A stretch of 64,000 nucleotides of DNA from Acaryochloris sp. CRU_2_0 (GTDB lineage Bacteria; Cyanobacteriota; Cyanobacteriia; Thermosynechococcales; Thermosynechococcaceae): contig JAAUOM010000008.1 in NCBI GenBank assembly GCA_012034865.1, positions 1-64,000 of the forward strand, written 5' to 3'. Under the pieces are notes generated by a model. The model was not told the DNA's origin, ran no database searches, and saw only the letters and a program-made list of their open reading frames with translations. A program made the translations under genes and the position numbers. Below are positions 1-64,000 of this stretch, piece after piece; the stretch's first letter is position 1; each line of letters opens with the position of its first letter.

Positions 1-369
1 AGTCGTTCACCCAAAACAATCACCCCCAGAAGTACGGAAATAAGGGGATTAATGAAATACCCAAGGCTTGGATTTCAATCACGCGATCGCTGTTGACACC
101 ATAATGTAAAGTCCCCAGTTAAAGGCCAGAATGCTGGCAGAACCTAATAGTGGCAGGAATTGTCTGGGTTGTGAGAGGAGTTTACTCAAGTCTTGCCAGC
201 GTTTTTGGATAAGCAATATTCCCAGCAACAACAGGCCAGACCACATCATGCGATGGCTCAAAATTTCCAGGGCAGACACTGAACCTAATAGTTTCCAATA
301 CACGGGGAAAAATCCCCAGGTTCCATAGGCCAAAATTGCGTACACTATTCCCAACCGCTGAGAAGTCAT
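1..369 (-). pseudogene. RarD/EamA-type permease, 5' part, frameshifted and cut by the window edge
   Basis: The start ATG (367-369) opens a hydrophobic protein beginning MTSQRLGIVYAILAYGTWG, as in RarD-type members of the EamA drug/metabolite transporter superfamily (inner-membrane permeases, usually about 300 residues with ten helices). The frame runs about 90 residues through NWGLYI and then stops at 79. Continuing in the next frames gives VNSDRVIEIQALG and then FINPLISVLLGVIVLGER, which is the expected RarD continuation. Two single-base deletions, near 101-105 and near 57-61, would restore one frame. The rest lies outside the window. The start overlaps the stop of the alcohol dehydrogenase remnant by 4 bp. 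Substrate cannot be told. It is either a decayed gene or a sequencing artefact. Confidence 0.72.
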
Positions 370-605
370 GAGTGTTTGCTAGAGATATCGGCCCTTGCCA
401 CTACCGTGCCACCCACGTCGTAGCCCAGAATAGCTGGAAAAGTACGCGGCATCCGACTCATTTGCCGAATTTTGCAATCCACTGGATTGATAGAGGTGGC
501 ATGAACTTTAATCAGCAGATCCAATTCAGCGATCGCAGGCTCCGGTCGTTCCATCATCTGAAACACCTCAGTGCCGCCATTGCCTGTAATCACCATTGCC
601 TTCAT
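366..605 (-). pseudogene. Truncated zinc-type alcohol dehydrogenase/quinone oxidoreductase fragment
   Basis: This 79-residue frame begins MKAMVITGNGGTEVFQ and continues with the GroES-like N-terminal fold of medium-chain dehydrogenases (HATSINPVDCKIR, then AILGYDVGGTVV). Family members run about 330 residues; here homology ends after GYDVGGTVV, a ten-residue unrelated tail follows, and the stop overlaps the rarD-like start. The Rossmann cofactor domain and catalytic core are missing, so it cannot be an active enzyme. It starts 11 bp after the stop of the upstream methyltransferase, so it may once have been co-transcribed. An internal deletion that fused the 5' part of the dehydrogenase gene to the region before the permease explains the arrangement best (inference). 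Confidence 0.75.
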
Positions 606-616
606 GAAATTGCCTT

Positions 617-1312
617 CTATCCGCTCTGTCGTAAAGATCTATCAAAACTGCTGTACTTCTTGAATTCTGCTCTAAATCTGCGGACAGGGGGAGATTCTTG
701 ATCAAAATAATCTGCAAAGCTTTCCAGTGACAAACCCACATCTGTAAAGGCCATAATCTCATCTACCGTGAGGAGGTAAGGGATTTGTCCAGAATTTTCC
801 TGTGTATCCCGACCTCGGCAAATAACCAGAAGTTGCCCTGCAAGTGCCACAAAATTGGCAATTTGCCGAATTGCGATCTGACGCTGGGGCGGTGGCAACA
901 CCTGAAGCGTATAGGATTCTAGAACAAAATCAAAGGCTTGAGTCCAAGATTCAGGTGGGTTCAACACATCTGCGACCCAGTATTGCGCCGTAGAACTCGG
1001 CCATCGCCTATGACACCAGTCAATGGCTGAGGCTGCAATATCAAATCCCACGACCTTGAATCCTTGCTGGCACAATGCCTCAACATCGTCTCCCAGTCCA
1101 CACCCTACCTTCAAGGCTGTTTTGCCTTGACCGTCAATCTGGTTTTGGTCGAGCCATTGTATGAGATTGGGGTTAGGTTGCATATCTGCCCAGGGAATCG
1201 TAGCGTTGCCAGCGATCGCTTCCGCATAGAGATGCTCGAACCATTCAGTCGGTTTTCCAGCATTGATGTATTGGCTTGCTAGGATGCTTATGTAGGAACG
1301 ATTGTCGTTCAT
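617..1312 (-). CDS. SAM-dependent class I methyltransferase
   Basis: A 231-residue protein with a Rossmann-type methyltransferase core. Motif I is KVGCGLGDDVEAL, a variant of the usual VLGCGxG loop, followed by an acidic residue in GFDIAASAIDW, WVADVLNPP and the FVLESYTLQ stretch. Members near TPMT/YcgJ-type methyltransferases look like this, but the substrate cannot be read. A longer frame reaches back to 1438; the start MNDNRSY at 1312 is preferred because the extra 42 residues are rich in Pro/Leu and His and precede the conserved part. The dehydrogenase remnant follows 11 bp downstream, suggesting a former operon. Confidence 0.75.
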   Translation of the reverse strand: MNDNRSYISILASQYINAGKPTEWFEHLYAEAIAGNATIPWADMQPNPNLIQWLDQNQIDGQGKTALKVGCGLGDDVEALCQQGFKVVGFDIAASAIDWCHRRWPSSTAQYWVADVLNPPESWTQAFDFVLESYTLQVLPPPQRQIAIRQIANFVALAGQLLVICRGRDTQENSGQIPYLLTVDEIMAFTDVGLSLESFADYFDQESPPVRRFRAEFKKYSSFDRSLRQSG

Positions 1313-1439
1313 GGTTGTGGGATGCCTTGGAAGATCGAGATTGGGCAGCAGGCGCAAACCCAATGGATATAGAGGAATGCATTTCATAGGAGATGGAATA
1401 CCTACATGAAAATGCCTCAAAGCGTTGCAAGGATACACA

Positions 1440-2077
1440 GGTTGGGGTCAGATATAATTGACGGGTAGTCCTATTCAGGTAAGATGGACATAACCTCTAT
1501 CATACAAAGCTTTCAGAGCTTAGAGCCAACCTTGTAGACCTGAAGTATCCTGGCTTTTTTCATGTATTTGCAGCTACAAAGCCAAGACATTAACGAAATA
1601 ATCGGCACTTTGGGCTATCTCATGGGCAGATATTTGCATTTTTCTGCATAGCAGTAAATCAATGAAATTGATGCTGGCAGGGAATTTCAACCATCCCTAC
1701 CTTTAGGGCACTACCCCACCATAGGACTAACCCATCCATAACTCCTCTTCATGCAACAACGCCATTGGGCACTTATCCCAGTTTAAAAAATTGATCTCGA
1801 GATGAAACTCCATCAACGCATTGCGCAAATCCTGCTCTAGTTTCGTCTGGTATAATTTGAGTGGTCAACGACCCACCCGCGGCGCATCGGAACAACAGCC
1901 TAACGTGACGAAGTTCAGCTTTTTGCTGACGGCGAAGACCCATCGGTAGACCGGGGGAAAAGGACAGGGCAATGAGTAGATCTATCCCTCGAATCAACAA
2001 CAGACAAGAATTTCTTAGATCTCTGGCCATCCATACAAGAGGGATGGCTTCATAGAACGTCCATTGAGAGTGTTCCC
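1440..2077. other. Long gene-poor stretch with one possible gene remnant
   Basis: About 640 bp between the methyltransferase and the histidine kinase. I see no RNA gene or IS end. A frame of 107 codons on the minus strand (1773-2096) overlaps the kinase start and has an unconvincing composition, so it is not called. The only protein-like segment is the remnant listed separately at 1727-1861. Promoters for both flanking divergent genes must lie here, but I cannot place them with confidence. Confidence 0.5.
1727..1861 (-). pseudogene. Possible C-terminal remnant of an unidentified gene
   Basis: On the minus strand a 44-codon open stretch ends at 1727 and reads LKLYQTKLEQDLRN, then MEFHLEINFLNWDK and HEEELWMG before TAG. 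It has a balanced composition with charged and aromatic residues, unlike the surrounding frames. No start codon with a ribosome site precedes it, and the upstream codons run into a TGA. It could be the tail of a decayed gene whose upstream part has lost its frame. I do not recognise the family, and chance cannot be excluded. Confidence 0.2.
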
Positions 2078-4285
2078 GTGTTATTTGAGCAGACAACTGT
2101 CAGAGCATTCTTGCAGAAGACATTAACGTGTCAATCTGCGACTCCTATCCAAGAGCTATTCGATGTGCTTCAGGATCACTCTGGCTCTGGTACCCCTACA
2201 TTTTCAACCTCTACTCCTAGCTCTGAAAGTGAGCCTCCAACTAGCCGATTAGATCTGTCTCAGTTAGTGGTTGTGAATGAGCAACAGCAACCTGTAGGTT
2301 TGCTGCCCCTATCGCAGTTCATCCACTTGTTTTTGGAAGAGCAGCAATTAGACTACGCCCTATCTCCGGATCAACCCATCGCTACCTGGGTTAATTTGCA
2401 TCATCATCCTTTGCAGTGTGTGCCTGAAACCTATTCACTGAAGCAATTCTGGCATTATTTGCAGACCTTTGCTGAAGGGAGTAGCCTCTCTTGGGCCATT
2501 GTCAAAGCCTCAACAGGGGAATATTTGGGTCTACTGGATGCCCCGCGATTAATTCAATTTCTTGCCCAAAACACTCCCCTCAGCGTTGCCATCAAATTTT
2601 CATCGGATTTGAAAAGTTCCTTATCCCCCAATCTAGGGCTGTCCCCTACTATTCCGCCAAACCCAGGTTTGACAAGTCTGCCAGCACAGCCACCCCCATC
2701 GACAACCCCTGTGCGAGCAGATCTGAGTCCAGAACTTTTGGCAGAAATTAGTCATGAGCTCAAATCGCCGCTGACGGCTGTTCTCAGTTTATCTAATGTA
2801 CTCAGCCATCAAGGCATTAGCACTCTATCCAAGCGCCAGATGCAATATGTGCAATTGATTCATCAGAAAAGTCAACAACTGATGAGTATTGTCAATCATT
2901 TACTGGATTTAACTCAGATTCACTCGCATCCCCAAGCCGAGTCTAGAACAACCGTTAAGTTGGATCGCCTCTGCAAGGATGCGATCGCCCAAGCCAAGCG
3001 ACATTATGCCCTAGAACAGGGGACTACTGATACAACGGTCTTGAGCGTTCAGCTCTTTGTGGGTGACCCCTACAGCACCCTCACCACGGATGAGCTGAAA
3101 CTGGGTCAGATCCTCGTTTATCTCTTACACAATGCCTTCAATTTGAGCAATGGCCAATCCGCCGTTCAATTACAGGTCGAAGCATGGCAAGAGTGGGTTC
3201 TTTTCACAATCCAAGATACGGGTATTGGGATTCCATCCCAGCAGCAGGATAGGGTTTTTCAATTCCCACAAACCTGGACTCATCCAGCATTAGAGACTTT
3301 AGCAAAAACAGGATTAGGGTTGATTGTCGCTCAACGCTTGGCGGAGCAATTAGCCGGGGACATTAGCTTTGTATCCAACCCTGAGTCAGGTAATCGCTTC
3401 ACCCTATGGCTCCCCACTGATCCAGGTTGGAAGAGCAAAACGACAGACAATACCAGGGGGTTAGTCCTCATTGCTGCTTGTGATTCTCAACTGATTAACC
3501 CCTTAACTCAACATTTAACCCAGCGATCGCTACGAACTGTAATTGCCCGCTCAATGCCGGATATCCTTCAGAAAATCAACACCTTCCATCCTCAAGCCAT
3601 ACTCTTGCAAGCAACCTTAGCCCCATCCTCTAGCGAGGAGATATTAGCAACACTCAGCCAGAATGACTACCCTCAACCGATCCTACTCATTGGCCGAGAA
3701 GAAGATTGTCAGCGTACCTTAGAAGCGGGAGCCAAAGACTGCTTAACCTTAGGCACCCTCGATCAAACCTTAGATCAATGGCTCGATCAATGGCTAACCC
3801 AGCTCCCCCGCCCTGAGGACACCCGGTTTCCCTGTGATCAACGTGGGATAACCCCTCCACCTTTACCTTCCCCAGCTAAAAAATTGACTGTTCTCCATCT
3901 AGACCCTAGCTCGGATCCAGTTGCCTTCATTTCCTCTGTGCCTGAAATCATTCAAGCCCTGCAACGCCATCACTGGCGTGTGGTATCCACCACAACCGTG
4001 GAAGAAGCCGAACTGCTGGCCAACATTTGGAACCCCAATGTGGTGCTCTACACTGCCGATGATCCGGCTCCATTGCTGCAAATAAGCCCTGATTCACCCA
4101 TCGCCCAGTATCCTGCTGTCATTCTCAATCCTGAGGTGCTAAAAGTGGTGAACGAACGCGGAATTCTCAGAACTCTGATAACTTCTGCCTTGGCTGCTAA
4201 GCAGTCTACCCCTGAACTATCAGTGGCGTCTTTGCTGTTCCAGATTTTAGAGGAGATCCCCTTTAAAGCTGAACAGGCAAAGTGA
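2078..4285 (+). CDS. Sensor histidine kinase with CBS-like N-terminus and two degenerate receiver domains
   Basis: A 735-residue, probably soluble kinase from a GTG start. Residues about 60-175 hold two CBS-like repeats (LVVVNEQQQPVGLLPLSQFI; WAIVKASTGEYLGLLDAPRL). A Gln/Pro-rich linker leads to a HisKA domain with the phospho-acceptor His near residue 226 in SHELKSPLTAV. The ATPase domain has an N-box-like LLHNAFNLS, G1 DTGIGIP near 379 and G2 KTGLGL near 409. Two receiver-like domains follow (about 460-590 and 605-725), but the phospho-acceptor Asp is replaced: the strand reads AILLQATLAP in the first and NVVLYTADD in the second. They may bind partners or tune kinase activity without phosphorylation (inference). 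No cognate regulator lies nearby; rfbD follows after 35 bp. Confidence 0.83.
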   Translation: MLFEQTTVRAFLQKTLTCQSATPIQELFDVLQDHSGSGTPTFSTSTPSSESEPPTSRLDLSQLVVVNEQQQPVGLLPLSQFIHLFLEEQQLDYALSPDQPIATWVNLHHHPLQCVPETYSLKQFWHYLQTFAEGSSLSWAIVKASTGEYLGLLDAPRLIQFLAQNTPLSVAIKFSSDLKSSLSPNLGLSPTIPPNPGLTSLPAQPPPSTTPVRADLSPELLAEISHELKSPLTAVLSLSNVLSHQGISTLSKRQMQYVQLIHQKSQQLMSIVNHLLDLTQIHSHPQAESRTTVKLDRLCKDAIAQAKRHYALEQGTTDTTVLSVQLFVGDPYSTLTTDELKLGQILVYLLHNAFNLSNGQSAVQLQVEAWQEWVLFTIQDTGIGIPSQQQDRVFQFPQTWTHPALETLAKTGLGLIVAQRLAEQLAGDISFVSNPESGNRFTLWLPTDPGWKSKTTDNTRGLVLIAACDSQLINPLTQHLTQRSLRTVIARSMPDILQKINTFHPQAILLQATLAPSSSEEILATLSQNDYPQPILLIGREEDCQRTLEAGAKDCLTLGTLDQTLDQWLDQWLTQLPRPEDTRFPCDQRGITPPPLPSPAKKLTVLHLDPSSDPVAFISSVPEIIQALQRHHWRVVSTTTVEEAELLANIWNPNVVLYTADDPAPLLQISPDSPIAQYPAVILNPEVLKVVNERGILRTLITSALAAKQSTPELSVASLLFQILEEIPFKAEQAK

Positions 4286-4320
4286 ACAGGCAAAAGTAAT
4301 AAAGGCAAAAATATTAGGAT

Positions 4321-5211
4321 ATGAGAATTTTACTCCTCGGCGCTCAAGGTCAAGTGGGTCAAGAGTTACAAGTGTTGTTACCAAGGGTGGGTGAACTCTT
4401 GGCGGTGGGCAGAGACAAGATCGATTTGGCGGTTCCTGAGCGTCTCTATGACTTAATCGCTCCTGTGCAACCGGAAGTGATTGTGAATGCAGCGGCCTAT
4501 ACTGCTGTGGATCGGGCTGAAACTGAACCGGAGTTAGCCCATAAAATTAATGAACAGGCCCCGACCCGGTTGGCCGAAATTGCTCAATCCTTGGGGGCGA
4601 TGTTGGTGCATCTTTCCACTGATTATGTTTTTGATGGCACTCAAAGTCATCCCTATACGGAAGCAGACAAACCCAATCCCCAGAGCGTGTATGGTCGCTC
4701 AAAATGGCTGGGTGAGCAGGGAATACGGCAAAGGTGTGAGCAATATATTATTCTGCGAACGGCTTGGGTCTATGGGCAATATGGCAAGGGTAATTTTGTG
4801 AAGACGATGCTGCGCTTGGGGGGAGAACGCTCAGAGGTACGGGTGGTTGAAGATCAAGTTGGCACACCAACATGGGCTGGGGATATTGGTGGTGCGATCG
4901 CAGCCCTTCTTCAGCATTGGTTCACAGCAGATCCAACGGCTAGAGCAGACCTAGCTGGCACCTACCACTTCACGAATCGGGGCGTTGCCAGTTGGTATGA
5001 CTTCGCCGTAGCCATTTTTGCCGAAGCCCAATCCCTCGGTTTTCCCCTCCAAGTTGAGCAGATCACACCCATTACCACCGCTGATTATCCTGTAGCAGCT
5101 CAACGCCCTGCCTATTCTGTCTTGAGCAACAGCAAAATTACGCAGCAATTAGACTACCTCGCTCCTCACTGGCAACAGTCCCTTCGCCAACTGCTACAAG
5201 CTTTACTCTAG
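4321..5211 (+). CDS. rfbD: dTDP-4-dehydrorhamnose reductase
   Basis: A 296-residue RmlD-family short-chain reductase, full length. It catalyses the last step of dTDP-L-rhamnose synthesis, NAD(P)H-dependent reduction of dTDP-4-dehydro-L-rhamnose, supplying rhamnose for surface polysaccharide. The N-terminal nucleotide loop is LLLGAQGQVGQEL; VNAAAYTAVDRAE, STDYVFDG and the catalytic YGRSKWLGE (YxxxK) follow, then LRTAWVYG. The start ATG at 4321 directly precedes the Rossmann strand. It follows the histidine kinase on the same strand with a 35 bp gap; no other rhamnose gene (rmlA, B, C) is in the window. Confidence 0.93.
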   Translation: MRILLLGAQGQVGQELQVLLPRVGELLAVGRDKIDLAVPERLYDLIAPVQPEVIVNAAAYTAVDRAETEPELAHKINEQAPTRLAEIAQSLGAMLVHLSTDYVFDGTQSHPYTEADKPNPQSVYGRSKWLGEQGIRQRCEQYIILRTAWVYGQYGKGNFVKTMLRLGGERSEVRVVEDQVGTPTWAGDIGGAIAALLQHWFTADPTARADLAGTYHFTNRGVASWYDFAVAIFAEAQSLGFPLQVEQITPITTADYPVAAQRPAYSVLSNSKITQQLDYLAPHWQQSLRQLLQALL

Positions 5212-5407
5212 CGAGACCCCATCTGCCCCCTTTCCCCGGTTGCGATTGCCCTAGGGCAGTCAAATCACAGTGACCCCCTTGCCAGGGGTAATCCCTCAGT
5301 TTCTAATAGAGTAGACCCTCGAACAATTCTTCTTTTATGAATGTGAATGCGTCAACCTTGACGAATGCATTGCCTGACAATCCTTGCTTCTTCAGCATTC
5401 GGTAAAT

Positions 5408-6352
5408 ATGACCGATTCCACACCAGAGCCTCAAATCGTCAATATTCGCGATCGCCAGCAACAGTTAATTCGGCAGCGACGACAGCGATTTAGACGCAGT
5501 GCATGGCGAACCCTAGTTACTTTGGGATTCACGATTGGTCTAAGTTGGGCTGTCTGTCAGCCTGAGTGGCAAATTCGTTCCTCGCATCAAGTAACCCTAA
5601 CAGGGAATCAACAGATCGATAGCCGAACCCTCGAACATTTAATGGCGATCCAGTTCCCCACCTCTTTAATTCGGTTTAAACCCCAAGCGCTGATTGCCAA
5701 ACTCAAAGCCAATGCCCATCTCAATGAAGTTGTGGTCAGCCGGAAACTATTTCCGCCTAAGGTGAAGGTGGTGGTGCACGAGTTACCCCCTGTGGCCATA
5801 ACGGCATGTGAAGGCTGTGTGTTAGTCCTCAACCGAGATCAATCTGACTCCTTAACCTTAGGTCCTGCCAATGTTTGGTTATTAGATCGGCGTGGCGTTG
5901 TTCTGCCAGTGGATAGCTATCCGAAGCTAAAGAAAGCTCAGCAACTGCCTGCCTTGACCCTCTCCTCTTACTTACAGCCTGTCCCGCAGGTGACCCGTCA
6001 ACCGAAGCAAGCTAATCCCGTTCTATCATCGGCCAAATGGGTTACTATCAATCCGCAAAAACAGAAAGACTGGCAACAGATGTATGCATTAATAGAGGCG
6101 AGTCCGGTAACTATTCAACATCTCAGATGGGCAGATGCCAATCAACTGGTGCTACAAACTCAATTGGGGAATATTCGATTAGGTCCCTATAGCCCCAAAT
6201 TCAAACGCCAACTGCAAGCGTTGGATGAGTTACGAACGCTCTCGAAATCAGTGGATCCTCAACAAATTGTATACATTGATCTGGAAAATCCAGAAAATCC
6301 TGTTCTAGAATTGCGGAATTCCTCTCAAACCCAATCTAAGCCTGAGCCGTAA
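5408..6352 (+). CDS. ftsQ: Cell division protein FtsQ/DivIB
   Basis: A 314-residue bitopic membrane protein. A basic N-terminus (RQRRQRFRRSAWR) precedes a single transmembrane helix at about residues 36-55. A POTRA domain follows (VTLTGNQQIDSRTLEHLM, then RKLFPPKVKVVVHELPP) and then the FtsQ beta domain (VWLLDRRGVVLPVDSY). It scaffolds divisome assembly on the periplasmic face. The ATG at 5408 (MTDSTPEP) is preferred over an upstream TTG at 5384, which adds eight poor residues. The residues after about 285 form a polar tail. It lies 172 bp upstream of ftsZ, the usual cyanobacterial ftsQ-ftsZ order. Confidence 0.92.
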   Translation: MTDSTPEPQIVNIRDRQQQLIRQRRQRFRRSAWRTLVTLGFTIGLSWAVCQPEWQIRSSHQVTLTGNQQIDSRTLEHLMAIQFPTSLIRFKPQALIAKLKANAHLNEVVVSRKLFPPKVKVVVHELPPVAITACEGCVLVLNRDQSDSLTLGPANVWLLDRRGVVLPVDSYPKLKKAQQLPALTLSSYLQPVPQVTRQPKQANPVLSSAKWVTINPQKQKDWQQMYALIEASPVTIQHLRWADANQLVLQTQLGNIRLGPYSPKFKRQLQALDELRTLSKSVDPQQIVYIDLENPENPVLELRNSSQTQSKPEP

Positions 6353-6524
6353 TCAACCATAATCAGCACTTCTCTCGACACATATTGTTGAGAAATGAGT
6401 TTTGCCTAGCGATAATTCCTAGATTTGCTACGAATATCGCTGAATTGGTTTTTGGAGGAACTTGTCCTATAGTTGAGTAACAAAGATTGCCCAATCCTTT
6501 TTTGTTGTTCACCATAATCCCCCA

Positions 6525-7838
6525 ATGACGCCTCCAGATCAATCCTTTACAGACACTTTCTTTACTAATGAGAACCATGATCTCCTCAATACAGATCCTA
6601 GGGATCAATTGGGAGAGATTGGGGATGCCACTGAGTTCAATTCGCAGGATAGCCTAGAAGATATTTTTGACTTTGAAGGCGATAGTGCCCCATCGGCGGT
6701 GCCCTATAAGGATGTGAGTATGGAAGACGACAATATTGTGAGGCGGGGTGCAGCCACCATTAAAGTCATTGGTGTAGGAGGGGGGGGAGGCAATGCAGTC
6801 AACCGTATGATCTCCGGTAATGTGGTGGGTGTTGAATTTTGGTCTATCAATACCGATGCCCAATCCTTAACCCAATCTTCGGCGGCTAAACGCTTGCAAG
6901 TGGGCCAAAAACTGACGCGCGGTTTAGGGGCAGGGGGCAACCCAGCCATTGGTCAAAAAGCTGCTGAAGAGTCACGAGATGATATTTCAGCGGCCTTGGC
7001 AGGTTCGGATTTAGTGTTTATTACCTGTGGGATGGGTGGAGGCACAGGAACGGGTGCAGCGCCAATTATTGCTGAAATTGCCAAAGAAATAGGCGCTTTA
7101 ACGGTCGGTGTTGTGACTCGCCCGTTTACTTTTGAGGGGCGTCGCCGTAGTCACCAAGCGGAAGAAGGGATTACAGCTTTACAAAGTCGAGTGGATACCT
7201 TGATCGTCATTCCCAACGATAAAATTCTCTCGGTGATTGCAGAGCAAACCCCTGTACAGGAAGCTTTTCAGACGGCGGATGATGTTTTACGGCAAGGGGT
7301 TCAAGGCATTTCTGATATTATTAATGTCCCTGGTCTGGTCAATGTTGATTTTGCAGATGTCAAGGCCATTATGGCTGATGCTGGTTCGGCAATGATGGGC
7401 ATTGGTATTGGTTCTGGAAAATCGCGGGCAAAAGAGGCGGCGATCGCCGCCATTGATTCTCCACTCTTAGATGCCTCGATCCGGGGTGCAAAAGGTGTAG
7501 TCTTCAATATTACAGGTGGTCAAGATCTCACTCTTCATGAGGTAAACACCGCCGCAGAAACCATCTATGAAGTCGTAGATGCCAGTGCTAACATCATCTT
7601 TGGAGCCGTCATTGACGATGCCTTGCAAGGGGAAATCAAAATGACTGTGATTGCCACGGGCTTTACTTCAGAGGGTGGATCTCCTTCTCGCAAGACCGAT
7701 ACCCCTAAGCCCAAGGCCACGGTTGATACCACCCCTCAAAAGCTTACACCCAAGGCTGTTAGCCAGCGTCCCCCCGCTAGAGGTTCTAATCTAGACATTC
7801 CTGATTTTTTGCAAAAGCGTCGCCCTGGACGCTCTTAG
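6525..7838 (+). CDS. ftsZ: Cell division GTPase FtsZ
   Basis: The 437-residue tubulin homologue that builds the Z ring. After an acidic N-terminal extension of about 65 residues, the GTPase fold shows [16 protein letters not shown], the tubulin signature [12 protein letters not shown] near residue 170, and the T7 loop [11 protein letters not shown] near 273. The C-terminal conserved peptide [12 protein letters not shown] is intact, so membrane-anchor partners can bind. The linker before it is rich in Thr, Pro and Lys. The long N-terminal extension is typical of cyanobacteria. It follows ftsQ on the same strand. Confidence 0.97.
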
Positions 7839-7867
7839 GGTGATCTGTGGAAAAATTTTTATCTAGG

Positions 7868-7895
7868 GACAAGCGGTTATCCGCCCTTGCTTGTC
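7868..7895 (+). terminator. Imperfect stem-loop after ftsZ
   Basis: GACAAG (7868-7873) can pair with CTTGTC (7890-7895), and CGG/CCG pair inside. It lies 30 bp past the ftsZ stop. There is no clear T run, so it may be an RNA 3' end stabiliser or a weak terminator only. Confidence 0.35.
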
Positions 7896-8033
7896 TCATT
7901 CAACCTCAACAGAAGCATTAAAAGTAGCCCCAGGAATACGGGTGAAGAATTTAATTAAAACTCACCAATTTGACTATCGATAAGCGCAATTGGGAATGCT
8001 AAGATTGCCTAGAACGTGTTTTGGGGACCCGCA

Positions 8034-9026
8034 GTGATCCGTTCCGCTACTCTTACTCTGCAACCGCCACTTCCCTTAGTTGCAGAGAATAATCGTCTTA
8101 AAATTTTCTCTGGTTCTGCCAACGTTCCCCTAGCTCAAGAGGTTGCCCGCTATTTAGGGGTCGATCTCGGACCGATGGTGCGCAAGCGCTTTGCGGATGG
8201 AGAACTCTACGTCCAAATTCAAGAATCGATTCGCGGCTGTGATGTCTATCTGATTCAGCCGACTTGCCACCCGGTCAACGATAATCTCATGGAGCTGTTG
8301 ATTATTATTGATGCTTGTCGGCGGGCATCCGCTCGGCAAATCACGGCGGTGATTCCCTACTATGGCTATGCCAGGGCAGACCGGAAGACGGCTGGACGGG
8401 AATCCATTACTGCTAAATTAGTGGCCAATCTGATTACCCAAGCCGGAGCCAGCCGCATTTTAGCGATGGATTTACACTCAGCTCAAATCCAAGGTTATTT
8501 TGATATTCCCGTGGATCATGTCTACGGTTCGCCCGTCCTCCTAGATTATTTAGCCCGCAAAGAGCTCCCGGATCTAGTTGTTGTTTCTCCAGATGTGGGC
8601 GGTGTAGCCAGAGCCCGCGCCTTTGCCAAGAAACTAAACGATGCCCCCCTGGCCATTATCGATAAACGGCGACAGGCTCACAATGTTGCGGAAGTGATGA
8701 ATGTTGTGGGCGATGTGGCGGGGAAAACGGCTGTCCTGGTGGATGACATGATTGATACTGCCGGGACGATCTCTGAAGCGGCGCGGCTGTTGCGCCAAGA
8801 AGGTGCTCGCCAAGTCTATGCCTGTGCCACTCATGCTATCTTCTCTCCCCCTGCCGTAGAGCGGTTATCGACGGGACTGTTTGAAGAAGTGTTGGTTACC
8901 AATACCACACCGATCCCACCAGAGCGGCACTTCTCCCAATTACGGGTGTTATCCGTCGCTAGTTTAGTGGGAGAAACCATCTGGCGAGTCCATGAAGATA
9001 GCTCGGTCAGCAGTATGTTTCGGTAA
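8034..9026 (+). CDS. prs: Ribose-phosphate pyrophosphokinase (PRPP synthetase)
   Basis: Makes 5-phosphoribosyl 1-diphosphate from ribose 5-phosphate and ATP for purine, pyrimidine, His, Trp and NAD synthesis. The protein is 330 residues from the GTG at 8034. Visible motifs are RLKIFSGSANVPLAQEVA, RKRFADGELYVQI, YYGYARADRKT, LDLHSAQIQGYFD-like AMDLHSAQIQGYF, the flexible loop DKRRQAHN and the PRPP loop VLVDDMIDTAGT. An in-frame GTG at 8016 would add six residues; the start at 8034 is preferred because GGGGA sits 6 bp before it. It stands alone, with the convergent DUF3531 gene downstream. Confidence 0.95.
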   Translation: MIRSATLTLQPPLPLVAENNRLKIFSGSANVPLAQEVARYLGVDLGPMVRKRFADGELYVQIQESIRGCDVYLIQPTCHPVNDNLMELLIIIDACRRASARQITAVIPYYGYARADRKTAGRESITAKLVANLITQAGASRILAMDLHSAQIQGYFDIPVDHVYGSPVLLDYLARKELPDLVVVSPDVGGVARARAFAKKLNDAPLAIIDKRRQAHNVAEVMNVVGDVAGKTAVLVDDMIDTAGTISEAARLLRQEGARQVYACATHAIFSPPAVERLSTGLFEEVLVTNTTPIPPERHFSQLRVLSVASLVGETIWRVHEDSSVSSMFR

Positions 9027-9059
9027 TCCTCTGGCTTCTGATCGGCCTGGGATCCGAGT

Positions 9060-9509
9060 TCATGTGTCTGGGTAAAAAGAATCGCGATCGCTCCGTTCTG
9101 GCAGGAGCCAATCCTCATTTTCACCCCCAATTAACACTTGTTTAATCTCAATAAATTCTTGGTTAAATTGCTGGAGGGCGTTGAGCAAGACATCGAGGGC
9201 GATCGCATCACTCGTGCCTAAATCAAACCAGCAGCGCGCCCAGCATCCCTCATGCTCAATCTCACTCATATTGTGCATTAGAGCCATGAGGTTGTTACCA
9301 GACTCCGTATGATAGTCCAAATAACTTAACTCGTAGCCCGCATCTTGTACCTGCAAATTCTCAGCATTAAAACCCCCTAATTTCCCCAGAAAAAACCAGG
9401 AATCAAAAACTTCTTCTAAATATTGTTTTTCCTGCCCAGACAGAACCGTCTCAAACTCTAACCATATCCATACATCAAAGGGATTAAATTCGCGGAACTG
9501 AATATCCAT
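9060..9509 (-). CDS. DUF3531 family protein
   Basis: A 149-residue acidic soluble protein matching the DUF3531 family of cyanobacteria and plastids (FNPFDVWIWLEF, DSWFFLGKLGGFN, SYLDYHTE, CWFDLGTSDAIALDVLL, EIKQVLIGGENEDW). No catalytic motif is visible and the function is unknown. It is convergent with prs, whose stop is 33 bp away, and its upstream region (9510-9692) is shared with a divergent ABC ATPase gene. Confidence 0.8.
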   Translation of the reverse strand: MDIQFREFNPFDVWIWLEFETVLSGQEKQYLEEVFDSWFFLGKLGGFNAENLQVQDAGYELSYLDYHTESGNNLMALMHNMSEIEHEGCWARCWFDLGTSDAIALDVLLNALQQFNQEFIEIKQVLIGGENEDWLLPERSDRDSFYPDT

Positions 9510-9692
9510 AGGTTACAAATAATACAACTGATTGATAGTAGCGCTGAATTTTTTTGACCCTTCAACCCCTCCACTTCTGGTTCAGTACGGGCACACTCCA
9601 AAGTTGGAACCTCTAGTCAATAGAGTTGGGCAAAAAGATTCCTCACCTTCAATTCTGCTCCTGATTGTAGTGGATGGGATTACGCTAAAACT

Positions 9693-10361
9693 ATGCTTCG
9701 ATTAAAACAACTCCTTTATTATCCAGCAGCGACCTCCACTGCTATCCTCAAACAGATCAACCTAGAACTACCACCCCAGCAAATGGGATTGGTGATTGGT
9801 CCGAGTGGATCGGGCAAGAGTACCCTTCTAGAAATTGTGGCTGGCCTAGCGACACCAACGGCTGGGGTTCTCTATTGGCGTCAACAGGAACTCAAGCCTC
9901 ATGATTTACAACAGTTAGCGGGTTTGGTCTTTCAATTTCCAGAACGGCATTTTTGTGGTGGCACTATTTTGGAGGAACTCCGCTTAGGTCATCCTGAATT
10001 GGGTTCAGAACAAGTTTATCAAGCCTTGACAGAAGTCGGATTAGAAGATTTATCTCTCTTCACCTCTCCCCAGTCGTTGAGTGGTGGTCAACAGCGGCGT
10101 CTTTCCCTAGCTGTACAGTTGATTCGTCAGCCCCATCTATTGCTTTTAGATGAACCCACCGCAGGCTTAGATTGGTCTATGCGCAAGCAATTGGCCACTT
10201 TACTAGCCAAGCTCAAACAACACTGGAGTCTGTTAATTGTCACCCACGATCCGGCAGAATTGGTCAGTATTGCCGATCGCTGTTGGATCTTAAATCATGG
10301 CGAATTAGCCCCCACTGATCCCAAAATCTTAAGTTTGCAATACTCTTCTGCCCCCTTGTAA
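9693..10361 (+). CDS. Energy-coupling-type ABC transporter ATPase
   Basis: A 222-residue single ATPase domain. Walker A GPSGSGKST is at residues 36-44, Q-loop FQFPERHF near 80-87, signature LSGGQQRR near 129-136, Walker B LLLLDEPTAGLD at 149-160 and the switch His in VTHDP. The Q-loop FPE, short length and signature resemble ECF/CbiO-type ATPases and the plant plastid ABCI11 group. No permease gene adjoins it, so it must pair with subunits encoded elsewhere; the substrate is unknown. It is convergent with the M50 protease gene. Confidence 0.85.
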   Translation: MLRLKQLLYYPAATSTAILKQINLELPPQQMGLVIGPSGSGKSTLLEIVAGLATPTAGVLYWRQQELKPHDLQQLAGLVFQFPERHFCGGTILEELRLGHPELGSEQVYQALTEVGLEDLSLFTSPQSLSGGQQRRLSLAVQLIRQPHLLLLDEPTAGLDWSMRKQLATLLAKLKQHWSLLIVTHDPAELVSIADRCWILNHGELAPTDPKILSLQYSSAPL

Positions 10362-10391
10362 AGTCTGATACCCAGGATCTGTTCCCCGCCT

Positions 10392-11905
10392 TTATGCCCC
10401 TATCCCGATACGACTAGCCAAACCCGGAGCAAGGGGCATCAAAATTGCCACCATCAAAAACAGTGCCACTAGCCCTAACAACGCTCTCGTATCATCCGGC
10501 TCCGTCAATTCATCTAAACTAGGTCGTTCTAAATCGCGTTGTAGAAATAGGATAATAATCGCCCAATACAACGCAATAGAATTCGCAAGGGCAATAATCG
10601 CTAATAAAATCATCGTGATCCAGGTGGCTCGGCGGGCAATTTGGCGTCCATAGATGGCCTGAATAATCCGACCCCCATCTAGAGATCCCGCTGGCATTAA
10701 GTTTAGCGCTGTGATCACTAAGCCAATCCAACCTACACCCACTAAAGGGTGAACCAGCACCGGGGAAGTTTGTAGAGCCTCTCCTAGAAACAAGTGGGCT
10801 AATGTCCCCACTAAAATGGAGCTACGCAAAAAAGTGATATCTAGCGGCAAGACAGGGATAGAAGGCGACAGCAAGAAGCCAATAATCAGCAATATCAGGG
10901 CAAACAAACCGCCTGCAGCTGGACCGGCCAAAGCAATATCAAAGAGGCTTTGGCGATGGGGTAATAGAGATTCAAATCGATTGAAGATGCCAAAAGAGCC
11001 GATTTGGAGTGCTGGGAAGGAGAACGGCCAACTCAACTTGACCTGATAGCGTTGGGCTAAAAAGCGATGTCCGCCTTCATGAACAGCTAACACACTCATT
11101 AAGCCAATGCCAATTGGCAGAGCATCTAGGAAGCGTTCAGGATGATCTAAAAGGTTAAACGATAAAAGAAAACCACCCGTAATCAAGCAAGAGGTAAAAG
11201 TAGCAATACTGAGAATGACCGCCAATAGGTTTTGAGTCCACCCCCCTGGTTTGGGGTCATTCCGACGCGGTAGGACAATGACGATGGGTTTACCCTCGGT
11301 ATTGGACAGCAGGAAGAGGCGATATTGCTCCGGCAGTAAGGTTTCCAGTTGTTGCGTTAATTGAGCATGGACAACAGCGGCATCTCCCCGCAGATTGCCC
11401 TGAACAATCACCCCATCTTGATAAGGAACGGTTTCCGTGGCAAAGAAGGTGTCAATACCAAAGAGTCCTTGAATCACTTTGAGATCCGCAGCAGGAACAG
11501 GGGGGGAACCAAATTTTTTAAGGGAAGCTCTGGGATGGATGGCAAGGACTCAGCAGGGGTATGGGATGAGGAGGGAGGGGCGATGGAGGCAGAGGTGTTC
11601 TCCATAGGAGTCTCAGGGCTATCGGGGGGAGGCACAGAACGAGAATGGTTGGATTCTTGGTTGGCAATCTGGCGGAGGCGCTTGCCGAGGATAATGTACA
11701 GACTAATAGACACTACAATCCAAAACAGGACGCTAGCCAGGTTGAAGGTGATACCCAGGCTGAGGAGGCCAAAAAATAACAGCCAAGGACCCATCAGCAC
11801 AACGGATTGCAGCCAAACCAATACGCCAATCTGACCTGCAGGCTGGGCACGATAATAGCCCCATCCTAAGATCACAAAAGCGACTAGAACAAGTAAGAAA
11901 GTCAT
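10392..11905 (-). CDS. M50/site-2-type membrane metalloprotease, EGY-like, with one frameshift
   Basis: Two minus-strand frames, 11905-11474 (143 residues) and 11477-10392 (361 residues), are halves of one gene of about 504 residues. The first has two helices (MTFLLVLVAFVILGWG; WLQSVVLMGPWLLFFGL) and a polar linker; its frame continues into the second if one base is added to the run of seven Cs (minus strand) near 11503, giving VPPPVPAADLKVIQGLFGID. The second half carries the zinc motif HEGGH in VLAVHEGGHRFLAQ, the LMPAGSLDGGR motif and six or more helices. Plant and cyanobacterial EGY/S2P-like proteases have this order. It would cut membrane proteins within the bilayer. If the frameshift is real, the gene is broken. 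Confidence 0.85.
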
Positions 11906-11971
11906 AGGCTCTGTGGCGTCAATGGGGTGAACAGGATTATGTCATGCTCGGGCATGGCCAGTCGTTTAGGA

Positions 11972-13231
11972 TTAGGATGGAGCTTGCAACGTGGTTTTGG
12001 AGACAATTCGAGTTTTTTTGCGATCGCCCTCGGACAAAGCTTCACCTTTTTGCAGGCGTGTCGCACTCCCTTGCAAAATGGTAGCTGCGTTTTCATCCCC
12101 CATCTGCAAGGCCGTATTCGCTGCCATTTGCAGCATAGTGGCAGCTCCTGCGCGATCGCCTGCTTGTAATTTCGTCTCGGCAATTTGCGTCTGCCGATAC
12201 TTGGCTAAGGCTAAAATATTTTGCTGCACCTCCGGGTTGGTCTGGGGCTGATAACTTTCGGTAACCGTAATTTCAGCAGGAACTTTCTCCGAAAGCAGCC
12301 CCGTTTGGCCGAGGGCAGGATTATCATAACGCACTTGAATCGTGGCAATCGTCTGCCGACCCAAGGGCAATTGATCAATATAAAGATTGGCCAGCACGGT
12401 TCGTTTCATTTGGGTCATCAGATCACCCAGGCGCACCACCGCGAACTCACCTTCTTGGGTAATGGGTAACTCCACGGTTTCCGGAGTGACTTGAGCGACG
12501 GGTTTGAGGTTGGCTAAACGAACCCCAGGGCTGAGGACAAAGAGAAAATGGGCATTGGTCAAACCCACGGACTCAATGCGGGTAAACAGGTGATTAAAGG
12601 CATCCACGGCATTTTCGGGTTTCTCGATAAAGGAAAGACTGCCCCCACCTGCATCAGCAATTCCTTCTAGGACATCTTCATTCCAATGGCTACCAAAGCC
12701 TAGGGTATTGAGGGTGATGTTATAGCTGGCTGCCAATTCGGCAAATTGCTGACAGCGTTTGTTATCCCCATGTTCATTTTCGCCATCTGTGAGCAGAAAA
12801 GCTTGAGAAATCGTCCCTTGCTTGCCCACCGCCAATTCTTCAATGCCCAGTTTCATGCCATCATCAATGGCGGTGCCTCCCTTAGGTTCTAACCGTTGAA
12901 TGAGGGCTTTAATTTGTTGGGGATCCTCGACGGTTTGATTGGGAATCAGAACCTTGGCATGGTGATCAAAGGCCACGACCGAGATGCGATCGCCCGGATT
13001 CAGTCGATCCACTAAACTTTGAGCCGCCTCTTTCACCGTCATCAAAGGTCGTCCAGACATCGACCCACTGTGATCCAAAATTAAACATAGGTTCAGGGGG
13101 GCATTGCGCTCACCCTTGCCAACCCCCGTCTCACTCACGGCAGATACAGCAATGGACAATTGTCGTTGTTGGGTCTCTTGGGAGGCATCTAAATGGTCAT
13201 CATTGAGGGCTAGGCTCAAGCTGACATTCAT
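11972..13231 (-). CDS. VWA domain protein
   Basis: A 419-residue protein with a von Willebrand factor A domain. The MIDAS metal site is intact: DHSGSMSG at residues 53-60, the Thr in PKGGTAIDDGM, and the Asp in LLTDGENEHGD. There is no signal peptide or membrane helix, so it should be cytosolic. A beta-rich middle part (VELPITQEGEFAVVRLGD) and a helical C-terminus (LALAKYRQTQIAETKLQAGD, then LQMAANTALQMGD) follow the VWA part, as in many cyanobacterial and actinobacterial YfbK-like proteins. It probably binds a partner protein through Mg2+; the partner is not apparent. It lies 66 bp upstream of the M50 gene on the same strand. Confidence 0.85.
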   Translation of the reverse strand: MNVSLSLALNDDHLDASQETQQRQLSIAVSAVSETGVGKGERNAPLNLCLILDHSGSMSGRPLMTVKEAAQSLVDRLNPGDRISVVAFDHHAKVLIPNQTVEDPQQIKALIQRLEPKGGTAIDDGMKLGIEELAVGKQGTISQAFLLTDGENEHGDNKRCQQFAELAASYNITLNTLGFGSHWNEDVLEGIADAGGGSLSFIEKPENAVDAFNHLFTRIESVGLTNAHFLFVLSPGVRLANLKPVAQVTPETVELPITQEGEFAVVRLGDLMTQMKRTVLANLYIDQLPLGRQTIATIQVRYDNPALGQTGLLSEKVPAEITVTESYQPQTNPEVQQNILALAKYRQTQIAETKLQAGDRAGAATMLQMAANTALQMGDENAATILQGSATRLQKGEALSEGDRKKTRIVSKTTLQAPS

Positions 13232-13468
13232 AATCTATTTCTCTTCATGCAATCGTGATTCTGGTCGCTTTGCTTGGTTGGCTGGAATTGAACGATAGCT
13301 GCCCACTCTCACCAATAAGGATAGAACCCTTTACTCCCCTATCCTACGTCTTTGCGACTCAATGTTGCCCGATTAGGGGTATGTCTTTTCAGCTTATACC
13401 GTCAATAGATTGCCCCCCTAGCCGACCACTATTGAGAATTAGAGTGATGCAGAGTAGGATCGGGCGCG

Positions 13469-14479
13469 TTAGACTCCTGAATCTAGCCCCAATTCTCGTT
13501 GGAGTAATTCAATGGACTGGGGGTCAATATAGTTGCGGCAGCAGACAATTTTAGGGAGCCGAATTAAATCGGGTTCAGCCGCTAAAATAGCCGCTTTTAG
13601 GGTTTCGCAACTGGCTTGATCACTAATAATGGTCTGGGCATGACGGATGACGGCATTTAATTTGTAGGCGTCCTTACACTCAGCGCTCATCACATATACT
13701 TCTTCCCCACGCAGGCTGTAAATCATCACCTCGGCCACCCCTAACGTCCCAGAACTGAGACTAACCAACCCTAAACGGCTACCTTCGGGTAATGCCTTAA
13801 TCAGTTCTAGCTCTTCCGAGTAGTCATAGATATCAATGGGAATAATGCGGAATGCCTTGGGATCACTGTGATCGGCTTGGACTGCCCCCAAGATTTCTTC
13901 CGCTTGGGTGGCAAAATAACGAACCGTCACAACCGTAGCAGCACTGCTGGATTTTAAGTTGACCGCTAATTCCTCTAGGAATACGAGTTGGATGGTAATG
14001 GATAGGGATTGCTGAAGTTCCTGCACCATAATTTCTCCCGCTCCCCAATCGTGTTTAGGAACCGTGATGATGACGCTGGTGCTAGCCCGCAAACGTTCGG
14101 TAATGGCATTGAGAACCAGCTCTTCTACTTGTTTGAGGGTATAGCCGCGTTGCAAGAAGCCATCTAAACTTTGTTCAATCAGTTCGGAGACTGGCGTAGC
14201 GGTTTCTGCTTCCGAAATGGGTAAGGATTCTTGACCCAAGGCTCGGACATAGATGCCAGAACCCACTTGGGCTTCTACAAAACCAGCCGTTTCTAAGCGT
14301 TCATAGACTTTGCTGATGGTGTTGCGGTGCAATCCCGTTTGCATGGCCAATTGCCGTGTACTGGGTAAGCGATAGCCCGGGGGAAATTGCCGAGATGCGA
14401 TCGCAAAGCAAATTTGATTAAATAACTGCGTTGAAGCCGGAATCTCGCTGTCAGGCTGAATAGTAAACTGGACCATCAT
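13469..14479 (-). CDS. GntR-family transcriptional regulator
   Basis: The N-terminal 75 residues form a GntR winged helix (QLFNQICFAIASRQFPPGYR, LPSTRQLAMQTGLHRNTISK, RLETAGFVEAQVGSGIYV). A helical linker and a C-terminal part of about 230 residues follow (VIITVPKHDWGAGEI, VVTVRYFATQAEEI, SRLGLVSLSSGTLGVAEVMI), which looks like a periplasmic-binding-like or sensory fold rather than the aminotransferase domain of MocR proteins. The start is placed at the MMVQFTIQ pair (14479 or 14476); a further ATG lies at 14518. It is divergent from a dienelactone hydrolase gene across about 200 bp, so it may control that gene or itself (inference). Confidence 0.8.
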   Translation of the reverse strand: MMVQFTIQPDSEIPASTQLFNQICFAIASRQFPPGYRLPSTRQLAMQTGLHRNTISKVYERLETAGFVEAQVGSGIYVRALGQESLPISEAETATPVSELIEQSLDGFLQRGYTLKQVEELVLNAITERLRASTSVIITVPKHDWGAGEIMVQELQQSLSITIQLVFLEELAVNLKSSSAATVVTVRYFATQAEEILGAVQADHSDPKAFRIIPIDIYDYSEELELIKALPEGSRLGLVSLSSGTLGVAEVMIYSLRGEEVYVMSAECKDAYKLNAVIRHAQTIISDQASCETLKAAILAAEPDLIRLPKIVCCRNYIDPQSIELLQRELGLDSGV

Positions 14480-14688
14480 AGGCCAAGAAGGATGATAAAG
14501 CAGCAATCCCTCTATCATAGGAGTTGAGGAGAATCATTAACAGCTAAACCACCAAATCGAAATTGAGCTAACGACAATATATGTATTCATCATTGCAAAG
14601 CCTGATGTGCTGTTCTAGGGTGATGGCCTCACATAAATTAATGTTCTTTAGTCACTAGGAATGAGATATCACATCAGGAGAAGGGAAG

Positions 14689-15441
14689 GTGGTTGAGATT
14701 CATACAGACAGGATTGCCATCACCAATGCGGGGTTACTCATAGATGCCTATTTGGCTCAACCTGCGGAGCAAGGGTCTTATCCAGGGGTGATTGTTTTCC
14801 AAGAAGTGTTTGGGGTGAATACTCATATTCGGGATGTGACGGAACGCATTGCCCGATTGGGATACGTGGCCATTGCCCCGGCGCTCTATCAACGCCAAGC
14901 CCCAGGATTTGAAGTGGGTTATACCCCTGCTGAACTCGAACAAGGGAGAGCCTATAAAAATCAGACCACGGCAACGGAACTCCTCAGCGATATTCAAGCA
15001 ACCCTCGCCTATTTAAGTCAAAAAGATAATGTTAAACCCGTTTTTGGCACCATTGGCTTTTGTTTTGGCGGGCATGTTGCCTATCTCGCAGCAACACTGC
15101 CGCAGATTAAAGCCACGGCCTCTTTCTATGGTGCGGGTATTACCACTATGACCCCTGGGGGTGGCCCTGCAACCTTGACGCTGACTGCCGCCATTCCAGG
15201 GGTCATTTATGCCTTTTTTGGTACCCAAGACGCTCTGATCCCTGCGGAGGATGTTGAGCAAATCCAGACCGCTCTACTGACCTATCAGATTCAGCATCAG
15301 ATTTTTACCTATCCTGCTGAGCATGGTTTCTTTTGCGATCAACGCGTGAGCTATCAAGCGGAAGCAGCGGCTGATGCCTGGGAGCAAGTCCAGCAGATCT
15401 TTCAACAAGTCTTGTTAGGATCAGATCCACTGCATTTATAA
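14689..15441 (+). CDS. Dienelactone hydrolase family protein
   Basis: A 250-residue alpha/beta hydrolase. The triad is visible: nucleophile Cys in GFCFGGHVAY, Asp in GTQDALIP and His in PAEHGFFCD. VIVFQEVFGVNTHIRDVTER is the typical N-terminal signature. It hydrolyses ester or lactone bonds; the cyanobacterial substrate is unknown. A GTG start is supported by AGGAGAAGGG beginning at 14676. The coding sequence ends 3 bp from the convergent end of rne. It is divergent from the GntR gene. Confidence 0.88.
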   Translation: MVEIHTDRIAITNAGLLIDAYLAQPAEQGSYPGVIVFQEVFGVNTHIRDVTERIARLGYVAIAPALYQRQAPGFEVGYTPAELEQGRAYKNQTTATELLSDIQATLAYLSQKDNVKPVFGTIGFCFGGHVAYLAATLPQIKATASFYGAGITTMTPGGGPATLTLTAAIPGVIYAFFGTQDALIPAEDVEQIQTALLTYQIQHQIFTYPAEHGFFCDQRVSYQAEAAADAWEQVQQIFQQVLLGSDPLHL

Positions 15442-15444
15442 CCT

Positions 15445-17496
15445 TCACTCGTCTTCATCGGGTTGCAAAGACAATTGTTTGCCCGCAGTTGCCGAGGATC
15501 GACGCCGTCGACGACGAGGAGATGAGTTTGATGCATTCGCCACTGTCTTCTTTCCCGGTTTGTCTTCGGTAGGAAGCTCAATGGAAGTTGACACCTGCTT
15601 CTCAATAGCGGGGAACACCATAGCCACGGTTGTTGCCTGAGATGGCATTTCCACCTCAGATGGCTCAAGCTGACCAGAACCAGATAGTAATACTGTGGCT
15701 GATGGAGCTTGGGCTGATACAATTTCACTGGAAGAGTCGCCAGGGGATAAAATTTCGACAATGGCCGATTTGGGCTTTTTGATCTCTCCTGGGAAGAGTA
15801 CCGTCGGAGAAATACCCATGAAGGCATAGATATCTTGTTCCTCTAGGGTCATTGCCACTGAAATAACTTCTGGAGGGGTTTCTTGGCGTTGGCGGAAACT
15901 ACTGGGGCGATTTCGAGAACGGTCGTTACTGCCACTTTGGGTCGATCCATTGGTATCACTGATGATCACTTTACCAGGCTTCGGATCCGGGGAAGATCCT
16001 TGCCGAAGGAGACGAGGACTTAAGGAATCTTGAGTTAAATTGTCGCCCAATCTGGAGCGACGACGACGGCGACGATTACCCCTTTCTTGGTAGCTAGGGT
16101 GGTTGGTTAAATCTAGTTCTTGCAGATCCTCTGTGGCATCAAAGTGCAATGGCTCGTTGAAGGGAGCTGAGAAAATTGGCAGTGAAGCCCCAGCAGCACT
16201 CATGGTCTCAATTGGGCTAGTCTCAAACTCATCTAGTTCGCTCAGGGTTGGCAGGGTTTCACCTGGTAGCTTCACTAAGTGCCCTAAACCACCACAGGCA
16301 GGACAAGGCATACCGAATAATTCATAGATATTTTGTCCTTGACGTTTGCGTGTGAGTTCGACGAGTCCTAATTCCGATAATTGAGCAATTTGAGGGCGGG
16401 CTTTATCTGCTTTCAAGGCTTTATTGAAGTGCTCTAGAACTTGCAGTTGATCCCGCCGTGCATCCATATCGATGAAATCAATGATAATGACGCCAGCAAT
16501 ATTGCGGAGGCGGAGTTGACGGGCAATTTCAGCAGCGGCTTCACAGTTGGTCCACAAGACGGTTTCCCGAGCAGTGGCGGAGCGGGTAAAGGATCCAGAA
16601 TTGACATCGACAACAGTGAGAGCCTCAGTACGCTCGATAATGATATATCCGCCGGAAGGCAGATCAACCCTAGGTTTTAAGGCCTCTCGAATAGCAGCAT
16701 TTACCCGGAAGTACTCCAAAATTGAGGTGGGTTCTCGATGCTGATCGACTAGGACACCTTGGGGAAGTTTATTGGCATCGTTCCAGTTCACCAGATGTTG
16801 TTTGACCCGTTTGAGGCCAGAAGCAGAATCAACCACGATCCGGTTGACATTACTGCTATAGACATCCCTAAGAACCCTCTGAATAAAATCATTATCGCGA
16901 TCTAATAGCGCCGGAGCACGGGTGGACGCGGCCTGTTGTTGCACACTTTCCCACTGTCGCTGTAATACCTCCAAATCCTCAATGATGGCTTCTTCAGAAA
17001 CGCCCTCTGCTTCAGTCCGAACCAGAAGACCCATGCCAGCAGGTTTGATTAAAATACCTAAGGCTCGCAGGCGGTTGCGTTCATCTTCTGAGCGAATGCG
17101 GCGGGATAAATTGACACCTCGACCTGCGGGCATTAAGACCAGATAGCGACCTGGTAAAGAAATTTTGCCTGTGAGCCGTGGGCCTTTAGTTCCCGTGGGC
17201 TCTTTCATGATTTGAACTAAAACTTTTTGTTGGGGTGTTAATAATTCGGTAATTGCACCAGAATTACGCTTAAGGCGCACTGGGCCTAGGTCACTAACAT
17301 GGATAAAGCCATTGCGTTCGGCATCACCTATGTTGACAAACGCGGCGTCAATGCCGGGTAAGACATTTTCGACAATGCCAAGATAGATATCTCCGACCTG
17401 ATGGCTACCCGTGGCAACGATCAATTCTTGGATTTGATCTTCTGAAAAAACAGCAGCAATGCGATACTGCTCGGCAATAATGATTTGCTTGGGCAT
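15445..17496 (-). CDS. rne: Ribonuclease E/G family endoribonuclease
   Basis: A 683-residue RNase E, in the size range of cyanobacterial enzymes. The S1 RNA-binding domain spans about 35-120 (GDIYLGIVENVLPGIDAAFV, then RNGFIHVSD). The catalytic DNase I-like domain has the Mg2+-binding Asp residues in VVDVNSGSFT and IIIDFIDM, and the Zn-link Cys pair in CPACGGLGHL. The non-catalytic tail is Ser/Pro-rich, contains RRRRRRS-type basic patches near 475 and near 670, and ends QPDEDE. It starts mRNA decay and rRNA processing. The gene is preceded by about 500 bp without another gene, fitting the long auto-regulatory leader known for rne. Confidence 0.95.
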   Translation of the reverse strand: MPKQIIIAEQYRIAAVFSEDQIQELIVATGSHQVGDIYLGIVENVLPGIDAAFVNIGDAERNGFIHVSDLGPVRLKRNSGAITELLTPQQKVLVQIMKEPTGTKGPRLTGKISLPGRYLVLMPAGRGVNLSRRIRSEDERNRLRALGILIKPAGMGLLVRTEAEGVSEEAIIEDLEVLQRQWESVQQQAASTRAPALLDRDNDFIQRVLRDVYSSNVNRIVVDSASGLKRVKQHLVNWNDANKLPQGVLVDQHREPTSILEYFRVNAAIREALKPRVDLPSGGYIIIERTEALTVVDVNSGSFTRSATARETVLWTNCEAAAEIARQLRLRNIAGVIIIDFIDMDARRDQLQVLEHFNKALKADKARPQIAQLSELGLVELTRKRQGQNIYELFGMPCPACGGLGHLVKLPGETLPTLSELDEFETSPIETMSAAGASLPIFSAPFNEPLHFDATEDLQELDLTNHPSYQERGNRRRRRRSRLGDNLTQDSLSPRLLRQGSSPDPKPGKVIISDTNGSTQSGSNDRSRNRPSSFRQRQETPPEVISVAMTLEEQDIYAFMGISPTVLFPGEIKKPKSAIVEILSPGDSSSEIVSAQAPSATVLLSGSGQLEPSEVEMPSQATTVAMVFPAIEKQVSTSIELPTEDKPGKKTVANASNSSPRRRRRRSSATAGKQLSLQPDEDE

Positions 17497-18012
17497 TCAA
17501 ATTCCTCAAAAAAACTGAGCCAACAGACAACTAGGTTCATGTCTGGGGCTTAACTCGTATTAACAAAAGAGATTGGGAGTCTTGTTTGTTCAAGATCGAT
17601 ATAGATGTTTAGATGTTCGGCGACTGCATTGATATTTGGAAACTGATCGTAGATTTGTTGCCAGGGATATGGAAAGATTGCTTGAGAAAATTTTAGATCT
17701 TCTCGCAAGAGCAAAGAGTGATTCTTGCAATTCCAAAACTCAGGGGGTAGGAAGGAAAATCTTTACAAAGAGCTTCACGAGACCCCTAGGCAGAAGCCTA
17801 AATGAAACGGCCTGAGCGCCACCTCACTAGGTCTTGACATTAACAGCATTGCTAAATCCTGTTAAACCTCCCCATGTTCTGCTTTCTACGAAAGCTTGGG
17901 TATGGGAAATTTTGACATCTTGTTATTGGCAAAGCTTCTGTTGAGGAGCATTATAGCGTGGAGTCTCGGTTGTGCTCACGCCAAGAGATGTAAATTTAAC
18001 AAGATCTGTTGA
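17497..18012 (-). promoter_or_regulatory. Long non-coding region upstream of rne (probable leader)
   Basis: This 516 bp region between cobS and rne on the same strand holds no gene I can support. Bacterial rne transcripts commonly have long 5' untranslated regions through which RNase E limits its own synthesis, and the size fits that. I cannot identify the transcription start or a conserved structure by eye. Confidence 0.4.
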
Positions 18013-18765
18013 TTACATCAGCGTCCAAGAGCATAGGATCAGTGCCTCAGTCCATTCTACGATAGCACCGTAGACATCACCAGTCATCCCTTGAAATTGG
18101 CGGTAAAACCAGTAACTGACCCCTAATGCTAAGCTGCTACCACTAAGGATGCCCCACACAACTCTCTGTCCAGTCACAGGTGGCCAATAATATTGGTACA
18201 GGGCAGTGGCGACAAGACCGAACACTCCCGGCCAGAAATCTCTAGATCCTTGAAAATTCTGGGTATGAAACGCTCCTTTCCCCTCTGATTTGAGGTAAGG
18301 ATAGGTTGCGATCGCCATCACCTGAGCCATGCGTCCCCAAACCGTAGCCGTCACCAGGATGGGCAAGCGAAAATGAGACAGCTCACTTAAGGCACAGAGT
18401 TTCAGCAAAACGATGATAGTTCCAGCCATGACCCCAAAGGCCCCCGTTTGGCTATCTGCCATCACCCGCAGGCGTTGGTCTGGATCCATCACCGCCAAGC
18501 CATCGGCAGTATCGATGGCTCCATCCAGATGTAACCCTCCTGTCAGCCCTATCCACAGTCCCACCTCTAGGGCACTGCGGGTCAGGACTGGCATCTGCAA
18601 GTAGGCGAGCGCGTAATCGATCAGACCCAAGCTAGTGCCTAGGCAGAGACCCACCAAGGGTGCCCACCGAGCAATACGCTCAAAGTCTAAAGTCCAAGTT
18701 GGGGGAAGGGGTAAGCAGGTATAGAAGGCGATCGCACCCCCAAACTGCTGAAAAATTTGTTTCAT
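18013..18765 (-). CDS. cobS: Adenosylcobinamide-GDP ribazoletransferase (cobalamin synthase)
   Basis: A 250-residue CobS. It joins adenosylcobinamide-GDP and alpha-ribazole in the last steps of cobalamin (here probably pseudocobalamin) synthesis at the membrane. The N-terminal AIAFYTCLPLP matches the family FLTRLPVP region; the acidic signature GLHLDGAIDTADGLA and DPDQRLRVMADSQTGAFGVM are present, and hydrophobic helices fill the rest. The length is standard. It is followed by the long rne leader and preceded 54 bp upstream by the end of the helicase gene. No other cob gene is nearby. Confidence 0.93.
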   Translation of the reverse strand: MKQIFQQFGGAIAFYTCLPLPPTWTLDFERIARWAPLVGLCLGTSLGLIDYALAYLQMPVLTRSALEVGLWIGLTGGLHLDGAIDTADGLAVMDPDQRLRVMADSQTGAFGVMAGTIIVLLKLCALSELSHFRLPILVTATVWGRMAQVMAIATYPYLKSEGKGAFHTQNFQGSRDFWPGVFGLVATALYQYYWPPVTGQRVVWGILSGSSLALGVSYWFYRQFQGMTGDVYGAIVEWTEALILCSWTLM

Positions 18766-18819
18766 GGGAAGCCGTCAATAAACTTCTCCCAGTCGATGTC
18801 AGAACCACTCCTATTATTT

Positions 18820-20226
18820 TTAGGGCGTTGCCGATATTTCAGATCGGCTAGGACTCTGATGCTTGTCGGAAACCGGCTTAGACTTGCGGCCTTTCCCAGA
18901 CTTCTTAGAGGACCAATCATCTAGGTTGGCAGTGATCGGAGGGTAGCGGTCAAAGGCCATTTGCAGGGCTGCTGCTGCAATCGTCTGGGTATCGTATTCC
19001 TCACCCAGTTGAGACACCGTTGGCAAAAAGGAGGCTAAACGCTCACCCATCAGCACACTGTGCAATTCCTCCGTGAGTTTCTCCAAGCGCCGACCTTCAA
19101 TGGCAGAACGGCTGGGGGTTGGTAAGGTGGGAATTTCTTGGCGAATATGTTGTTCAATTTCGTGTAATTTCCACCGATCTAAAGCATGAACTAAGGAAAT
19201 AGCTGTCCCTTCATTACCTGCTCGTCCGGTACGACCAATCCGGTGCACATAGCTTTCGACACTATCAGGTGGTTCGTAGTTAATCACATGACTAAGATCA
19301 TCCACATGCAGTCCGCGCGCAGCGATATCAGTGGCCACAACCCAACGGATCCGGCGCTGACGGAGCCGCTCAAGCAGCCGTTCTCGCTGGCTTTGGCTGA
19401 GATCGCCATGGTACTCATCAGCACTATAACCAGCACTTTGCAACTGTTGGGTAAGATCCGCCGCTTCCCGACGAGTTCTCACAAAAATTAGCGCAGATTC
19501 AGGATCTTCTAATTCTAGAATTGCCTGGAGGACCGTTGAGCGAGCCCAAATTCGAGGAACCCGGTAAGCAATCTGATTAATTCGGGTGGGGGCAGCTTTA
19601 GGCAGCTCGACAGTGACCGTGACGGGATCATGCAAAAATTGTTTGGACAGCTTGTAAATTTCTGGAGCCATGGTAGCAGAGAAAAATGCCATATGGCGCT
19701 GACTGGGAACTTGAGCGAGAATCTTTCTGACATCGGGGATAAATCCCATATTCAGCATTTCATCGGCTTCATCAAGGACAAACCAACTGAGCTGGTTCAA
19801 GCGGATCTCACCGCGACTGAGCAAATCTAAAACCCGACCAGGGGTACCCACAATGATTTGCACACCTCGGCGCAGTTGGAAAATTTGCCGATCGATGGAT
19901 TGGCCACCATAAATGGCAACGACCCGTAAAGCCGGATCGGCTTTGAATTGGTAAATGGCCTCACTCACCTGAACTGCTAGCTCACGGGTAGGTGTCAAAA
20001 TGAGAGCCTGGGGAACTTTAGAATTGGCATCAAGCTGCTCAAGAATAGGCAAAGAGAAGGCTGCTGTTTTTCCGGTTCCCGTTTGAGCTTGGCCAATGAT
20101 GTCTCGACCCGTCAATAGATGAGGAATTGCCTCAGCTTGAATGCGTGTAGGCGTACTAAAACCAAGGGCTTCTAAACAATCAACACGAGTTTGTGAAAGA
20201 CCAAGTTGACTAAACGAAAGGGTCAT
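18820..20226 (-). CDS. crhR: DEAD-box RNA helicase, CrhR type
   Basis: A 468-residue DEAD-box helicase. Motif I AQTGTGKT is at 47-54, PTRELAVQV follows as Ia, motif II is DEAD in VLDEADEML near 153, motif III SAT in FFSATMAP, and motif VI HRIGRTGRAG. The C-terminus carries the segment MGERLASFLP then AAAALQMAFD seen in cyanobacterial CrhR, plus a short Lys/Ser-rich tail. CrhR is the cold- and redox-induced helicase that remodels RNA duplexes. The family assignment is firm; orthology to crhR rather than another deaD-type gene is likely. About 320 bp without a gene lies upstream, fitting a regulated leader. Confidence 0.88.
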   Translation of the reverse strand: MTLSFSQLGLSQTRVDCLEALGFSTPTRIQAEAIPHLLTGRDIIGQAQTGTGKTAAFSLPILEQLDANSKVPQALILTPTRELAVQVSEAIYQFKADPALRVVAIYGGQSIDRQIFQLRRGVQIIVGTPGRVLDLLSRGEIRLNQLSWFVLDEADEMLNMGFIPDVRKILAQVPSQRHMAFFSATMAPEIYKLSKQFLHDPVTVTVELPKAAPTRINQIAYRVPRIWARSTVLQAILELEDPESALIFVRTRREAADLTQQLQSAGYSADEYHGDLSQSQRERLLERLRQRRIRWVVATDIAARGLHVDDLSHVINYEPPDSVESYVHRIGRTGRAGNEGTAISLVHALDRWKLHEIEQHIRQEIPTLPTPSRSAIEGRRLEKLTEELHSVLMGERLASFLPTVSQLGEEYDTQTIAAAALQMAFDRYPPITANLDDWSSKKSGKGRKSKPVSDKHQSPSRSEISATP

Positions 20227-20548
20227 GAACTCTCCTAGAGGGTTTTGGATGGGGTACTGCCGCTCGTACAGAAGAACATCTGCCGAGCAATCACCGCAGC
20301 ATCTGAATCATGACTATCAGTGTCTGCTCGTCACAGGATAAAGTTAAACAGTCTAATACCACTCAAAAGGGAGTGGCTCAAGAGGGCAGCACAGAACCAA
20401 CGGGTATAGGGTTGGCCAGAATGAACAGGATTATGGTCACTCTATTGTTTCTATTCTGCAACAAAGTGTTACAAATTGCACTATAAATCAAGTAATTATG
20501 AAATTTTGGTGGGTTTTAGCAACGGGTGCAGGGAGGGCTTTGATCAGG
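20227..20548. promoter_or_regulatory. Region between rimO and the helicase, with a small hairpin
   Basis: No gene is seen in these 322 bp. It must contain the helicase promoter and leader on the minus strand. A perfect 6-bp inverted repeat CCACTC/GAGTGG with a 6-nt loop lies at 20359-20376. Cold-regulated helicase genes often have long structured leaders, but no cold-shock box could be recognised. Confidence 0.35.
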
Positions 20549-21913
20549 CTAAACTCTGGGATTCAGATAAGGTGTGGGTGGGACGAGATGACCGTACAAA
20601 TCATAGGCATCGGCATCAGTAATTTGCACTGCTGCTATTAAACCCAAGCAGGCAGAAGTGGCAAAGGAGTGATCGGGGTGGGGATGAATGTAGACTAAGC
20701 CATCGACATCAGCAGAAAAGCGGGCTGAACGGCCAATAAACTGGCCTGAACTGGGATGTTCTTGTTCAATCAAAACCGGAAAACCTTGCCAATTTGGCGT
20801 TGATGATGTCGCCAGGAGATGGGTTGTTGCAGAGCCATTAAGCGATCGCGGCGAGCATCCATGATCGCCTGGGGCAGGGGGTGGGGTAAATCGTAGGCGG
20901 GGGTTCCTTCCTCAGCAGAAAAGGTGAACACACCCACATGATCAAATTCATGGCATTGGACAAAGTCACAGAGGTGCTGAAACTGATCCTCGGTTTCGCC
21001 TGGGAAACCCACAATAAAGGTGGTTCGCAGAATGGCTTCTGGTAGGGCTGTTTTCAGGGTTTCAATGATCTGATCGTTCACATGTCCTTGCCAGGGTCGA
21101 TGCATGGCGCGCAGGACTTCAGGGTGAGAATGCTGCAAGGGTAAATCTAGGTAAGGCAGGACATTTTTCGTTTCTTGGATAGCGGCGATCACGGCTGGTG
21201 TTAAGCCGGTGGGATAGGCATAGTGCATGCGAATCCAGGGGACATCGACTTGACCCAATGCCCGTAAGAGTTCGGCAAGCATAGGTTGGCCATAGAGATC
21301 TAAGCCGTAGTTGGTAGTAATTTGGGAAATTAAGATCAGCTCTTGTACCCCTTCATCGGCTAGCTGTTTGGCTTCAGTGACGATGGATTCAATGGAGCGC
21401 GATCGCTGCTTACCCCGCAGATGGGGAATAATGCAAAAGGCACACCCATAATCACACCCTTCAGCAATCCGTACATAGGCCGTTCCTGCGGTGGTGGTTC
21501 GATACCGGGGCACGGTTTCATCGGCAATATAGGTAGGTTCTGGGGAAACCTCCTTGACCCGTTCCCCTGCCTCTGCCCGCTGGATGACATCTACAATTTT
21601 GTGATAGTCGCCTGTCCCGACTAGAGCAACCGCTTCAGGCAGCTCTTCCAGTAGTTCTTCTTGGAAATGTTGAGCCATGCAGCCTGTGATCACAATTTTT
21701 TATGGGCTTCTGCCAGTTCCACCAAGGTGCGAACGGATTCTTCTCGCGCAGCTTGGATAAAGCTACAGGTGTTAACAATAACATAATCTGCAAAGGATTC
21801 ATCCGTATCAACGGCATAACCCGCTTCCACAAGCAACCCCAACATATGTTCGGTATCAATGCGATTTTTTCACAGCCGAGATGGGCAACGGCAATGGAGA
21901 GCTGATTGACCAT
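20549..21913 (-). pseudogene. rimO: Ribosomal protein S12 methylthiotransferase RimO, three frameshifts
   Basis: Translation in three frames gives one nearly complete RimO of about 455 residues. It starts [16 protein letters not shown]. One base is missing in the A run after GCEK (near 21868); a second in the A run of AHKK (near 21696), before VITGCMAQ; and a third near 20772, before [12 protein letters not shown]. Between them the radical SAM site CDYGCAFC is intact and the C-terminal TRAM part ([17 protein letters not shown], then [11 protein letters not shown]) is conserved. RimO methylthiolates an Asp of ribosomal protein S12, whose gene rpsL is at 51989. High conservation right up to each break, and only single-base losses in runs, suggest sequencing error as much as decay. 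Confidence 0.88.
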
Positions 21914-21984
21914 TGATTCTACAAATCTTGGTATTTAGATGTAAAGAGTTCCTCAGCGATTCTATCTCAAGATCTTCAACGCAG

Positions 21985-22008
21985 GGTGGGTTGCGCTCTC
22001 AACCCACC
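21985..22008. repeat. Perfect inverted repeat GGTGGGTT/AACCCACC
   Basis: An 8-bp perfect stem with an 8-nt loop lies between rimO and the Nudix gene. Similar GGTGGGTT-type palindromes are scattered in many cyanobacterial genomes as small dispersed repeats. Here it may also act as a 3' hairpin for the upstream transcript; there is no T run. Confidence 0.5.
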
Positions 22009-22110
22009 GTAGGATCGGAGCTTATGGGTGATCTCACAGCCAACACTTAGGATCACCAGCAAGGGATCATCTTGAATGGAACTGACCTGGTACAACTGTG
22101 ATTCAGGAAC

Positions 22111-22566
22111 TTAGCGAATTACCAATTGTCCCTGAGAATAGTCTTGCAATTGCTGCAAATGATCATGACTTAGTTGCATTTGGGCAGCTTGATCCAGGGC
22201 AAAGGCTTGAGCTTCAGAAATTTCATTGAGATCATTAACCTGCATCTCTCCTTGAACGTTTACTTCAAACGTCAAACAAATCGAATGAATCCGTGGATCA
22301 CGATCTGCGGCTGAGTAAACACCTACCAATCGTCCCATTCCTCTGAGGGTTAATCCGGTTTCTTCATTGAGTTCCCGCACAATACTTTGCTGGATATTTT
22401 CTCCCCAATCCACCATACCACCCGGTAAACTCCAACAACCGTTATCTCTGCGTTTTACCAATACAATTTGCCCATCCTCACGAAGAGGAATCAAGCATAC
22501 CCCTAATAAAGGACGCCGAAAGAGCAAGCCCAAAGCAGTTTGAGCAACATAAGCAAAGCGTTTCAT
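22111..22566 (-). CDS. Nudix hydrolase
   Basis: A 151-residue Nudix protein from the ATG at 22566 (MKRFAYVAQ); an ATG at 22620 would add 18 residues. The Nudix box is complete: GGMVDWGE then RELNEETGL, supplying the Glu residues that bind Mg2+. VLVKRRDNGCWSLPGG precedes it. Such enzymes hydrolyse nucleoside diphosphates linked to another group; the substrate cannot be read. The N-terminal FRRPLLGVCLIPLREDG is the usual first strand. Confidence 0.85.
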   Translation of the reverse strand: MKRFAYVAQTALGLLFRRPLLGVCLIPLREDGQIVLVKRRDNGCWSLPGGMVDWGENIQQSIVRELNEETGLTLRGMGRLVGVYSAADRDPRIHSICLTFEVNVQGEMQVNDLNEISEAQAFALDQAAQMQLSHDHLQQLQDYSQGQLVIR

Positions 22567-22683
22567 AACCAATCGCTGTCCAATGGTACCTAGGGCGCAC
22601 AATGAATTGCCAATTACCATCTATAGCAATCCTAAATAAATCGTGAATTAAAATGACCTGACAAAAATTACACAGCAAAGGCT

Positions 22684-23190
22684 TTAATTTATAACTGACG
22701 TAGGACTGCTATAAGTTCCTTGTTGTCGCAGCAAATCCAGATCTTTAAGGACATCCATTGCATGATCGGCTGGTTTGACCTTGCGATATATCTTGGCAAT
22801 TTTCCCTTCGGGATCAATTAAAAAAGTATGTCGATAAATGCCTTCATACTCTTTTCCCATAAACTTTTTAAGGCCGAAGGCTTCGTAGATTTTTGCTACA
22901 GTTGTGTCTAGATCACACAGCAAGATAAAAGGCAAATTTTGTTTGTTAATAAATTTCTGATGAGATTTGGCATTATCCGCACTCACCCCCACAATAATCA
23001 CCTGATTCGTCTCATAGATCTGGTATTGATCCCGAAAACCACAGGCTTCTTTTGTGCAGCCCGGTGTATTGTCACGAGGATAAAAATATAAAACCACCCA
23101 TTGTCCTCGAAAGTCTCGAAGATCGATAGACTCTCCTTTTTCATTGGGCAAAGTGAATTCAGGCGCAAACTCGCCAATGACCAAGGCCAT
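22684..23190 (-). CDS. bcp: Thioredoxin-dependent peroxiredoxin, Bcp/PrxQ type
   Basis: A 168-residue peroxiredoxin Q. The peroxidatic Cys is residue 45 in NTPGCTKEAC and the resolving Cys is residue 50, giving the close Cys-x4-Cys pair that defines atypical two-Cys PrxQ. VVLYFYPRDNT and VGVSADNAKSHQKF follow the family pattern. It reduces hydrogen peroxide and organic peroxides using thioredoxin. The start MALVIGEFAPEF at 23190 is preferred over 23202. The C-terminal tail is about ten residues longer than usual and polar. Confidence 0.92.
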   Translation of the reverse strand: MALVIGEFAPEFTLPNEKGESIDLRDFRGQWVVLYFYPRDNTPGCTKEACGFRDQYQIYETNQVIIVGVSADNAKSHQKFINKQNLPFILLCDLDTTVAKIYEAFGLKKFMGKEYEGIYRHTFLIDPEGKIAKIYRKVKPADHAMDVLKDLDLLRQQGTYSSPTSVIN

Positions 23191-23497
23191 AATTTTTCTC
23201 AAAGATAAAGAAATTGAGTAGAGAGATGGTTACAGAAAAAATTTAACAAGCAATGGTGTTGAAACTGTGAAGATGTGTGTACTTCATGGTCAGTTTCATC
23301 AGACAGTTGAGCCATAGACTGTTCAGAATTATGCCCCAAAATGAATCGGATTTTCGTGTATGACATAGCAAGATAGTGCTACTTAGTAAAAGTACCCATC
23401 TAGATTGAAGATCATCTATCCCGAAGATCACAAATTGGATCCTATCCTTCCCTTGACAACGGTAGGATAGAGAGACCCGTCTTCTTGTAGTACAGTC

Positions 23498-23659
23498 ATG
23501 ACCTTCTTTCGACAAACCATTGCTCCTTTCTTGATTGTCTTGATCTTTATTGTGGCTTTGGTTGCCGTCAGCGCCAGAATTTTCTTGCCCAGCGATATGG
23601 CTCAACCCGCGCCAATCAAAGAGATGAGTGGTGTACCCTCACAGATTTTACCCAGCTAG
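23498..23659 (+). CDS. Small single-helix membrane protein, function unknown
   Basis: A 53-residue frame starting MTFFRQTIAPFLIVLIFIVA. It has a short basic N-terminus, one transmembrane helix at about 8-27, then RIFLPSDMAQPAP and a polar tail ending QILPS. Compact proteins of this shape (basic start, one helix, RIFLPSD-like motif) are, as far as I recall, conserved among cyanobacteria. It lies alone between bcp and a GNAT gene. No function can be assigned. Confidence 0.65.
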   Translation: MTFFRQTIAPFLIVLIFIVALVAVSARIFLPSDMAQPAPIKEMSGVPSQILPS

Positions 23660-23742
23660 TGAGCCAAGGTTATTAGTAATCATTGCCTGAGGTTGTGTAA
23701 CGAAGTGATGCTGATGGCGGTGTTTTTTGTGCGATCGCCTCT

Positions 23743-24279
23743 ATGCCGACTATCCAAAGCTGGATCGTGAATAGACTGTTTATCCCTGGATTTAGCACAC
23801 GCTTAGGTACAACATCGGAACAGTATTTGCTGCTGCGGTTTATGCAACGCACCTATACAGAACTGTATCCCGGCAATGACTATCACCATCTCCAAGGGAT
23901 TATTGATCAATATTGGTCCCCACAAACCCCTTATTGGTTAGTAGCGTCCCTCCAAAATCCTCAAGAGTTCATCGCTTGTTTATGGCTGGGAACAGCCGTG
24001 GATCAAACGACAGGAGATACCTATACCCATATTTTTATCCTTGTTGTAGCTCCTGAATATCGTCGGCAAGGATTAGGGACAGCGCTCCTACAGATGGCTG
24101 AAAGCTGGACTCACCAGCAAGGGCATCATCAAATTGGCCTACAAGTGTTTACCAATGCCCAACCTGCTTTGTCTTTGTATCAAAAGTTAGGCTACCAACC
24201 CAGATCGCTATTGTTAATGAAAGGCATGGCAAAGAACTCAGCTTCATATCCCATCCTATCGATTTCTCAAGAGTCATGA
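23743..24279 (+). CDS. GNAT-family N-acetyltransferase
   Basis: A 178-residue GNAT domain. The acetyl-CoA pyrophosphate loop is RRQGLGTALL, preceded by the strand IFILVVAPEY and followed by GLQVFTNAQPALSLYQKLGY, the usual motif B ending with YxKxGF-like residues. It transfers an acetyl group to an unknown amine. The gene converges on the nucleotidyltransferase gene, their ends overlapping by 6 bp. Confidence 0.87.
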   Translation: MPTIQSWIVNRLFIPGFSTRLGTTSEQYLLLRFMQRTYTELYPGNDYHHLQGIIDQYWSPQTPYWLVASLQNPQEFIACLWLGTAVDQTTGDTYTHIFILVVAPEYRRQGLGTALLQMAESWTHQQGHHQIGLQVFTNAQPALSLYQKLGYQPRSLLLMKGMAKNSASYPILSISQES

Positions 24280-25146
24280 TAGTCCGGCTTCAGTCATAGC
24301 TTGGACAAGCATATTAGTCAGTTCTAAGGTTTCTGCCTGCTGATCTAAATACTGAAAGTCAAGGGTTTGACCTTGCACTTTCAGTATGCCTAAGACATCT
24401 CGCCATTGTTTCTCCGATTGACTTTGTCCTCCCCAACGGAGTTTGCTTAAGATGATGTCTTCCGGTGAAGCCAGGTATAAGGTACCTCTGCCAGAAATTT
24501 CGATCGCTCGTCGTCGGTTAAATTGTGCGTGGTCGAAGTCGCTTATCCCCGCTAACATCAAGTCAGCACGAGCAATGGTTTCTTGATGGGTAATGCCTAG
24601 GGTTCGCAACTGTCCAGAACGGATCTCTTCAACCCCAGGTACATAGAATCCTTCGTGTTCTAGGCGTTGAACCATGGTATCAAGCTGGCTTAGAGAAAGT
24701 GCAATGACAATATCCAAATCGCGGGTCGTTCGGGGTTCTCCATAGGTAGCAGCGGCAACTCCCCCAGTAATGTAGTAAGGAATCTCAAGATCGGCCAAAA
24801 TGGCTTGGAGTTGAATCGCGAGTGAGATTGAGTCTTGAATCCAGGTCATTTCGCTTCCAGTCGGGATAAATTCGTGTGAATAGTCATCGTCCAGGAAGGC
24901 TTGGGAGATCGCTTGTGCCACAGCTATCTCTGAGAGGGATGGATGAGTTTGGCGCAATCCACAGATGCAAAGCTGTCTGGCTCCTCTGGTAAGAGCAGCA
25001 CTCATTTGCAGGCGATCACTATTGGTTCTCTGCCGCAAAAGAGCAAATTCATAGACATCGGTCTCAAGACTGGTGTCTAAGGCTTGGGGACGATATCCCG
25101 GTTTGACCACTGGTAAGTTTAACTGCTGTAAGGCTTGAGAATACAT
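24274..25146 (-). CDS. Fusion of a small helical domain to an AbiEii/MNT-type nucleotidyltransferase domain
   Basis: A 290-residue protein in two parts. Residues about 25-95 (LLRQRTNSDRLQMSAALTRG, CGLRQTHPSLSEIAVAQAI) resemble a short helical protein that elsewhere, from memory, is encoded just upstream of a nucleotidyltransferase gene. Residues about 105-270 form a polymerase-beta-like nucleotidyltransferase: YYITGGVAAATYGEPRTTRD then LDIVIA gives the GG and D-x-D active-site motif, and DLMLAG supplies the third acidic residue. LASPEDIILSKLRW is the usual C-terminal signature of the AbiEii-like group. Such enzymes often act in toxin-antitoxin or defence roles; here no partner gene lies beside it, perhaps because the partner is fused. 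Confidence 0.75.
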   Translation of the reverse strand: MYSQALQQLNLPVVKPGYRPQALDTSLETDVYEFALLRQRTNSDRLQMSAALTRGARQLCICGLRQTHPSLSEIAVAQAISQAFLDDDYSHEFIPTGSEMTWIQDSISLAIQLQAILADLEIPYYITGGVAAATYGEPRTTRDLDIVIALSLSQLDTMVQRLEHEGFYVPGVEEIRSGQLRTLGITHQETIARADLMLAGISDFDHAQFNRRRAIEISGRGTLYLASPEDIILSKLRWGGQSQSEKQWRDVLGILKVQGQTLDFQYLDQQAETLELTNMLVQAMTEAGLS

Positions 25147-25226
25147 TCACTTATTGACAATGAGAAAGGGGCTATTAGCCCTTACAAAAACTCCCAAATT
25201 CTTTTCCAGTATTGGTTTGAATTGAA

Positions 25227-25300
<74 letters not shown>

Positions 25301-25450
25301 CCATTAAGTCCTAGTCAGACCTATTTTACTGTCAGCCTAGCATGATGTTCATCAATCTACCGTCCTTATCAATCCTTTGTATTTTGTTATCTGACAGGTG
25401 ACAACTATGGGCAGATTATATATAATCACGACTGTGTGAGGAGCGAACTA

Positions 25451-25497
25451 AAAAAGGGCATCAAGACGAAACACGGCCAGTCGTTGATGCCCTTTTC
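25451..25497. terminator. Strong bidirectional terminator
   Basis: A perfect 13-bp inverted repeat, AAAAGGGCATCAA (25452-25464) with TTGATGCCCTTTT (25484-25496), encloses a 19-nt loop. The A run before and T run after make it a terminator in both directions. It separates the tRNA-Pro side from the SRP RNA gene. Confidence 0.8.
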
Positions 25498-25545
25498 TAG
25501 TATTTAGTTGGGCTAATCCGAAGGAACAATGCTAGACTGAGTCTA

Positions 25546-25645
25546 GGCTCGGACCCATGCGATCGCAACGCCTAAATCTTGTCAGAACCGGAAGGTAGCA
25601 GCAATACGGGATGCTTGTGATAGGCGTGGACTCCGGGTCGCTTTT
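25546..25645 (+). ncRNA. ffs: Signal recognition particle RNA (4.5S type)
   Basis: The conserved SRP domain IV core is clear: TGTCAGAACCGGAAGGTAGC followed by AGCAATACGGGATGC. Flanking strands pair to form the long hairpin (GACCC with GGGTC; ACGCCT with AGGCGT). The T run CTTTTG at the 3' end fits termination. It binds Ffh and targets ribosomes making membrane proteins. The ends are approximate. An 8-bp HIP1 site (25559-25566) lies inside the 5' arm. Confidence 0.9.
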
Positions 25646-25750
25646 GTATAGAGATACATTAGGGTGTAAAGCCAGACATCAACCTTGCCCGCTTCTACTA
25701 CAAACCCCTAATCACTTCCCAACCAGCTTTGGATATCAAAAGCCCGAGTC

Positions 25751-26113
25751 ATGAACGATCTTCCTGATTTTTTCAAAAAAGCCTTTTACCTTGGGCTTGG
25801 TGTCGCCTCCTATGCAGGGGAGCAAGCTGGCAACACAGTGGTTGAACTGCAAGAGCGAGCCCAACAACTCGCCAATGAAATGATCCGCCGTGGTGAAATA
25901 AGTACTGAAGAAGCCAATCAGTGGCTCAAGCAATTTAACCCTAAACCCACGCCCGTCTCTGTAGAAGAAGTCCCTTACCCTGACCATCCCCAGACCATTG
26001 AGCTGATCTCAGGGGATGAAGAGGATACCCCTTCTACAGATGAAGATCTTCATACACAGGTTGCTGAGCTAGAGAAAGAGCTACGCCGTTTACAGGATGA
26101 AGAGATCGGTTAA
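25751..26113 (+). CDS. Phasin-like small helical protein
   Basis: A 120-residue protein. The N-terminal 60 residues are amphipathic helix (FFKKAFYLGLGVASYAGEQA, then RAQQLANEMIRRGEISTEEA), like phasin-family polyhydroxyalkanoate regulators. A Pro-rich linker and an acidic coiled-coil segment (LHTQVAELEKELRRLQDEE) follow. It is a distant paralogue of the 107-residue protein at 58319-58642, sharing the same helix-then-coiled-coil layout. It begins about 105 bp after the SRP RNA. Whether it coats granules or is a general scaffold is unknown. Confidence 0.7.
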   Translation: MNDLPDFFKKAFYLGLGVASYAGEQAGNTVVELQERAQQLANEMIRRGEISTEEANQWLKQFNPKPTPVSVEEVPYPDHPQTIELISGDEEDTPSTDEDLHTQVAELEKELRRLQDEEIG

Positions 26114-26161
26114 CACTCAAACCTAACAGCCATTAACGATTACCAAAAGACCTTATTAAGC

Positions 26162-26512
26162 ATGAATGGGTTGCCTAACGATATTCAGAAGATGTTGGCA
26201 CACGCTGCTGTGCAAACTGAACAATTTTTAGATGAAGTTACCGATGCCCTTGATCAAACTCTGATCGAGGTTGAACAAAGCCTAGACGATCTCCTCAGTC
26301 CTCTTGTCGCTGACTTATTGGCATTTGAGCATACCGTCGAAGAACTTGCTTATCCCCTCAGTCAAAGGATTAATCCATTATTAGATCAACAGCCAGCCTG
26401 TATAGGCTGTCACCATTACCATGGCAAAACCTATGGCGATAGCTTCTTAGTTTGTGCCATGCACCCCTATGGTTCATCAATGTCCTCTTGTCCAGATTGG
26501 GAATCCTGTTAG
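26162..26512 (+). CDS. Conserved Cys-motif protein, function unknown
   Basis: A 116-residue protein. The first 80 residues are acidic amphipathic helix (TEQFLDEVTDALDQTLIEVE). The C-terminus carries a compact Cys/His cluster: CIGCHHYHG, CAMHPYG and SCPDWESC, enough for a zinc or iron-sulfur site. Proteins ending in the pattern CxGCxxYHG, CxxHPYG, CPDWE are widespread in cyanobacteria without a known role. It lies 48 bp after the phasin-like gene and is probably co-transcribed. Confidence 0.7.
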   Translation: MNGLPNDIQKMLAHAAVQTEQFLDEVTDALDQTLIEVEQSLDDLLSPLVADLLAFEHTVEELAYPLSQRINPLLDQQPACIGCHHYHGKTYGDSFLVCAMHPYGSSMSSCPDWESC

Positions 26513-27075
<563 letters not shown>

Positions 27076-27130
27076 CATCTTTGCTATCATCATCAGTCTT
27101 GAGTCATTTTTGCTGTGTTGCATTTGAGAA

Positions 27131-27159
27131 AAGAGGGAGCTAATGCTTCCTCTTTTTTT
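27131..27159 (+). terminator. Rho-independent terminator after psaC
   Basis: AAGAGGGAGC (27131-27140) pairs with GCTTCCTCTT over a TAAT loop, one G-T pair included, and is followed directly by a T run to 27159. It lies about 55 bp past the psaC stop. Confidence 0.85.
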
Positions 27160-27198
27160 AGAGACATTGGATGTCGTCATTTTTCCCTGGCAAGAGTT

Positions 27199-27417
27199 AT
27201 GGGTCAATCAATCATCATCTGGGTTAATGAACAACTGGATCCTACTGGTTTACTCTACGCCTGTATTGCCTGCTGCGATCAACAACAGGCTCAAGCTTGT
27301 CACGAGTCTTTTGAACAAAATTTGACGAACCATCAAAAGGCAGCAGGATGGGTAGCACGACTGAGAACCGTAGAATCCTGGGATGATGTGCCTGCCTCTG
27401 CCTTGAAACTCAGTTAG
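27199..27417 (+). CDS. Conserved hypothetical protein, 72 residues
   Basis: From the ATG at 27199 the protein begins MGQSIIIWVNEQLDPTGLLY and contains ACIACCDQQQAQAC, then WVARLRTVESWDDVPASAL. Three Cys residues cluster in CIACC and QAC. A longer frame from 27115 crosses the psaC terminator and has odd composition, so it is rejected. A strong ribosome site is not obvious (AAGAG before the ATG). The function is unknown; I believe similar small proteins occur in other cyanobacteria. Confidence 0.6.
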   Translation: MGQSIIIWVNEQLDPTGLLYACIACCDQQQAQACHESFEQNLTNHQKAAGWVARLRTVESWDDVPASALKLS

Positions 27418-27620
27418 TGTAGTTGTGATGACAGATAATACTTTTAATTCGTAAAGCTTTGCTGTTAAATTATTAGCCTAACTGGGTTCTACTGAATCAT
27501 AACCACAACTTTAAAACACTGCCAACCATCATATAGTTCTCTGTACTAATAGCGGAGAGCTAGCCGCCTAATCTAGGCTGAGATTACAATAGTAAAGTTT
27601 CTTGTAGAAAAAACAGGTTG

Positions 27621-28418
27621 ATGTATTTACCTGAGTTTGAGCGTGTCATTTACAGTCGCAATCCCCTTATCCAAGTTGCGTGTCAATTGCGGTTCCCAGT
27701 CATCCTTAAGATCTCTCATCAAGAGCCAGTTGAATTTCAAGATGAGATTAGATCCCAGTACCCGCTGTTTGAAAGTATGCAACCACAATTTCCATCTGAA
27801 GTTTCTCAAGTCATTCAGCAATTTGGCTTACCGCTGCCGAGAGATTTATCCTATAGCTTTAAATCTGAGGATCAGCGCTGGCAGTTATCTATTAGTAAAG
27901 ATTTTATTAGTCTGAATACATCTGTCTACGAAAGGTATGAACAGTTTGAACAGCGTTTCAATGAAGCCGTAACGATATTTAAACGAATATACCAACCATC
28001 TTTCTACACCAGAATTGGACTTCAGTATCAAGACTTGATTATCCGCTCCAAATTGGGACTTGAAGATAAAGAGTGGTCAGATCTCTTGACAAGACATGTT
28101 GCTGCCGAACTATACAATTCAGAGCTTGCACCTTCAATTGAATCCATAATAAAGAACTTGATTTTAAAATTAGAATATGGTCAAGTTAACTTCAAGCATG
28201 GACTTGTTACCGTAAAAGACCCAGAAAGCAATAGTGGTGATTTAGCTTATTTACTGGATGCCGATTTTTATACAGAGCAAAAAGTAGAGAGGGATGAAGA
28301 TGTCTGGAGCATACTTAAGCACTTTAACCAATCAGCCGGAAAACTTTTCAGATGGAGTATCACAGATACGCTTCATATTGCCATGGAACCTCAAACCGTT
28401 GACATCACCGAGCTATAG
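27621..28418 (+). CDS. TIGR04255 family protein
   Basis: A 265-residue protein with the family N-terminus FERVIYSRNPLIQVACQLRF (pattern near ER-V-Y-x2-NPL-x-E/Q-V-x-CQLRF). Later conserved parts are FYTRIGLQYQDLIIR, VNFKHGLVTV and, near the end, FRWSITDTLHIAMEP. No catalytic motif is visible. Genes of this family are sporadically distributed in bacteria, which suggests horizontal movement (family knowledge). The start is the ATG at 27621. The next gene probably begins at TTG 28399, overlapping this one by 20 bp, so translation may be coupled. Base composition is visibly A/T-richer than the neighbours. Confidence 0.8.
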   Translation: MYLPEFERVIYSRNPLIQVACQLRFPVILKISHQEPVEFQDEIRSQYPLFESMQPQFPSEVSQVIQQFGLPLPRDLSYSFKSEDQRWQLSISKDFISLNTSVYERYEQFEQRFNEAVTIFKRIYQPSFYTRIGLQYQDLIIRSKLGLEDKEWSDLLTRHVAAELYNSELAPSIESIIKNLILKLEYGQVNFKHGLVTVKDPESNSGDLAYLLDADFYTEQKVERDEDVWSILKHFNQSAGKLFRWSITDTLHIAMEPQTVDITEL

Positions 28419-28779
28419 TCAGATTTCAGCAAGGACTTCTGCAAATAATTCTGTCTTAGATAGAGAGACTGGAAGAACATTGGTCATTCAACATCCCGTT
28501 GATGTGGAGATGTCTGAGTCTTCTTTATTTTTCAGAATTGACTGGGATGGACTGACACAGAATAAGGTGATTTTGTTGCTAAAATGCTTAGTCTATCTCC
28601 AATCTCTATCAGCTCTGTCGGAAGCTGCTTTAGAAGAAGCCGCTGATGAACTTGAAGGAATTGCTAATTTTCACTCAGATCGCTTGCCCACCAATAACTT
28701 ACCTAGTATTCCAGTTGCTACTATCAAAGGTAAATTAAGATCGACACAAGTTAGACCACCCATTGTTTTGGAATCATAG
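28399..28779 (+). CDS. Small accessory protein of the TIGR04255 cassette, unknown
   Basis: A 126-residue protein if begun at the TTG (28399), reading MTSPSYSQISARTSANNSVL. Residues about 25-45 are LVIQHPVDVEMSESSLFF; a Leu-rich helical part follows (VILLLKCLVYLQSLSALSEA, then ALEEAADELEGIANF) and a short basic Pro-containing tail. A longer frame from 28294 reads out of phase through the previous gene and is rejected. I do not recognise the family. It lies between the TIGR04255 gene and the next gene on the same strand, so it is taken as the middle gene of a three-gene operon. Confidence 0.6.
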   Translation: MTSPSYSQISARTSANNSVLDRETGRTLVIQHPVDVEMSESSLFFRIDWDGLTQNKVILLLKCLVYLQSLSALSEAALEEAADELEGIANFHSDRLPTNNLPSIPVATIKGKLRSTQVRPPIVLES

Positions 28780-28802
28780 CTTGTCTAAATAGTAGTTGAT
28801 AC

Positions 28803-29396
28803 ATGAAAAAACAAGCTATCTACCGACCATCAGATAAAAATACTTCTCTAAGACAAGGAGAAATACTAACAGATGTAGTTCAGTATAATCCCGTTATTGC
28901 TGAATCTTTACTAGAGGTAGAGGAGCTGCCTTATCAGCAAATTATTCATCCTTATGTAATTATTGTTACCCAAGACTGTGATTTAGATTGGGATTATCGA
29001 GCTAGACAGAGTGCAGAGTCGCAGCCATCAAAGCTTTTAAACTCTATAATTTTGTGTGAAATCACAACAGCACAAGAGATTAGAAATACAGCAGATAATA
29101 TGAATAGAAAAGAATGGGATCTTATTAAGTCTCATCGTCATGAAAGGTTCTACTTTTTTGAAAGGATTCCTCTTGAACGTGAGTTGGAAGAGATTGGTTT
29201 ACCTGAGTTGACGGCTGACTTTAAAAAAGTTTTTGGTGTAGATGCGGCAAGTTTGTATCGTCAACTTGACCTGGGCATGGCAAAACGACGGACAGTCTTA
29301 TCCAGTCCCTACTTAGAGCATTTTTCCAGGCGATACTACAGTTTTCATGGCAGGGTTGCATTGCCCTTTCAATATGAAAGTGAACAAGGAGGTTAA
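28803..29396 (+). CDS. Unrecognised protein with a TQDCDLDWD motif
   Basis: A 197-residue protein. It begins KKQAIYRPSDKNTSLRQGE, then YVIIVTQDCDLDWDYRAR, a beta strand leading into an acidic/Cys motif (QDCDLDWD) that could bind metal or act in catalysis. Later parts are RHERFYFFERIPLE and a basic/aromatic end (LEHFSRRYYSFHGRVALP). A protein with an IVTQ/VVSQxCDL strand is seen from time to time in accessory regions, but I cannot name a family. It starts 23 bp after the previous gene. Its stop lies inside the ribosome site of speA. Confidence 0.65.
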   Translation: MKKQAIYRPSDKNTSLRQGEILTDVVQYNPVIAESLLEVEELPYQQIIHPYVIIVTQDCDLDWDYRARQSAESQPSKLLNSIILCEITTAQEIRNTADNMNRKEWDLIKSHRHERFYFFERIPLERELEEIGLPELTADFKKVFGVDAASLYRQLDLGMAKRRTVLSSPYLEHFSRRYYSFHGRVALPFQYESEQGG

Positions 29397-29401
29397 TACT
29401 C

Positions 29402-31501
29402 TTGGAGATTAATCAGCCACAGACTAATCCACTAGAACAACTAGAAGCTAGTATTCAGAATCAAGAGTCAAGGTTAGCGGCAGATAGTCGGCTGCCTAAG
29501 TCAGAGAATAGTCCCTTTACTAGTAATGGAAAAACTCAGCCTGCACTACAAACAGTCTGGTCTGTGGAGGAGAGTGAAAAACTCTATCGAATTCGGGGTT
29601 GGGGGGAACCTTATTTTTCTGTTAATGCTGCTGGGCATGTGACGGTGGCTCCCAAGGGCGATCGCGGCGGCTCTTTAGACCTTTACGATCTGGTGCAATC
29701 GCTACAACAACGGGATATCCATGCCCCTTTGCTGATCCGATTTTCCGATATTTTGGCAGATCGGATTGAACGATTGAATGCTTGTTTTGCTAAGGCGATC
29801 GCCCGCTACAACTATTCTGGCCGTTATAAGGGTGTCTTCCCGGTCAAGTGCAATCAACAACGCCATCTGGTCGAAGACCTCGTGCGCTTTGGTCAACCCC
29901 ACCAATTTGGCCTAGAGGCTGGCTCTAAGCCAGAGTTATTGATTGCGATCGCCACCCTTAACACCCCAGGGGCTTTGCTGATCTGTAATGGTTACAAAGA
30001 TTTGGACTATGTGGAGACAGCCATGCTCTCTCAGCGGCTGGGGCATCAGTCGATTCTTGTGATTGAGCAACCAGAAGAAGTAAACCTGGTGATCGAAGCC
30101 AGTCATGCTTTGCAGATTCAGCCGATTTTAGGGATTCGTGCCAAGCTCAGCGCCAAAGGGATTGGCCGCTGGGGGAATAGTGCTGGCGATCGCGCCAAAT
30201 TTGGCCTCACCATTCCCGAAGTTGTTGTTGCCGTTGAACAACTGCGCGAGGCGGGTCTGTTAGCCGCTTTGCAATTGTTGCACTTCCATATTGGTTCGCA
30301 AATCTCAGCTATTAGCGTCATCAAAGATGCCCTGCGAGAAGCCAGTCAAATCTATGTGGAACTCGCCCGTTTAGGTGCAAATATGCAATTCTTAGACGTG
30401 GGAGGCGGCTTAGGGGTAGATTACGACGGCTCTAAGAGTAATTCAGCGGCCTCCAAAAACTACAACATGCAAAACTATGCCAATGATGTGGTTGCCGAAG
30501 TCAAAGAAGCTTGTGTAGAAGCGAATCTACCCGTACCCACCTTAATAAGTGAAAGTGGGCGAGCCATCGCATCTCATCAGTCCGTTTTAATTATGAATGT
30601 CCTCGGCAGCAGCGAAGCCCAAGACTTGGCTCCTGAACCTGCCCAAGCCGAGGATCATCTGATTATTCGCAATCTCTACGAAACTTACCAGTCCATTGAT
30701 CCAAGCAATTACCAAGAAGCCTATCACGATGCTTTGCAGTTCAAAGAAGAAGCGGTCAGTTTATTTGGATTTGGCTATTTGAGCCTGAAAGAACGGGCTA
30801 GGATTGAGGGACTTTGTGGTGCCTGTTGTGCCAAGATATTAGCGATCGCCCGCCAAGATGACGATGTTGCCGATGATCTTGAAGATCTAGAACGGCGGAT
30901 GGCGTCCCTCTACTACACCAACCTCTCGGTTTTTCAATCCGCTCCAGATACCTGGGCCATTGATCAGCTATTCCCGATTATGCCCATTCATCGCCTCAAT
31001 GAAGAACCGACTCAACGCGGTACCCTCGTCGATCTCACCTGTGATAGCGATGGCAAAATTAACCGATTTATTCACTCTCGTGACACCAAACCAATTCTAG
31101 AGTTGCACCCCCTCAAACCCAATGAACCTTACTATCTCGGTATGTTCTTAAATGGTGCCTACCAGGAGGTAATGGGGAATCTGCACAATCTCTTCGGTGA
31201 CACTAACGTTGTCCATATTGACCTGACGCCTATGGGATATGACATTGCCCATGTGGTTAAAGGTGACACCATCCAAGAAGTTCTGGGATATGTCCAATAT
31301 GATACTGATGATCTGATTGAAGAAATTCGCAAGCAGTCGGAAGTCGCCTTACAAAAGCAACAGATCACGTTGCCAGAAGCGCAGCTCCTTTTGAAAAATT
31401 ATGAGCGTAGTTTAAGAAGCTATACCTACCTAACCTCAGTTCGGGTTAAGCCGGAGGCTAAAACCTCCACTGCAAATAGCTTGAGCCAAGCAACCAGTTA
31501 G
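29402..31501 (+). CDS. speA: Biosynthetic arginine decarboxylase
   Basis: A 699-residue PLP enzyme that converts arginine to agmatine, the first step to putrescine and spermidine. The PLP lysine lies in GVFPVKCNQQ near residue 148. LHFHIGSQI, LDVGGGLGVDYDG and ESGRAIASHQSVLI follow, and the C-terminal catalytic Cys is in LCGACCAKI, SDGKINRF near the end. The start is TTG at 29402: AAGGAGG (29386-29392) lies 9 nt before it. That ribosome site overlaps the stop of the upstream gene, so speA may be read through from the accessory cassette. About 50 residues at the N-terminus are poorly conserved. Confidence 0.95.
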   Translation: MEINQPQTNPLEQLEASIQNQESRLAADSRLPKSENSPFTSNGKTQPALQTVWSVEESEKLYRIRGWGEPYFSVNAAGHVTVAPKGDRGGSLDLYDLVQSLQQRDIHAPLLIRFSDILADRIERLNACFAKAIARYNYSGRYKGVFPVKCNQQRHLVEDLVRFGQPHQFGLEAGSKPELLIAIATLNTPGALLICNGYKDLDYVETAMLSQRLGHQSILVIEQPEEVNLVIEASHALQIQPILGIRAKLSAKGIGRWGNSAGDRAKFGLTIPEVVVAVEQLREAGLLAALQLLHFHIGSQISAISVIKDALREASQIYVELARLGANMQFLDVGGGLGVDYDGSKSNSAASKNYNMQNYANDVVAEVKEACVEANLPVPTLISESGRAIASHQSVLIMNVLGSSEAQDLAPEPAQAEDHLIIRNLYETYQSIDPSNYQEAYHDALQFKEEAVSLFGFGYLSLKERARIEGLCGACCAKILAIARQDDDVADDLEDLERRMASLYYTNLSVFQSAPDTWAIDQLFPIMPIHRLNEEPTQRGTLVDLTCDSDGKINRFIHSRDTKPILELHPLKPNEPYYLGMFLNGAYQEVMGNLHNLFGDTNVVHIDLTPMGYDIAHVVKGDTIQEVLGYVQYDTDDLIEEIRKQSEVALQKQQITLPEAQLLLKNYERSLRSYTYLTSVRVKPEAKTSTANSLSQATS

Positions 31502-31749
31502 TATACTTTTCTCAATAAGACCTACTATTAAGAAAATTCTCAACTGTAAAGCTTATTGACAACAGCTTGACTTGAAGCATAGTAGCAAGTCGCGGAGAAT
31601 CAAGACTTCTGGCGACTTCTTAACCCGAACTCAGGTTATTGAATATAATGTAACGATAAGTGAAAAAGGTATTCGTTATGCAAATCAACGGCTTGGCCTT
31701 GTCTTAACGTCATCATTATGCCCAAATGCTACTGCTAACGATCATTCAT
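31502..31749. other. Spacer between speA and the convergent gene at 31750
   Basis: About 250 bp with A/T-rich sequence and no T-run terminator I can place. A 76-codon frame (31572-31802, plus strand) overlaps the end of the opposite gene and has no ribosome site, so it is not called. Confidence 0.4.
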
Positions 31750-32073
31750 TTAAGGCATCAATTCTGAGGTTTGCGGATCGATCCAACGGGAGACACTTCT
31801 GAGGACAGGGGGAATATTGTCAAAATCCGGTGGGAACTCCAATTGAGTTTCACTCAAGCCCAGATAACCGGATTCTTGAAAAGCGAGCAATACCCGTTTG
31901 AGGGCTAACCACACCTCAGCTTCATATTCCCAGTCGCCATAGCGAGGGGCATGGCCAGCAATGGCTCGCAGTGCCCAGAAATAGTTATTGCGTACCACCG
32001 ATCCGCCCTTTTTAAATGCGGGGAGATCGTCACTGTTGATGACAATGAGGTCATTTTCCAGTCTGGTACGCAT
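31750..32073 (-). CDS. Conserved hypothetical protein, 107 residues
   Basis: A 107-residue soluble protein (NDLIVINSDDLPAFKKGGSV, then YFWALRAIAGHAPRYGDWEY, ALKRVLLAFQESGYLGLSE). It has no known motif or membrane helix. The codon composition and steady conserved-looking segments support a real gene. It is encoded 30 bp downstream of chlM on the same strand and is probably co-transcribed with it; no link to chlorophyll synthesis can be claimed. Confidence 0.6.
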   Translation of the reverse strand: MRTRLENDLIVINSDDLPAFKKGGSVVRNNYFWALRAIAGHAPRYGDWEYEAEVWLALKRVLLAFQESGYLGLSETQLEFPPDFDNIPPVLRSVSRWIDPQTSELMP

Positions 32074-32103
32074 TTTTAAGTTGGTGGCAATAGGGGGAAA
32101 TGC

Positions 32104-32796
32104 TTAAGTGTTGGGTCGGTGGGCTTCGATAAGACGGGAGAAATAAAAGCTGGTTTTGGTCATGGCTTTACGCTTGATGATCCAGCCTTGCGATCGCAAA
32201 ATGTCACAGATATCAAATTCACGATGCAGGTAGGCTCGTGTAGCTTTACTCGGCCCTGGGAAGAAGTTGCCAATGATTTTGAGGAGCATATAGCCTACAG
32301 TCCAAGGGGCAAAACTCAGAATCAGTCGAGATTTGGCCAAAGAGGCCAAATGGGTGATCATCTCTGGGACTTTACTGTCGGGGTAGTGAATTAAGACATC
32401 TAGACAAATGACCGTATCATAGCTGCCATAGAGTTTTTCTAGATCTTGAACCCTAAAGGTGGGGTTCTGGTTTTGACCCAGTTGTGCCTGAGCACGGGCT
32501 TGAGCTTCTTCTACCATTTTGCTGGAGATATCACTAGCGGCCACTTGAATGCCCATCTCAGCAAGGGGAATACTCAAGCTACCGACACCACAGCCAGCAT
32601 CGCAAAAGGTTTGCCCGGATAAATTGCCATCGGCTTTTAGCCAAGCCAACACCGTATCCACCGTTTGTTGGTGACCGATCCGAATATTTTTTTGAACTTT
32701 ATTGACATCGCCATCGCCATAAATGCGCCGCCAACGCTCGAAGCCAACGGTATTGAAATAGTCTTGAACAATAGCTTTATCGTCGGTGCTTGTCAT
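32104..32796 (-). CDS. chlM: Magnesium protoporphyrin IX methyltransferase
   Basis: A 230-residue ChlM. It methylates the 13-propionate of Mg-protoporphyrin IX using SAM, a committed step of chlorophyll synthesis. The start TSTDDKAIVQDYFNTVGFER matches the family (YFNxxGFERWxxIYG). SAM motif I is FCDAGCGVGSLSIPLA, followed by AASDISSKMVEEA and ICLDVLIHYPDS. The C-terminus ends with KTSFYFSRLIEAHR. The length matches cyanobacterial enzymes. It is the only chlorophyll gene in the window. Confidence 0.95.
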   Translation of the reverse strand: MTSTDDKAIVQDYFNTVGFERWRRIYGDGDVNKVQKNIRIGHQQTVDTVLAWLKADGNLSGQTFCDAGCGVGSLSIPLAEMGIQVAASDISSKMVEEAQARAQAQLGQNQNPTFRVQDLEKLYGSYDTVICLDVLIHYPDSKVPEMITHLASLAKSRLILSFAPWTVGYMLLKIIGNFFPGPSKATRAYLHREFDICDILRSQGWIIKRKAMTKTSFYFSRLIEAHRPNT

Positions 32797-32906
32797 GGGT
32801 ATGTGCTTGACAGAGGTCTCAACCCTCTATGGTTGCAGAAAATTGCACCTTAAGGCAGATTTGTAAGGGAACAATCCGCATAGCGAAGTTATTCATAGAT
32901 TCTTAT

Positions 32907-33818
32907 TTAAGGTTGGCAGGCGACACCGACCGACTTAACGATTTGATCGTCTAGGGCAATTTGTAGCCAGCACGAAGACTGGGACACACCATACTCCATA
33001 AAGCGACCATTTTCTCGATCAGCGACCAGGGGAGAGCCATAAATTTCACGCACACGGGAAAATTGCATCCCTGGACAAACCCCGGCTGGCGTACAGTGCT
33101 GGTCGCTAGTGCTACGCATATTTGTGACGCGACGCTCCTCACTCACCCAGAGGGTCAAATCAGGATATTCCAGTTGGTCGTCGCTGGGGTTGCCATCTAC
33201 GACACGATCTGGTGAACCCAACTTGCTGAAAACCTTGGATTCTGGATCTCCCAGGGCAATTCCAGCCAGCACCAGCTCGTTTTCAGAGATCTGGGACGGT
33301 TTTGCCTCTGTTTTCGGATTATCTTGTGCTTGAATGTCTTGATGTCTTTTCCAACCCTCAGCAGAGCAGATAGCCGCTTCATTTTTAGGAGCCAGGGTAG
33401 ACAAACACCAATAGGTCTCTCCACCGTCCAGGAGTACCCCCTTTTTGACATGTTTTAGGTCGGAGATTGGCATCCAGGGCTTAGTGCCCAGTTCATCAAA
33501 ATATCGATATTGCTTGCCTGCGACTTCTAAACCCTGATCCGTGCCGCCTAGAGCATAAAACCCTTCTGCAATCGAGTGAGATGATGAATTTTGTGGCGTC
33601 GTATCTACAGGGGTTGAAGCCCCTTGAGGGGTGGTATTATTCGTTGCACCTTTGGCTCCTTCACTGACTTCAGGAAAGCCCTTGTTTTTAGTTTGAGTGG
33701 GTGGCTGCTCCTGAGACGTCGGCGAAAGGGTGCACCCTAAGGTCATCAACCCCACTAAACTAGCAAGAGTTGCCACAGTTGTTGTCGGCAGGCCAACACT
33801 CCAGTTCTTCCCTGTCAT
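32907..33818 (-). CDS. Predicted lipoprotein, function unknown
   Basis: A 303-residue exported protein from the ATG at 33818. The N-terminal TTTVATLASLVGLMTLGC ends in a lipobox (TLGC), so the Cys near residue 29 would be lipidated. A Pro/Thr/Gln-rich linker precedes a part reading YALGGTDQGLEVAGKQYRYF, and the C-terminal region has several Cys residues (HCTPAGVCPGMQFSRVREIY, QSSCWLQIALDDQIV), possibly disulfide bonded. A longer frame starts at 33857. It follows directly after the secreted VHL-like gene on the same strand. Confidence 0.7.
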   Translation of the reverse strand: MTGKNWSVGLPTTTVATLASLVGLMTLGCTLSPTSQEQPPTQTKNKGFPEVSEGAKGATNNTTPQGASTPVDTTPQNSSSHSIAEGFYALGGTDQGLEVAGKQYRYFDELGTKPWMPISDLKHVKKGVLLDGGETYWCLSTLAPKNEAAICSAEGWKRHQDIQAQDNPKTEAKPSQISENELVLAGIALGDPESKVFSKLGSPDRVVDGNPSDDQLEYPDLTLWVSEERRVTNMRSTSDQHCTPAGVCPGMQFSRVREIYGSPLVADRENGRFMEYGVSQSSCWLQIALDDQIVKSVGVACQP

Positions 33819-33857
33819 ATCCTGAAACCTTTGTTGGTAAATATGAAGCAGTCTCAT

Positions 33858-34235
33858 CTAATTTATGATTGCAACTCCATCTGTCAGAAAGGGTGGCAAA
33901 AATATATTTAAGCAGGGCTGATTGTCTCCAGACTCTGTAATAACCCAAGGATGAGATGTAAAAGTTTGCTGCCAACGAACTTGATTAGGCTCTAAATCAA
34001 AATAATGCTGACGCTTACCTGCAAAGTCTATCCAGTAAACCTTAACGCGAAAGGGCTTACTATTGATAAATTGAACATTAGTAGAAAAAAGACTTGATTT
34101 TGATCGGAATCCTTTTTCAAATATGCAAGTTTGAGGTTCTAATACTACAGTTTTAGATTGAGCAAAAACACTACCATGAAAACTCAGTAGTAACGCTATA
34201 AAGATAGTACTGATTGTCACTAGCTTAATTTTCAT
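33858..34235 (-). CDS. Secreted protein with a VHL-beta-like domain
   Basis: A 125-residue precursor. The N-terminal 25 residues (MKIKLVTISTIFIALLLSFH, then VFAQ) are a Sec signal peptide with an AQS-type cleavage site. The mature part shows the pattern of the pVHL beta domain: VQFINSKPFRVKVYWIDFAG, KRQHYFDLEPNQ, QQTFTSHPWVITE. In eukaryotes this beta sandwich recognises hydroxylated HIF; bacterial exported copies are known from sequence databases but poorly understood. Two Cys residues may form a disulfide. The gene ends where the lipoprotein frame begins, so the two may be one transcription unit. Confidence 0.7.
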   Translation of the reverse strand: MKIKLVTISTIFIALLLSFHGSVFAQSKTVVLEPQTCIFEKGFRSKSSLFSTNVQFINSKPFRVKVYWIDFAGKRQHYFDLEPNQVRWQQTFTSHPWVITESGDNQPCLNIFLPPFLTDGVAIIN

Positions 34236-34487
34236 TTTCCCTGAGCTTTAATTGGTATATAAAATGACTAACTAACTATTGATCGAAAAGCGAGTTGTCC
34301 GTCTAACGGCTTTGAGTTGAGCGGACAGCGCACTCTCAAGGATAACCGATCGCACTCGCCACCCCCATAAGCCCAGGCAAACACCGCGCCCTCGTCATTT
34401 GGATTGGTGGATCAGAGACATACAAATACAAGCCTTGCCAAAAGGTACAAGTCCTTCAGCATCCACACAAAACAGGCGGGAGGAGAT
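34236..34487. other. Spacer with a possible gene remnant
   Basis: About 250 bp between rsmG and the VHL-like gene. On the minus strand, short protein-like pieces in two frames read WQGLYLYVSDP and DEGAVFAWAYGGGECDRLS, ending in a stop near 34270. This could be a decayed gene or chance. No RNA gene is seen. Confidence 0.25.
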
Positions 34488-35288
34488 TCAGAGGGGTCGG
34501 CGGGCTGGCAGACCCACTCGTCGCGGAAACTTAGGGTCTGTGGGTTGGTGCTTGTGGATGTAAATACAATGTCTTACCCCTGATGAAAGGGGCATGGGCA
34601 CCTGAGCTACTGCCACGATTTTGCCGCCTAAGGATGGCAAGACTGCTGCTAAGGTCTGTTCCTCTTCATGGGTCAATTGGCCTCGATAGAGAATGGCATA
34701 GCCTTGCAGCCTCACCAACGGCAGTGCATATTCAGCACAGACAGATGCGGTTCCCACGGCTCGGATCAGAGCCAAATCAAAGGATTGGCGATAGGCAGGA
34801 TTTTGGCCGAGAGTTTCGGCGCGATCGCAACAAGTTGTCACCTGCTTCAACCCTAAGGCTGCGATCACGGGTTCTAGCGCTGTCAGTTTTTTTTGAGTTG
34901 AATCTAGAAGGGTCATTGACCAGTGTGGCTGGATGATGGCCACGGGTAGCCCTGGGAACCCTCCACCCGTTCCGATATCGATCACTTTCATGGCATCAGG
35001 GTCTGTCAACGACAAGTCGGCAGAAATCTGTTGTAGCCAATCCGGTATCGGTTGAGGAGAAGACAGGCACAACCAAGGTGCAATTCCCAGCAATGAATCC
35101 CACAGGTGCTTTTCCCAAAACTCTTGGGGATCCAGAATTCGCGTCAAATTCAGGTGCTGATTGGCCTGCAAGATGCACTCAAATAGCTTTTGGCATTGCT
35201 GCTGTTGCTCAGGCGTAGGCTGCCATCCGCAGGTTTGCCGCCAACCCTCAGACAGAACAGGTAACTGGGCACTAACGATCTCATGCAT
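34488..35288 (-). CDS. rsmG: 16S rRNA (guanine-527-N7)-methyltransferase
   Basis: A 266-residue RsmG (GidB). It methylates G527 of 16S rRNA using [23 protein letters not shown] is the N-terminal signature; [17 protein letters not shown] is the SAM-binding motif; DLALIRAVG follows. A linker around 115-130 and the C-terminal [12 protein letters not shown] are usual. The length is slightly above the E. coli enzyme, normal for cyanobacteria. It is followed by the VHL-like gene region and preceded by a pterin dehydratase gene 37 bp upstream on the same strand. Confidence 0.94.
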
Positions 35289-35325
35289 GCAGCGTCTTGG
35301 GTAACCAATATTAGGGGAGTCCTAA

Positions 35326-35610
35326 CTACTGAACAAGATTAGAAATGGTCTGCGCCATCTGGAAATCCATATCCGTCAGGCCCCCAGCATCATGGGTGGT
35401 TAAAGTAATATCGACGCGGTTATAGCTGATAAAAATATCAGGATGGTGACCTGCTGCTTCCGCTGGGTCAACCAATCGATTCACAAAAGCCATTGCTGCC
35501 AAAAAATCCTTGAATTTACGGCTCATCTGTAAAGACTGGCCATCTGTAGTCCAATCCGACAGCGACTGCACCCGTTCCCGAATCGTGACATCATCCAACT
35601 TCACAGCCAT
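35326..35610 (-). CDS. 4a-hydroxytetrahydrobiopterin dehydratase (PCD/DCoH family)
   Basis: A 94-residue pterin-4a-carbinolamine dehydratase. The active-site motif EAAGHHPDIFISYNRVDI is present, with TTHDAGGLTDMD behind it. It recycles the hydroxylated pterin cofactor; in bacteria without aromatic hydroxylase its job may be in molybdopterin or folate-related chemistry. The start MAVKLDD at 35610 is chosen because AGGAGG lies 7 nt before it; an in-frame ATG at 35658 lacks this. Co-directional with rsmG. Confidence 0.9.
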   Translation of the reverse strand: MAVKLDDVTIRERVQSLSDWTTDGQSLQMSRKFKDFLAAMAFVNRLVDPAEAAGHHPDIFISYNRVDITLTTHDAGGLTDMDFQMAQTISNLVQ

Positions 35611-35693
35611 GGGGAAACCTCCTGTATGACAGCAAGGATAATCGAGAGGGGCTATCAATCATCTATTGCCTCAAAAGTGATCAGATAGAACCC

Positions 35694-37361
35694 TTAAGAT
35701 CCTTTCTTTAGTTTGACATGAATGTCGTAGCGTGTGCTCCACTCATTGGGGATGGCAGTTGTTACGCCAATAGTTTCAATGCCCTGCATAAATTTTGTGG
35801 TTTCAGGGGTGAACTTGGGGAGCAGGGGATTGGTCTCCAGCAAGCCCAGCACGCGTGGCACATCGATAAAGAAATGGCCATTGTTAGGATTTAGATCAGA
35901 GGAGGTTACCCCTTTAAACCGTTCAGATTGAGCCAAATTTTCCTTCGGTGGTTTGATCAAGCGGTTGGCGATGGGGGCACCAAAGGTGAAGAAGGCCACA
36001 TCGTCATCTAACCAACCATGACTAGCAAAGGGCAGATCAGGGGGCACTTTCCAAGTGATCACGGTTTTGTTGTCAATTTTTGACTCTGCCACCAGAAAAT
36101 CGAAGCGATCGCGCATGGCATCATCTAACTCTCGAAAGGCCTGGTTGGCCATCGTCCGATCTTTAGCTTTGGCCAAGAAAGCCACACCCACTCCTTTATT
36201 CCCCTGAGGGTCTGTAGGAACTAAGGCTCCAGTAAACTCGCCATTCATCCAGGGCACAAACTGGTTATTAAAATCAATCCCCGTGCGTTTATTGAGGTCA
36301 TCATTCCAGGCTTTGGGATTGAGAGGAAATACTAACTTGGCCAGATTACCCTGGGCATAATCGCGCCACACTTGTTGAAAATTTCCGCCAGAGGTCATCA
36401 TCAGTGTATCCTGGGGCAAATGGTTGGCAATGCCCTTGGCTTCATTCTTGACGTTGAGGGTTTCTGTGGCGTCAGGTTTAAGCCAAGTAATCGCCTTAAA
36501 TTGCACCCCATCCTCCGTCAGGCTAATGGTTGAACCCATGGCCTGAATATTCTCAATCCGTTGGCGGCTGGTCGGAGACAACGGTACCCGGCTGATTTGG
36601 GCAGCCGCAGCGGGCACATTGACATAGACGGTTGCGATCGCATCTTTCCGTTCAATCTCCTTCAAGGCATCTTGATACCTAGGGACATCAGCTAAGGCGG
36701 GCTTACCTTTAAAAGTATCCACCACAGCATTGATCGGCGCATCCGCTGCCGTTAAAACTAACCAGTGAGTATTGAATAGGACTAAACCATACCGTTGGCC
36801 ATTGTTCGCATCAAACTCGTGGATCTCAATTTCTTTATAAATGCGCTTTTGGGTTCGATTGGCAGCCGTCAATAGCTTGTTTTTAAAGACTTTTTCAAAC
36901 TGTCCTGGATCACGAATAGGAACCACCCAAATCGTCGCTTGCTGGCTCTGGGTTTGCGCCGATTCAACCGTAGGGGGTAAAAGCGCCATTGTCAATTGAT
37001 TCGCTACCCAGGGCTGAATATTGGCAGCATAGGATAACCCATTGGGTGCAAGGACTTGCGTTTCTAGGGTCTGGAGTTCTTGGCGGAAAGTTTTCTCGCT
37101 GTCAGCCGTTCCAAACCGAGAAATCTGTTGCCACTTATTGGTCTCTGTGGATAAGGTCACACTCATCATCACATCCTTGGGAAGGATCTTGGCTCCCAAG
37201 GGCAAAGACCCAGCTTTTTGCTCTCCTTGGAATAGGAAAAAAGCCACTGAGCCGCCGATCACCAGCAGAACCGCACCGCCTAAGGTCAGTATTAATGAAC
37301 GAGGCTTCGGTTTGTTGCCCCGCTGTTTTATTTGGTCTCGTCTTAATTGTCGTTCGCTCAT
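35694..37361 (-). CDS. DUF3352 domain membrane-anchored protein
   Basis: A 555-residue protein. A basic cytoplasmic start (RRDQIKQRGNKPKPR) is followed by one helix at about 22-45 (LILTLGGAVLLVIGGSVAFF). The rest is exported and matches the DUF3352 family of cyanobacteria (ILPKDVMMSVTLSTETNKW, QELQTLETQVLAPNGLSY, VPWMNGEFTGALVP, GHFFIDVPRVLGLLE). No catalytic motif is visible. It is encoded upstream of the pterin dehydratase on the same strand; the divergent 200 bp to 37566 hold both promoters. Confidence 0.85.
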   Translation of the reverse strand: MSERQLRRDQIKQRGNKPKPRSLILTLGGAVLLVIGGSVAFFLFQGEQKAGSLPLGAKILPKDVMMSVTLSTETNKWQQISRFGTADSEKTFRQELQTLETQVLAPNGLSYAANIQPWVANQLTMALLPPTVESAQTQSQQATIWVVPIRDPGQFEKVFKNKLLTAANRTQKRIYKEIEIHEFDANNGQRYGLVLFNTHWLVLTAADAPINAVVDTFKGKPALADVPRYQDALKEIERKDAIATVYVNVPAAAAQISRVPLSPTSRQRIENIQAMGSTISLTEDGVQFKAITWLKPDATETLNVKNEAKGIANHLPQDTLMMTSGGNFQQVWRDYAQGNLAKLVFPLNPKAWNDDLNKRTGIDFNNQFVPWMNGEFTGALVPTDPQGNKGVGVAFLAKAKDRTMANQAFRELDDAMRDRFDFLVAESKIDNKTVITWKVPPDLPFASHGWLDDDVAFFTFGAPIANRLIKPPKENLAQSERFKGVTSSDLNPNNGHFFIDVPRVLGLLETNPLLPKFTPETTKFMQGIETIGVTTAIPNEWSTRYDIHVKLKKGS

Positions 37362-37566
37362 CGTTGCCTTTAACCCAAGATGTGAGTTTTCCCACTCAAT
37401 TTAATCACAACCCTGTTCTTCCTCCTTGGGGTGTTGGTGTAGTCAAATGATCGAGATCCCTCTCAATTTTAAAGATCTCATCACCACTTTCCTCTTGCTG
37501 AAATAAGGGTTTCTTGATACAAATTACAGGTAATTCAAATTAGTTAAGTAATAGAGGAATATTCGA

Positions 37567-37836
37567 GTGAGCTATGTTCATCATCCTCTTGGCCAAGATT
37601 TAAAGGTTGATCCGGTTCAACTTCCTTCTCCAGAATTAATGCTGGCATCGGCGCGGGAAGTTTATCAAGCCTATTGTCAGATTCACAGAGATATTGCCCC
37701 TCCCATTGGTGTGGCGATGGATCGTCATAAAGGCCGGGGTCAACTCATTTTTGCTGAACAACCCATATTATTACCCCATGAATACTTTATTCCGGCAGTC
37801 GAAATCCAAGGACTGGAACAGCCTCAACCCGCCTAA
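37567..37836 (+). CDS. Conserved hypothetical protein, 89 residues
   Basis: An 89-residue protein from a GTG start (SYVHHPLGQDLKVDPVQLPS, AREVYQAYCQIHRDIAPPIG, GRGQLIFAEQPILLPHEYFI). It has no membrane helix or known motif. Its composition, the following hairpin and its isolated position favour a real gene. The function is unknown. Confidence 0.6.
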   Translation: MSYVHHPLGQDLKVDPVQLPSPELMLASAREVYQAYCQIHRDIAPPIGVAMDRHKGRGQLIFAEQPILLPHEYFIPAVEIQGLEQPQPA

Positions 37837-37855
37837 GTAGAATTCAATTAAGAGA

Positions 37856-37878
37856 GGGGTATCCTCGGAGGATACCCC
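37856..37878 (+). terminator. Hairpin after the 89-residue gene
   Basis: GGGGTATCC and GGATACCCC form a perfect 9-bp stem over a TCGGA loop, 20 bp after the stop and 24 bp before pilD. No T run follows, so it may be a processing or stabilising hairpin rather than a full terminator. Confidence 0.55.
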
Positions 37879-37901
37879 AAATCCATGTTGGCAATAGACC
37901 T

Positions 37902-38741
37902 ATGAGTTGGCCTGACCTCTTTATTTATGGGCTAGTCATCAGCTTGGGTGCTGCGGTAGGTAGCTTCTTAAATGTAGTGATCTACCGACTCCCCGCTGGT
38001 TTGTCATTGCTGCGTCCTCCCTCTCGCTGTCCGCAGTGTCAGACTCAGCTCAAACCCTATGACAATGTACCTGTGTTGGGTTGGTTGTGGCTACAAGGCA
38101 AGTGTCGCTATTGTCAGAACGCCATCTCTAGTCGATATCCTGTGGTTGAGGTAGCCACAGCCTCAATGTTCCTGGGTATTTTTCTGCTGTTTGGTTATCA
38201 GTTGCGGACTTTGGGATATTGGCTATTTGCGAGTGTGTTAATTTCCCTGGCTCTGATTGATTTTGATCTGATGGTATTGCCCAATCCACTAACGAAATTA
38301 GGTGTCATTTCTGGGCTGGCGTTTCAAAGTGTTCTAGGCTGGCATCTCGCTGGATTAGCGGGTCTGATCCAAGGACTTATCTTCAGTTTCCTCAGTGCTA
38401 TCGCTGGGATTTGGTTGATAGAATTAATTTCTATATCGGCCACTATAATCTTTAAAAAACAGGCGATGGGAGGGGGAGACGGCAAGCTTATGGCCATGAT
38501 TGGAGCTTGGCTGGGCTGGAAATATATGCTTTTAAGCTTATTTTTGGGATGTTTTGCTGGATCAATTGTGGGTTTGGGGGGTCAGTTAATTGGCAAGATT
38601 AGCCGCTTTCAAAAAATTCCTTTTGGCCCTTTTCTGGTGATCGGAGCCTTGGTCTCAATGATGGCGGGCCAGCAGATTTGGGTGGCCTATCAACAGGGGA
38701 TTGTCATCTTTTATGATTGGCTGGGGATCGGGCTAAATTAG
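37902..38741 (+). CDS. pilD: Prepilin leader peptidase/N-methyltransferase
   Basis: A 279-residue PilD. This membrane aspartate protease removes the leader of type IV prepilins and methylates the new N-terminus. The cytoplasmic zinc loop has both Cys pairs (RCPQCQTQL and KCRYCQNAI). Catalytic Asp residues lie in LIDFDLMVLPN and in GGGDGKLMAM, as in the GxGD protease family. About eight helices are visible. It would serve motility pili and natural transformation. No other pil gene adjoins it. Confidence 0.94.
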   Translation: MSWPDLFIYGLVISLGAAVGSFLNVVIYRLPAGLSLLRPPSRCPQCQTQLKPYDNVPVLGWLWLQGKCRYCQNAISSRYPVVEVATASMFLGIFLLFGYQLRTLGYWLFASVLISLALIDFDLMVLPNPLTKLGVISGLAFQSVLGWHLAGLAGLIQGLIFSFLSAIAGIWLIELISISATIIFKKQAMGGGDGKLMAMIGAWLGWKYMLLSLFLGCFAGSIVGLGGQLIGKISRFQKIPFGPFLVIGALVSMMAGQQIWVAYQQGIVIFYDWLGIGLN

Positions 38742-38764
38742 GAGAATCCTGATTCAGGTTTGCG

Positions 38765-38793
38765 ATTCGCTTGGGGTTCATCCCCAAGCGAAT
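38765..38793 (+). terminator. Strong hairpin downstream of pilD
   Basis: TTCGCTTGGGG (38766-38776) pairs with CCCCAAGCGAA (38782-38792) over a 5-nt loop, extended by A38765-T38793. A weak T-containing tail follows. It is likely to terminate the pilD transcript. Confidence 0.65.
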
Positions 38794-38964
38794 TCATTTC
38801 GGCATCCATTTAGCGACCCTTTCAAACTTCCCAAAAGCCTATGGTTCAAGGTTTTTGCCTTTTTACTTCCCCCTAGCGGGACTCAGCTGGCAATCCGCAA
38901 ACTCCGATGGAGAACCGGGATATACTAAGGTAGCAGCTATTGTTGCTTGAGTGGGTCTTGCTCT

Positions 38965-39402
38965 GTGGAATTGTCCTGTAAATGTGAGTATGCGGTGTTG
39001 GCGTTGCTGACGCTGGTGGATCATTATCATCAGGGTGATCCCGTACAAATTCGCCAAATTTCAGCTCAACAGAATATTCCTGATCGCTATTTAGAACAAC
39101 TGCTGGCGACGCTGCGCCGTTCAGGGTTGGTGTGTTCCCAACGGGGGGCACGGGGGGGCTATCTCCTCGCCCGTGAACCTTGGAAAATCACGGTATTGGA
39201 AATCATCAATTGCATTGAGGGCAGAGAGATACAAACCATTAAAGCACTGCCAGCAACTTTAACGGTAGCAAAAGCCGTCGTTCATGAAGTTTGGCAAGAA
39301 GCGGATCAAGCCGCCAATAGCATTTTCTGCCATTACACGTTGCAGGATTTGTGCGATCGCACCGCCGCCAAACAACAAATAGACCTCATGTATTATATCT
39401 AA
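38965..39402 (+). CDS. Rrf2-family transcriptional regulator
   Basis: A 145-residue Rrf2 protein from the GTG at 38965 (ELSCKCEYAVLALLTLVDHY); a TTG at 38947 would add six residues. The winged helix is RQISAQQNIPDRYLEQLLAT and LRRSGLVCSQRGARGGYLLA. The C-terminus YTLQDLCDRTAAKQQIDLMY matches the Slr0846 group of cyanobacteria. The three Cys ligands of the IscR iron-sulfur site are not arranged as in IscR, so it may sense something else. It lies 80 bp before cysK, like CymR-type control of cysteine synthesis. Confidence 0.88.
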   Translation: MELSCKCEYAVLALLTLVDHYHQGDPVQIRQISAQQNIPDRYLEQLLATLRRSGLVCSQRGARGGYLLAREPWKITVLEIINCIEGREIQTIKALPATLTVAKAVVHEVWQEADQAANSIFCHYTLQDLCDRTAAKQQIDLMYYI

Positions 39403-39481
39403 GCCAATAGCAAGCTCAGGGCACTTGTTTTGTCACTCTTGTGATTCATCTATAAACAATTCTTGAGAGGGGAATCTCACC

Positions 39482-40426
39482 ATGCGTATTGCCCATAACA
39501 TCGCCGAACTGATTGGCAAAACTCCCCTGATTCAACTCAATCGGATTCCAGAGGCTGAAGGCTGTTTGGCCAAAATTGTCCTCAAACTAGAAAGTCTCAA
39601 CCCTTCTGCCTCTGTCAAAGATCGGATTGGCAGCAATATGATTGCCGTTGCCGAAAAGCAGGGTCTCATTCATCCCGGCACAACGGTATTGGTAGAACCC
39701 ACCTCTGGGAATACGGGCATTGCCCTGGCAATGGTGGCAGCGGCGAAAGGCTATCGCTTGATCCTGACCATGCCAGACACCATGAGTGCTGAGCGACGAG
39801 CGATGCTTCGAGCCTACGGGGCTGAGTTGGAGCTTACTCCCGGTACCGAAGGAATGCGCGGTTGTATTGAACGGGCGCAGGAACTAGTGGACAGCATCCC
39901 CAATGCCTATATGCTCCAGCAATTTAGTAATCCGGCCAATCCCCAAATTCATCGGCAAACCACAGCGGAAGAAATTTGGGCAGATACCGATGGTCAAGTG
40001 GATTTTTTAATTGCTGGCGTGGGGACGGGGGGAACGCTGACGGGGGTTGCTGAAGTTTTAAAGGCGCGTAAGTCCTCCTTTCGGGCGATCGCAGTTGAAC
40101 CCGAAGGCAGCCCGGTCTTATCCGGCGGATCCCCCGGCCCTCACAAAATTCAAGGCATTGGTGCTGGGTTTATTCCCACCGTATTGAATGTGGAACTCAT
40201 TGACGAAGTGGTGGTTGTCAAAGATGAAGAAGCCATTGCCTACAGTCGGCGCTTAGCCCGCGAAGAAGGATTACTCTCAGGGATCTCCTCTGGGGCTGCT
40301 CTGTGTGCAGCGATTCGGATTGGCCAACGGCCTGAAAATAAAGACAAGCTAATCGTCGTGATTCAACCCAGTTTTGGCGAACGCTACCTCAGTACGCCCT
40401 TGTTTCAAGAGGCAGAGGCTCAGTAG
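39482..40426 (+). CDS. cysK: Cysteine synthase (O-acetylserine sulfhydrylase)
   Basis: A 314-residue CysK, joining O-acetylserine and sulfide to cysteine. The PLP lysine is in [10 protein letters not shown] near residue 42. [14 protein letters not shown] binds substrate, [11 protein letters not shown] holds the cofactor phosphate and [11 protein letters not shown] is near the C-terminus. The start has AGAGGGGA about 11 nt upstream. It may be controlled by the Rrf2 protein encoded just before it. Confidence 0.95.
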
Positions 40427-40504
40427 CATGTCATTTCCCTTCACTTCCGGGGTAGGTCTGCTATACTGGCCTCGACTTCTCCCTGGGGCTTACGAGTCGT
40501 GAAG

Positions 40505-41935
40505 ATGCGTCGTCTGATTCCCTTTCCCCTTTATTCCACAGAAGAATGGGCTTCTGAAGCTCGTTTCCTGCACTGGTTAACTTTGTTTTGGCTGGGGATT
40601 GGCCTTGTCGTTTTATTTTCAGCTTCCTATTATGCTGGTTTGATTGAATCCGGTGATGGTCTCTACTATCCCAAACGTCAATTACTGGGTGTGACCTTGG
40701 GATTAATAGGATTTTGCGCCATTATTCACCTTCCCCTCCGTCAGTCCATGAAAGGATCTGCGGTGGGATTCTTTCTGTTTCTAGCGTTGATTTTTGCCAC
40801 CAAGATTCCCGGTTTAGGAATGGAAATCAATGGAGCAACTCGTTGGCTTGATCTCGGTCCATTTCCCCTACAACCTTCAGAATTAATCAAGCCTTTTCTG
40901 ATTTTACAAAGTGCTTATGTTTTCAATCGCTGGTCTCGTCTGACCATGGGAGAGCGAGTCTGGTGGTTATTCTTGTTTGCCATCACCTTGCTGGGGATCT
41001 TAGTACAACCGAACCTGAGTACAACCGCCCTATGTGGGATGACCCTGTGGCTGATTGCCCTAGCCGCTGGTTTACACTACAGATCCCTGCTGATCACTGC
41101 CTTGAGTGGGGTATTGCTAGCAACCCTAAGTGTCCTGCACAATCCTTATCAGCAAAGCCGAATTCTGTCTTTTTTGAATCCGTGGGCGGATTCCTTAGGG
41201 GATGGTTATCAGCTCTATCAAAGCTTACTGGCAGTCGGTTCTGGTGGACTGGTGGGGACAGGGTTTGGGGGATCTCAGTTAAAACTATCCTATTTGCCGA
41301 TTCAGCATACTGATTTTATTTTTGCTGTCTTTGCTGAAGAATTTGGTTTACTGGGTGGATTCTGCTTTTTACTATTGTTGGGCGTCTATAGTGTCATGGC
41401 TCTGCGCGTGGCCATGAAAGCCACCCATCCTCTGCATCGGTTGATCGCCATCGGTTCAATGATTTTCTTAGTGGGGCAATCCTTAATTAATATTGGCGTC
41501 GTTATTGGGGTTCTGCCAACCACAGGTTTACCCCTGCCCCTCTTTAGTTACGGAGGAAATTCCATGATTGCCAGCCTCTTGATCGCTGGGTTACTCGTGC
41601 GAGTAGCTCGTGAAAGTCAAGGGGCAGAGGTTGTGGCTATGCCTCCTTCAGCGGAACAAACACCCTCTCTAATTCGATTAGTGGGGGATCATACCTCCGT
41701 TGCAACCGCCAGACATCCTTTGGACTCACAGCCGCCCCGGCCGTTATCCTCTAGCCATATCTCTGCAAAGGATACTCCGCTTGCTTTGATTCGACATCGA
41801 CAGCGGTTTTCGTTTTGGCAAAGAATTTTTCACAGATCTTCCCCCTCTAAACAAAACAAGAGCCTTTCTTCTAAGGCCGCTCTTGCCCGCAAAACCCAGC
41901 AATTGAAAAAACGCCAACAACGCAGACTTCGTTAA
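40505..41935 (+). CDS. ftsW: Peptidoglycan polymerase FtsW (SEDS family)
   Basis: A 476-residue membrane protein from the ATG at 40505; a GTG at 40499 adds two residues. About ten helices are seen. SEDS signatures are present: NGATRWLDLGPFPLQPSELI (the catalytic-region motif), GSGGLVGTGFGGSQ, IQHTDFIFAVFAEEFG and PLFSYGGNSMIAS. It polymerises septal glycan from lipid II with a class B PBP. The C-terminal 90 residues are a cytosolic basic tail (KQNKSLSSKAALARKTQQLK), longer than in E. coli. It lies after cysK and before ccdA. Confidence 0.92.
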   Translation: MRRLIPFPLYSTEEWASEARFLHWLTLFWLGIGLVVLFSASYYAGLIESGDGLYYPKRQLLGVTLGLIGFCAIIHLPLRQSMKGSAVGFFLFLALIFATKIPGLGMEINGATRWLDLGPFPLQPSELIKPFLILQSAYVFNRWSRLTMGERVWWLFLFAITLLGILVQPNLSTTALCGMTLWLIALAAGLHYRSLLITALSGVLLATLSVLHNPYQQSRILSFLNPWADSLGDGYQLYQSLLAVGSGGLVGTGFGGSQLKLSYLPIQHTDFIFAVFAEEFGLLGGFCFLLLLGVYSVMALRVAMKATHPLHRLIAIGSMIFLVGQSLINIGVVIGVLPTTGLPLPLFSYGGNSMIASLLIAGLLVRVARESQGAEVVAMPPSAEQTPSLIRLVGDHTSVATARHPLDSQPPRPLSSSHISAKDTPLALIRHRQRFSFWQRIFHRSSPSKQNKSLSSKAALARKTQQLKKRQQRRLR

Positions 41936-41986
41936 GATCAATAACAAGTAATTGTTGGTCGGCTGTCCACAGACAGCTCTAAATTT

Positions 41987-42730
41987 ATGTCGGAAGTGCT
42001 GGAAATTCAGCTCTATCATCTAGAACAGTTTGCCAATGGCATTGTCTCCACCCAACTCCATCATCTGAGCGTCCTCAGTGTTGGCGTTATTTTTCTCGCG
42101 GGTTTGCTCACTAGCCTGACGCCCTGCACCCTGTCGATGCTACCCATTACGGTGGGGTATATCGGGGGGTATGAAACCGAAAATCGGTGGCAAGCAATGA
42201 TCCAATCGATATGGTTTTGTCTGGGGTTAGCCATGACCTTGGCCGGATTAGGGATTGGGGCAGCCCTTGTCGGAAAAGTCTATGGTCAAGTTGGGGTGGG
42301 CTTGGCGATTGGTGTCAGTTTGATGGCTATTATTATGGGTCTCAACCTGTTGGAAGCACTGCCTTTACAAGTTCCCAGTTTTTCGGGGATCGATCTCATT
42401 TCTCCTCGTTTGCCTAAAAGCATACGCTCCTTTTTATTGGGACTCACCTTTGGTCTGGTGGCTTCCCCTTGCAGCACCCCAGTACTAGCGACCCTATTGG
42501 CCTGGATCTCAACCACTCAAGATCCTATGCTGGGGGGTAGTCTGCTATTGTCATACACGGCGGGCTATACAGCTCCTTTAGTTATCGCTGGCACCTTTAC
42601 ATCCGTAATCAAGCGGTTCCTGGCGATCAGACGCTGGTCTGCCTGGATTACACCAGCCAGCGGTATATTGTTAGTGGCTTTTGGCGTATTCTCCCTCCTT
42701 ACCCATGTTTTACCGAGTACAGCCGTTTAA
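41987..42730 (+). CDS. ccdA: Cytochrome c biogenesis protein CcdA
   Basis: A 247-residue membrane protein with six helices. The redox Cys residues lie in [13 protein letters not shown] and [11 protein letters not shown], each in a Pro-Cys setting at helices 1 and 4. It carries electrons from thioredoxin across the thylakoid membrane to keep apocytochrome haem Cys residues reduced. It lies 32 bp before ccs1, its partner in System II assembly. The start ATG at 41987 gives the expected length. Confidence 0.93.
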
Positions 42731-42762
42731 TTGTTCGTTCCCAGCCCCCCCAATCAAAGCGC

Positions 42763-44166
42763 ATGACTTCTCATAGTGGCCAACCTCAAGCCTTTTTCAA
42801 AAAAGTATTGTTGCCCGTCTTAGCAGATTTGCGACTGGCAATTATGCTGTTGCTTGCGATCTCACTTTTCAGTATCGCTGGCACCGTCATTGAACAAGGA
42901 CAATCCTTAGAATTCTATCAAGCCAATTATCCTGAGGATCCTGCCCTGTTCGGCTTTTTGACCTGGAAAGTTCTGCTGGCCATGGGGCTAGATCAGGTCT
43001 ACCAGACCTGGTGGTTTCTCTCGATTTTGATTCTATTTGGCACCAGCCTGAGTGCGTGTACGTTCATCCGCCAATTCCCAGCCCTCAAAGCCGCTCGCAA
43101 CTGGAAGTTCTATACCAAACCTCGCCAATTTGAGAAACTCGCCCTCAGTACCAGCCTCGATCCAGCCCAAAAACCCGCCTTAATCGCAGCTTTACAAAAA
43201 AATCGCTATAAAATCTTTGAGGACAACCACAGCATCTATGCCCGCAAAGGCATGATTGGCCGTATTGGCCCCATCATTGTCCATGCCAGCATGATTTTGA
43301 TTCTCTTAGGAGCCATTTGGGGCTCTTTAACGGGGTTTATGGCTCAAGAAATGATTGCCAGTGGCACAACCGCCAAGGTCAGCAATATTGTCAAATCTGG
43401 TCCCTGGTCTGGACCCCAAATCCCTAAAGATTGGGCGGTACACGTCAATCGATTTTGGATCGATTACACCCCCACAGGTCAGATCGATCAATTTTATTCC
43501 GACTTATCCATTGTTGATCAAGACAACAAGGAATTGGATCGGCAAACGATTCATGTCAACCAACCTCTCAAACACGAGGGAGTAAGCTTATATCAAGCCG
43601 ACTGGTCCATTGCTGCGGTTCGGGTTCAGCTCAATAATAGTCCCGTATTGCAACTGCCGATGGCACCCTTGCAAGCGCCGCGTGGGGGACGGCTGTGGGG
43701 AACCTGGATCCCAACCAAACCGGATCTCAGCGCTGGGGTCACCTTGTTGACCCCAGATTTACAAGGCACTGTCGTGGTCTACGATCAATCGGGACAGTTG
43801 GTCTCTACCATCAGAACGGGCATGTCCACAGACGTTAACGGCGTTCGGTTGCAGGTGGTTGATCTCGTCGGCAGTACGGGTTTACAGATCAAGGCTGACC
43901 CTGGTATTCCCTGGATTTACAGCGGATTTGCCTTATTGATGATCGGTGTGATCATGAGTTATGTGTCCCACTCGCAAATCTGGCTGCTGACTGTTAACGA
44001 TCAACTCTATCTGGGCGGGCGCACCAATCGGGCTCAGTTGACCTTTGAAAGAGAACTGATCACGATGATCGAGCAGGCTAATGCCGACCCCTCTATCTCA
44101 AATACCCAAGCCATATCGCCAACTTCAGACACCAATCCACCCTCTCCAGAAGTCGCAAAGCTCTAA
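42763..44166 (+). CDS. ccs1: Cytochrome c biogenesis protein Ccs1 (ResB)
   Basis: A 467-residue Ccs1. With CcsA it moves haem to the lumen and attaches it to apocytochromes c and f. [20 protein letters not shown] begins the first helix; TVIEQGQ and [19 protein letters not shown] follow; a large lumenal loop precedes the last helix ([20 protein letters not shown]). The conserved lumenal His is in [16 protein letters not shown]. It is directly after ccdA in the same operon; the ccsA partner is not in the window. Confidence 0.93.
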
Positions 44167-44262
44167 TTTGTATCGGTTTAACTGGCCTTTGCTTTACTGC
44201 TCCTAGATCTCAGCGACTCTTGTCGTTAGCGATTTGATCAACCCTATTTCTTGGCCACCCTC

Positions 44263-44550
44263 ATGCCCCAGCCTTCTGCTCAGCAACATCCCTCGCCCTC
44301 CTCTTCTTCGTCCCTAGATGAGGTTCAACTCAAGCAACTGCGCGCAGAACTCAAGGCTCCTTATCGAGGTCTGCGGCGATTCTTTTATGTCGCCTTTGCG
44401 GGGTCTGCCTTGGTGGGTGCGGTGGTGTTCTTCTTTCAATTGTTAGCAGGCAAAACGGTAGCCACTACATTGTCTAACTTGATCTTGCAGTTGGGAGTTT
44501 TGACCTTGATGCTTTGGCTGTTTTGGCTAGAGCGATCGCGACCATCTTAA
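44263..44550 (+). CDS. DUF3493 (LPA3-like) membrane protein
   Basis: A 95-residue protein from ATG 44263 (MPQPSAQQHPSPSSSS). A Ser/Pro-rich start leads to LKQLRAELKAPYRGLRRFFY, the DUF3493 signature, and two helices (VAFAGSALVGAVVFFFQLLA; LILQLGVLTLMLWLFWLE). The plant homologue LPA3 assists photosystem II assembly; the cyanobacterial role is less clear. It follows ccs1 by about 100 bp, perhaps in the same unit. A TTG at 44251 is less likely. Confidence 0.85.
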   Translation: MPQPSAQQHPSPSSSSSLDEVQLKQLRAELKAPYRGLRRFFYVAFAGSALVGAVVFFFQLLAGKTVATTLSNLILQLGVLTLMLWLFWLERSRPS

Positions 44551-44557
44551 AAGATGC

Positions 44558-45208
44558 CTAAACCATTCGTTGCTCAATGGCCCATCGCGCCAATTCCGTG
44601 CGATTACTCAAGCCTGTTTTACCCAACATATTGCTCACATGGCTTTCTACAGTTCGCTGACTCACACTCAGATCATCGGCAATCTCGCGATTAGACATGC
44701 CTTTAGCCACCAGTTGAATCACCTTCGCTTCGGTGGGGGTCAAATCCACATCAAAGGGAACTTGGATGGATACTTCCCCTTCCAAGGGATTTGACTGCTT
44801 TTGCAGCATTCGGGAGGCTTGCTTGAGGGAGGCTTCAATTTGGGCAACCAATTCATCCGGTTCAAAGGGCTTAATCATGTAAACATCAGCCCCCGTGTTT
44901 AGCCCTGTCACCCGATCTTGAATTTGGCCCTTAGCAGACAAAAAGAGAACGGGCAAATAGCTGGTTTGGGGATTGTCTCGCACCCGCTTCACAAAGGCAT
45001 AACCATCCATTTCGGGCATCATCACATCGCAGATGATCAAATTGGGAATGGTTTGTTCAAGAACCCGCAGGGCTTCACGGCCATTTTTGGCGGTCATCAC
45101 TTCATACCCGCGCAGTTCTAAGTAATCTTTAACCAAGAGGATCAAATTGGGATCATCATCAATGAGTAGCAGTTGATTTTGGTCAGCCGTGATAACATCT
45201 TGCATCAT
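44558..45208 (-). CDS. rre1: NarL-type response regulator, Rre1/Ycf29 group
   Basis: A 216-residue response regulator. The receiver has DDDPNLILLVKDYLELRGYE, phospho-Asp in LIICDVMMPEMDGY, the Thr/Ser in LFLSAKG and Lys in YMIKPFEPDEL. The LuxR-type HTH is LTPTEAKVIQLVAKGMSNRE then SVSQRTVESHVSNMLGKTGL. The match to Rre1 (Ycf29 in red plastids) is strong over the whole length. Rre1 pairs with Hik2 and controls high-light and redox-stress genes in Synechocystis. It converges on the DUF3493 gene. Confidence 0.87.
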   Translation of the reverse strand: MMQDVITADQNQLLLIDDDPNLILLVKDYLELRGYEVMTAKNGREALRVLEQTIPNLIICDVMMPEMDGYAFVKRVRDNPQTSYLPVLFLSAKGQIQDRVTGLNTGADVYMIKPFEPDELVAQIEASLKQASRMLQKQSNPLEGEVSIQVPFDVDLTPTEAKVIQLVAKGMSNREIADDLSVSQRTVESHVSNMLGKTGLSNRTELARWAIEQRMV

Positions 45209-45355
45209 CTAGAAGCCACCCCTGTCTTTAAGCTCAGCGTTACTTAGAAGCGCTTAACCTTGGGTTAAGAAAAACTCAAGTCACGCCAGTGTATACCGTA
45301 TTATTACTTAATCTTTCCCAGATTTAATGACAATTCAACTTCTTGCTGGCTAATT

Positions 45356-46408
45356 TTACGTTTCTCTTAAGATCAGGGGTAGGGAATCTGGCAAAGTGGA
45401 CATATCGTCATCCGCTGCTAAGTGAGCAAGGACATCCCAAATTTGCTGCAACAAGGGGTCTAAGCCCTGTTGAGTCACCGCAGAGATTAAATAAATAGCA
45501 ACGCCACTCCTCTGCTGTAGCTCCATTTGTATCGGGTGGATTAAAGCTGGCTCTATCGCATCTATTTTATTGAGAGCCACAATCTGCGGGCGTTGATCTA
45601 GGCCCTGACCGTAGGCAGCTAGTTCTTGTTGAATTGTTTGATAATCTTGCCAAGGGTCGCTGGCGGTGGCATCAATGAGATGCACCAATACCCGTGTACG
45701 CTCTATATGCCGCAGAAAATCATGACCTAAGCCAATCCCCTCATGGGCACCTGCAATCAGGCCAGGAATGTCTGCAAAAACGGTACCATCCCCCGTTGGT
45801 CGAGGCACAACCCCCAAATTAGGCACTAGGGTTGTAAAGGGATAGTCGGCAATTTTGGGCCGAGCTGCCGACAGTACAGAAATCAGCGTCGATTTACCAG
45901 CATTGGGTAAACCAATAATCCCAACTTCCGCCAACAATTTCAGCTCTAAGCGCAATCGATACTCTTCGCCGGGTAAACCGGGTAAAGCATGTTCGGGGGC
46001 GCGGTTGCGGTTACTGAGAAAATGCTTGTTGCCTAGTCCTCCCTTGCCGCCACAGGCCACGGTCAGCAGTTGTTGATCGCGGGTGAGATCGCCTAATAAC
46101 TCAAGGGTTTCAGCATGGTAGATAACCGTGCCGCAGGGAACCTCAATTCGTAAATCTTGACCCGATGCGCCGGTGAGATTTTTGGGTCCCCCACGTTTGC
46201 CATCTTCAGCAATAAATTGGTGGTTATAGTGGAAGTCTAATAAGGTCTGGAGATGAGAAGAAGCTTGCAAGACGACAGAACCTCCACGCCCGCCATTTCC
46301 ACCGGCTGGACCGCCAGCCGGCACATATTTTTCTCGGCGAAAGGCGACCATTCCATCTCCCCCTTTGCCTGCTTTGACATAAATTTCAGTTTGATCAATG
46401 AATCGCAT
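45356..46408 (-). CDS. obg: Obg family GTPase (CgtA/ObgE)
   Basis: A 350-residue Obg protein. The Gly-rich N-terminal Obg fold is clear ([38 protein letters not shown]). The G domain has [24 protein letters not shown] and NKID. It binds the 50S ribosome subunit and links growth to stress. A longer C-terminal domain is absent, which is usual in cyanobacteria. It starts 15 bp after the end of the beta-lactamase-like gene, on the same strand. Confidence 0.95.
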
Positions 46409-46423
46409 ACCCTAACACCTCAC

Positions 46424-47964
46424 TTAATCTTGGGGTACTGTTGGGTTTGTGGGTACAGATTGCTGAGGATGACGAAAGGTCTGATAGGTGAGTTTGGAAA
46501 TTTTCCGAATCAGTTCCTGAGCGCGGGGATCATTATGGGGACGTTGTACTAATATCGCCGCCACATAGTGCTGGCCATTGGGCATCTCAATCAAGCCAAT
46601 ATCCCCGACTACAGAGCCAATATCCCCTGTTTTATGCGCAATCTGGGCGTCTTCATCCAAACCTTGGGGTAAAAGGGTATTAGTTACCGTTTGCCGCAAA
46701 ATAGCCAATGCCTGCTCTCGGCTAGAAGACGATAGAAAGGTCTTGTCTGTGAGTTTGAGCATGAGCGCTGCCATGTCTTGAGGACTGACGGTATTGGTTC
46801 CCTCTAAATCGGGTAGGGGATTTCGAATCATGATCTGCTTTAGTCCCCAACCACGGAATCGTTGATTGAGTTTCTCAGCCCCACCTAAGCGATCAATCAG
46901 CATATTGGTAGCGGTATTATCACTAATTGTAATCATGTACTCTACCGTTTCCAAGGCCGAGAATCGTGTGCCGATGGGTTGATATTGCATCGAACCTGCT
47001 TCAGTAGCTACTAGATCCTTGCGCATCACCAAGGATTCGTCTAGGCGAATTTTCCCAGCATCGACATCCTCAAAGACGGCTAGCAGCACAGGAATTTTGA
47101 TGGTACTGGCCGCAGAAACGCTGCGATCGCCATTGATATTCAGATAATCGCCAGTGTCTGGATTGAGGAAGAACATGGCGGGTGTGAGTCCCGTTTGGGA
47201 CGCAGCCAATTGCTGAACTTCTTGTTTGACCTCAGACAATTCTCGCCCTTCTCGGATTAAACGCATCAACTGGGATTCTTGAGACCAACGGTAAAATAAG
47301 GAAGTAGGAGCGTTGTCTTGGGATGAAAAGGTTTGAGTTGAGGTAGGTACTTGAGTTGGGAAAACACTACCAGCAAAGGAGGGCAAGGCAACCGAGGATG
47401 ACGATTGGGGATGAGATTGCAGATTATTTTGATCGGGATCAATGATGGTCAGGATGGTGCCTGCGATCGCAGCGACTCCCGAACCAATAATGATCAATCG
47501 AGCCAGATAAGAACACAAGTACCAAGGATTAGAACCGCCCCTAACCCGCCGTAAACGTTGGGAATCGGAGGCAATTGCAACCGTTGCAGATCTAGCGGAA
47601 GTTGATCGAGAAGAGGATGACCTGCGAGGCAAACGGGTTCGTAAGGACTCTGGAGTGAGCGCCTGATGAACCTGAGCAGCAGATCGATGCTGATCCAGTA
47701 GAGGCGACTGCTTAGGATATATCTGAGCGGGTGTTTGTTGCGCCTGAAGCCGCCGTTGTTTTGCATTGCTCGCCGTCTTTGATAGGCTCTGCGTCGCTGT
47801 TGCCAGAGTTGACGCTGTTGCCGAGAAGTCAAAGGATTTCTGGAGCGTTGTAACACTACTTTCTCCTCACTCAAGAAAGGGGTTTTAGAAGATGACGAAT
47901 CAGGATGATCCTTAAGACCCGAACCTTCGCTAGTATGATTGAGAATGCTGAAGAGACTTCTCAA
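46424..47964 (-). CDS. Class A beta-lactamase-fold serine hydrolase, with one frameshift
   Basis: Frames 47964-47494 and 47632-46424 join into one protein of about 513 residues if one A is added in the run near 47768; the joined text is QRRRAMQ KQRRLQAQQTPAQ and then IYPKQSPLLDQHRSAAQVHQ. The N-terminus is Arg/Gln-rich and cytosolic; one helix (YLARLIIIGSGVAAIAGTIL) follows. The exported domain has the active-site SxxK in SAASTIKIP, SDN in ITISDNTATN and KTG in IAHKTGDIG, so it should be a serine acylase. Penicillin-binding/lactamase-related cyanobacterial proteins with this layout exist; whether it degrades antibiotics or trims peptidoglycan cannot be told. Confidence 0.83.
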
Positions 47965-48020
47965 GCCTTAAGCTCACCCGACTTTAATAGATTACGAGCC
48001 TTTTAGTCAATTTGTTCGAG

Positions 48021-48782
48021 TCAATTGGATCGAATTTTCCACTGAACCTGACGAATAATTCCCCGTAACATTGCCACTTCTTGCGCAGAAAGACCACTAC
48101 GGTTAAAGATCTGTCGAAGTTTGCCCATGCGAGCTGCTGCAGTATGGGGATAAAGAAAACCAATATCCAGCAAGGAATCTTCACAGGATTTGTAAAAATC
48201 TTCTAGGTCTTGGATAGGGGCTAGATCAATCTCTTGGCTCCTGTCCTCTGAGACACCCACTAGGGTTGAGGAATCAGGTGGGTGTGCGGCTTTTTCTAGG
48301 GCTAGCTGCCGTAATTCATAGCAGCAAATCGTCACAGCCTGAGCCAAATTCAGTGCCGCATACTCAGTGCTGGTCGGAATTTGCAAGAATTGTTGGGCAT
48401 GATAGAGTTCTTCGTTACTTAAACCTCGATCTTCTGGACCAAAGATTAGCGCCGATGACCCTTCTAACAGCCAAGGCAGAATCTGGTGAGGAGGCTGAGG
48501 ATTCAATGGGAGATGACGGGGACGAGCTGTGGTGGCAATGGCTCGTTGACAGCCCACCAATGACTCGGTCAACGTATCCACACACCTTGCTTGAGTTAAG
48601 AGATCACTAGCATGAACTGCCATCCGTTGAGCTTCAGTACTGCCCGGATCACACTGAGGATTCACCAACACTAACTGGCTCAACCCCATATTTTTCATCA
48701 CCCTAGCAACTGCCCCTACATTTAAGGATCCTGCAGGTTCAACTAAAACAATGCGAATCCTTGCCAACTGCAGCTCTATCAT
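48021..48782 (-). CDS. trmJ: tRNA/rRNA methyltransferase, TrmJ/SpoU family
   Basis: A 253-residue SPOUT methyltransferase from ATG 48782 (MIELQLARIRIVLVEPAGSL); an ATG at 48836 adds 18 residues. IVLVEPAGSLNVGAVARVMK, then LIFGPEDRGLSNEEL and LNLAQAVTICCYEL are the TrmJ motifs 1-3, which form the SAM-binding knot. TrmJ 2'-O-methylates position 32 of certain tRNAs; the C-terminal helical region fits. It is divergent from murC across about 150 bp. Confidence 0.88.
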   Translation of the reverse strand: MIELQLARIRIVLVEPAGSLNVGAVARVMKNMGLSQLVLVNPQCDPGSTEAQRMAVHASDLLTQARCVDTLTESLVGCQRAIATTARPRHLPLNPQPPHQILPWLLEGSSALIFGPEDRGLSNEELYHAQQFLQIPTSTEYAALNLAQAVTICCYELRQLALEKAAHPPDSSTLVGVSEDRSQEIDLAPIQDLEDFYKSCEDSLLDIGFLYPHTAAARMGKLRQIFNRSGLSAQEVAMLRGIIRQVQWKIRSN

Positions 48783-48932
48783 AAATGCCCCATCTCTGCG
48801 GGAAGGAACCTGCATCCCATTGCAATTATTGCCCATATCAACGATTCAGGGAGAAAGGCTCTCATTTTCAAAAGTTCCTGGTATGATGTCGCGTGTAACT
48901 AGGTGTGGGCAGAGAAGGAGCGCAACGCAGCC

Positions 48933-50504
48933 ATGCAAAGTGCAGTCGATTTAAGTGGCCGTCCCATTCATTTCATTGGCATTGGCGGTATCGGGATGTC
49001 TGCACTGGCTCATATTCTCCTGCAGCGCCAACTGCCTGTGTCGGGTTCTGATGTTCGAACCAATCGCATTACCCAACACCTACAAGCTCTTGGCGCTCAT
49101 ATCTTCTCTCAACAATCAGCCGCTAATATTGAACAACTGTGCCAAGCCGCAGGATCTCATCGAACCTCCATCAATGCTCACTCCTTTGCCCATCCTCCTC
49201 AAAACAACTCTAGACAGCCCAAGCCACAGGCCACTTTCTCCCCATCACCGCTACCTTGCACTGTTCCCCAAATTATTTGCTCAACAGCTATTCATGACGA
49301 TAATCTAGAATATCAGGCTGCCGTAGCCTCAGGTTGTCCCATTTTTCATCGCTCGGATGTTCTAGCCGCCCTCATCCAAGAATTCCCCAACAGTATTGCC
49401 ATTGCCGGAACCCATGGGAAAACAACCACCAGCAGTTTAATTGGCTACTTGCTTTTCAAAGCGAAACTTGACCCTACGATTATTGTCGGCGGCGAAGTAG
49501 CAGCTTGGGGAGGGAATGCTCGCATTGGTGAAAGTTCCTATCTAGTGGCCGAAGCGGATGAATCCGATGGATCCCTCGTTAAATTCTTACCTCAGATTGG
49601 GGTGATCACTAATATTGAGCTGGATCATCCTGATCACTACAGCGCCTTGGAGCAGGTCGTGGAGATCTTCCAGCAGTTTGTTGAACATTGTCAGACGATG
49701 ATTGTTTGTGTGGACTGCCCCACCATCACTGATCAGCTGTTAGCAACAGCAATCCCTGTACCACTGATTACCTATGGGGTAGATCCTTCGGCTAGAGCAG
49801 ATTACACGGTGGAACACATTGCCTATACGGGGGATGGCACAACTGTTCAAGTCCTAGAACATGGAAAAATTCTGGGTCAGTTACAGTTGCAATTACTGGG
49901 TCAACATAATTTGAGTAATGCGTTGGCGGCAGTGGCAGTGGGTCGCTACCTAGGCTTAGATTTTAGGGTAATTGCCGATGCCCTGAGTACCTTTACAGGA
50001 ACCAAGCGTCGGTTTGAAACCTACGGTGAAGCCCAAGGGATCACTTTCGTGGATGATTATGCTCACCATCCCAGTGAAATCCAAGCCACCTTAGCTGCTG
50101 CTCGATTGCAAGCGAATGCAATGGCAGTAAAATATCTGCAAAGTCGTGTTATTGCAGTCTTTCAGCCCCACCGCTATAGCCGTGTCAAAACGTTCTTGGC
50201 GGAGTTTAGTCAATCGTTTCCAGAGGCCGATTTAGTAGTGGTTACGGATATTTATAGTGCAGGCGAAGCCAATCCTGACAATCTTCAGGGGCAAGGGGTT
50301 GCAGATGCGATCGCTCTCCACCACCCTACCGTGACCTGCCAACGAACCCTCGCCAATGTTGTCGATTTCTTACAGGCACATTTGCAATCGGGAGACGTAG
50401 TTCTATTCTTAGGGGCAGGCGATTTGAATCGAATTATTCCCCAAGTGCTGGCCCATTATCAATCCTTACCTTGTTCCCCCTCTCCAGAGGTCGTCCTGCA
50501 ATGA
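48933..50504 (+). CDS. murC: UDP-N-acetylmuramate-L-alanine ligase
   Basis: A 523-residue MurC from ATG 48933 (MQSAVDLSGRPIHFIGIGGI); GTG 48903 adds ten residues. It adds L-Ala to UDP-MurNAc, the first amino acid of the peptidoglycan stem. The ATP loop is IAGTHGKTTTSSLIG, with EADESDGSLVKFLP, FVDDYAHHP and FQPHRYSR following. An insertion of about 45 residues near 70-115 (HAHSF..., Pro/Ser rich) lengthens it over the 460-490 usual residues. It overlaps murB by 4 bp. Confidence 0.95.
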   Translation: MQSAVDLSGRPIHFIGIGGIGMSALAHILLQRQLPVSGSDVRTNRITQHLQALGAHIFSQQSAANIEQLCQAAGSHRTSINAHSFAHPPQNNSRQPKPQATFSPSPLPCTVPQIICSTAIHDDNLEYQAAVASGCPIFHRSDVLAALIQEFPNSIAIAGTHGKTTTSSLIGYLLFKAKLDPTIIVGGEVAAWGGNARIGESSYLVAEADESDGSLVKFLPQIGVITNIELDHPDHYSALEQVVEIFQQFVEHCQTMIVCVDCPTITDQLLATAIPVPLITYGVDPSARADYTVEHIAYTGDGTTVQVLEHGKILGQLQLQLLGQHNLSNALAAVAVGRYLGLDFRVIADALSTFTGTKRRFETYGEAQGITFVDDYAHHPSEIQATLAAARLQANAMAVKYLQSRVIAVFQPHRYSRVKTFLAEFSQSFPEADLVVVTDIYSAGEANPDNLQGQGVADAIALHHPTVTCQRTLANVVDFLQAHLQSGDVVLFLGAGDLNRIIPQVLAHYQSLPCSPSPEVVLQ

Positions 50505-51427
50505 CTCAACCTGCAGTGGCCATCCCTTTAGCCGATAGTGAGTGTGAAATTCAATCCCAAGTCAGTCTGGCAGAAATGACAACCTTTCGAGTAGGTGGGC
50601 CTGCAGAGTGGTTTGTTGCCCCTAAAACCCTGGAGCAATTGCAGGCTAGCTATGCCTGGGCTCATGAGCAAAAACTACCCGTTACCTTTTTAGGCGCAGG
50701 ATCGAATTTATTAATTAGTGATCAAGGGTTACCCGGTCTAGTCATCTCCACTCGCTACCTGCGTCAACAAACCTTAGATTTGTCTACCTATAGGGTTACA
50801 GTACATGCGGGTAAGCCTTTACCCCGTCTCGCATGGCAAGTCGCCAAACAGGGCTGGTCCGGTTTAGAATGGGCTGTCGGCATTCCTGGAACCGTGGGCG
50901 GAGCAGTGGTGATGAATGCCGGAGCCCATGGCGGCTGTACGGCTGACTGCTTGATTGAAGCCCATATACTCCAGCTAGATGGCTCGATCCAAATTATCGA
51001 TCAGGCGGAAATGGCCTTTCAATATCGCTCTTCTGTCTTGCAAAAACATCCACAGCCAGTTATCCTGGCCGTCTTTCAACTCCAAGCGGGTGCATCTATT
51101 AAACAGGTACAAGCTACTACTCAAGCTCACTTGGATCATCGTTTGAGTACTCAACCCTATGATTGGCCCAGTTGTGGAAGTGTCTTTCGCAATCCCCTGC
51201 CTCGCACAGCGGGTTGGTTAATCGAGCAGTCTGGATTAAAAGGGTATACCTTAGGGGGTGCCCAAGTGGCACAAAAACATGCCAACTTTATCCTCAACTG
51301 CGGCAATGCTACGGCCAACGATATTTTTAATTTGATTTATTATATTCAACAGAAAGTTGAGGAAAATTGGTCATTATTGCTACATCCAGAGGTAAAAATG
51401 CTAGGGGAATTCCCGCAAATCCTATAG
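50501..51427 (+). CDS. murB: UDP-N-acetylenolpyruvoylglucosamine reductase
   Basis: A 308-residue MurB. It reduces the enolpyruvyl group to make UDP-MurNAc, using FAD and NADPH. AEMTTFRVGGPAEWFV, LGAGSNLLISDQGLPG, GIPGTVGGAVVMNAGAHGG and SCGSVFRNP are all present. The ATG at 50501 overlaps the TGA of murC (ATGA), a classic coupled junction; a longer frame back to 50471 is rejected. This is the short, type-II-like form common outside enterobacteria. Confidence 0.95.
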   Translation: MTQPAVAIPLADSECEIQSQVSLAEMTTFRVGGPAEWFVAPKTLEQLQASYAWAHEQKLPVTFLGAGSNLLISDQGLPGLVISTRYLRQQTLDLSTYRVTVHAGKPLPRLAWQVAKQGWSGLEWAVGIPGTVGGAVVMNAGAHGGCTADCLIEAHILQLDGSIQIIDQAEMAFQYRSSVLQKHPQPVILAVFQLQAGASIKQVQATTQAHLDHRLSTQPYDWPSCGSVFRNPLPRTAGWLIEQSGLKGYTLGGAQVAQKHANFILNCGNATANDIFNLIYYIQQKVEENWSLLLHPEVKMLGEFPQIL

Positions 51428-51553
51428 AAAATAGATTCCCAGTACGCCCCTTGGGGTAGACTCTCAGTATCATAGTAAACAGTTCGAGTCGAGACTCCTT
51501 CTAGGAAGAGACGGTAACGAACAATTCCAGCACATTAACCAACTATAAAAGCT

Positions 51554-51910
51554 ATGCCACAAGGACAAGGACAAGGATTTGGCTTCGGCCTCGGCAAAAT
51601 GAAAGAGCTTGCTGAAGCTATCAAAAAAGCGCAGCAAGTTCAAGAAGGCGCAAAGCAATTACAAGAAGATCTCGAACAGATGGAGATCGAAGGTGAAGCA
51701 GGTGGTGGTGTGGTTAAGGTCGTCATGAGTGGGAACCAAGAACCCCTACGGGCGGTGATTACCCAAGAAGCCGTCGATAAAGGTTTAGAGGGATTATCTG
51801 CCTTAGTGACCGAAGCCATGAAAGATGCTTATCAAAAATCCACAGAAATGATGCGGGAGCGGATGGAAGATTTAACAGGCGATCTGAACCTACCAGGTTT
51901 AAGTGGCTAA
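51554..51910 (+). CDS. YbaB/EbfC nucleoid-associated protein
   Basis: A 118-residue DNA-binding protein. [20 protein letters not shown], then [20 protein letters not shown] and [20 protein letters not shown] give the YbaB fold, a tweezer-shaped dimer that coats DNA. A Gln/Gly/Phe-rich start ([18 protein letters not shown]) and GDLNLPGL end are standard in cyanobacteria. It lies between murB and rpsL. Confidence 0.9.
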
Positions 51911-51988
51911 GTTGACACTCAGCAGTAAATATCTATATAGTTAGGATTTGGAAGAAAACACAGTCCTAATTTATATTGCTGCCCCTCT

Positions 51989-52363
51989 ATGCCAACTATT
52001 CAGCAGCTCATTCGTAGCGAACGTTCCAACACAAAGAAAAAAACGAAGTCTCCAGCTCTCAAAAGTTGCCCTCAGCGCCGGGGGGTTTGTACCCGCGTCT
52101 ATACGACGACCCCAAAGAAGCCCAATTCTGCCCTGCGCAAGGTTGCTAGGGTGCGTTTGACCTCTGGCTTTGAAGTGACCGCCTATATCCCTGGGATTGG
52201 TCATAACCTGCAAGAGCATTCTGTGGTCATGATTCGAGGTGGTCGGGTCAAGGATTTACCCGGTGTTCGCTACCATATTATTCGCGGCACGTTAGATACT
52301 GCTGGAGTAAAGGACAGACGTCAAGGACGCTCTAAGTACGGCGCTAAACGCCCTAAAGCGTAA
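51989..52363 (+). CDS. rpsL: 30S ribosomal protein S12
   Basis: The 124-residue S12, a decoding-centre protein. [20 protein letters not shown] starts it; [20 protein letters not shown] and [15 protein letters not shown] (streptomycin region, Lys present) follow, with [20 protein letters not shown]. The Asp of [11 protein letters not shown] is the residue that RimO would modify. First gene of the str operon. Confidence 0.98.
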
Positions 52364-52575
52364 TAGACCCCGATTGAGTTGCCCAACTTGGCAATTCCTA
52401 GGGGCTAGTTGTTCATAACAATCCACCGTCATCATAAATCGCCTTTTCCTAAGGTTGTGCTTTAACTGAGAATGGTGGTGAATCGCGCCCCTTTCAGAAT
52501 CAGCATATCTCTACCAAAAGCAAGATTTATCCCCTAACTCCGCTTTTTTTGGCTCCCCTTTACCTGGAATATCTC

Positions 52576-53046
52576 ATGTCTCGTCGTATCCGTGTTCAAA
52601 AACGTCTTGTCCCCCCTGATTCGGTCTATAACAGTCGTTTGATCAATATGACCATTCGACGCTTGATGAAGGATGGGAAGAAATCCCTAGCCTCTCGCAT
52701 CCTCTATGATGCCCTCAAAATCATTGAAGAGCGAACCAATCAAGATCCCCTAGAAGTCTTTGAGAGCGCAATTCGCAATGTTACTCCCCTTGTAGAAGTG
52801 AAAGCGCGCCGAGTGGGAGGAGCCACCTACCAAGTCCCCATGGAAGTTCGATCCGATCGCGGCATTGCCCTAGCCCTGCGCTGGATTATTCGTTTTTCTC
52901 GACAACGCCCTGGACGCTCCATGGTCAGCAAATTAGCCAATGAGCTGATTGATGCTGCCAACGAGACGGGCGCTGCCATCCGCAAACGCGAAGAAACCCA
53001 TCGCATGGCAGAGGCCAATAAAGCATTTGCCCATTATCGATACTAA
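52576..53046 (+). CDS. rpsG: 30S ribosomal protein S7
   Basis: The 156-residue S7 from ATG 52576 ([20 protein letters not shown]), which starts 16S rRNA 3' domain assembly. [20 protein letters not shown] and [20 protein letters not shown] are conserved. A frame back to 52549 is rejected since S7 begins MSRR. The 212 bp between rpsL and rpsG are longer than usual and hold no gene. Confidence 0.98.
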
Positions 53047-53159
53047 TCATCTCTAGTTCTAGGTTTTGTGAAGACACTCCAAAAAAAGGTTATAGAATCA
53101 TTACAGAGAACATAAGTAAACCTTCATGCGAATAACTTGCTAGGGCGAAGGAGGTAGCT

Positions 53160-55235
53160 GTGGCACGTTCCGTCCCGCTAGATAAAGTACGCAATATTGG
53201 TATTGCGGCTCATATTGACGCGGGCAAGACAACAACAACTGAGCGCATTTTGTTCTACTCCGGCGTGGTTCATAAAGCCGGAGATGTTCATGACGGCAAT
53301 ACGGTCACAGATTGGATGGAGCAAGAGCGTGAGCGCGGCATCACTATTACAGCTGCCGCCATTTCCACCACCTGGCAAGATCATCAAATTAACATCATTG
53401 ATACGCCCGGTCATGTAGACTTCACCATTGAAGTTGAACGATCCATGCGCGTTCTCGACGGCGTGATTGCTGTTTTTTGCTCCGTCGGGGGGGTACAACC
53501 GCAATCCGAGACCGTTTGGCGACAAGCAGATCGCTATCAGGTTCCCCGCATTGTCTTTGTTAACAAAATGGATCGCACCGGGGCAGATTTTTATAAAGTC
53601 TATGACCAAATCCGTGAGCGGCTGAAAGCCAATGCGGTGCCCATCCAAATTCCCATCGGCAGCGAAGATAATTTTGCCGGGATTGTGGATTTAGTGAAGA
53701 TGAAAGCCTTTCTCTACACCAACGATCAAGGCACGGATATCCAAGAGATAGAATTGCCTGATGCTGTACAAGAGCAAGCCCAGGAATACCGGACGTTACT
53801 GATTGAAGCCGTTGCCGAATCCGATGATGGCTTGATGGAAAAGTACCTTGAGGGTGAAGCCCTATCGACGACAGAGATCAAAACGGCCCTCCGCAAAGGC
53901 ACGATCGCAGGTAGCTTGGTGCCCGTGTTGTGTGGTTCTGCTTTTAAGAACAAAGGGGTACAGCTACTCCTAGATGCCGTCATTGACTATATGCCCGCGC
54001 CCATTGATGTCCCCGCTATTCGCGGCACATTATTGGCCGGAACCGAAGCCGAACGCCCCGCCGACGATCAAGCACCTCTAGCCGCTTTAGCGTTTAAGAT
54101 CATGTCCGATCCCTACGGACGACTCACGTTTATTCGGGTTTACTCAGGCGTACTGACCAAAGGCAGTTATGTCCTCAATCCCACCAAAAATAAGAAAGAG
54201 CGGGTCTCGCGCTTGATCATCATGAAAGCAGATGATCGCATTGAAGTGGAAGAACTGCGCTCAGGGGATTTAGGTGCTGCTTTAGGGCTTAAGGATACGT
54301 TTACCGGAGAAACCCTGTGTGATGAAGCCCATCCCATTGTCTTAGAGTCCCTCTTTGTTCCTGAACCCGTGATCTCTGTGGCGGTAGAGCCCAAGACCAA
54401 ACAGGATATGGATAAACTGTCCAAAGCCTTGCAATCTTTATCCCAAGAAGATCCAACCTTCCGAGTTAGCGTCGATCCAGAGACCAATCAAACGGTCATT
54501 GCCGGGATGGGTGAACTACATTTAGAGATCCTCATCGATCGCATGTTGCGGGAATTCAAGGTGGAAGCCAATATTGGTGCTCCGCAAGTGGCCTACCGTG
54601 AAACCATCCGCAAAGCCGTCACCGCCGAAGGTAAATTTATTCGTCAAAGTGGCGGTAAAGGTCAATATGGCCATGTGGTCATTGAGATCGAACCCGCTGA
54701 AGCAGGAACAGGGTTCGAGTTTATCTCTAAAATTGTAGGGGGGGCGGTTCCCAAAGAGTTTATTGGTCCAGCCGAGCAAGGGATGAAAGAAGCCTGCGAA
54801 TCTGGTATCTTAGCTGGTTACCCCCTCATTGATGTCAAAGCGACATTAATCGATGGGTCGTACCATGATGTTGATTCTTCTGAAATGGCCTTTAAAATTG
54901 CTGGCTCAATGGCAATTAAAGAAGGAGCGATGCAAGCTTCGCCTGCGTTGCTAGAGCCGATGATGAAAGTTGAGGTTGAAGTGCCAGAAGACTTCTTAGG
55001 CCCTGTATTGGGTGATCTCATTTCGCGCAGAGGCCAGATCGAAGGGCAAGAAGTGGCCCAAGGGCTTGCCAAGGTAACCACCAAAGTGCCTTTGGCAACC
55101 ATGTTTGGCTATGCCACAGATATCCGGTCTATGACTCAGGGCCGAGGTATCTTTACAATGGAGTTTAGTGACTACGAAGAAGTTCCTCGGAGTGTGGCTG
55201 AACCCATCATTGCAAAAAACAAAGGGAACGCATAA
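53160..55235 (+). CDS. fusA: Translation elongation factor G
   Basis: A 691-residue EF-G, which moves tRNAs and mRNA during translocation. G1 is [16 protein letters not shown]2 [10 protein letters not shown]3 [10 protein letters not shown]4 NKMD. Domains IV-V follow ([16 protein letters not shown]). The start is GTG at 53160 with GAAGGAGG (53147-53154) 5 nt before it. Third gene of the str operon. Confidence 0.98.
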
Positions 55236-55261
55236 TTCATCGAAAAGGATATAGTTGATAC

Positions 55262-56491
55262 ATGGCACGTGCAAAATTTGAACGAACAAAACCCCACGTC
55301 AACATTGGCACCATCGGTCACGTTGACCATGGCAAAACCACTTTGACCGCAGCAATTACCATGTCATTGGCTGCTATCGGTCAAGCGAAAGCCAGGAAGT
55401 ACGATGACATTGATGCGGCTCCTGAGGAACGGGAACGGGGAATTACCATTAATACGGCCCACGTTGAGTACGAAACTGGGGAGCGTCACTATGCCCACGT
55501 CGATTGTCCTGGCCACGCTGACTACGTGAAAAATATGATTACGGGTGCTGCTCAAATGGATGGGGCGGTGCTGGTGGTCTCTGCTGCCGATGGCCCCATG
55601 CCTCAAACGCGAGAGCATATCTTGTTGGCAAAACAAGTTGGGGTTCCCAATATTGTGGTCTTTATGAACAAGCAAGACCAAGTCGATGATGAAGAGTTAC
55701 TAGAACTCGTGGAGCTGGAAATACGGGAACTCCTAAGCGATTATGATTTTCCAGGAGATGATATTCCGATTGTCTCAGGTTCGGCGTTGTCAGCTTTGGA
55801 AGCCCTCAATGGTAACCCTACCCTGAAAAAAGGGGAGAATGAATGGGTTGATAAGATCTATGCTTTGATGGATGAGGTGGATGCCTATATCCCAACACCA
55901 GAAAGGGATGTGGATAAGCCTTTCTTAATGGCCGTTGAAGATGTCTTCTCGATTACGGGTCGAGGCACTGTTGCCACTGGCCGAATTGAGCGCGGCAAGG
56001 TGGTTGTCGGCGAAACCGTCGCACTGGTGGGGATTCGAGACACCCGCAGTACAACTGTGACGGGTGTAGAAATGTTCCAAAAGACCCTGGATGAAGGGAT
56101 GGCGGGTGACAACGTTGGCCTACTCCTGCGGGGGGTGCAAAAAGAGGATATTGAGCGGGGCATGGTATTGGCTAAACCGGGTTCCATTACCCCTCACACC
56201 CAGTTTGAATCTGAGGTTTACATTCTCAAAAAAGATGAAGGTGGCCGTCACACTCCCTTCTTCCCTGGCTATCGGCCTCAGTTTTATGTGAGAACAACGG
56301 ATGTCACCGGGACAATCAGTGCCTTCACGGCTGATGATGGGAGTGAAGCAGAAATGGTGATGCCAGGCGATCGCATTAAAATGACCGTGGAATTGATCAA
56401 CCCGATCGCCATTGAGCAAGGAATGCGCTTTGCCATTCGTGAAGGAGGCCGTACCGTCGGTGCGGGTGTTGTTTCCAAAATTCTGAAATAG
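55262..56491 (+). CDS. tuf: Translation elongation factor Tu
   Basis: The 409-residue EF-Tu, which brings aminoacyl-tRNA to the ribosome. [42 protein letters not shown] and NKQD are the G motifs. The length (409, with a ten-residue insertion in domain I near [15 protein letters not shown]) is that of cyanobacteria and plastids. AAAAGGATA precedes the start. It is followed by three hairpins before rpsJ. Confidence 0.98.
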
Positions 56492-56512
56492 GCATTCCTC
56501 TTGTCTGTGTTT

Positions 56513-56623
56513 GCATACGGTTGTCCTCGATCATGAACCCTCTGGGCTTGGTATCTTGGCAACCGTATGCCTATGAGTGCTAGTCAGATGCACTCATCCC
56601 TAGCAGCTTAATCAAAAGCTGCT
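56513..56623 (+). repeat. Three tandem hairpins between tuf and rpsJ
   Basis: Three perfect inverted repeats lie in succession. First, GCATACGGTTG (56513-56523) with CAACCGTATGC (56560-56570), 11 bp around a 36-nt loop. Second, TGAGTGC (56574-56580) with GCACTCA (56590-56596). Third, AGCAGCTT (56602-56609) with AAGCTGCT (56616-56623). None is followed by a long T run. They may set the tuf/rpsJ ratio by attenuation or cleavage. Confidence 0.7.
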
Positions 56624-56660
56624 GATTCTTGAACCTCGACAACTTAAAATTCATAACGCT

Positions 56661-56978
56661 ATGACCACTCTGCAACAACAAAAGATCCGAATCAGACTCA
56701 AAGCCTTTGACCATCGTTTACTCGATACCTCTTGTGACAAGATCGTCGAGACCGCCAAACGCACGAATGCTTCTCCGGTAGGTCCTATCCCCCTACCAAC
56801 CCGCAGACGCATTTACTGTGTGCTGCGATCGCCCCACGTGGATAAAGATTCCCGTGAACATTTCGAGACCCGCACCCATCGCCGCATTGTCGATATCTAT
56901 CAACCTTCCCCTAAAACCATTGATGCTTTGATGAAATTGGATTTACCCGCTGGGGTGGACATCGAAGTCAAACTTTAG
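56661..56978 (+). CDS. rpsJ: 30S ribosomal protein S10
   Basis: The 105-residue S10. [60 protein letters not shown] and [11 protein letters not shown] match the family throughout. In cyanobacteria rpsJ sits at the end of the str operon after tuf, as here. It also serves antitermination as NusE. Confidence 0.98.
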
Positions 56979-57082
56979 CCTGTTCCTCAAAAACTTTGCT
57001 TCGATTAGTCATTTGTGAATTCTACAGGGGACATGGGCTAGAGTGAATAAATGCATATATTATTCTATCCTCCCCATCCATA

Positions 57083-57733
57083 ATGGCTATCCCCTCTTCA
57101 ATTGCAGTTTGTGAGCTGCCACTTTTCCCGCTACCGGATGTTGTCTTGTTCCCAGGACGACCGTTACCGCTGCATATTTTCGAATATCGCTATCGGATTA
57201 TGATGAATACGATTTTGGAGGGCGATCATCAATTTGGGGTACTCATGTGGGATCCTAATAAAAGCAAAGCCGCCAGCGTGGGCTGTTGTGCCCAGATTAC
57301 CAAGCATGAGCGTCTGCCCGATGATCGGATCATGATTTTAACCGTTGGTCAGCAGCGATTTAAGGTTCTGCATTACGTCCGCGAAAAACCTTATCGTGTG
57401 GGGTTAGTGGAATGGATAGACGATCAAGTTCTGGGCGGAGGCGAAGATCTCACAGGACTCACTACCCAGGTGAAACAACTGCTCAAAGATGTGGTCAGAC
57501 TCTCGGCAAAACTGACTGAACAAGAGATCAACCTTCCCGAAGACATTCCCAGCCGACCCCTTGACCTTTCCTATTGGGTGGCGAGTAATTTTTATGGTGC
57601 AGCCCTAGAACAACAATCTCTCCTAGAAATGCAAGATACGCGAACGCGATTGGAGCGGGAAGCCGAAATTTTGACGTCTACCCGCAATCACTTAGCAGCT
57701 CGTACCGTTCTCAAGGATACTTTAGAACCTTGA
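57083..57733 (+). CDS. LON substrate-binding domain protein
   Basis: A 216-residue protein with only the Lon N-terminal (PUA-like) domain: LPLFPLPDVVLFPGRPLPLH, IFEYRYRIMM, QFGVLMWDPNKSKAASVGCC, IMILTVGQQRFKVL. A helical C-terminus (LEMQDTRTRLEREAEILT) follows. There is no AAA or protease domain. Such stand-alone LON proteins, related to cereblon-type folds, are common in cyanobacteria; their clients are unknown. It converges on the FKBP gene 9 bp away. Confidence 0.88.
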   Translation: MAIPSSIAVCELPLFPLPDVVLFPGRPLPLHIFEYRYRIMMNTILEGDHQFGVLMWDPNKSKAASVGCCAQITKHERLPDDRIMILTVGQQRFKVLHYVREKPYRVGLVEWIDDQVLGGGEDLTGLTTQVKQLLKDVVRLSAKLTEQEINLPEDIPSRPLDLSYWVASNFYGAALEQQSLLEMQDTRTRLEREAEILTSTRNHLAARTVLKDTLEP

Positions 57734-57742
57734 TTACTGAGA

Positions 57743-58273
57743 TTATTGAATTCGCAACAGTTCCACATCAAAAATCAGGGTTGCATTTGGGGGAATTACA
57801 CCGCCAGCCCCTTTAGATCCATATCCCAACTTGGCGGGAATCACTAATTCTCGACGTCCGCCCACTTTCATCGAACCTACGCCTTCATCCCAACCTTTAA
57901 TGACTCGACCTTTGCCAATGGGGAAAGAAAAAGGCTGGTTGCGATCGCGAGAACTATCAAACTTACTGCCATCGGTTAAGGTGCCCGTATAGTGGACAAC
58001 AACCATCTGACCCACCAGAGGTTGTTCACCAGAGCCTACTTGTAAATCTCGATATTTTAAACCAGATTCGGTCGTAATATACTCGGCATCAGGATTTGGG
58101 GTCATATTTGACGGACTCTCTTGCGGGACAGGAAGATCAGCAACCATGGTTTGTGCAGGAGGGAGCTGGATCGCTTCGGCAGAGGCTTCAGGTGCCCTTT
58201 GGGTGATTTGGGCTACAAGCAAGATCGCACTACAAACCAGGACAATCCCCACACTGATAAAAATATTACGCAA
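57743..58273 (-). CDS. FKBP-type peptidyl-prolyl isomerase
   Basis: A 176-residue exported isomerase. An N-terminal helix (IFISVGIVLVCSAILLVAQI) is a signal anchor or signal peptide. A Pro/Gln linker leads to the FKBP domain: VVHYTGTLTDGSKFDSS, FPIGKGRVIKGWDEGVGSMK, LVIPAKLGYGSKGAGGVIPP, FDVELL. The active-site residues Tyr, Phe, Asp and Trp are kept. It assists protein folding outside the cytosol, probably in the lumen or periplasm. Co-directional with the next gene upstream. Confidence 0.93.
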   Translation of the reverse strand: MRNIFISVGIVLVCSAILLVAQITQRAPEASAEAIQLPPAQTMVADLPVPQESPSNMTPNPDAEYITTESGLKYRDLQVGSGEQPLVGQMVVVHYTGTLTDGSKFDSSRDRNQPFSFPIGKGRVIKGWDEGVGSMKVGGRRELVIPAKLGYGSKGAGGVIPPNATLIFDVELLRIQ

Positions 58274-58318
58274 GTTGCGCCTCCCATGATTGTTACATAA
58301 CGAAGACTATGATAACGG

Positions 58319-58642
58319 CTAGCGCCACAGCTTATTCTCTAAGTCTCGCACTTGTCGCTCTAGTCGATCAATCCTACCGCGAAGTTCATCCACTTCTGCT
58401 TGTCTGGCCAGACCCAAATCCTGCATCATATTCCGCACTTGTCGTTCCATTTGAGCTTCCCAATTGCCGGGATCAGCACGCATTTGTTGTAGGAGATCAT
58501 CCACAAAAGCCCTGGCCTGTTCGGGATTCAGCCGTCCGTCCTTCACCCATTGATCACTGACTTCTCGCAGCTTCTCAGCGACAAAGGATGTCGTTCCCAC
58601 GCCAATCATCAATATTTGCTTCAAAAAATTGTTATCGTCCAT
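58319..58642 (-). CDS. Phasin-like small helical protein
   Basis: A 107-residue protein with an amphipathic N-terminus (NNFLKQILMIGVGTTSFVAE), the GRLNPEQARAFVDDLLQQM segment and a C-terminal coiled coil (DELRGRIDRLERQVRDLENK). It resembles phasin-family polyhydroxyalkanoate-associated regulators and is a distant paralogue of the protein at 25751-26113. It lies upstream of the FKBP gene. The role is not known. Confidence 0.72.
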   Translation of the reverse strand: MDDNNFLKQILMIGVGTTSFVAEKLREVSDQWVKDGRLNPEQARAFVDDLLQQMRADPGNWEAQMERQVRNMMQDLGLARQAEVDELRGRIDRLERQVRDLENKLWR

Positions 58643-58721
58643 AAAATCCTCTGGTGTTGCGGATCATTAGCACAGAATTGAGGGCTATCTCAACTGTAGA
58701 TCATTCCTGATGCCTTCTCCC

Positions 58722-60134
58722 TCACCCCCTGGGTAAGGTTTTGATCGTTAACACTTGCGGCGGTACAGAATCAGGCGGATATAGAAAATCCACTCGAACC
58801 TGTTGCTGCTGGCGAGGGGCCAGTTGCAGAGAAATCAGCGGCTCAACTTGTTGGCCGCGCCGATGCCAAAGATGGAAATAACGAGTGATGGGTTGACTCT
58901 GGGTATTGGTATAGCGGAGCCTCACCGTCCCTCGAAAGTAGGGATAGTCCCAGGGTGGCTGTCTGAAAACCAATCCTCCTTTGGAGAGTTTATCTTCTTT
59001 GAAGGGCGTTTCTAAGGTCAGGGTTACCGTTTGTCGGTGGGCAGACGTATTCAATAACGGCAAGGACAGATCGTAATGAACCCCATAGTTCGCTTGCGAT
59101 CGGTAAGCGGTATCAGGGTAGCGCACCAGGAGGGGAGCAGCCTGGATGGTTGGCGTCCCTAACCGTCCTCCTTGTAAGGTATTGATGACATAGGAGATGG
59201 ACTTTCCCGCAGCAGGTAAGCTCAGATGCTGACGATTGGGATCGACGAGGGTGGCCTGCCATTTCGACCCCACTTGCACACCTGCCACCCGACCATAAAT
59301 GAGGACACCTTTGCTTTGATTAGGAGGGGTGGGGGTTTTATCTCTGGGTGCAGCCAAGCTCCCAGAGTTGAGCAGTTGTTGCCATTCAGCCAAGGTGGGG
59401 GGACGCGCTTGACCGGAGCCACTGTCTTGTGCATAGAGTAGCAAGGAAGCCAGATAGACGGGGCCAGAACTGTGTAAGCGCATAAAGCTAGAGCGGCCAT
59501 TCACGGCTTTAGGCAGATTTCTGACGGGAATTGGCAAATTGAGGAGCATTCGACTTTGTTGGCCAGGAATAGTCAAGGAGGCGGGGAATATTGACTGGCG
59601 TTGGTTGCGCAACACTTGATCAACAGCTCGAATCCCAGGGCCAGAGAAGATGGCACCCGTAGGATTTTCCAGCAAGGGGGGCTTGTTTTGAAAAGGTGCT
59701 TCCGGTTCGAGTAAATAGCTAGCAGCAGCTGGAATTTCCAGTTTTACGGGCTGAGCTGTGGGATTGTAGACTAGGATGCCTAAATACAGCGTTTTGTGTT
59801 GGGGAGGGGTATGGACAAAATGATGGGCAAAAAGAGTAAAGGATCCCTGAAAAGGAACATTTAAGTGGGCATTGGGCACCGCTTTCCCAGTAGGAGGGAA
59901 TGTAGATAGCAAAATGCCTTCCTTCTTCACCCATTCTGGACTATTGCTGTTGAACATTGGCACCTGATCTAGCTGCCCTGGGAGGGAGCGCACTTCGTTG
60001 TGGGTGCGCAGGATTTCTGGAGGGTTAGCCGCGAGAACGGCAGACTGTGGAGACTGGGGGTGGATGATGTTGGTTCCAGAGAATCCAAGAATGAGAGGTA
60101 TAGCAGCCCAACGAAACACAATAGAGTCAACCAT
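58722..60134 (-). CDS. DUF3370 domain exported protein
   Basis: A 470-residue exported protein. The N-terminal 35 residues have a hydrophobic signal (WAAIPLILGFSGTNIIHPQS) and AANPPEILRTHNEVRSLPGQ marks the DUF3370 start. Later conserved parts are LLSTFPPTGKAVPNAHLNVP, GRVAGVQVGSKWQATLVDPN and VHYDLSLPLLN. The family is nearly confined to cyanobacteria, with unknown function; it is beta-rich and probably periplasmic. It is divergent from lnt. Confidence 0.86.
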   Translation of the reverse strand: MVDSIVFRWAAIPLILGFSGTNIIHPQSPQSAVLAANPPEILRTHNEVRSLPGQLDQVPMFNSNSPEWVKKEGILLSTFPPTGKAVPNAHLNVPFQGSFTLFAHHFVHTPPQHKTLYLGILVYNPTAQPVKLEIPAAASYLLEPEAPFQNKPPLLENPTGAIFSGPGIRAVDQVLRNQRQSIFPASLTIPGQQSRMLLNLPIPVRNLPKAVNGRSSFMRLHSSGPVYLASLLLYAQDSGSGQARPPTLAEWQQLLNSGSLAAPRDKTPTPPNQSKGVLIYGRVAGVQVGSKWQATLVDPNRQHLSLPAAGKSISYVINTLQGGRLGTPTIQAAPLLVRYPDTAYRSQANYGVHYDLSLPLLNTSAHRQTVTLTLETPFKEDKLSKGGLVFRQPPWDYPYFRGTVRLRYTNTQSQPITRYFHLWHRRGQQVEPLISLQLAPRQQQQVRVDFLYPPDSVPPQVLTIKTLPRG

Positions 60135-60305
60135 AGATGGCTAGATCAACGCATAGGAGACAGGCAAAAGACGCTCTCTTTGAATCAAAAGTTGCCCCTG
60201 GATCGTCAAGGTTTTAGGCTGTCTGCATAGTGCAGTGCAGATTGGTATCAGCGCAAGAAAAATACATCGGCTACACTGCCAACAACAATCAACTGGTTAC
60301 CAGGA

Positions 60306-61865
60306 ATGAGGATAAGCGTAGGCAATACTGTTCAATCTTTAAAGGTCAAAAAATCTCTATCTTTGGGAATGCGGAAGTATGGGATTGTGCTGGTAAGTGG
60401 GTTGGTGATGGGAATCATTCCGGCTCCCATCAATGCCTGGTGGCTGGCATGGGTGACACTGGTGCCCCTGTGGATATTCGTCAAACGAACTCAGGGAAAG
60501 GTGGGTTTGGCGGCAAGATTGGGGCTGGTTTGGGGAATTGGATACCAGGGAGCAGCTTTATCCTGGCTAACGGGCTTACATCCGATGACATGGATGGGGA
60601 TGTCTTGGGGGGCGAGTCTTGCGATCGCAACAGGCTGTTGGCTATTTGTCACCTTCTATGGTGCTATGATTGCAGCCTTCTGGTCTGGGGGCATGGCCTG
60701 GGTCACCTTAAAGCTGCCTGCCTATAGCCGGATTCTGATTGGCATGACCCTGTGGTGTTTGTTGGAGTGGGCGTGGACGCAATCGCCCCTGTGGTGGACG
60801 CCGATTGCCTATACCCAAAGTCCTGGGAATCTGGTGATTTTGCACCTAGGTCGCCTTTCAGGTCCGACCACGATTGCCGCTGCTTTGATGATAGTGAATG
60901 GTTGTATTGCCGAAGGTTGGACAAGCTTGCGGTATCGGTGGCGATATGGAGGGGGTGCGATCGCTCTCTTCTTAGGATTTCATCTGTTGGGATTGAGCCT
61001 CTACCTGCTGCCCCTCAACCCTGAACCCGCCCATGCCCTCAAGATTGGTATTGTCCAAGGCAATATTCCCACACGGGTTAAATTCTTTCAGCAAGGCTTG
61101 AACCAAGGCCGCAAAAATTATGAATCTGGGTATCGACAGCTTGCCGATCAAGGGGTTGACGCCGTCTTGACCCCTGAAGGGGCATTCCCCTACCTATGGC
61201 AAACACCGCCCTTAGCTGAAGTCATCCAGGAGAAACAGGTTTTGGCCTGGTTAGGGGGGTTTATGCCCGATCAGCAGCGAATTACGCAAAGTCTGGTTAC
61301 GATTCTACCCGATGGTACCCTTTCTAGCCGCTACAACAAGATCAAACTGGTGCCTTTAGGAGAGTACATTCCCTTCGAACCGATCTTAGGAAAAGTCATC
61401 AATCGCCTCTCCCCTGTCGGTACTCAAATGAATTTGGGCAAGCCAGACCAGAAATTTACCACTCCTTGGGGACCTGCTATTGTCGGCATCTGTTTTGATT
61501 CTGCTTTTCCTCAATTATTTCAAACGCAAGCGGCTCAGGGTGGTGAGTTTATCCTCACCGCCTCCAATAACGATCCCTACAATACCCGGATGATGGCTCA
61601 ACACCACGCCCATGATGTGATGCGGGCAATCGAGACCGATCGCTGGGCCGTGCGAGCAACCAATACGGGGTATTCAGGGGTTGTTGACCCCCACGGACGG
61701 ACTGTGTGGCGATCGCAACCGCAAACTTTTGTCATTCATGCAGCCCGAATCTATCGCCGTCAAACCCAAACCCTATATGTGCAGTGGGGGAATTGGCTGC
61801 TGCCCAGCTTGGTCTTCCTCAGCCTGATGGCGGCGGTTCTCTCTTTCATTCCGACCAGGAAGTAA
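60306..61865 (+). CDS. lnt: Apolipoprotein N-acyltransferase
   Basis: A 519-residue Lnt, adding the third acyl chain to lipoproteins in the inner membrane. About seven helices precede the nitrilase domain, whose catalytic triad is visible: Glu in LTPEGAFPYLW, Lys in YNKIKLVPLGEYIPFE and Cys in GICFDSAFP. ASNNDPYNTRMMAQHHAHDV is also conserved. It would act on lipoproteins such as the one at 32907-33818. A poorly conserved start (before MRKYGIVLV) leaves the exact start slightly uncertain. Confidence 0.93.
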   Translation: MRISVGNTVQSLKVKKSLSLGMRKYGIVLVSGLVMGIIPAPINAWWLAWVTLVPLWIFVKRTQGKVGLAARLGLVWGIGYQGAALSWLTGLHPMTWMGMSWGASLAIATGCWLFVTFYGAMIAAFWSGGMAWVTLKLPAYSRILIGMTLWCLLEWAWTQSPLWWTPIAYTQSPGNLVILHLGRLSGPTTIAAALMIVNGCIAEGWTSLRYRWRYGGGAIALFLGFHLLGLSLYLLPLNPEPAHALKIGIVQGNIPTRVKFFQQGLNQGRKNYESGYRQLADQGVDAVLTPEGAFPYLWQTPPLAEVIQEKQVLAWLGGFMPDQQRITQSLVTILPDGTLSSRYNKIKLVPLGEYIPFEPILGKVINRLSPVGTQMNLGKPDQKFTTPWGPAIVGICFDSAFPQLFQTQAAQGGEFILTASNNDPYNTRMMAQHHAHDVMRAIETDRWAVRATNTGYSGVVDPHGRTVWRSQPQTFVIHAARIYRRQTQTLYVQWGNWLLPSLVFLSLMAAVLSFIPTRK

Positions 61866-61996
61866 GCTAAGTTAGATAAAATTGGCTTTTCAACTGAGGT
61901 TCGACAACCATTAAGTTGTCCTTGTTCAAGGGTGCTTTCTCTATCCTGCACAATCTTCATCTTCTCACTAACCCCTCGCCTGCCAACCCAGTGTCC

Positions 61997-62683
61997 ATGA
62001 ATAGCAGTCTAGTGCGTCAATTGACGCCAGAAGAGCTAAAGCTGCAGCAAAAGCAAGCCGAACTCATTAACCTAGAAACTCAATTAGCACAACGCGAATT
62101 AGAGTTGGCCACGGTGCAAGCCGAACTCCACGCCTTTGAGTATCGATATATGCAAGTCGTCGGTATTCGCCAAGAAGAACTCGATCAAATTAATGCCCAA
62201 ATCTCCAAATACATGACGTTGCTGGCTACCAACCACAAATTTCACCCCTCAGCACGGTTGAAACAGCTCTACCGGGAGGTGGCTAAGCGGATTCATCCCG
62301 ATCTGGCTACCGATCCAGAGGAGCGTACCCGCCGAGAAGCCCTGATGGCGTTGGTTAATAAAGCCTATGAGTCGGGGAATGAAGAACGGTTAAGAGCCAT
62401 TCTCCATGATTGGGAGAGCAGTCCAGACTCAGTACAAGGAGAAGGCATTACCGCAGACTTAGTCCGCACCATCCGCCAAATTTCTCAAAGCCAAGAGCGT
62501 TTACAACAGATCGAATATCAGCTCCGCCATCTTGCCCAGTCTGATCTCCATCAGTTACGGATGAAAACCCAGCAACTCGAAAAAATGGGTCAGGATCTTT
62601 TAGCGGAAATGGCCAACCGCTTTGATCAAGAAATATCCATTGCTCAACAACACCTGCATGAGTTAAAAGCGAAAATGGGCTAG
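61997..62683 (+). CDS. J-domain protein flanked by coiled coils
   Basis: A 228-residue protein from ATG 61997 (MNSSLVRQLTPEELKLQQKQ); a frame back to 61916 lacks coding character. A Leu/Glu/Gln coiled coil spans about 12-60. A J domain follows near 85-140 with the Hsp70-stimulating HPD in REVAKRIHPDLATDPEERTR and ALMALVNKAYESGNEERLRA. A second coiled coil ends it (QRLQQIEYQLRHLAQSDLHQ and on). A J domain placed between coiled coils suggests a DnaK-recruiting scaffold. It ends 5 bp before the TPR gene. Confidence 0.8.
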   Translation: MNSSLVRQLTPEELKLQQKQAELINLETQLAQRELELATVQAELHAFEYRYMQVVGIRQEELDQINAQISKYMTLLATNHKFHPSARLKQLYREVAKRIHPDLATDPEERTRREALMALVNKAYESGNEERLRAILHDWESSPDSVQGEGITADLVRTIRQISQSQERLQQIEYQLRHLAQSDLHQLRMKTQQLEKMGQDLLAEMANRFDQEISIAQQHLHELKAKMG

Positions 62684-62688
62684 ATGCC

Positions 62689-63573
62689 ATGGCGCAGGCT
62701 TCCAAAAAACAACCACAGTACCCTAATGTCGAGCTGCCATCCTTTTACACGAGAGTTGGGGTTCAAGTTTCCTCGTTGATTAGCCGTGGATTAAACCTTG
62801 CCTACGAAATAGAAGCGGCTTTGCCCTCTTCTATTGGTTATCCCCAGGTCGATCCATCTGGATCAACGGATCCGCTTGCACCCCTCCCTTCTCCGTTAGA
62901 TCGCTTGGGAACCTCACCGACCCCCCATCCCTTAGAAAGTCCAACTCAAATCCAAAGGGTCGTAGCACAGCCGCCACCCTTGGCAGTGGAGCCGCAGAAC
63001 GCTGAACAAACCTCCTGGGCAATGGTCTGGTTACACCGAGGGCTGCATAAATATCAGCACAAAGATTATGGGGGTGCCAAGGATAATTTTAAGCAAGCCC
63101 TGCAAAAACAGCCGACCTTAGGAGCAGCCTATAATGGTCTAGGTGGGGTTCTCTATCAGCTTGGTGAGTTTTTAGAAGCGATCGTGGTGTACCACCAGGC
63201 TCTAGATCATACCCCTGAGAAGGCTCAGATTTATTGCAATTTGGGGAGTGCCCTCTATCAACTCCAGGACTTTGACGAAGCAGTGCTTGCCTATGAGCAG
63301 GCTCTGCACTGGAATTCCTCTTTGCAGCTTGCCTACTATGGTTTGGGCTTAGCCTACTACCAAAATGGCTCTCCGCAAGTAGCGGCAACGGCTTTTGAGC
63401 AAGCAACGCAGTTGGATCAAACCCATGCAGAGAGTTTCCTAGGGCTGGGGGTCGCCCTTTATGCCTTGGGGGACTTGCAAGAAGCTGCTGTTGCCTCACA
63501 TCAAGCCATGCAGTTGAATCCTCGCTATCGGCAAACCTACTTAGCGCTGCATCGTTACCTCTATGACTCGTGA
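62689..63573 (+). CDS. TPR repeat protein
   Basis: A 294-residue protein. The first 100 residues are Pro/Ser-rich with low order. Five or more tetratricopeptide repeats fill about 105-290: AMVWLHRGLHKYQHKDYGGA, LGAAYNGLGGVLYQLGEFLE, AQIYCNLGSALYQLQDFDEA, LQLAYYGLGLAYYQNGSPQV, AESFLGLGVALYALGDLQEA. It is a protein-binding scaffold. Its stop overlaps the kinase start (TGATG), so the two are translationally coupled. Confidence 0.85.
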   Translation: MAQASKKQPQYPNVELPSFYTRVGVQVSSLISRGLNLAYEIEAALPSSIGYPQVDPSGSTDPLAPLPSPLDRLGTSPTPHPLESPTQIQRVVAQPPPLAVEPQNAEQTSWAMVWLHRGLHKYQHKDYGGAKDNFKQALQKQPTLGAAYNGLGGVLYQLGEFLEAIVVYHQALDHTPEKAQIYCNLGSALYQLQDFDEAVLAYEQALHWNSSLQLAYYGLGLAYYQNGSPQVAATAFEQATQLDQTHAESFLGLGVALYALGDLQEAAVASHQAMQLNPRYRQTYLALHRYLYDS

Positions 63574-64000
63574 TGTTTACAGGGCAGCTATTACAAGAAC
63601 GCTATCTGCTGCAAGAGCAGTTGAGGAATCATCCCGCTCGACAAACCTGGTTAGCGGTGGATCAGGCGGCTGAGGATTTGCAAAACCATCGGGTCATCGT
63701 TAAATTGGTGGCTTTTGGGCGAGGGGTGCAATGGGATGAGCTGAAATTATTTGAGCGGGAAGTGCAAGTCTTAAAGCAACTGCATTATCCTCAAATCCCG
63801 AAGTATCTGCACTCTTTTCACATTAAAGAACCCGACCCTTGGCTGGGACTGATTGAAGAGTATCTTCCAGGTGTTTCGTTACAAACCTTGATTCATCAAG
63901 GTCAGCTTTTTTCTGAATCCGCTATTTGTGAGTTAGCCGCGCAAGTGTTAGAGATCCTGATCTATCTCCATGAGCAAAAGCCACCGATTCTGCATCGAGA
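63573..64000 (+). CDS. Serine/threonine protein kinase, partial (cut by the window end)
   Basis: The frame from ATG 63573 stays open to the window end. It reads MFTGQLLQERYLLQEQLRNH, then PARQTWLAVDQAAEDLQNHR and VIVKLVAFGRG, so Lys 44 is the expected ATP-binding lysine and the Glu in FEREVQVLKQL its partner. GLIEEYLPGVSLQTL is the hinge, and the sequence stops at PPILHR, just before the Asp of the catalytic HRD. The usual Gly-rich loop is degenerate (LRNHPARQTW). It overlaps the TPR gene stop by one base and probably acts with it. Confidence 0.85.
   Translation, partial: MFTGQLLQERYLLQEQLRNHPARQTWLAVDQAAEDLQNHRVIVKLVAFGRGVQWDELKLFEREVQVLKQLHYPQIPKYLHSFHIKEPDPWLGLIEEYLPGVSLQTLIHQGQLFSESAICELAAQVLEILIYLHEQKPPILHR

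Follow-up and report, generated by a model that had tools for sequence, protein, structure and literature searches.

Among the known systems that come closest to the locus reported here are the TAC systems, in which SecB-like chaperones guard the antitoxins of HigBA, HicAB or MqsRA (PMC5105189). In one of these, CmdTAC, a phage capsid protein removes the chaperone and the toxin is freed (PMC11618068). We have analysed a stretch of 64,000 nucleotides from contig JAAUOM010000008.1 of Acaryochloris sp. CRU_2_0 (the window), which contains a cassette of three genes, here called T, X and Y. As in TAC, including HigBA1-SecBTA of M. tuberculosis and CmdTAC, there is a three-gene operon in which a constant third protein accompanies pairs of several families, toxin-antitoxin (TA) pairs in TAC and, judging by predicted folds, putative TA pairs here, and pairs of related type are also met without the third protein. 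The cassette differs in that the third protein belongs to TIGR04255, is encoded first in the operon and has no SecB match, and in that the extension of X is N-terminal and lies inside the T gene, whereas in TAC it is C-terminal. By analogy we propose that the cassette works like TAC but is not a member of it, because T is not SecB-like. Such a design, unrelated to SecB, would be a second way to put many TA pairs under one controlling protein.

T is a member of the NCBIfam family TIGR04255 (sporadTIGR04255), which has no assigned function. A search of openly accessible papers for TIGR04255 by that name found no mention of it, and its three-gene module is described here.

Insertion of a three-gene cassette between psaC and speA

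There are three tight ORFs in one direction at 27621-29396 (Table 1). An earlier note on this DNA had described three co-directional genes with a 23-nt gap between the second and third; all three ORFs are present and the X-Y spacing is indeed 23 nt. The same note had called the cassette more A/T-rich than its surroundings, and the figures agree: its GC content is 38.7% compared with 48.0% for the window (z about -4), and Y has the lowest GC3 among the ORFs of at least 150 aa in the window. When windows of cassette size were slid across the stretch, only 0.7% had a GC content this low, and all of those with 41% GC or less overlap the cassette. The lack of HIP1 sites, which had been judged weak evidence, carries no weight. 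The HIP1-free stretch from 25567 to 29657 does exist, yet two such gaps in the window are longer (6060 and 4447 nt, against 4099 nt), so we rejected HIP1 absence as an uninformative mark of foreign DNA.

Table 1. Features of the cassette and of the segment that contains it (window coordinates)
Feature	Position	Strand	Description
Inserted segment	27418-29401	+	From the stop of orf100 (27417) to the start of speA (29402)
Left spacer of insertion	27418-27620	+	GC 35%; not in the empty sites of relatives
T	27621-28418	+	265 aa; TIGR04255 family; stands first in the module and does not vary
X	28294-28779	+	159-161 aa; ATG 28294 or 28300; predicted antitoxin
Y	28803-29396	+	197 aa; predicted toxin/effector; motif LRQGE...TQDCDLDWD

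The cassette has been inserted at this site. Five of six same-genus genomes have psaC, a small ORF and speA together, the last two approximately 50 bp apart; in the sixth (L140) speA is in a different context. In the window the small ORF between psaC and speA (27115-27417) is separated from speA by approximately 1984 bp. The T of the window adjoins that of Amazonocrinis (Nostocales) in the T tree, with 78% identity, while a same-genus genome (G222) that carries the cassette at another place has a T only 63% identical to it. The horizontal acquisition proposed earlier is thus upheld by the empty site in five sister genomes, by the odd composition and by a nearest relative that belongs to the Nostocales and not to the same genus. 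The only candidate target-site duplication is a 7-bp TAATACT at 27436 and 29394, and chance may give as much. The left spacer is probably the promoter region of the cassette; a sigma-70-like match within it (27510-27537) is weak and not above chance. Further upstream in the window, on the minus strand (24274-25146), there is a nucleotidyltransferase-like gene with weak NTP_transf_5 and AbiEii matches. The genome also has a second TIGR04255 copy (L002; G000:C106:7217-7963), which contains an in-frame TAG and lies at a contig end.

The low GC content and sporadic distribution, together with the in-frame stop in the other T copy of the genome, could mean that the cassette is a decaying or neutral insertion that is functionless in this genome. 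We regard this as very improbable, given that the three frames are intact, their motifs are conserved and T and Y are 66-80% identical to relatives in other cyanobacterial orders.

TIGR04255 as the constant gene ahead of exchangeable pairs

A profile of Y was used to scan 84,980 species genomes. This gave 31 loci, of which 22 are cyanobacterial (some being records also found through the TIGR04255 search) and nine are from Acidobacteriota, Chloroflexota and Planctomycetota. T lies upstream of X-Y wherever the contig extends far enough, with two exceptions: in Dulcicalothrix and Calothrix (L110:7289-8594 and L111:7477-8591) an X-Y pair of the same class is found without T, directly after tRNA-Gly (TCC), and its X is short and begins at the conserved core. 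The cassette sites that were inspected are all different and mostly amid housekeeping genes. No phage-borne copies of the Y class of the window were found in viral contigs. The suggestion that the three products act together is strongly supported as far as the unit is concerned, since genomes of four phyla share the gene order and the types of X and Y co-segregate; the possibility that the three genes never co-occur elsewhere can be set aside.

T is found in many other settings. TIGR04255 is present in 57 of the 291 genomes sampled from the class to which the organism belongs. We examined 65 cyanobacterial T places, five of which were lost to contig ends or fragments, and at 58 of the 60 testable loci T is followed by two more tight co-directional genes (X and Y). 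In the Acidobacteriota, which were sampled by T only and regardless of Y, nearly all above-cut-off T places with enough contig head a three-gene operon, and the arrangement is also seen in most plasmid and some phage records. The downstream genes form about ten co-inherited pair types: X and Y, when grouped separately, fall into nearly the same partition (clusters of 18, 13, 8, 4, 3, 3 and so on). The T tree follows the class of the partners yet requires at least 18 partner changes; therefore T is the constant member and X-Y pairs are exchanged behind it. The three-gene unit is both conserved and mobile, and TIGR04255 apparently marks a widespread, undescribed kind of three-gene operon. The family is common, and this operon context gives it a function that can be tested. 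The swappable effector pairs, in turn, predict that a number of toxin and antitoxin families are still to be recognised.

Start codon of X

The second gene had been placed at TTG 28399, with a 20-nt overlap with T. This is probably wrong; ATG 28294 or 28300, which lies 119-125 nt inside T, is better supported and is probably the start of X. The ATG codons are preceded by GAGAGG, and with their use about 40 codons at the beginning of X would overlap T, read in the +1 frame. The window's clade has 33 T genes, drawn from Cyanobacteria, Acidobacteriota, Chloroflexota and Planctomycetota; 31 of them have an ATG at the equivalent place or within a few codons of it, from which the X frame stays open until T ends. 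If the genes are re-coded synonymously, this arrangement is expected in 2-60% of the draws for a given gene, usually in 5-30%. In L094, L097 and L112 the internal ATG is the only start able to encode the conserved beginning of X, and it is kept in T genes that are followed by X and Y of other classes (L010 and L041). An internal ATG is also found on two viral contigs (L218 and L220), and in Rhizobium the public annotation calls X with a 104-nt overlap.

Synonymous divergence is not suppressed in the T/X overlap (0.42 vs 0.44) and the amino acids of the overlapping N-terminus of X may for this reason be of little importance. A role of the overlap in translational coupling is as likely as a role in the protein.

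Predicted proteins and proposed mechanism

T matches TIGR04255 with 145.9 bits (cut-off 30) over residues 11-252 of 265, in agreement with the earlier assignment. The structural model of T is confident (pLDDT 88.8, pTM 0.84) and predicts a two-lobed alpha/beta protein. The fold search returned no confident relative for T; the best matches, to a TBP-like saddle or to guanidino kinases, stay below TM 0.45, and there is one unnamed viral protein with TM 0.46-0.58. We keep the TBP-like character of the predicted fold as a weak resemblance. Two other candidates were rejected: a sequence match to Sp-100 (E 2e-4), which spans 60 residues and is not meaningful, and a SecB-like chaperone, as SecB did not appear among the matches listed by the profile and fold searches.

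The model of Y (pLDDT 88.3, pTM 0.83) was compared with the PDB using Foldseek. The best 50 matches are MazF-type toxins (prob 0.98-1.00, with 1.00 for the top match), with TM values of 0.56-0.70 by target length and 0.35-0.44 by query length, the latter being lower because Y is longer than MazF. This confident model therefore predicts a MazF/PemK-like fold for Y. The relation rests on the predicted fold because sequence comparison finds nothing: none of the 31 Y members matches the PemK profile (PF02452) at E values up to 5, and hhalign between Y and the PemK proteins of these genomes gave a probability of 0.2. A relation to PemK at the profile level was thus looked for and not found. More generally, X and Y of the window gave nothing reliable in Pfam, NCBIfam, PADLOC, PHROGs or PDB sequence searches.

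Alignment shows that R17, Q18, E20, Q57-D58-C59-D60-L61-D62-W63-D64, R68 and C85, among others, are kept across phyla. Judged by strand order, without superposition, His49-Pro50 stands in place of the Arg-Pro of MazF and a variable residue stands at the place of Thr, so the catalytic Arg and Thr of MazF seem not to be conserved in Y. The cassette thus resembles MazEF/PemIK in the predicted fold of Y and in that X is small, encoded alongside Y and conserved at its C-terminal tail, but Y has no detected sequence relation to those toxins, has apparently not kept the catalytic residues and has a new invariant motif (QDCDLDWD), the X of the window has no recognised DNA-binding domain and there is a constant third gene. 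X of the window's class has a conserved helical core, and its tail (RPPIVLE or similar) is kept in most members across phyla, as would be expected of the tail of an antitoxin.

An altered motif, T[Q/H/N]xCD, is conserved in Y and common to several other Y classes, which keep a core of QG(D/E) ... T(Q/H/N)xCD; the X paired with a QxCD-type Y often bears an Xre-like HTH. Profile comparison links two other Y classes to that of the window (90% and 96%) and two further classes to each other (99.6%), while the QTCDI class compared directly with the window's class reaches only 10%. Three other Y are PIN domains, above the Pfam cut-off. Two are weakly HicA-like, one with an E value of 0.038, a match that does not reach the curated cut-off. 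The likeness to VapBC and HicAB is therefore to the Y of other TIGR04255 operons and not to the window's class. No recognised toxin fold was found for Y of the ARYxLQSS and L010 classes or for the peptidase-like Y.

Y may carry out a different chemistry, given its invariant Cys/Asp motif and the apparent loss of the catalytic residues of MazF, and the TBP-like look of T hints weakly that it binds a ligand or nucleic acid. These points are consistent with an ordinary regulatory or metabolic operon, in which T and X would be ligand-binding or regulatory and Y an enzyme with an SH3-like barrel. Such an operon seems to us distinctly improbable: the distribution of the cassette is sporadic and independent of position, its neighbours show no pathway link and there are PIN domains among the partner pairs.

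On balance, we think that the cassette is rather more probably than otherwise a horizontally acquired tripartite toxin-antitoxin-like operon, in which T is a partner or sensor for X and Y is the effector. The swappable pairs with PIN and MazF-fold members, the lone X-Y pairs, the HTH in some X and the tight coupling all point to TA pairs with a third controller. The X-Y pairs without T in L110 and L111 fit the idea of a core pair, X-Y, to which T is an addition. Against this reading stand the failure to find a sequence relation to PemK/MazF, the apparent change of the catalytic Arg and Thr, the Y classes with no recognised toxin fold, the synonymous divergence in the T/X overlap and a T that resembles no known chaperone. 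We infer that Y is toxic and that X, made together with it, is its antitoxin. Free Y, a MazF-fold effector, would most likely harm RNA or translation. T would be a third member devoted to the pair: it would bind or stabilise X, or X in complex with Y, and serve as the sensor. Some trigger, stress or infection for instance, would remove T; X would then fail and Y would arrest the cell. In this way the cassette may switch the cell off when it is stressed or attacked by phage.

Another reading makes the cassette an anti-phage system and not a classical TA system, with T recognising a phage component and handing it to an X-Y pair that is kept inactive by assembly and not by a labile antitoxin. A constant T with varying effector pairs would be as in known modular defence systems, the effectors include PIN and MazF-like proteins, and the operons are mobile, being found on plasmids and some viral contigs. 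One locus lies beside Type I R-M, and another has as its neighbour a DNA-methylase gene, judged by eye to be DUF1156-like. We consider this reading unlikely, although worth keeping in mind. X-Y can stand alone without T, and no PADLOC model fits: there is a single match, for Y (E 0.034), and none for T or X. Nor was clustering in defence islands found. The neighbours are mostly housekeeping genes, and only three of the 133 are matched by Type I R-M models; no Type I R-M is among the top families listed for random control loci. In Pseudanabaenaceae LEGE 13415 (L096:2074-6658) HsdS and HsdR are directly upstream of the cassette. Three R-M matches and one such locus are too little for an island claim, and a defence role is plausible only by analogy. 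The stress or defence role put forward in the earlier note accordingly loses its defence-island part and is otherwise still conjectural, sharpened here to the tripartite TA-like reading.

It is quite possible, if somewhat short of probable, that TIGR04255 represents a large unrecognised class of tripartite defence or addiction operons, in which one sensor-like protein controls many unrelated TA pairs (MazF-fold, PIN, HicA-like, peptidase-like and several new folds) and, in one clade, the start codon of the antitoxin overlaps the end of the sensor gene by some 120 nt.

The commonest second pair type is that of L053, L059, L075 and ten more. Its X has an NWDGY...PDG...W motif and is partnered by a Y of 130-140 aa (ARYxLQSS), and neither has a Pfam match. 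In a Rhizobium plasmid (L124:3995-6168) and two viral contigs (L219 and L220) Y looks like an NlpC/P60-type peptidase (NHVG..., GLTCA), and in L124 and L220 X has the same long overlap with T.
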